Assembly: GCA_003499955.1 (NCBI GenBank)
Contig: DNRP01000102.1
Location: 1,813-16,961, forward strand
Source: Cyanobacteria bacterium UBA9971
GTDB taxonomy: Bacteria; Cyanobacteriota; Vampirovibrionia; Gastranaerophilales; UBA9971
Direction of reading: 5' to 3'
Length of the DNA stretch: 15,149 bases
The notes under the pieces were generated by a model, which worked only from the letters and a program-made list of their open reading frames with translations, was not told the DNA's origin and did no database searches. Positions 1 to 15,149 of the stretch are shown piece after piece; position 1 is the first letter of the stretch; every line of letters begins with the position of its first letter. The position numbers were made by a program, and so were the translations under genes.

Positions 1-1004
1 TTGCCAAAGCAGAATGATTCTACTATAGTTAAACCGAAAGCTTCAAAACAATTACTTGGCAAAATACTTGCAATACAGTTCCTATATTCTTCTTCCAGCT
101 CTAATCCCGATTTAAAGCCTTGAAATTTAATATTTCGCAAAGAATGTTTTTCTGCAAAACGTTTTAAAAGGTCTTTTTCTGAACCATTTCCCACCAGATG
201 AATTTCAATTTCTTCCGGCAATAATTTTGCCGCGTTTGTTAAAAAATTAACGCCTTTTTCTTTCTCCAGCCGTCCCGCATATAAAAAATAACTGTTATTT
301 ATTTTAACTTCAGGCTGAATTTCCAAATATTTTTTACCCGCAAAGTTTTGAATTAAATTCAGTTTATTTTTATTTATACCGGTTTTTGCCGTAAAATCCA
401 TAATCGCTTCACTGGGACAAACAAAAGCGGAAATTTTTTTATAGAATCCCATCATTTCATAAAATGAATATATGGATATTTTAAATAATTTATTTATCAA
501 ATTATCTTCTATACATTTGTTAATTAAACAGTTATGTTTATTAAGTCCTTTGCAATAAACCTTTTCACAGAGTTTTTTTTGTCCCAGCATAAGAGTGCCG
601 GAAGGACACAAAAATCCGGGTCCATGAATTGTTAATACAACAGGGATTTTCCTTTTATAACCTTCATTTAATATAGCCGGAGTTAAATGAAAAGATGTTG
701 TATGCTCATGAATTATATCCGGCTTAATTTTATCAAGAAATATCCCCAATTTTTTAACAGCTTCAGGATTATAAAAAGGTTTATAAAAATTCGTTATTTT
801 TTCTAAAAAACTTAAATTTTTAAAATCTATATGTTTAGGGAAATATTCTAAAAATTCATAATTTTCATCATAATAAGGTTTTTTGTCAGTACAGAAATAA
901 TAAACTTTATGACCATTTTCTTTAAGAAGTTCAGCTTCCTGAAACATTATAGAATTAGAACCGGATTTAATATGAAAATAATTATGAAGAAAAAGAATTT
1001 TCAT
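1..1004 (-). CDS. GT4 glycosyltransferase, partial (C-terminus beyond window)
   Basis: Reading the minus strand from ATG at 1004 gives an open frame of about 334 residues that runs off the window start, so the C-terminal end is missing. It begins MKILFLHNYF, a Rossmann-type strand. A cysteine-rich segment follows (Cys133, 146, 151, 159, 164), of a kind found in some GT4 enzymes. Then come the C-domain markers YAGRLEKEKG (residues 242-251) and EAFGLTIVES (321-330), the EX7E-type motif that binds the sugar nucleotide in GT4/GT-B retaining transferases. It probably adds one sugar to a lipid-linked glycan on the cytoplasmic face of the inner membrane. The start is convincing: the stop codon of the preceding GT2 gene abuts the ATG directly, and AAAGGGG lies 7 nt upstream inside that gene, implying translational coupling. 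Donor and acceptor cannot be read from the sequence. Confidence 0.9.
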   Translation of the reverse strand, partial: MKILFLHNYFHIKSGSNSIMFQEAELLKENGHKVYYFCTDKKPYYDENYEFLEYFPKHIDFKNLSFLEKITNFYKPFYNPEAVKKLGIFLDKIKPDIIHEHTTSFHLTPAILNEGYKRKIPVVLTIHGPGFLCPSGTLMLGQKKLCEKVYCKGLNKHNCLINKCIEDNLINKLFKISIYSFYEMMGFYKKISAFVCPSEAIMDFTAKTGINKNKLNLIQNFAGKKYLEIQPEVKINNSYFLYAGRLEKEKGVNFLTNAAKLLPEEIEIHLVGNGSEKDLLKRFAEKHSLRNIKFQGFKSGLELEEEYRNCIASILPSNCFEAFGLTIVESFCFG

Positions 1005-1757
1005 TTACAAACCCCTTTGTTTTAAAATTAAGTCCCTTTTTATTAATCTTATTTGCCTGTATAAATTAGCAACGGTCAATAAATAGATACGCACTATGAA
1101 ATTTCCAAAAGAAGACCTGTTGGTAACGCTGTTATGTTTTCTCCAGAACATAAGTTCTTTATCCAGATAAGTCAGGTCGTTTGTTCTTGAAGCGACTATG
1201 GCAAACCACCAGTCATGAGGTTCATTAGGCGGTATTGGACTAGCTTTTATAACGAGATCTTTTTTGCATAAAATTGTACATCCCCGCACAATCGAAATAT
1301 TTGCAATCTTTTTAAACGAATTACCCGTAAATAGCTCGGATTTGAGATTACTTTTTATGTTTTTATTTAATAAAATGCCGTTTTTATCTATCATTCCGGC
1401 ATTTGAATGAATTAGAGAATACAAACCTATTTCATTTAATAAAGTTTCGATTTTTTCGGGCAGCCAAATATCATCCTGATCAGAAAATGCGATATATTCA
1501 CCTTTACAAAGAAAAGCGGCTTTTTCAAAATTTTTTGAATAACCAAGATTTTTTTCATTTATAAAATATTTTAATCCGTATTTTTCTTTATATTTTTTAA
1601 GGATTTCGACGGTTGAATCTGTCGAACAGTCATCACAAACAACGACTTCAATATTTTTGTATGTTTGGTTATAAATTGAATCAAGCTGCTCATGAAGATA
1701 TTTTTCGCCGTTATATGTTGCCATTGCTATTGAAACAAGTTTATCATTATTCATCAT
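1005..1757 (-). CDS. GT2 glycosyltransferase, rhamnosyltransferase-like
   Basis: This 250-residue GT-A fold protein has the GT2 nucleotide-binding start VSIAMATYNGE (residues 8-18), DDCSTD (42-47) and the metal-binding SDQDDIWLP (92-100). HDWW (181-184) and the late FWRKHNSVT (204-212) follow. The DQDD plus WR.H..(V)T combination is typical of O-antigen transferases annotated as alpha-rhamnosyltransferases, so dTDP-rhamnose is a plausible donor, but no rml genes are in the window to support it. Its first codon overlaps the stop of the upstream GT2 gene by one base (TAATG), with a GAGAA site about 7-8 nt upstream. A second Met directly follows the first, so the start could be one codon later. 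It is the fourth gene of the minus-strand assembly operon. Length is slightly short for the family, but all core motifs are present. Confidence 0.92.
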   Translation of the reverse strand: MMNNDKLVSIAMATYNGEKYLHEQLDSIYNQTYKNIEVVVCDDCSTDSTVEILKKYKEKYGLKYFINEKNLGYSKNFEKAAFLCKGEYIAFSDQDDIWLPEKIETLLNEIGLYSLIHSNAGMIDKNGILLNKNIKSNLKSELFTGNSFKKIANISIVRGCTILCKKDLVIKASPIPPNEPHDWWFAIVASRTNDLTYLDKELMFWRKHNSVTNRSSFGNFIVRIYLLTVANLYRQIRLIKRDLILKQRGL

Positions 1758-2623
1758 TAATTATTCTCATATTTGCCGTATTTATTTAAAATAAAATCCC
1801 TAAAACCTTCTAAAATTTTGCGGAATTTAGCTTTTATATTTACTCTGTCAAAATAAAAGTTAATAAATATTCTTTTAATTTCGCTTAATCCATATCTAAA
1901 AAAAAGACAGGGAAAGAAAAAAAAGTATTTTGACAACATATACAAAAAATTTCTTGTTTGATAATAAATTCTAATCGGAGAATGTATAAATAATTTTTCA
2001 TTAACAGATACTTGTTTTCCTAAAGAATGATTAATCAAAATATTTTTAAATTTTATTATTTTATAATTTTTTAGCAACGCCCTGAGATTATAGTCATGAT
2101 CCACTTGATCAATAAAAAGTTTTTCTTCAAATTTTCCAATTTGCTTATACAACTCAAGATTTAGTAAATTTCCGGAAGTTATAGCAATTAAAGCCGTTTT
2201 AAAATCATAAATATTTTCTGTTGTTTTATCAAAATTTGTTGCCGATTGGCGATTAGCGCAAATAAGAGCTATTTCTTCCGAATTTTCTAATTTATCAAAA
2301 CAATTGAAAAAATATTTTGCATTATCATCTTCAAATTTGCTATCCTGATCCATGGTCAAAAGCCAGGAAAAGTTTTTTTGCAAAGCAAGTTCTGCTCCTT
2401 GATTTAAAGCTTTGGCAATACCAAGATTTTCATTGTTTGAAATATAACAAATTTTAGGATTTAATTTTAATTTTTCTATAATATCAAGATTTGAATTTTC
2501 AGAATTATCAATGGCAAACAAAATATCCACATAATTAATATAGCTGTTAATATTTTCTATAACATTTAATTCGGGATTATATAAAATTATTACGCCGGAT
2601 ATTGATATTAGTTTGTTATTCAT
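1757..2623 (-). CDS. GT2 glycosyltransferase, dTDP-rhamnosyltransferase family
   Basis: This 288-residue GT2 protein begins with GVIILYNP (residues 10-17). It has NENLGIAKALNQG (64-76), the metal motif MDQDS (91-95), the acceptor-side IDQVDHDYNLR (171-181), an NHSLG motif (198-202) and IRIYYQTRN (217-225). This is the layout of bacterial rhamnosyltransferases (RfbF/WbbL-like TIGR01556 type), which add L-rhamnose from dTDP-rhamnose to lipid-linked intermediates. The donor is inferred from family resemblance only. The tail is hydrophobic and aromatic (about 227-242), then basic, suggesting peripheral membrane binding. The start is well supported by TCTGGAGA 5-6 nt upstream of ATG. It overlaps the next gene by one base and follows the GT2-acyltransferase fusion after 39 nt. 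Two T8 tracts in the coding strand (near 1898-1905 and 1917-1924) lie in the tail. Confidence 0.92.
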   Translation of the reverse strand: MNNKLISISGVIILYNPELNVIENINSYINYVDILFAIDNSENSNLDIIEKLKLNPKICYISNNENLGIAKALNQGAELALQKNFSWLLTMDQDSKFEDDNAKYFFNCFDKLENSEEIALICANRQSATNFDKTTENIYDFKTALIAITSGNLLNLELYKQIGKFEEKLFIDQVDHDYNLRALLKNYKIIKFKNILINHSLGKQVSVNEKLFIHSPIRIYYQTRNFLYMLSKYFFFFPCLFFRYGLSEIKRIFINFYFDRVNIKAKFRKILEGFRDFILNKYGKYENN

Positions 2624-2662
2624 TTTATTCTCCAGAAATTTTTAGCTTTGTTATGAATTTAA

Positions 2663-4234
2663 TTAGTTTTTCAATTTATCGACAATATTTTTTACATTAT
2701 TTTTATCAAGTTTTTGATAAATTATTTCTTTATTTTTAATTAAAATTTCATCATCAAGTATAGAAAAATCCAATTTGGACAATTCTGTGATTACTTCTTT
2801 CTCAAATCTGTATTTAATTACTTTTGCGGGGTTGCCCCCAACAATACTGTAAGCGGGAATATCTTTTGTTACAACGCTTCCGGCTGCGATAACAGCGCCT
2901 TTTTTGATTTTTACCCCCGATAAAATAAGGCTGTTTACACCAATCCAAACATCATCTTCAACAATAACAGAGCCTTTAGTTTTTGTTTCGCAGCTTTGAC
3001 CAAGAAGTTTAACCAAAAACGGATAAGTGGAAAAACTTTCATACGGGTGTTCTCCACCAAGTAAAAATATTACATCCGAAGCAATGGATACATAATTACC
3101 TATAACCAGTTTTTCTTCTAAATGTCCAAACATATAAACTTTTAATCCGCCATATGTTTTTTTCCCGACAGTTACTTTTTTTTGATCAAAAGTATTGATT
3201 AAGAAAGTTTCATTATGAAGATTGTTTATTCTCCATATAATTTTTTTATAAATCTTGTAAAAAATATTGTTTTCAAAATTTCCAAGTTTATTTAGTAATC
3301 TATTAAAAATATTTATATTTAACAGATTTCTTAATTTATTCTTGATAATTAGCGCAGGATAAAGAATCAATGACAAATAAAAAAACCAATCATATTTGTA
3401 ATCTTTCATAAAACAAAAAAATTCCGATTTTTTGTTAATAAATTTGATGCAATAAGGAAGAATATGATTAATTAATAAAAGTTTTTTTTCTTTTTGAAAG
3501 ATATTTTTGTCTAACAAACCATTATTCAAATATTCTTTATATAAAAACAGATAATTTTGTCCAAAAACTTCTGCAATATTATAATCAATATTTTTTTTAA
3601 ACGGTATGTTAATAAAATAATTTTCATTACAAACAATAGCAGGTTTTCCCATAGCTAAAAGCCGAAACAAAAAATCTGTCTGAACTAATAATAATTTATG
3701 ATATCTTGAGAAATCCGGTAATTTTTTGAAATCGTCTTTCCAAATTCCAAATCCCCCAATCCATGTTGAAAAATAAGAAACATGCGATACAAATTCGTTT
3801 AGATTTTTGCAAACTGTTGTCTTTTCCTGAATTTTTTTATTGCCGTTCAAGAAAAAAATAATCGGTTTTTCTTCGGCATTTTCTTTTATTATTTCCACGA
3901 TTGTTGATAAAGCTTCTTTTTTTATTAATAAATAATCATTATGCAGTTTTGCAAAAGTTCCGGTTGCTACAGAAAGTACGTTTTCATAATTTTTTACAGC
4001 GCCGATATTGACTTCGTTTTTCAAATATATAATTTTTTCGGGAAATCTGTCAGTATATTTTTTTATAACTGATGAAGTATTATCTTGTGAACAATTATCA
4101 GCAATAACAACTTCTACGTCATTTGTATTTAAAAAAACACTTTGACTTACAATACTTTCAAGTGTTTTCTCCAAAAATTCCGCTCTATTATACGTAGGAA
4201 TACATATAGATAATACCGGGTTTGATTCAGACAT
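2663..4234 (-). CDS. Fusion: GT2 glycosyltransferase plus left-handed beta-helix acyltransferase
   Basis: A 523-residue two-domain protein. Residues about 7-215 are a GT2 domain: [20 protein letters not shown], then [13 protein letters not shown] (42-54) and [11 protein letters not shown]. At the usual DxD metal site it reads KLHNDYLLI (96-104), a degenerate version. Residues about 215-345 are a helical linker with a hydrophobic stretch (284-297). Residues about 353-480 are a hexapeptide-repeat (LbH) acyltransferase of the CatB/xenobiotic acyltransferase type. It has GGEHPYES with the likely catalytic His396, STYPF (402-406), and the coils [32 protein letters not shown], ending in the hallmark [11 protein letters not shown] (464-474). 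The expected roles are transfer of one sugar and O- or N-acylation, usually acetylation from acetyl-CoA, of the same glycan. The start has AGGGAG upstream within the flippase gene and overlaps that gene by 8 nt. The two domains are normally separate proteins. Confidence 0.9.
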
Positions 4235-5624
4235 TGTTTATCAACTCCCTGTAATTACTAAACTTCGAATATTCCTTACGTTTTATGATAAAAATTAGCC
4301 GATAAGGAATTAACATTATCAAACTTGCGATACAATAACTCCAAATAGTGACAGCGGTGGATGCAAACAATTTCATGCTCAACCAAATAGCCATGCCGGT
4401 TAAAATAGCGCCTACAACAGATGGCAACATGTAGGGTTCTTGTTTATGAGCCCGAAGATATGTTGCCCAATTCGCCGCCAGAAGATTTATAAGACCTATA
4501 ATAATTAATAAAAATATTTCAACGGGACTTAATATGCGATTATCCCAATGAAACATCGGAAATAAAACGGCACAAATAAATAACAGCGAAAGACCGCCTG
4601 TACAAAACACTAAAATACTTTGTTTTAATGTAATATTAAATAATTTATCAAGATTTTTGCGTTCATTTCTGGCTATAAACATATTAAATAAAGGAGTTTT
4701 AGCACTTGGCCATATATTAGCCGCCATTAAAACAGACCATACAAGAGAAACAGATAATCCTGTTTTTCCGGCGGCTTCAGCGCCGGCATAAAACATCGCA
4801 GCCGGTGTTATGAACTGAAATATAAAATAACCTGATATCCAGCTCAAAGCATATCTCCATTGAAGAGGCAACGTCTCCGAAAACCAATTGTAGGGCCTTT
4901 GAGTCTTTGTTTGAAATATTTGTTTCCATAAATTTGGAGAAACGAAATAAAACAAAATTATGCCCGATATTATATTTAAAAACATACCTACAAAAAGTCC
5001 CCATAATTTAAGTCCTAATAAAAGCGCTGACCATAGACCCAAATTGCTTATTAACAAACTAAAAAAAGTACACTTTTGAACATCGGCTACTTTATTGCAT
5101 CCATTAAGAATTGAGCTGAACAAAGAAACTGATAATATTGCCGCTCCGGTAAAAGAGTACATTATCCAGGCTAAAATTATTAAAAAATCACCGCCGGATT
5201 GTTTTAAAAATATTGAACCGATAAAAGTAAGCAGGCAAAATGCGATTGGTATTATAAAACAATAAAATTTCAAGGCAAATTGAATAAAAGAAATAAACCT
5301 TTCAATTTTTTCATCGGTGCCGGAGATGATTCCGTCAGTATTTTCTGTCAAATGCGCAAATTCATGACCGACAAACTGACTAATTATATTTAAAAAACCC
5401 ATTTCGGCAAATACGGCTAAAGATCCAAGACTTAAAAAGGTATACCAATAGCCCTGTTCGTTTGGGGTCAAACACCTGATAATCAAATACGCCGTAACAG
5501 AAATTCTGATCATCCCAAAGGATTTATTAATAAGAGAAAAAAATATAGCTTTATCGATGCCTGTTAACGATTTAATTTTTTTGATTTTTTGATTGTTGTT
5601 AATTTGGCTAATACTTGAAATCAA
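4227..5624 (-). CDS. Wzx-type polysaccharide flippase (MOP superfamily)
   Basis: A 465-residue protein made almost entirely of hydrophobic helices separated by short loops, consistent with the 12-14 helices of MOP-superfamily O-antigen flippases, which move undecaprenyl-diphosphate-linked repeat units across the inner membrane. The N-terminal part, [17 protein letters not shown] followed by [20 protein letters not shown], matches the usual first helix and the P.E.G.....F loop of Wzx proteins. A hydrophilic loop (about residues 85-108) and a Trp/Arg-rich central loop (about 235-257) are visible. The start is TTG at 5624. No ATG occurs between the upstream in-frame stop near 5664 and residue 38, and GAGG sits 5 nt ahead of the TTG. 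It is the first gene of the minus-strand operon, so it is likely transcribed from the 5625-5819 region. No Wzy polymerase lies beside it. Confidence 0.88.
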
Positions 5625-5819
5625 AATAACCTCATCATCAAAGATAATATTTTTTGTAAATCTTCAATAATTGTTTCTCGATTTAATTTAAAAAAATATA
5701 GACAGGCTACTAAAAATTAATTAATCGAAAAGATTAGAAATAAGATTCCTTATGCGATTGCAACTTTATTCTATTCTCGTTAATAAGCTTTTTAATACTA
5801 AAGAAACAAAAGGATTTTT
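5625..5819. promoter_or_regulatory. Divergent intergenic region between the two polysaccharide operons
   Basis: This 195-base AT-rich stretch separates the flippase-led minus operon from the FkbM-led plus operon. It must hold the promoters for both unless either is read through from elsewhere. On the plus strand TTGCAA (5758-5763) is followed after 17 nt by TAATAA, a weak sigma70-like pair. On the minus strand TATTAT (5644-5649) is a possible -10 without a good -35. Neither is strong enough to call individually. AAAAGGA just before 5820 is the ribosome binding site of the FkbM gene. No small ORF, hairpin or riboswitch was recognised. Confidence 0.45.
5630..5633 (-). promoter_or_regulatory. 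Ribosome binding site deciding a TTG start of the flippase
   Basis: On the minus strand GAGG lies 5 nt ahead of TTG at 5624-5622. With no in-frame ATG until residue 38, which is inside the first predicted helix, this site is the main support for a TTG start. Confidence 0.55.
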
Positions 5820-6749
5820 ATGATAAGCCTTAAACAATTAAAATCAGATTTCTATGAAGGAAAAATTAACAAGGCGGATTATATTGATAAAATACATGAA
5901 ATACATAAATATTTATTCGAATATGCTGATTTTATTAAAAATACGGATATTTCAAAGATAGAAATAGTAGAAGAAGCTGTAGTTATGTCATTAGCAATTA
6001 CGGATGCCAAAATAATCTGTAATAAAAATGATAAAAGAAATCCGGCCGTAGAAATATTAAATTTTAATTGTGTTGAAAAACCGGAATTAAACATGATGAG
6101 AAAACTTATTAAAGAAAACTCTGTAATTCTGGATATTGGCGCTAATATCGGCTGGTACGCGGTGAATCTTCCAAAATTAATACCGAATGTCAGAATTTAT
6201 TCTTTTGAACCCGTACCTGAAACCTTTGATTATTTAAGACAAAATATTGAGATTAATAATTTAGAAAATATAAAGATATTTAATTTTGGCTTTTACGATA
6301 AAGAAAAAATAATACCTATAAATTTTTATCCTGAATATACAGTAAGCTCTTCCATTGCTAACTTGTCGGAAACAAACAAAGTTGTGAATATACCTTGTAA
6401 ATTTAGGACTTTGGATAATTTTATAAATGAAAATAACTTGAAAATAGATTTTATTAAATGTGATACCGAGGGTTCTGAGATATTTGTTTTTCAAGGAGGG
6501 CTTGAAACTCTTAAAAATCAAAGACCCGTTATATTTGCGGAAATGCTTAGAAAATGGACTGCAAAATTTAATTATCATCCAAATGAAATGATTAAATTAT
6601 TTAAAGACATCGGATATAAATGTTTTTGCATAAATGGTGATTATTTATCAGAAATTACATTAATGACTGATGAAACAACTGAAACAAACTTTTTCTTCCT
6701 TCCTGAAGAAAGAAAAAGTTTTTATAAAAATTTATTATTAATAAATTAA
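5820..6749 (+). CDS. FkbM-family SAM-dependent methyltransferase
   Basis: This 309-residue class I methyltransferase has motif I VILDIGANIGWY (residues 102-113) for S-adenosylmethionine, the acidic SFEPVPE (128-134), and the FkbM signature KIDFIKCDTEGSE (208-220), equivalent to the usual IKIDVEGAE. It ends in a typical FkbM tail with NFFFLPEE (290-297). FkbM proteins in polysaccharide loci usually O-methylate a sugar hydroxyl, either on the nucleotide sugar or on the lipid-linked glycan. The substrate here is unknown. The N-terminal ~95 residues are helical and outside the core fold. ATG at 5820 has AAAAGGA at the right spacing. It leads the plus-strand operon, with RfbF 21 nt downstream, so methylation of the CDP-derived sugar is an attractive inference. 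Confidence 0.9.
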   Translation: MISLKQLKSDFYEGKINKADYIDKIHEIHKYLFEYADFIKNTDISKIEIVEEAVVMSLAITDAKIICNKNDKRNPAVEILNFNCVEKPELNMMRKLIKENSVILDIGANIGWYAVNLPKLIPNVRIYSFEPVPETFDYLRQNIEINNLENIKIFNFGFYDKEKIIPINFYPEYTVSSSIANLSETNKVVNIPCKFRTLDNFINENNLKIDFIKCDTEGSEIFVFQGGLETLKNQRPVIFAEMLRKWTAKFNYHPNEMIKLFKDIGYKCFCINGDYLSEITLMTDETTETNFFFLPEERKSFYKNLLLIN

Positions 6750-6770
6750 TAATTCGCGACAGGGGAAAAA

Positions 6771-7586
6771 ATGAAAGTTGTAATTTTAGCAGGCGGATTT
6801 GGAACTCGAATTAGTGAAGAAACTGATTTAGTACCAAAACCAATGATTGAAATAGGCGGAAAACCAATTTTGTGGCATATTATGAAGATTTATTCACGGT
6901 ACGGGCTTAATGAATTTATAATATTGCTCGGTTATAAAGGATATTTAATTAAAGAATATTTTGCAAATTATTTTCTTCATCATTCTGATATAACAATAAA
7001 TTTATCCGAAAATACCCGTGAAATTAATTTAACTAATAATATTGAGCCATGGAAAATATCGTTAATTGATACCGGTTTAGATACTATGACGGGCGGCAGG
7101 ATTAAGAAAATACAAAGTTTTTTCAAAAAAAATGAAACATTTCTGCTTACTTATGGTGATGGAGTTGGGGATATAAATATATTTGAATTACTGAATTGTC
7201 ATAAAAAAAACGGAAAACTGGCTACAGTTACTACAGTTCAGCCTTTCGGAAAATTTGGAGCTATTAATGTTGATAAGCAGGGAATTGTCAAATCTTTTCA
7301 GGAAAAGCCAAAAGGTGATAATTCCTGGGTAAATGGCGGGTTTTTTGTGTTGGAACCAGAAATTTTTAATTATATAAAAGATGAAAACACAGTATGGGAA
7401 AAAGAACCACTAGAAAATCTTTCTAAAGATGAACAACTGGTCGCTTACAAACACCACGGTTTCTGGAAACCAATGGATACTTTAAGCGATAAGAAAGAAT
7501 TGGAAAAATTATGGAATTCGGGTAATGCTCCCTGGCAAATATGGGATGACCGGAGCAACTGCTATAACGTAAAAGAAAAAGTATAA
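6771..7586 (+). CDS. rfbF: Glucose-1-phosphate cytidylyltransferase
   Basis: This 271-residue protein closely resembles Salmonella RfbF/DdhA. It makes CDP-glucose from glucose-1-phosphate and CTP, the entry step to CDP-derived deoxy and branched sugars. Visible motifs are the nucleotide-binding LAGGFGTRISEET (6-18), KPMIEIGGKPILWHIMK (23-39), GYKGYLIKEYFANYFLH (54-70), DTGLDTMTGGR (100-110), TYGDGVGD (127-134), FQEKPKGD (176-183), NGGFFVLEP (188-196) and GFWKPMDTL (230-238). These match the family almost end to end. The C-terminus (after APWQIWD) carries about 12 extra residues. ATG at 6771 is preceded by AGGGGA at good spacing. It sits between the FkbM gene and the ThDP enzyme. The usual partners CDP-glucose 4,6-dehydratase (RfbG) and RfbH are not next to it. 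Confidence 0.95.
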   Translation: MKVVILAGGFGTRISEETDLVPKPMIEIGGKPILWHIMKIYSRYGLNEFIILLGYKGYLIKEYFANYFLHHSDITINLSENTREINLTNNIEPWKISLIDTGLDTMTGGRIKKIQSFFKKNETFLLTYGDGVGDINIFELLNCHKKNGKLATVTTVQPFGKFGAINVDKQGIVKSFQEKPKGDNSWVNGGFFVLEPEIFNYIKDENTVWEKEPLENLSKDEQLVAYKHHGFWKPMDTLSDKKELEKLWNSGNAPWQIWDDRSNCYNVKEKV

Positions 7587-7617
7587 AAGCTGTAACCAGA
7601 GGCTTAAAGAAGTAAAA

Positions 7618-9387
7618 ATGAGAGCATCAGACTATATTATCAACTACCTCGCCGATAATAAAATTAATAAAATATACGGTTATATCGGTGGAGCTATAGC
7701 GTATTTAGCAGATTCTCTCTATAAACACCCTCAAGTAGAAATGGTAAATATGATACATGAACAAGGGGCTGCTTTTGCCGCTGAAGGATTTGCCAGAACA
7801 ACGGGAATAACAGGCGTGGCTATCGCAACAAGCGGACCGGGCGCTACAAATCTTATAACTTCTATAGGCAGCTGTTTTTTTGATTCAATCCCCGCTTTAT
7901 TTATAACAGGACAGGTAAATACCTATGATTACAAATATAATAATCCGAGAAGACAAGTTGGTTTTCAGGAAACAGATATCGTAAGCATAATTAAACCAAT
8001 AACAAAATATGCCGTAATGATATCTAATACAGAAAATCTTCGCTATGAACTTGAAAAATGTTTGTATTTATCCGCGCATGGAAGAAAAGGACCGGTGTTG
8101 CTGGATATTCCAATGAATATTCAAAGAGATGACATTGATTTTGATAAATCAAAATCATTTTTTGACAGCGAAGAATTTCAGGTTTTATCTTGTAAAAATA
8201 ATATTTCAAAAGAAATTTTGGCGGATATAGAGCTTATTATCAATACTTCTAAAAGACCTGTTTTGCTTTTAGGCGGCGGAATAAGATTGGCTTTCGCTAA
8301 TGATGAATTAAAAGTTTTTATTGAAAAGACAAAAATCCCTATAGTCCATTCATTAATGGGAACTGATGCTGTAGCCGGTAATTATAAATACAATATGGGT
8401 TTAATTGGAGCTTATGGTAACAGATATGGAAATTTTACACTAGCTAACGCCGATCTTATAATAGTTTTGGGTTCTAGACTCGATACAAGACAAACAGGAA
8501 CAAACCTTAACTTATTTGCCAGAGAAGCAAAAATTATTCATGTGGATATAGATGAAAATGAATTAAATTGCAAAAATATTGCCAATATAAAGTTAAAGAC
8601 CGATATAAAAGAATTTTTAAAAGAAATAAATTTAATCAATTTCAAACTTAATCTTGATTTTTGGCATAAAAAAATTCTCGAATATAAAGATAAATACCCG
8701 TCAGTTCAAAATATAAACGGCGTTATCAAAAACCCCAATCTTTTAATAGCTCAAATTTTTAACTGTTTAAAAAGCGATGATGTTGTTTGTGTTGATGTCG
8801 GGCAACATCAAATGTGGACAGCTCAATCATGTTGTGTTCAAACAAATCAGCGGATTCATTTTTCCGGAGGAATGGGATCAATGGGCTTTGCATTGCCTTG
8901 CGCTATAGGCTCAACTATAGCGACGGGCAAACGTTCCATTGTTATAACAGGCGATGGTGGTCTACAAATGAATATTCAAGAACTTGAAATATTAAAAAGA
9001 AGAAATCTTCCCGTGAAAATAATTGTTATGAACAACCAAAACCTTGGTATGGTCAGACAATTTCAGGAAATATATTTTGAAAGCAGGCTGCAATCAACCG
9101 TAATTGATTACAGTGTGCCCGATTTTGAAAAAATAGCAAAAGCTTATGGTTTATCGGCAAAATCTATATTTTATTACGAGAATATAAATGATATTCTCAA
9201 AGAATTTTTAGAAGACCCGCTGCCGGGCTTGCTTAATATATATACTGAAAAATTTACGGTTGTTGAACCCAAGTTAATAATTAACTACCCTATAGAAGAT
9301 ATGCACCCGTTCCTTGACAGAAAGGAATTTGAAAGCCGGATGATAATTAAGTCAGCCGTAGAGTCTAAAAATGTACAGTTTTTATAA
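7618..9387 (+). CDS. ThDP-dependent acetolactate-synthase-like enzyme, candidate sugar carboligase (YerE-like)
   Basis: This 589-residue protein has the three-domain acetohydroxyacid synthase fold. The PYR domain holds the cofactor-activating Glu48 in HEQGAAFAAEGFAR. A central FAD/nucleotide-type domain holds VLGSRLDTRQTG (283-294). The PP domain holds the ThDP motif, TGDGG (444-448) through MNNQNLG (471-477). Where biosynthetic AHAS usually has MVxQWQ it reads MVRQFQ, with Phe482 replacing the Trp linked to 2-ketobutyrate preference, and no IlvN/IlvH regulatory subunit lies nearby. Lying directly after rfbF, it resembles YerE of the Yersinia yersiniose pathway, which joins an acetyl unit from pyruvate to a 4-keto CDP-sugar to give a branched sugar. 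That role is inferred from context; ordinary acetolactate synthase remains the alternative. The ribosome binding site is weak (AAGAAG before ATG 7618). The gene lies 31 nt after rfbF and 24 nt before the SDR gene. Confidence 0.85.
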   Translation: MRASDYIINYLADNKINKIYGYIGGAIAYLADSLYKHPQVEMVNMIHEQGAAFAAEGFARTTGITGVAIATSGPGATNLITSIGSCFFDSIPALFITGQVNTYDYKYNNPRRQVGFQETDIVSIIKPITKYAVMISNTENLRYELEKCLYLSAHGRKGPVLLDIPMNIQRDDIDFDKSKSFFDSEEFQVLSCKNNISKEILADIELIINTSKRPVLLLGGGIRLAFANDELKVFIEKTKIPIVHSLMGTDAVAGNYKYNMGLIGAYGNRYGNFTLANADLIIVLGSRLDTRQTGTNLNLFAREAKIIHVDIDENELNCKNIANIKLKTDIKEFLKEINLINFKLNLDFWHKKILEYKDKYPSVQNINGVIKNPNLLIAQIFNCLKSDDVVCVDVGQHQMWTAQSCCVQTNQRIHFSGGMGSMGFALPCAIGSTIATGKRSIVITGDGGLQMNIQELEILKRRNLPVKIIVMNNQNLGMVRQFQEIYFESRLQSTVIDYSVPDFEKIAKAYGLSAKSIFYYENINDILKEFLEDPLPGLLNIYTEKFTVVEPKLIINYPIEDMHPFLDRKEFESRMIIKSAVESKNVQFL

Positions 9388-9411
9388 AATATTACAAATT
9401 AAGGAATAATT

Positions 9412-10452
9412 ATGTATAGCGACATAGTGAAAGAAGATTTAAAATACATAACCGACGCTGATTTACCCTGGAATTTACTTGAAAATTCTACAGTTCTTAT
9501 TTCGGGAGCTAACGGGTTTTTGCCGTCTTATATGGTTCATACGCTTATTTATTTAAATGAAAAATATAATAAAAATATTAAAGTTCTTGCACTTGTCAGA
9601 AATAAAAAAAAAGCAGAAAAAAAATTTAGAAATTATATTAATAGAAAAGATTTTGAACTGATTGTTCAGGATGTATGCGACCCGATTAAAACAAATATAG
9701 ATGTGGATTTTATAATACACGCCGCCAGTCAGGCAAGTCCAAAATATTACGGGATAGACCCTATCGGTACTTTTAACGCCAATGTAAAAGGTACGCATAA
9801 TCTTATTAAACTTGCGGAAGAGAAAAAATCTAAAAGTTTTCTGTTTTTCAGCAGCTGCGAAGTTTATGGAGAAATTAACGAAAACCAAATACCCACAAAA
9901 GAAACTGATTATGGATATTTAGACTCGATGAATGTCAGATCCTGTTACGCCGAAGGCAAAAGAGCAGGAGAAACAATGTGTATTTGCTCGCACTATCAGT
10001 ATAATATTCCCGTAAAAATCGTAAGACCTTTTCATATATACGGTCCCGGCATGAATCTTGATGACGGAAGAGTGGTTGCAGATTTTGTAAGATATTTGGT
10101 AAATAATACAAATCTTGTTTTAAATAGCGACGGTAGTGCTACAAGAGCTTTTTGCTATATAGCGGATGCTATTATAGGATTTTTTACCGTACTTTTAAAA
10201 GGAGAATCCGGTCAAGCTTATAATGTTGGATTTAATAAAGAAACAAGCATTCTTGAGCTTGGCAATATTCTCATAAATCTTTTTCCTGAAAAAAATTTAA
10301 AAGTGATTAAAAAAGAAAATAAATTTCAAAAAGGCTATATAAAAAGTAAAATAACACGAGTTTGTCCTGATATTTCAAAAATAAAAAAACTTGGCTGGAA
10401 ACCTGTTTTTTGTATTCAAGAAGGTTTTAAAAGAACAATAAAAAGTTTTTGA
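9412..10452 (+). CDS. NAD-dependent sugar-nucleotide epimerase/dehydratase (extended SDR)
   Basis: This 346-residue extended SDR has an NAD-binding SGANGFLPS (31-39), VQDVCDP (85-91), IIHAASQASP (101-110), the active-site region FFSSCEVYGE (145-154), YAEGK (179-183, the YxxxK motif) and RPFHIYGPGMNLDDGRVV (205-222). Sugar-contact TRAFCYIAD (244-252) follows. RSCYAEGKR and the TRAF segment resemble UDP-glucuronate decarboxylase (UXS) and its relatives more than CDP-glucose 4,6-dehydratase, which would show TGHTGFKG. It most likely oxidises C4 of a nucleotide sugar as part of dehydration, decarboxylation, epimerisation or later reduction, but which reaction and which nucleotide cannot be read. 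Context suggests it acts before or after the ThDP enzyme. ATG 9412 has AAGGAA at good spacing. It is the last gene of the plus operon, 8 nt from the convergent next gene. Confidence 0.88.
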   Translation: MYSDIVKEDLKYITDADLPWNLLENSTVLISGANGFLPSYMVHTLIYLNEKYNKNIKVLALVRNKKKAEKKFRNYINRKDFELIVQDVCDPIKTNIDVDFIIHAASQASPKYYGIDPIGTFNANVKGTHNLIKLAEEKKSKSFLFFSSCEVYGEINENQIPTKETDYGYLDSMNVRSCYAEGKRAGETMCICSHYQYNIPVKIVRPFHIYGPGMNLDDGRVVADFVRYLVNNTNLVLNSDGSATRAFCYIADAIIGFFTVLLKGESGQAYNVGFNKETSILELGNILINLFPEKNLKVIKKENKFQKGYIKSKITRVCPDISKIKKLGWKPVFCIQEGFKRTIKSF

Positions 10453-10460
10453 ATAAATCT

Positions 10461-10916
10461 TTAAAACGCCTGGTCAATTGAATTATAGAAATTAAAATCA
10501 TTTAAAATCTTGCAAATCCAAACGTTTTTAGCTTGTATTTCTATCACTCCGTCTTTTTCAGTAAGAGTAAGTCTTGAATAGTCGCAAAATTTTAAAATCC
10601 CATTAAAATGTACAGTATCTTCAAAAGACATGGGCTGATTTATAAGAAGCCCGTCCGCATCAAAAATTCCTATATCTCGGGAACTTTTCCCCGGGGGAAG
10701 CTTGCGAATCCATTTGTAGTCAGTTATTTCTATTGTTTGATTTGTTTTGTTACAGATAATTGCACCAACATGGCTTTTTGAATAATGCACAAACTTTTTA
10801 TATTTTGACAGAAGTTTGTTTGTGTCTATATCAAAGAATAAAAAGAGAAAACTCATTAAAACAAAAGCCAGCAGGCATATCGGCGCAAATAATATTTTTA
10901 TTTTTCGGGTTGTCAT
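10461..10916 (-). CDS. Membrane-anchored protein of unknown function
   Basis: I do not recognise this family. A longer frame opens at 10994, but ATG at 10916 (protein MTTRKIKILF..., 151 residues) is preferred. It has AGAGGGA 4 nt upstream, and a good sigma70-type promoter lies between the two possible starts. The protein starts with TTRKIK, then one hydrophobic helix (about residues 8-29), so it is probably an inner-membrane anchor or uncleaved signal with the rest outside the cytoplasm. The soluble part is about 120 residues of predicted beta-rich sequence with ICNKTNQTIEITDYKWIRKLPPGKSSRDIG (54-83), which could be a beta-sandwich, and four cysteines (55, 111, 135 and one in the helix). It converges on the SDR gene and diverges from the GT4 gene at 11097. 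A link to the polysaccharide is unproven. Confidence 0.7.
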   Translation of the reverse strand: MTTRKIKILFAPICLLAFVLMSFLFLFFDIDTNKLLSKYKKFVHYSKSHVGAIICNKTNQTIEITDYKWIRKLPPGKSSRDIGIFDADGLLINQPMSFEDTVHFNGILKFCDYSRLTLTEKDGVIEIQAKNVWICKILNDFNFYNSIDQAF

Positions 10917-10947
10917 AACTTCCCTCTTCTTTTGAAAGTAAAAGTTT

Positions 10948-10975
10948 ATTATATTTGCGGAAGCGGTATTGTAAA
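10948..10975 (-). promoter_or_regulatory. Sigma70-like promoter for the 151-residue membrane protein gene
   Basis: On the minus strand TTTACA (10975-10970, five of six matches to TTGACA) and a perfect TATAAT (10953-10948) are 16 nt apart. Transcription would start near 10941, giving a leader of about 25 nt with a ribosome binding site before ATG 10916. Confidence 0.65.
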
Positions 10976-11030
10976 TTATCGAGGTGGGGAGCAAAGTGGG
11001 GATTTAAATTAATTCTCCCGAAGAAAATAC

Positions 11031-11042
11031 TATACATGTATA
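11031..11042. promoter_or_regulatory. 12-bp perfect palindrome, possible operator
   Basis: TATACATGTATA is a perfect inverted repeat lying about where the -35 region of the putative promoter for the gene at 11097 would fall. A dimeric repressor could bind here, but a 12-bp palindrome in AT-rich DNA can arise by chance and no second copy was seen. Confidence 0.25.
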
Positions 11043-11064
11043 AATGAGTTAGTTTCCGCTTCGC

Positions 11065-11070
11065 TATAAT
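11065..11070 (+). promoter_or_regulatory. Candidate -10 box for the GT4 gene at 11097
   Basis: A perfect TATAAT lies 26 nt ahead of ATG 11097, giving a predicted transcript start near 11077. No convincing -35 is present at 16-18 nt, so an activator may be needed or the box may be fortuitous. Confidence 0.4.
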
Positions 11071-11096
11071 TATACAAAATTCGGGAATTTTAAAAA

Positions 11097-12215
11097 ATGC
11101 AAAAAGCAAAGTTAGCAATAGTTTCAGATCAAATATGCGGAGGAATTGGCGGAGCTGAAAGTATTTTATTTTGCGCTATTGATTTATTTCCCGATTCTCC
11201 TGTTTATACAACCGTCTATAATCCTGAAATAATACCCGGGCAATATAAAAATACAAAAATCATCCCCGGTTTTATCCAAAAACTCCCGCTGGCAAAGAAG
11301 TTTTATAAGGCTTATTTACCCTTAATGCCTCTTGCTATGGAATATTTAAACTTGCAGGAATATGATGTAATTTTTTCTTCTCACCATTCTGTGGCAAAAA
11401 GCGTTATTCCCAGACCTGACGCGTTTCATGTTTGTTATTGCCACTCTCCGGCAAGATATATATGGGATTTGTTCTGGACATATTCAAAATTAAATAATTT
11501 TAATAAATTATCAAAAATCGCTATTACGGCAATTTCGCAGTATTTAAGAGTACTGGATGTAACAAGTTCTAACAGAGTAGACTTATTTCTCGCCAATTCC
11601 ACATATACAGCCGCCAGAATAAAGAAATTTTACGGAAGAGAATCCCATATACTTCATCCGCCTGTTGATACAGATAAATTTAATTATGAAGGAGAAGGGG
11701 ATTACTTTTTTATGGCAGGAAGACTGGTTGCTTATAAAGGGTTTGAGCTTGCCGTTGAAGCGTTTAACGAATCGGGAAAACGCCTGATTATCGCCGGAAC
11801 AGGGACTGAATATCAAAAATTAAAAGCCAAAGCAAATAAAAATGTTAAACTTGTCGGAAAAATTTCGGATGAAGAACTTGTTAAATATATGAATAACTGC
11901 AAAGGGTTTATTTTTCCGGGAAAAGAAGATTTTGGAATTGTAATGGCAGAAGCCCAGGCTGCCGGAAAACCTGTTATTGCTTTTAACCAAGGCGGCTCTT
12001 GCGATATTGTTTTAAATAATGAAACAGGGATTTTATTTGAAGAACAATCTGTAGAATCTTTGAACAAAGCTGTTTTGCAATCCGAAAAAATGCCCTGGAA
12101 CAATAAATTTATTTCCAAACGCTCAGAGATATTTGATAAAAACCTATTTAAAACCGGATTAAAATTTATACTGGAAAACAAAAGTATTGATGAAAAAAAA
12201 TTAGCGGTGTTATAA
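11097..12215 (+). CDS. GT4 glycosyltransferase, mannosyltransferase-like
   Basis: This 372-residue GT-B fold protein begins with KLAIVSDQICGGIGGAE (residues 5-21). It carries SSHHSVAKSV (94-103) and CYCHSPARYIWDLFW (113-127), a motif shared by O-antigen and GDP-mannose-type GT4 enzymes such as the WbaZ group. The C-domain follows: FMAGRLVAYKG (205-215), IAGTGTE (232-238) and the EX7E motif EDFGIVMAE (277-285), then AAGKPVIAFNQGG. It probably adds a sugar, perhaps mannose, to a lipid-linked glycan at the inner membrane; the donor is an inference. ATG 11097 is preceded by GGGA at a long 10-nt spacing, a weak site. It stands apart from the main transferase operon, diverges from the 151-residue protein gene and converges with the HDOD gene, only 4 nt between the stops. 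Confidence 0.9.
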   Translation: MQKAKLAIVSDQICGGIGGAESILFCAIDLFPDSPVYTTVYNPEIIPGQYKNTKIIPGFIQKLPLAKKFYKAYLPLMPLAMEYLNLQEYDVIFSSHHSVAKSVIPRPDAFHVCYCHSPARYIWDLFWTYSKLNNFNKLSKIAITAISQYLRVLDVTSSNRVDLFLANSTYTAARIKKFYGRESHILHPPVDTDKFNYEGEGDYFFMAGRLVAYKGFELAVEAFNESGKRLIIAGTGTEYQKLKAKANKNVKLVGKISDEELVKYMNNCKGFIFPGKEDFGIVMAEAQAAGKPVIAFNQGGSCDIVLNNETGILFEEQSVESLNKAVLQSEKMPWNNKFISKRSEIFDKNLFKTGLKFILENKSIDEKKLAVL

Positions 12216-12219
12216 AATT

Positions 12220-13056
12220 TTATCCGGCTTTATGCAGAGTGTTAATATTTGTTTTGCCTGAAAAAACATCAATAATCGGTTGGGATGCCGTAAAAATTTC
12301 TTCTCTTAAAATCATCGGATCAGAAACTTCAAAATCAAGGTTTTCAGAAATTTCAGGATCAACAATCGGATACATAATATTTTCCTGCGCAAGCCTGTCA
12401 GCAACATAAACATAACTTGTAAGCAATTTGTCGGAAGATTGAACCGGATTATGATGAAAATTAACATGTTCACCGATATCATCGGACAAATTCCATTTAA
12501 AAATTAATTCTTTTCCTACTTCAGTGTGCGCAAAACCGAACAATTTTTTTTCTATGCTTATTCTTTCACCGCCCAGCACAAATTGATTATGAGCTTCTCT
12601 CGCATAATTGCTGTTATACAACTCCAGAACTATTTTTCCCACATCATGCAACAGACCGGCGATAAAGGCTTCTTCTTTTCTATTATCATTTAAGCTTTTA
12701 GCGATTATTTCGCATCCTACAGCGCATCTGATTGAATGTTCCCATAAATCTTTTCCGCATACGGTTACTATCATAGGTTTTATCGCCGAGCTTATAATTA
12801 AACTTCTCAGTCTGTTCAAGCCGAGCAATACGGCTGCCTGTGTGACATTATTTACTCTTGAAGAAAAACTGAAATAAGCGGAATTAACAAGTCTTAATAA
12901 TTGAGCGGTTAAGGATATATCTTTTGATATTGTTGCGGATAATTTTATAATATCAGGTTCGGGTTTGTTTAATTGATCGAGTAAATTCAAAACAATTGAA
13001 GGCATAGAAGGAATATTGGGCATACCGTCAATAAAATTTTTAACATCTTGTGACAT
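12220..13056 (-). CDS. HDOD-domain protein
   Basis: This 278-residue single-domain protein begins with the HDOD hallmark PNIPSMPSIVLNLLDQLN (13-30), then DISLTAQLLRLVNSAYFSF (46-64) and AAVLLGLNRLRSLIIS (74-89). It continues as an HD-like fold with GLLHDVGK (134-141). HDOD proteins are usually regulatory, in signalling, motility or stress, and often lack enzymatic activity. Here His107, His137-Asp138, His177, His201-202 and Asp220 keep the spacing of HD metal ligands, so phosphohydrolase-like metal binding is possible. No GYP motif, receiver or output domain is attached. ATG 13056 is preceded by AAAAGGA at about 10 nt. It lies 102 nt downstream of the EpsI-like gene on the same strand and may have its own promoter. 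No functional link to the polysaccharide genes is visible. Confidence 0.9.
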   Translation of the reverse strand: MSQDVKNFIDGMPNIPSMPSIVLNLLDQLNKPEPDIIKLSATISKDISLTAQLLRLVNSAYFSFSSRVNNVTQAAVLLGLNRLRSLIISSAIKPMIVTVCGKDLWEHSIRCAVGCEIIAKSLNDNRKEEAFIAGLLHDVGKIVLELYNSNYAREAHNQFVLGGERISIEKKLFGFAHTEVGKELIFKWNLSDDIGEHVNFHHNPVQSSDKLLTSYVYVADRLAQENIMYPIVDPEISENLDFEVSDPMILREEIFTASQPIIDVFSGKTNINTLHKAG

Positions 13057-13130
13057 AAATTAATAATCCTTTTCCAGACGCAAAAAATGTAAATATTTAT
13101 ATATTTTAAAATAAGCATAAAAAATATACT

Positions 13131-13166
13131 AATTGTATTTGTATTTATATATACAATATTACAATT
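13131..13166. repeat. AT-rich nested inverted repeat at the end of the EpsI-like gene
   Basis: AATTGTA (13131-13137) pairs with TACAATT (13160-13166), and inside it TTGTAT (13139-13144) pairs with ATACAA (13151-13156), giving a long interrupted AT hairpin that spans the EpsI stop codon. Reading the minus strand, a T6 run follows within about 10 nt. It could be a weak terminator separating EpsI from the HDOD gene or an operator for the HDOD promoter. The low GC makes either uncertain. Confidence 0.3.
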
Positions 13167-13797
13167 TATTTACAATTTGTTTGTAAAGAATTTTATTGAC
13201 TTCCAGAGCGAATTTTTTTAAATTTTCAATATTTTCCTCAGGTGTATATAAAATTACAATTCCATAAGTTTTAACAGGTTTTCCCGTTATTTTTTTAAAG
13301 ATAATCGCGCTCCAAAATTCTGTTCTGGTCGCGTAATTCGCCTCCAAATCCGTATACCAGTATATAAATAAATATTCTTTGTCCGCTTTTTTTGTCTTTA
13401 TAAAATTTGCGGTTAAATCAGGCGAGAGCGTTAATTTTTTTTTATTTAAAAACTTAAAACCTTGTAATTTGTAACAAATTTGCGGATCATGAATCTTTTT
13501 TTTATTGTCAGCTAATACAAGAGCCATTTTAATATCATTATTATTTGTTTTTTTGTAAACTCTTAAAATAAGGTCTTCCGTTGACATTATTTTAAAAATA
13601 CCGCTATTTTTTTCAAGTTTTAAATTTTGTCCGACCCAACCGTTAATATTTTTAGGAAATTTTTTAGTAACAGAAAAATTGCTTGCAGCATTTCTGTTAA
13701 AATCAATATTTGCCATTATAAAAATAAAAAACATGCTTAAAAAAAGGATTATTTTTTTATTGTGAAGCAGCAATTTTGTCGTCCTCAATAAATTCAT
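13159..13797 (-). CDS. epsI: EpsI-like exosortase-associated protein (DUF3485)
   Basis: A 212-residue protein with one N-terminal membrane helix (about residues 15-31) and a domain resembling the EpsI/DUF3485 partner of exosortases. HDPQICYKLQGFKF (103-116) corresponds to the usual H.P..CYP..G motif, and FIYWYTD (144-150) to the FWYW-type strand, with a basic/hydrophobic C-terminal part. EpsI proteins are found next to or fused with exosortases in exopolysaccharide loci, probably acting on the periplasmic side of the membrane; their exact role is unsettled. ATG 13797 overlaps the exosortase gene by 41 nt and has no clear ribosome binding site. A TTG at 13773, nine nt after GAGG and reducing the overlap to 17 nt, is a good alternative start. 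The Cys of the CYP motif is present but its Pro is replaced by Lys. Confidence 0.82.
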   Translation of the reverse strand: MNLLRTTKLLLHNKKIILFLSMFFIFIMANIDFNRNAASNFSVTKKFPKNINGWVGQNLKLEKNSGIFKIMSTEDLILRVYKKTNNNDIKMALVLADNKKKIHDPQICYKLQGFKFLNKKKLTLSPDLTANFIKTKKADKEYLFIYWYTDLEANYATRTEFWSAIIFKKITGKPVKTYGIVILYTPEENIENLKKFALEVNKILYKQIVNKL

Positions 13798-14695
13798 TTA
13801 TAACTAAAATAATTAATAAAGATAACGCGAAAATACCAAGCCCGATGTAATAATGAAAATTTTCCGAGCCTTTAAGTCCGTTATAAATAATATAAAAATC
13901 AATTAATAAAATTCTTATAATATTGCCGATAAAAGATATTGCTAATGAAAACGAAATAATCAAAAATTTTTTAAATACAGAAATATTTTTAAAATAAAAT
14001 AGCAGAAAATTTATTACAAGCAGGGAAGAAAGGGATTTTACGCCTGTACAGCCTGCTTCAACCGTGACCAGATATTTGTCTATAAAAATATTAGAGCCGA
14101 GAGAATATGCGCCTATGTTTAAAAAATTAAGTATTTTAGCGGATATATCCGCTAAAAAAATTTGCAGCGGGGTTGTAAGCCTGAAAATTGGAAGCACCGG
14201 AATTGATAATGATAAAAGAATAATTACAGGAAGAACAATCATAAAAAGATTTTTCCCGTAAAGTAATAAAAGTATCCCCGAAAATAATAAAGGCAAAGAT
14301 AAGCCGCTTAACAAGTCCATATCCGCTTTATTTCCCGTATAATAAAACAAAAGTCCTGTTATTAATGGTAATAACCCTAAATTCGTCGGATTTATTTCGG
14401 TTTTTTGGAGTTCTACGGCTTTTGTTTTAAAAAATTGAACCACGAAGATAATTAAGAAAGGGAAAAAAGAATAAAACGAGTCAAAATTAAACCATTCTTT
14501 TGTCCAGTTTGGAATATATTTGAGGTACAAAACACTTAAAGCAAAAAAAATAATTAAATCAAAATTAAACTTTGCCGTCATTGCGAGGAGGGGCTTTAGC
14601 CCCGACGAAGCAATCCAAAAAGCAAAAATTGGATTGCTTCGTCGCAAGCTCCTCGCAATGACAGTTAGGCTTTGATTGCAAATTGGTATAAGCAT
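13757..14695 (-). CDS. Exosortase, with a palindromic repeat encoding its N-terminus
   Basis: A 312-residue polytopic protein with about eight hydrophobic helices. It has the complete exosortase/archaeosortase triad: Cys216 in VEAGCTGVKSL, Arg261 in GNIIRILLI and His281 in ENFHYYIGLG. Exosortases are inner-membrane transpeptidases thought to cleave PEP-CTERM-type tails of exported proteins and are often tied to exopolysaccharide genes. Residues 12-40 are translated from an 86-bp palindromic repeat; normal family-like sequence begins about TAKFNFDLIIFFALSV. The ATG at 14695 has GAGGA 8 nt upstream, better than the ATG at 14581 inside the repeat, which has no Shine-Dalgarno. The stop of the preceding membrane protein gene abuts the start, and EpsI overlaps the end, so the three are probably one operon. 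No PEP-CTERM substrate was found here. Confidence 0.88.
   Translation of the reverse strand: MLIPICNQSLTVIARSLRRSNPIFAFWIASSGLKPLLAMTAKFNFDLIIFFALSVLYLKYIPNWTKEWFNFDSFYSFFPFLIIFVVQFFKTKAVELQKTEINPTNLGLLPLITGLLFYYTGNKADMDLLSGLSLPLLFSGILLLLYGKNLFMIVLPVIILLSLSIPVLPIFRLTTPLQIFLADISAKILNFLNIGAYSLGSNIFIDKYLVTVEAGCTGVKSLSSLLVINFLLFYFKNISVFKKFLIISFSLAISFIGNIIRILLIDFYIIYNGLKGSENFHYYIGLGIFALSLLIILVINEFIEDDKIAASQ
14577..14662. repeat. Large palindromic REP/MITE-like element inside the exosortase gene
   Basis: Outer arms of 14 bp (14577-14590 and 14649-14662) and inner arms of 16 bp (14603-14618 and 14629-14644) match perfectly, with a loop of 10 bases. An extra small hairpin, GGGCT..AGCCC, lies in the left half (14591-14602). 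The core GTCATTGCGAGGAG...GAAGCAATCC resembles a dispersed repeat seen in many unrelated bacterial genomes, usually between genes. It is far more GC-rich than its surroundings, which suggests insertion. No transposase is present, so it would be mobilised in trans, if at all. Confidence 0.9.
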
Positions 14696-15149
14696 TCATA
14701 TATTCCTCTTTGAGAAATTACGCCTTTTTTGAAATAACCTATCTAAAGAAAATATTTTAATGCCCGCTATTAAATACACAAAAGAGAATAAAAATAACGT
14801 CATTAAGGTTTTTATATTTATTTTTGTATGAGTTAAGTTTAAATAACTTATTTGAAAAAAAAGGCTGTCATTAAGTTGTTTTATCGCCAGATTATATTCC
14901 GACGCGGGGATATTTTTTTTATTTTGATTATAAACGTAATTAATTTTTTCTTTTGAGGTTTTATTTTCTGCTTTTAACGCTTCTATTTTATTATTTTGTA
15001 CAGATTTCATTGATATTCCATACATAATTATATTAAGTGAGAGAAAAGAAAAGAATAAAACACAAAGAGAGCCGAAAACAACTCTTGTTGAAGCGGTGAT
15101 TATTTTATTACGTCTGAAATTTGAAAAATTCAATCCCAATAAAACAATT
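14696..15149 (-). CDS. Two-helix membrane protein of unknown function, 5' end uncertain
   Basis: I do not recognise this family. The frame is open to the window edge; the first plausible start inside it is TTG at 15139, giving 147 residues, but no ATG or ribosome binding site can be assessed, so the real start may lie outside. The protein has a basic N-terminus (RRNK), a helix at about residues 20-42, a charged, Lys/Glu/Asn-rich and possibly coiled-coil middle (45-92) and a second helix at about 108-128, ending in a basic tail. Both ends would be cytoplasmic, with a periplasmic loop of about 65 residues. This could be a chain-length or scaffold-type membrane protein, but it lacks a recognisable Wzz motif. 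Its stop codon abuts the exosortase start, so it is probably cotranscribed with the exosortase and EpsI genes. Confidence 0.7.
   Translation of the reverse strand, partial: IVLLGLNFSNFRRNKIITASTRVVFGSLCVLFFSFLSLNIIMYGISMKSVQNNKIEALKAENKTSKEKINYVYNQNKKNIPASEYNLAIKQLNDSLFFQISYLNLTHTKINIKTLMTLFLFSFVYLIAGIKIFSLDRLFQKRRNFSKRNI
14704..14708 (-). promoter_or_regulatory. Ribosome binding site deciding the exosortase start
   Basis: GAGGA on the minus strand lies 8 nt ahead of ATG 14695, inside the last codons of the upstream membrane-protein gene. It favours translation starting before the palindromic repeat, so the repeat-encoded residues are probably made. Confidence 0.6.

Follow-up and report, generated by a model that had tools for sequence, protein, structure and literature searches.

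Organization of the locus

The stretch of DNA analysed here (15,149 nucleotides, hereafter the window) carries on its + strand a four-gene operon, in which an FkbM-family methyltransferase gene (5820..6749) is followed by the genes for RfbF/DdhA, the glucose-1-phosphate cytidylyltransferase that makes CDP-glucose (6771..7586, 271 aa), for a predicted YerE-like ThDP-dependent carboligase (7618..9387, 589 aa), and for an extended SDR with an N-terminal helix (9412..10452, 346 aa). The intergenic gaps, taken from ORF coordinates, are 21, 31 and 24 bases. The last three ORFs had been recognized in the first-pass annotation, and proved to be real, exactly placed and part of a single operon. Scans of the window for promoters (36 found, 29.3 +/- 5.7 expected) and terminators (3 found, 3.1 +/- 1.6 expected) returned background numbers.

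A contig search retrieved two loci, one of which (L010, 23% identity) was left out. The other, L009 in the sister genome GWA2_34_9, has all four genes in identical order, with the ThDP gene broken by a scaffold gap of N. Between the window and L009, dN/dS is 0.08-0.16 across the four genes (the ThDP gene being compared as two pieces), values that point to purifying selection on the cassette and exclude a chance pattern of ORFs.

The assignment of RfbF holds, with a TIGR02623 score of 409.8 bits (curated cut-off 300.25) and 346 bits against PDB entry 1tzf. A second copy, RfbF2, sits on contig C94 of the same genome; that the cassette keeps its own RfbF despite this copy weighs against a pathway split between two loci. 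The FkbM protein exceeds the cut-offs of both PF05050 (63.4 bits) and TIGR01444 (105.5 bits), and is 84% identical to its counterpart in L009. Homologues of 40-47% identity lie near SDR relatives in L025, L028, L029, L039 and L044, and a weaker one (29%) in L038. FkbM-like genes (29-30%) are also found near two SDRs linked to TarI, and FkbM is therefore no specific partner of the SDR. The earlier suggestion that FkbM could methylate the sugar is plausible, and this first gene of the operon encodes a possible O-methyltransferase for a branched sugar.

The ThDP-dependent enzyme

The ThDP protein has three TPP domains (PF02775, PF00205 and PF02776, all above cut-off), the arrangement of decarboxylase-type enzymes, and scores 471.3 bits against TIGR00118 (IlvB), under the cut-off of 538.35. 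Its top PDB match is 5ahk at 410 bits, the runner-up reaching 301 bits. Entry 5AHK carries the name acetolactate synthase II, and is an enzyme that we take to be Pseudomonas protegens YerE (PpYerE). The two proteins are 41% identical over aligned positions, have the motifs GSR(L/M)D.RQTG and LGMVR.FQE.YFE in common, and cluster together (FastTree 0.992, UFBoot 89) in a tree where PpYerE is the sole characterised YerE and where the IlvB clade stands apart (1.0/100). Residues E48, D446, V479, R480 and F482 are present in 120/120 of the best matches listed. With RfbF encoded directly upstream, and rfbFGH elsewhere in the genome, the YerE-like label given earlier is borne out, and the protein is predicted to take an acyl group from a 2-keto acid donor and pass it to a keto sugar.

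The same genome encodes, on contig C148, a second acetolactate-synthase-like enzyme of sugar-cluster type. It belongs to another ThDP clade (FastTree 0.948, UFBoot 95), 27-36% identical to the window's enzyme and with no characterised member in the tree. Beyond cellular genomes, matches to the window's ThDP protein were below 60% identity among the 20 of 1520 plasmid records and the 10 of 53 phage records listed, and the seven loci aligned on viral contigs reach at most 35% identity.

RfbG and RfbH are encoded at another locus

RfbG and RfbH had been reported as missing, which is true of the cassette but not of the genome. Neither is found in the window: a genome search with TIGR02622 (RfbG) matches it only at the SDR, at 50 bits and below the cut-off of 278.45, and a search for RfbH matches the genome on C94 only. 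A complete rfbF-rfbG-rfbH operon is present on that contig (G000:C94:13021-16314), with both genes above cut-off (RfbG 471.8 bits, cut-off 278.45; RfbH 687.1 bits, cut-off 423). The genome-wide check that had been proposed thus recovers both genes. Cassette and operon are on separate contigs, so that the refuting case named earlier, with rfbG and rfbH close by in one cluster, does not strictly apply. The sister genome GWA2_34_9 also has an rfbF-rfbG-rfbH operon, and in both cassette-bearing genomes it is on a separate contig from the cassette, which counts against their use in one pathway. The notion of a pathway without RfbG and RfbH is therefore rejected, and a cassette lacking these genes should not be read as evidence for a pathway lacking them.

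Gene neighbourhoods of the SDR relatives

The SDR belongs to a clade of 27 sequences, made up of 12 loci and 15 database proteins, and the neighbourhood counts rest on the 12 loci: the window, GWA2_34_9, nine other genomes (two of which, G097 and G225, were found only by a phylum-wide search) and one viral contig. Labels for neighbouring ORFs come from BLAST comparison with sets of 8 or 18 reference proteins, and ten named neighbours were checked against Pfam. In 11 of the 12 loci a ThDP enzyme is encoded within ~5 kb of the SDR. These enzymes are of three kinds, namely PpYerE-like, the second acetolactate-synthase-like clade, and a split transketolase. Seven of the ten loci with an acetolactate-synthase-like enzyme have members of the second clade only, which means that the SDR has no exclusive link to the PpYerE clade.

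RfbH is an equally constant companion, being encoded within ~9 kb of the SDR in 8/12 loci and accompanying close SDR relatives in eight of nine genomes of the order. Over all SDR-positive genomes of the order the association is 9/14 (Fisher p = 0.003, a test that ignores kinship and assembly gaps). In five of these 14, which fall outside the clade count, an SDR of 38-40% identity adjoins an IspD/TarI-type gene. Of four plasmid neighbourhoods, three place the SDR immediately behind an IspD/TarI-type gene, and in the fourth, unannotated and from Paenibacillus, an IspD-family gene is ~2.6 kb downstream. Among viral contigs the SDR aligns to 32 loci, and neighbourhoods were read for eight of them (L038-L044 and L046); matches to phages were below 60% identity among the 10 of 205 records listed.

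The SDR resembles CDP-ketone reductases

The SDR is below cut-off in all 25 NCBIfam families matched. Its top PDB match by sequence is human UXS1, at 155 bits versus 97 for the CDP-6-D-fructose reductase HS5.17 (192 versus 155 by profile), and UXS1 is also ahead of HS5.17 by Foldseek E-value when the structure model is searched. The 'UXS-like' label of the first-pass annotation thus has a basis at the level of the whole sequence, and the SDR has the extended fold, the S-x-E and the YxxxK of UXS-type decarboxylases such as human UXS1 and EvdS6. At the level of the subfamily the label fails. The best VIA-align match is HS5.17, which like the SDR has an N-terminal helix (residues 4-14 in the SDR model), an LVRNK.K motif, Ser/Thr-x-Glu, YxxxK and an active-site Arg. 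In the SDR, Arg63 and Lys67 correspond to the NADP(H) contacts of HS5.17, with Val62-Arg63 at the end of strand beta-2, whereas the UXS side has Asp62 in 8/8 sequences (UXS1 and seven others); this Asp occurs in 0/37 sequences of the two reductase groups. Position 208 is likewise informative, being Asn in 8/8 UXS-side sequences but His in the SDR and in 26/27 of its clade, and Gln in 8/10 of the TarI-linked/HS5.17 group. According to the structural study of HS5.17 and Mnp2 (PDB 8V4G/8V4H; PMC10918830), the corresponding Gln196 of HS5.17 bridges the C3' and C4' hydroxyls of glucitol.

Ser148-x-Glu150 was dropped as a discriminating motif, because it and YxxxK are common to HS5.17. In trees UXS1 falls in a different clade from the SDR (FastTree 0.95; UFBoot 92, or 64 in a stricter form), the value of 92 depending on the treatment of the viral sequence vL046, which it counts on the UXS side; the SDR clade itself has a UFBoot of 65. 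The cofactor motif argues against the name UDP-glucuronate decarboxylase, visible on 17 of the 120 homologues listed and a likely annotation error. From these sequence features, the SDR is most likely an NADPH-dependent ketoreductase of a CDP-linked branch, with a role like that of YerF.

A proposed yersiniose-type pathway in two parts

We consider it reasonably probable that FkbM, RfbF, the YerE-like enzyme and the SDR make up the half of a yersiniose-type pathway that adds the branch, the first half being encoded at the other locus of the same genome. RfbF, from the cassette and from C94, would supply CDP-glucose, which RfbG and RfbH would convert in trans to CDP-4-keto-3,6-dideoxy-glucose. 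The ThDP enzyme would then decarboxylate pyruvate or another 2-keto acid and join the acyl group to C4, after which the SDR would use NADPH to reduce the exocyclic ketone of the branch. FkbM may O-methylate the branched sugar, and neighbouring glycosyltransferases may aid its incorporation into an exopolysaccharide. As had been proposed, a C-branched CDP-sugar is the most likely product, given RfbF and a YerE-like enzyme in one operon; the further idea that this sugar is not 3-deoxygenated is less likely.

Two sources place the yersiniose A pathway (ddhA-D, YerE and YerF) in Yersinia pseudotuberculosis, and also in Pseudomonas WCS417 (PMC12247030, PMC4509608). As in that pathway, the present genome has RfbF, RfbG and RfbH, and an SDR gene behind that of a YerE-like ThDP enzyme. 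Unlike that pathway, the genes are at two loci on different contigs, RfbF is duplicated, and an FkbM gene is in the operon. The SDR gene adjoins a cytidylyltransferase gene, as do those of HS5.17 and Mnp2, but here the partner is RfbF rather than an IspD/TarI-type enzyme. The predicted chemistry, NADPH reduction of a C-4 acetyl branch, would be that of Pau7, the octose ketoreductase of paulomycin (PMC4753412), which belongs to the aldo-keto reductases and has paulomycin E as its substrate; the SDR is of a different family, and its substrate would be a CDP-sugar.

Alternative explanations

The ThDP enzyme could instead accept CDP-4-keto-6-deoxy-glucose directly from RfbG, giving a 6-deoxy-4-C-acyl hexose that keeps its 3-OH, with RfbH serving another ThDP enzyme. 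The cassette does have RfbF without RfbH, and there is a second candidate enzyme on C148. In genome G395 a relative of the C148 enzyme is in one cluster with rfbG-rfbH, ~5 kb from rfbH, and thus the products of the C94 operon may serve the C148 enzyme. The constancy of RfbH near close SDR relatives argues the other way, and we regard this route as unlikely. A broader version is rather doubtful: the cassette would draw on its own CDP-glucose and branch the RfbG product without RfbH and with the 3-OH kept, and the SDR would represent a new class of NADPH ketoreductases, completing C-branches that all three kinds of ThDP enzyme introduce, in cyanobacteria, Melainabacteria and phages.

The proposal that the SDR, as a UXS- or dehydratase-type enzyme, supplies the ThDP enzyme with its keto sugar has a precedent in the role proposed for EvdS6 in eurekanate synthesis, EvdS6 being a UXS-type enzyme that releases UDP-4-keto-xylose, a proposed precursor of a branched sugar (PMC10338323). 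Although UXS1 leads in sequence score and Foldseek E-value, and the S-x-E and YxxxK motifs are present, this proposal is quite improbable and was rejected, as the cofactor motif, residue 208, the N-terminal helix, the trees and the VIA-align match counter a UXS-type enzyme, and the TIGR02622 score of 48.5 counters a dehydratase.

It is also conceivable, at long odds, that the SDR reduces the 4-keto group of the RfbH product directly, giving a paratose- or abequose-like sugar, and that the ThDP enzyme has an unrelated substrate. 4-Ketoreduction of this sort is carried out by several SDRs from O-antigen clusters, the SDR is related to CDP-sugar reductases, and RfbH is as regular a neighbour as the ThDP enzyme; the recurrence of ThDP enzymes of three different kinds in 11/12 loci speaks against it. 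Finally, that the ThDP enzyme is the organism's acetolactate synthase for branched-chain amino acids, in a sugar operon by chance, deserves very little credence: it is the best TIGR00118 match (471 bits) of a MAG that has ilvC and no IlvB above cut-off, but the trees part it from IlvB, an IlvN fragment beside a LeuA-type gene breaks off precisely where contig C16 ends, so that ilvB has probably been lost to an assembly gap (the MAG is 83% complete), and G395, of the same genus and 99% complete, has a true IlvB (813 bits) without a close relative of the cassette SDR.

Implications for yersiniose ketoreduction

Among the matches listed from the open-licence PMC literature, none dealt with this cassette in Melainabacteria, and a search for Abp2/Mnp2 by name listed only unrelated papers. 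A search for YerF by way of PpYerE against plasmids gave only acetolactate synthases or unannotated places among the 15 of 1555 records listed. According to a 2016 paper, the stereospecific ketoreduction yielding yersiniose A and B was at that time uncharacterised (PMC4753412). By analogy with yersiniose synthesis in some bacteria, the operon described here, from an uncultured relative of cyanobacteria, probably serves to equip a cell-surface sugar with a carbon side chain, which is then reduced. The SDR clade, with its Arg63 and His208 and its occurrence alongside ThDP enzymes in sugar clusters, represents a concrete candidate family for the ketoreduction step of yersiniose synthesis.

Operon and surrounding locus

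The genes for FkbM (5820-6749), RfbF (6771-7586), the ThDP enzyme (7618-9387) and the SDR (9412-10452) follow one another on the + strand as a single operon, with intergenic gaps of 21-31 bases. The first-pass annotation's observation that the last three lie in one operon is sound, and the same four-gene operon is present in Candidatus Melainabacteria GWA2_34_9 (locus L009), a genome of the same genus, with protein identities of 85-91% and dN/dS values of 0.08-0.16. The operon is flanked by glycosyltransferases, and nearby are a flippase-like protein on the opposite strand with a weak match to NF041503 (100 bits, below the cut-off of 300), and an exosortase-family protein (PF09721) with an adjoining DUF3485 protein (13159-14695). 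Elsewhere on the same contig (1274-2791 of locus L017) are a bacterial sugar transferase and a PEP-CTERM-motif protein (21.8 bits, cut-off 20.7). Taken together, these neighbours place the cassette within an exopolysaccharide-type locus linked to an exosortase. A small protein with no Pfam or NCBIfam match is encoded on the - strand (10461-10994), separating the cassette from a glycosyltransferase gene, and a counterpart occupies the equivalent place in GWA2_34_9 (9058-9546).

RfbG and RfbH at a second locus, and the probable pathway

An unusual pathway operating without RfbG and RfbH had been proposed from the window, a premise that fails at the level of the genome. A genome-wide search of the source MAG (2.24 Mb in 188 contigs, 83%-complete; the window is positions 1813-16961 of its contig C75) places both on contig C94, in an rfbF2-rfbG-rfbH operon (13021-16314) whose products all score above curated cut-offs (RfbF2, TIGR02623, 422.6 against 300.25; RfbG, TIGR02622, 471.8 against 278.45; RfbH, NF011936, 687.1 against 423). 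A pathway of the yersiniose type, with its genes split between two loci, is most likely, rather than new chemistry. The rfbF-rfbG-rfbH operon is also found in GWA2_34_9, at 82-94% identity, and of the three genomes of the genus that were covered, all have rfbGH and two have the cassette. In the third, G395, rfbG-rfbH is clustered with a different ThDP enzyme, and no SDR relative was found at E <= 1e-70.

The most economical reading orders the enzymes as RfbF, RfbG, RfbH, ThDP enzyme and SDR. Here, RfbF and RfbF2 would supply CDP-glucose, RfbG would convert it to CDP-4-keto-6-deoxy-glucose, and RfbH with a reductase would yield the 3-deoxy ketone, from which the ThDP enzyme would form a 4-C-acyl sugar; the SDR, with NADPH, would then give a 4-C-hydroxyalkyl sugar, and FkbM may optionally methylate the branched sugar. 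A branched product that retains its 3-hydroxyl is rather unlikely, and has room because the cassette carries its own RfbF, an oddity under the split yersiniose-type scheme, and because a further ThDP enzyme, encoded on contig C148, could be the true user of the RfbH product.

The first-pass annotation's UXS-like SDR is not borne out at subfamily level, as the UXS markers are missing in the window's SDR; the route through a UXS that has been proposed for eurekanate (PMC10338323) is a fair analogy in principle for the cassette, but one that the same missing markers set apart. A locus in another genome of the phylum (L030, G123 contig C185, 6474-9722) has consecutive genes for RfbF, a UXS-side SDR (Asp62, Asn208) and a dehydrogenase of nucleotide sugars that scores above the TIGR03026 cut-off, with no rfbG beside them. 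This locus, rather than the window, seems a candidate for a route that leads from CDP-glucose by way of CDP-glucuronate to CDP-(4-keto)pentose.

The ThDP enzyme

The ThDP enzyme is YerE-like rather than IlvB-like, as had been suggested. Its best PDB match is PpYerE of Pseudomonas protegens (5ahk, 410 bits), followed by plant AHAS (301), and a 17-sequence profile scores 506 against 5ahk versus 417 against plant AHAS. In a tree of 35 sequences (the window, 16 database relatives, 15 proteins from the genomes and contigs read, two of them IlvB, PpYerE and plant AHAS, the count also taking in one distant enzyme from the source genome), the window's enzyme joins PpYerE (FastTree 0.992; UFBoot 89), whereas IlvB is separate (FastTree 1.0; UFBoot 100). 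Phe482 is found in all 120 of the best matches listed, as opposed to Trp in the phylum's two IlvB proteins and plant AHAS. No IlvB scoring over the cut-off was found in the source MAG, an absence best explained by an assembly gap, since an IlvN fragment adjoining a LeuA-type gene sits at the extreme end of contig C16, ilvC is present, and G395 has an IlvB of 813 bits.

Close relatives of this ThDP enzyme are uncommon in the phylum: at E <= 1e-140, two of 386 genomes have one, counting the source genome. GWA2_34_9, whose copy is interrupted by a run of N, lies outside those 386. Near the top of the matches listed, named relatives come from Campylobacterota, Elusimicrobia, Seleniivibrio and Bacteriovoracaceae for the ThDP enzyme (the first three at roughly 60% identity), and from Gastranaerophilales, Deferribacteraceae, Persephonella and Elusimicrobia for RfbF, a spread that would fit transfer of the module. 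The ThDP cluster P0002 and RfbF cluster P0333 are probably from one genome, as both give the same longest contig (2,575,278 bases). The kind of enzyme is already known, as a review describes YerE-like enzymes as the decarboxylase subclass known for accepting isolated ketones, with >200 candidates from an in silico search (PMC12247030).

The C148 enzyme (8230-9948 of locus L100) is acetolactate-synthase-like (TIGR00118, 333.6 bits, below cut-off), belongs to a second ThDP clade, is set in a separate sugar-type cluster, and is related to a G395 ThDP enzyme ~5 kb from rfbH.

Gene neighbourhoods of SDR relatives

The three closest annotated plasmid relatives of the SDR (43, 36 and 34% identity) each lie directly 3' of an IspD/TarI-type cytidylyltransferase, as do five order-level relatives (38-40%; L095-L099). 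Relatives of at least 48% identity, plus that of G225 (41%), have neighbourhoods unlike these. Twelve loci were counted (the window, GWA2_34_9, G097, G198, G009, G069, G444, G451, G460, G307, G225 and the viral contig L038), and in ten an acetolactate-synthase-like ThDP enzyme lies within about 5 kb of the SDR; G097 encodes a split transketolase instead, and the 3.9 kb contig of G451 holds solely rfbF-rfbG-rfbH-SDR. Only three of the ten have a PpYerE-clade enzyme (the window, GWA2_34_9 and G198), second-clade enzymes (27-36% identical to the window's) being found in G198 and the other seven. We infer that these also branch sugars, from the rfbFGH nearby and, in G225 and G198, a DmpG-type aldolase and acetaldehyde dehydrogenase. 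Donor genes of the latter type are absent from the window. The sugar-branching enzyme ErwE is described in part of the same review as using 4-hydroxy-2-oxo acids as donors (PMC12247030).

In eight of the twelve loci (G097, G198, G009, G069, G451, G307, G225 and L038) RfbH is encoded no more than about 9 kb away, and in three (the window, GWA2_34_9 and G444) it is in another part of the same genome. RfbH was not found in G460. That locus otherwise parallels the one in G307, and its contig starts 111 bases ahead of the gene that in G307 comes immediately after rfbH. Across the order, RfbH occurs in 103 of 383 genomes; the count is 8 among the 9 genomes that carry a close SDR (Fisher p = 1.6e-4) and 9 among the 14 that are SDR-positive at all (p = 0.003), both tests ignoring kinship. 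FkbM homologues accompany SDR relatives at six more loci (L025, L028, L029, L039 and L044, 40-47%; L038, 29%), and weak ones (29-30%) also occur close to two TarI-linked SDRs (L097 and L098).

Several loci have arrangements of their own. In G097 (contig C220; L025, 6014-9744), rfbFGH stands on one side of the SDR and FkbM genes and a two-gene transketolase on the other, an order suggesting that branches set by transketolase-type enzymes are served by this SDR class as well; homologues of this transketolase pair adjoin a more distant SDR on the viral contig L046. In the G198 locus (contig C1; L026, 4822-17793), rfbF and rfbH occur with an rfbG split over two ORFs, a pair of SDRs from the families treated here, a dehydrogenase and two ThDP enzymes that differ from each other, together with a ketopantoate hydroxymethyltransferase, part of an acetaldehyde dehydrogenase and a DmpG-type aldolase, a gene set possibly reflecting unusual 2-keto-acid donors. 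Two IMG/VR contigs classed as viral, L038 (1-9875; partial rfbF, rfbH, ThDP enzyme, SDR and weak FkbM) and L039 (1693-6784; SDR-FkbM-rfbH-rfbG-rfbF), possibly represent surface-sugar modules carried by phages.

Significance

The yersiniose branch ketoreductase was described in 2016, in a passage of PMC4753412, as not characterised. Set beside that statement, the SDR clade is the part worth following, as a testable candidate for the yersiniose-type branch ketoreductase.
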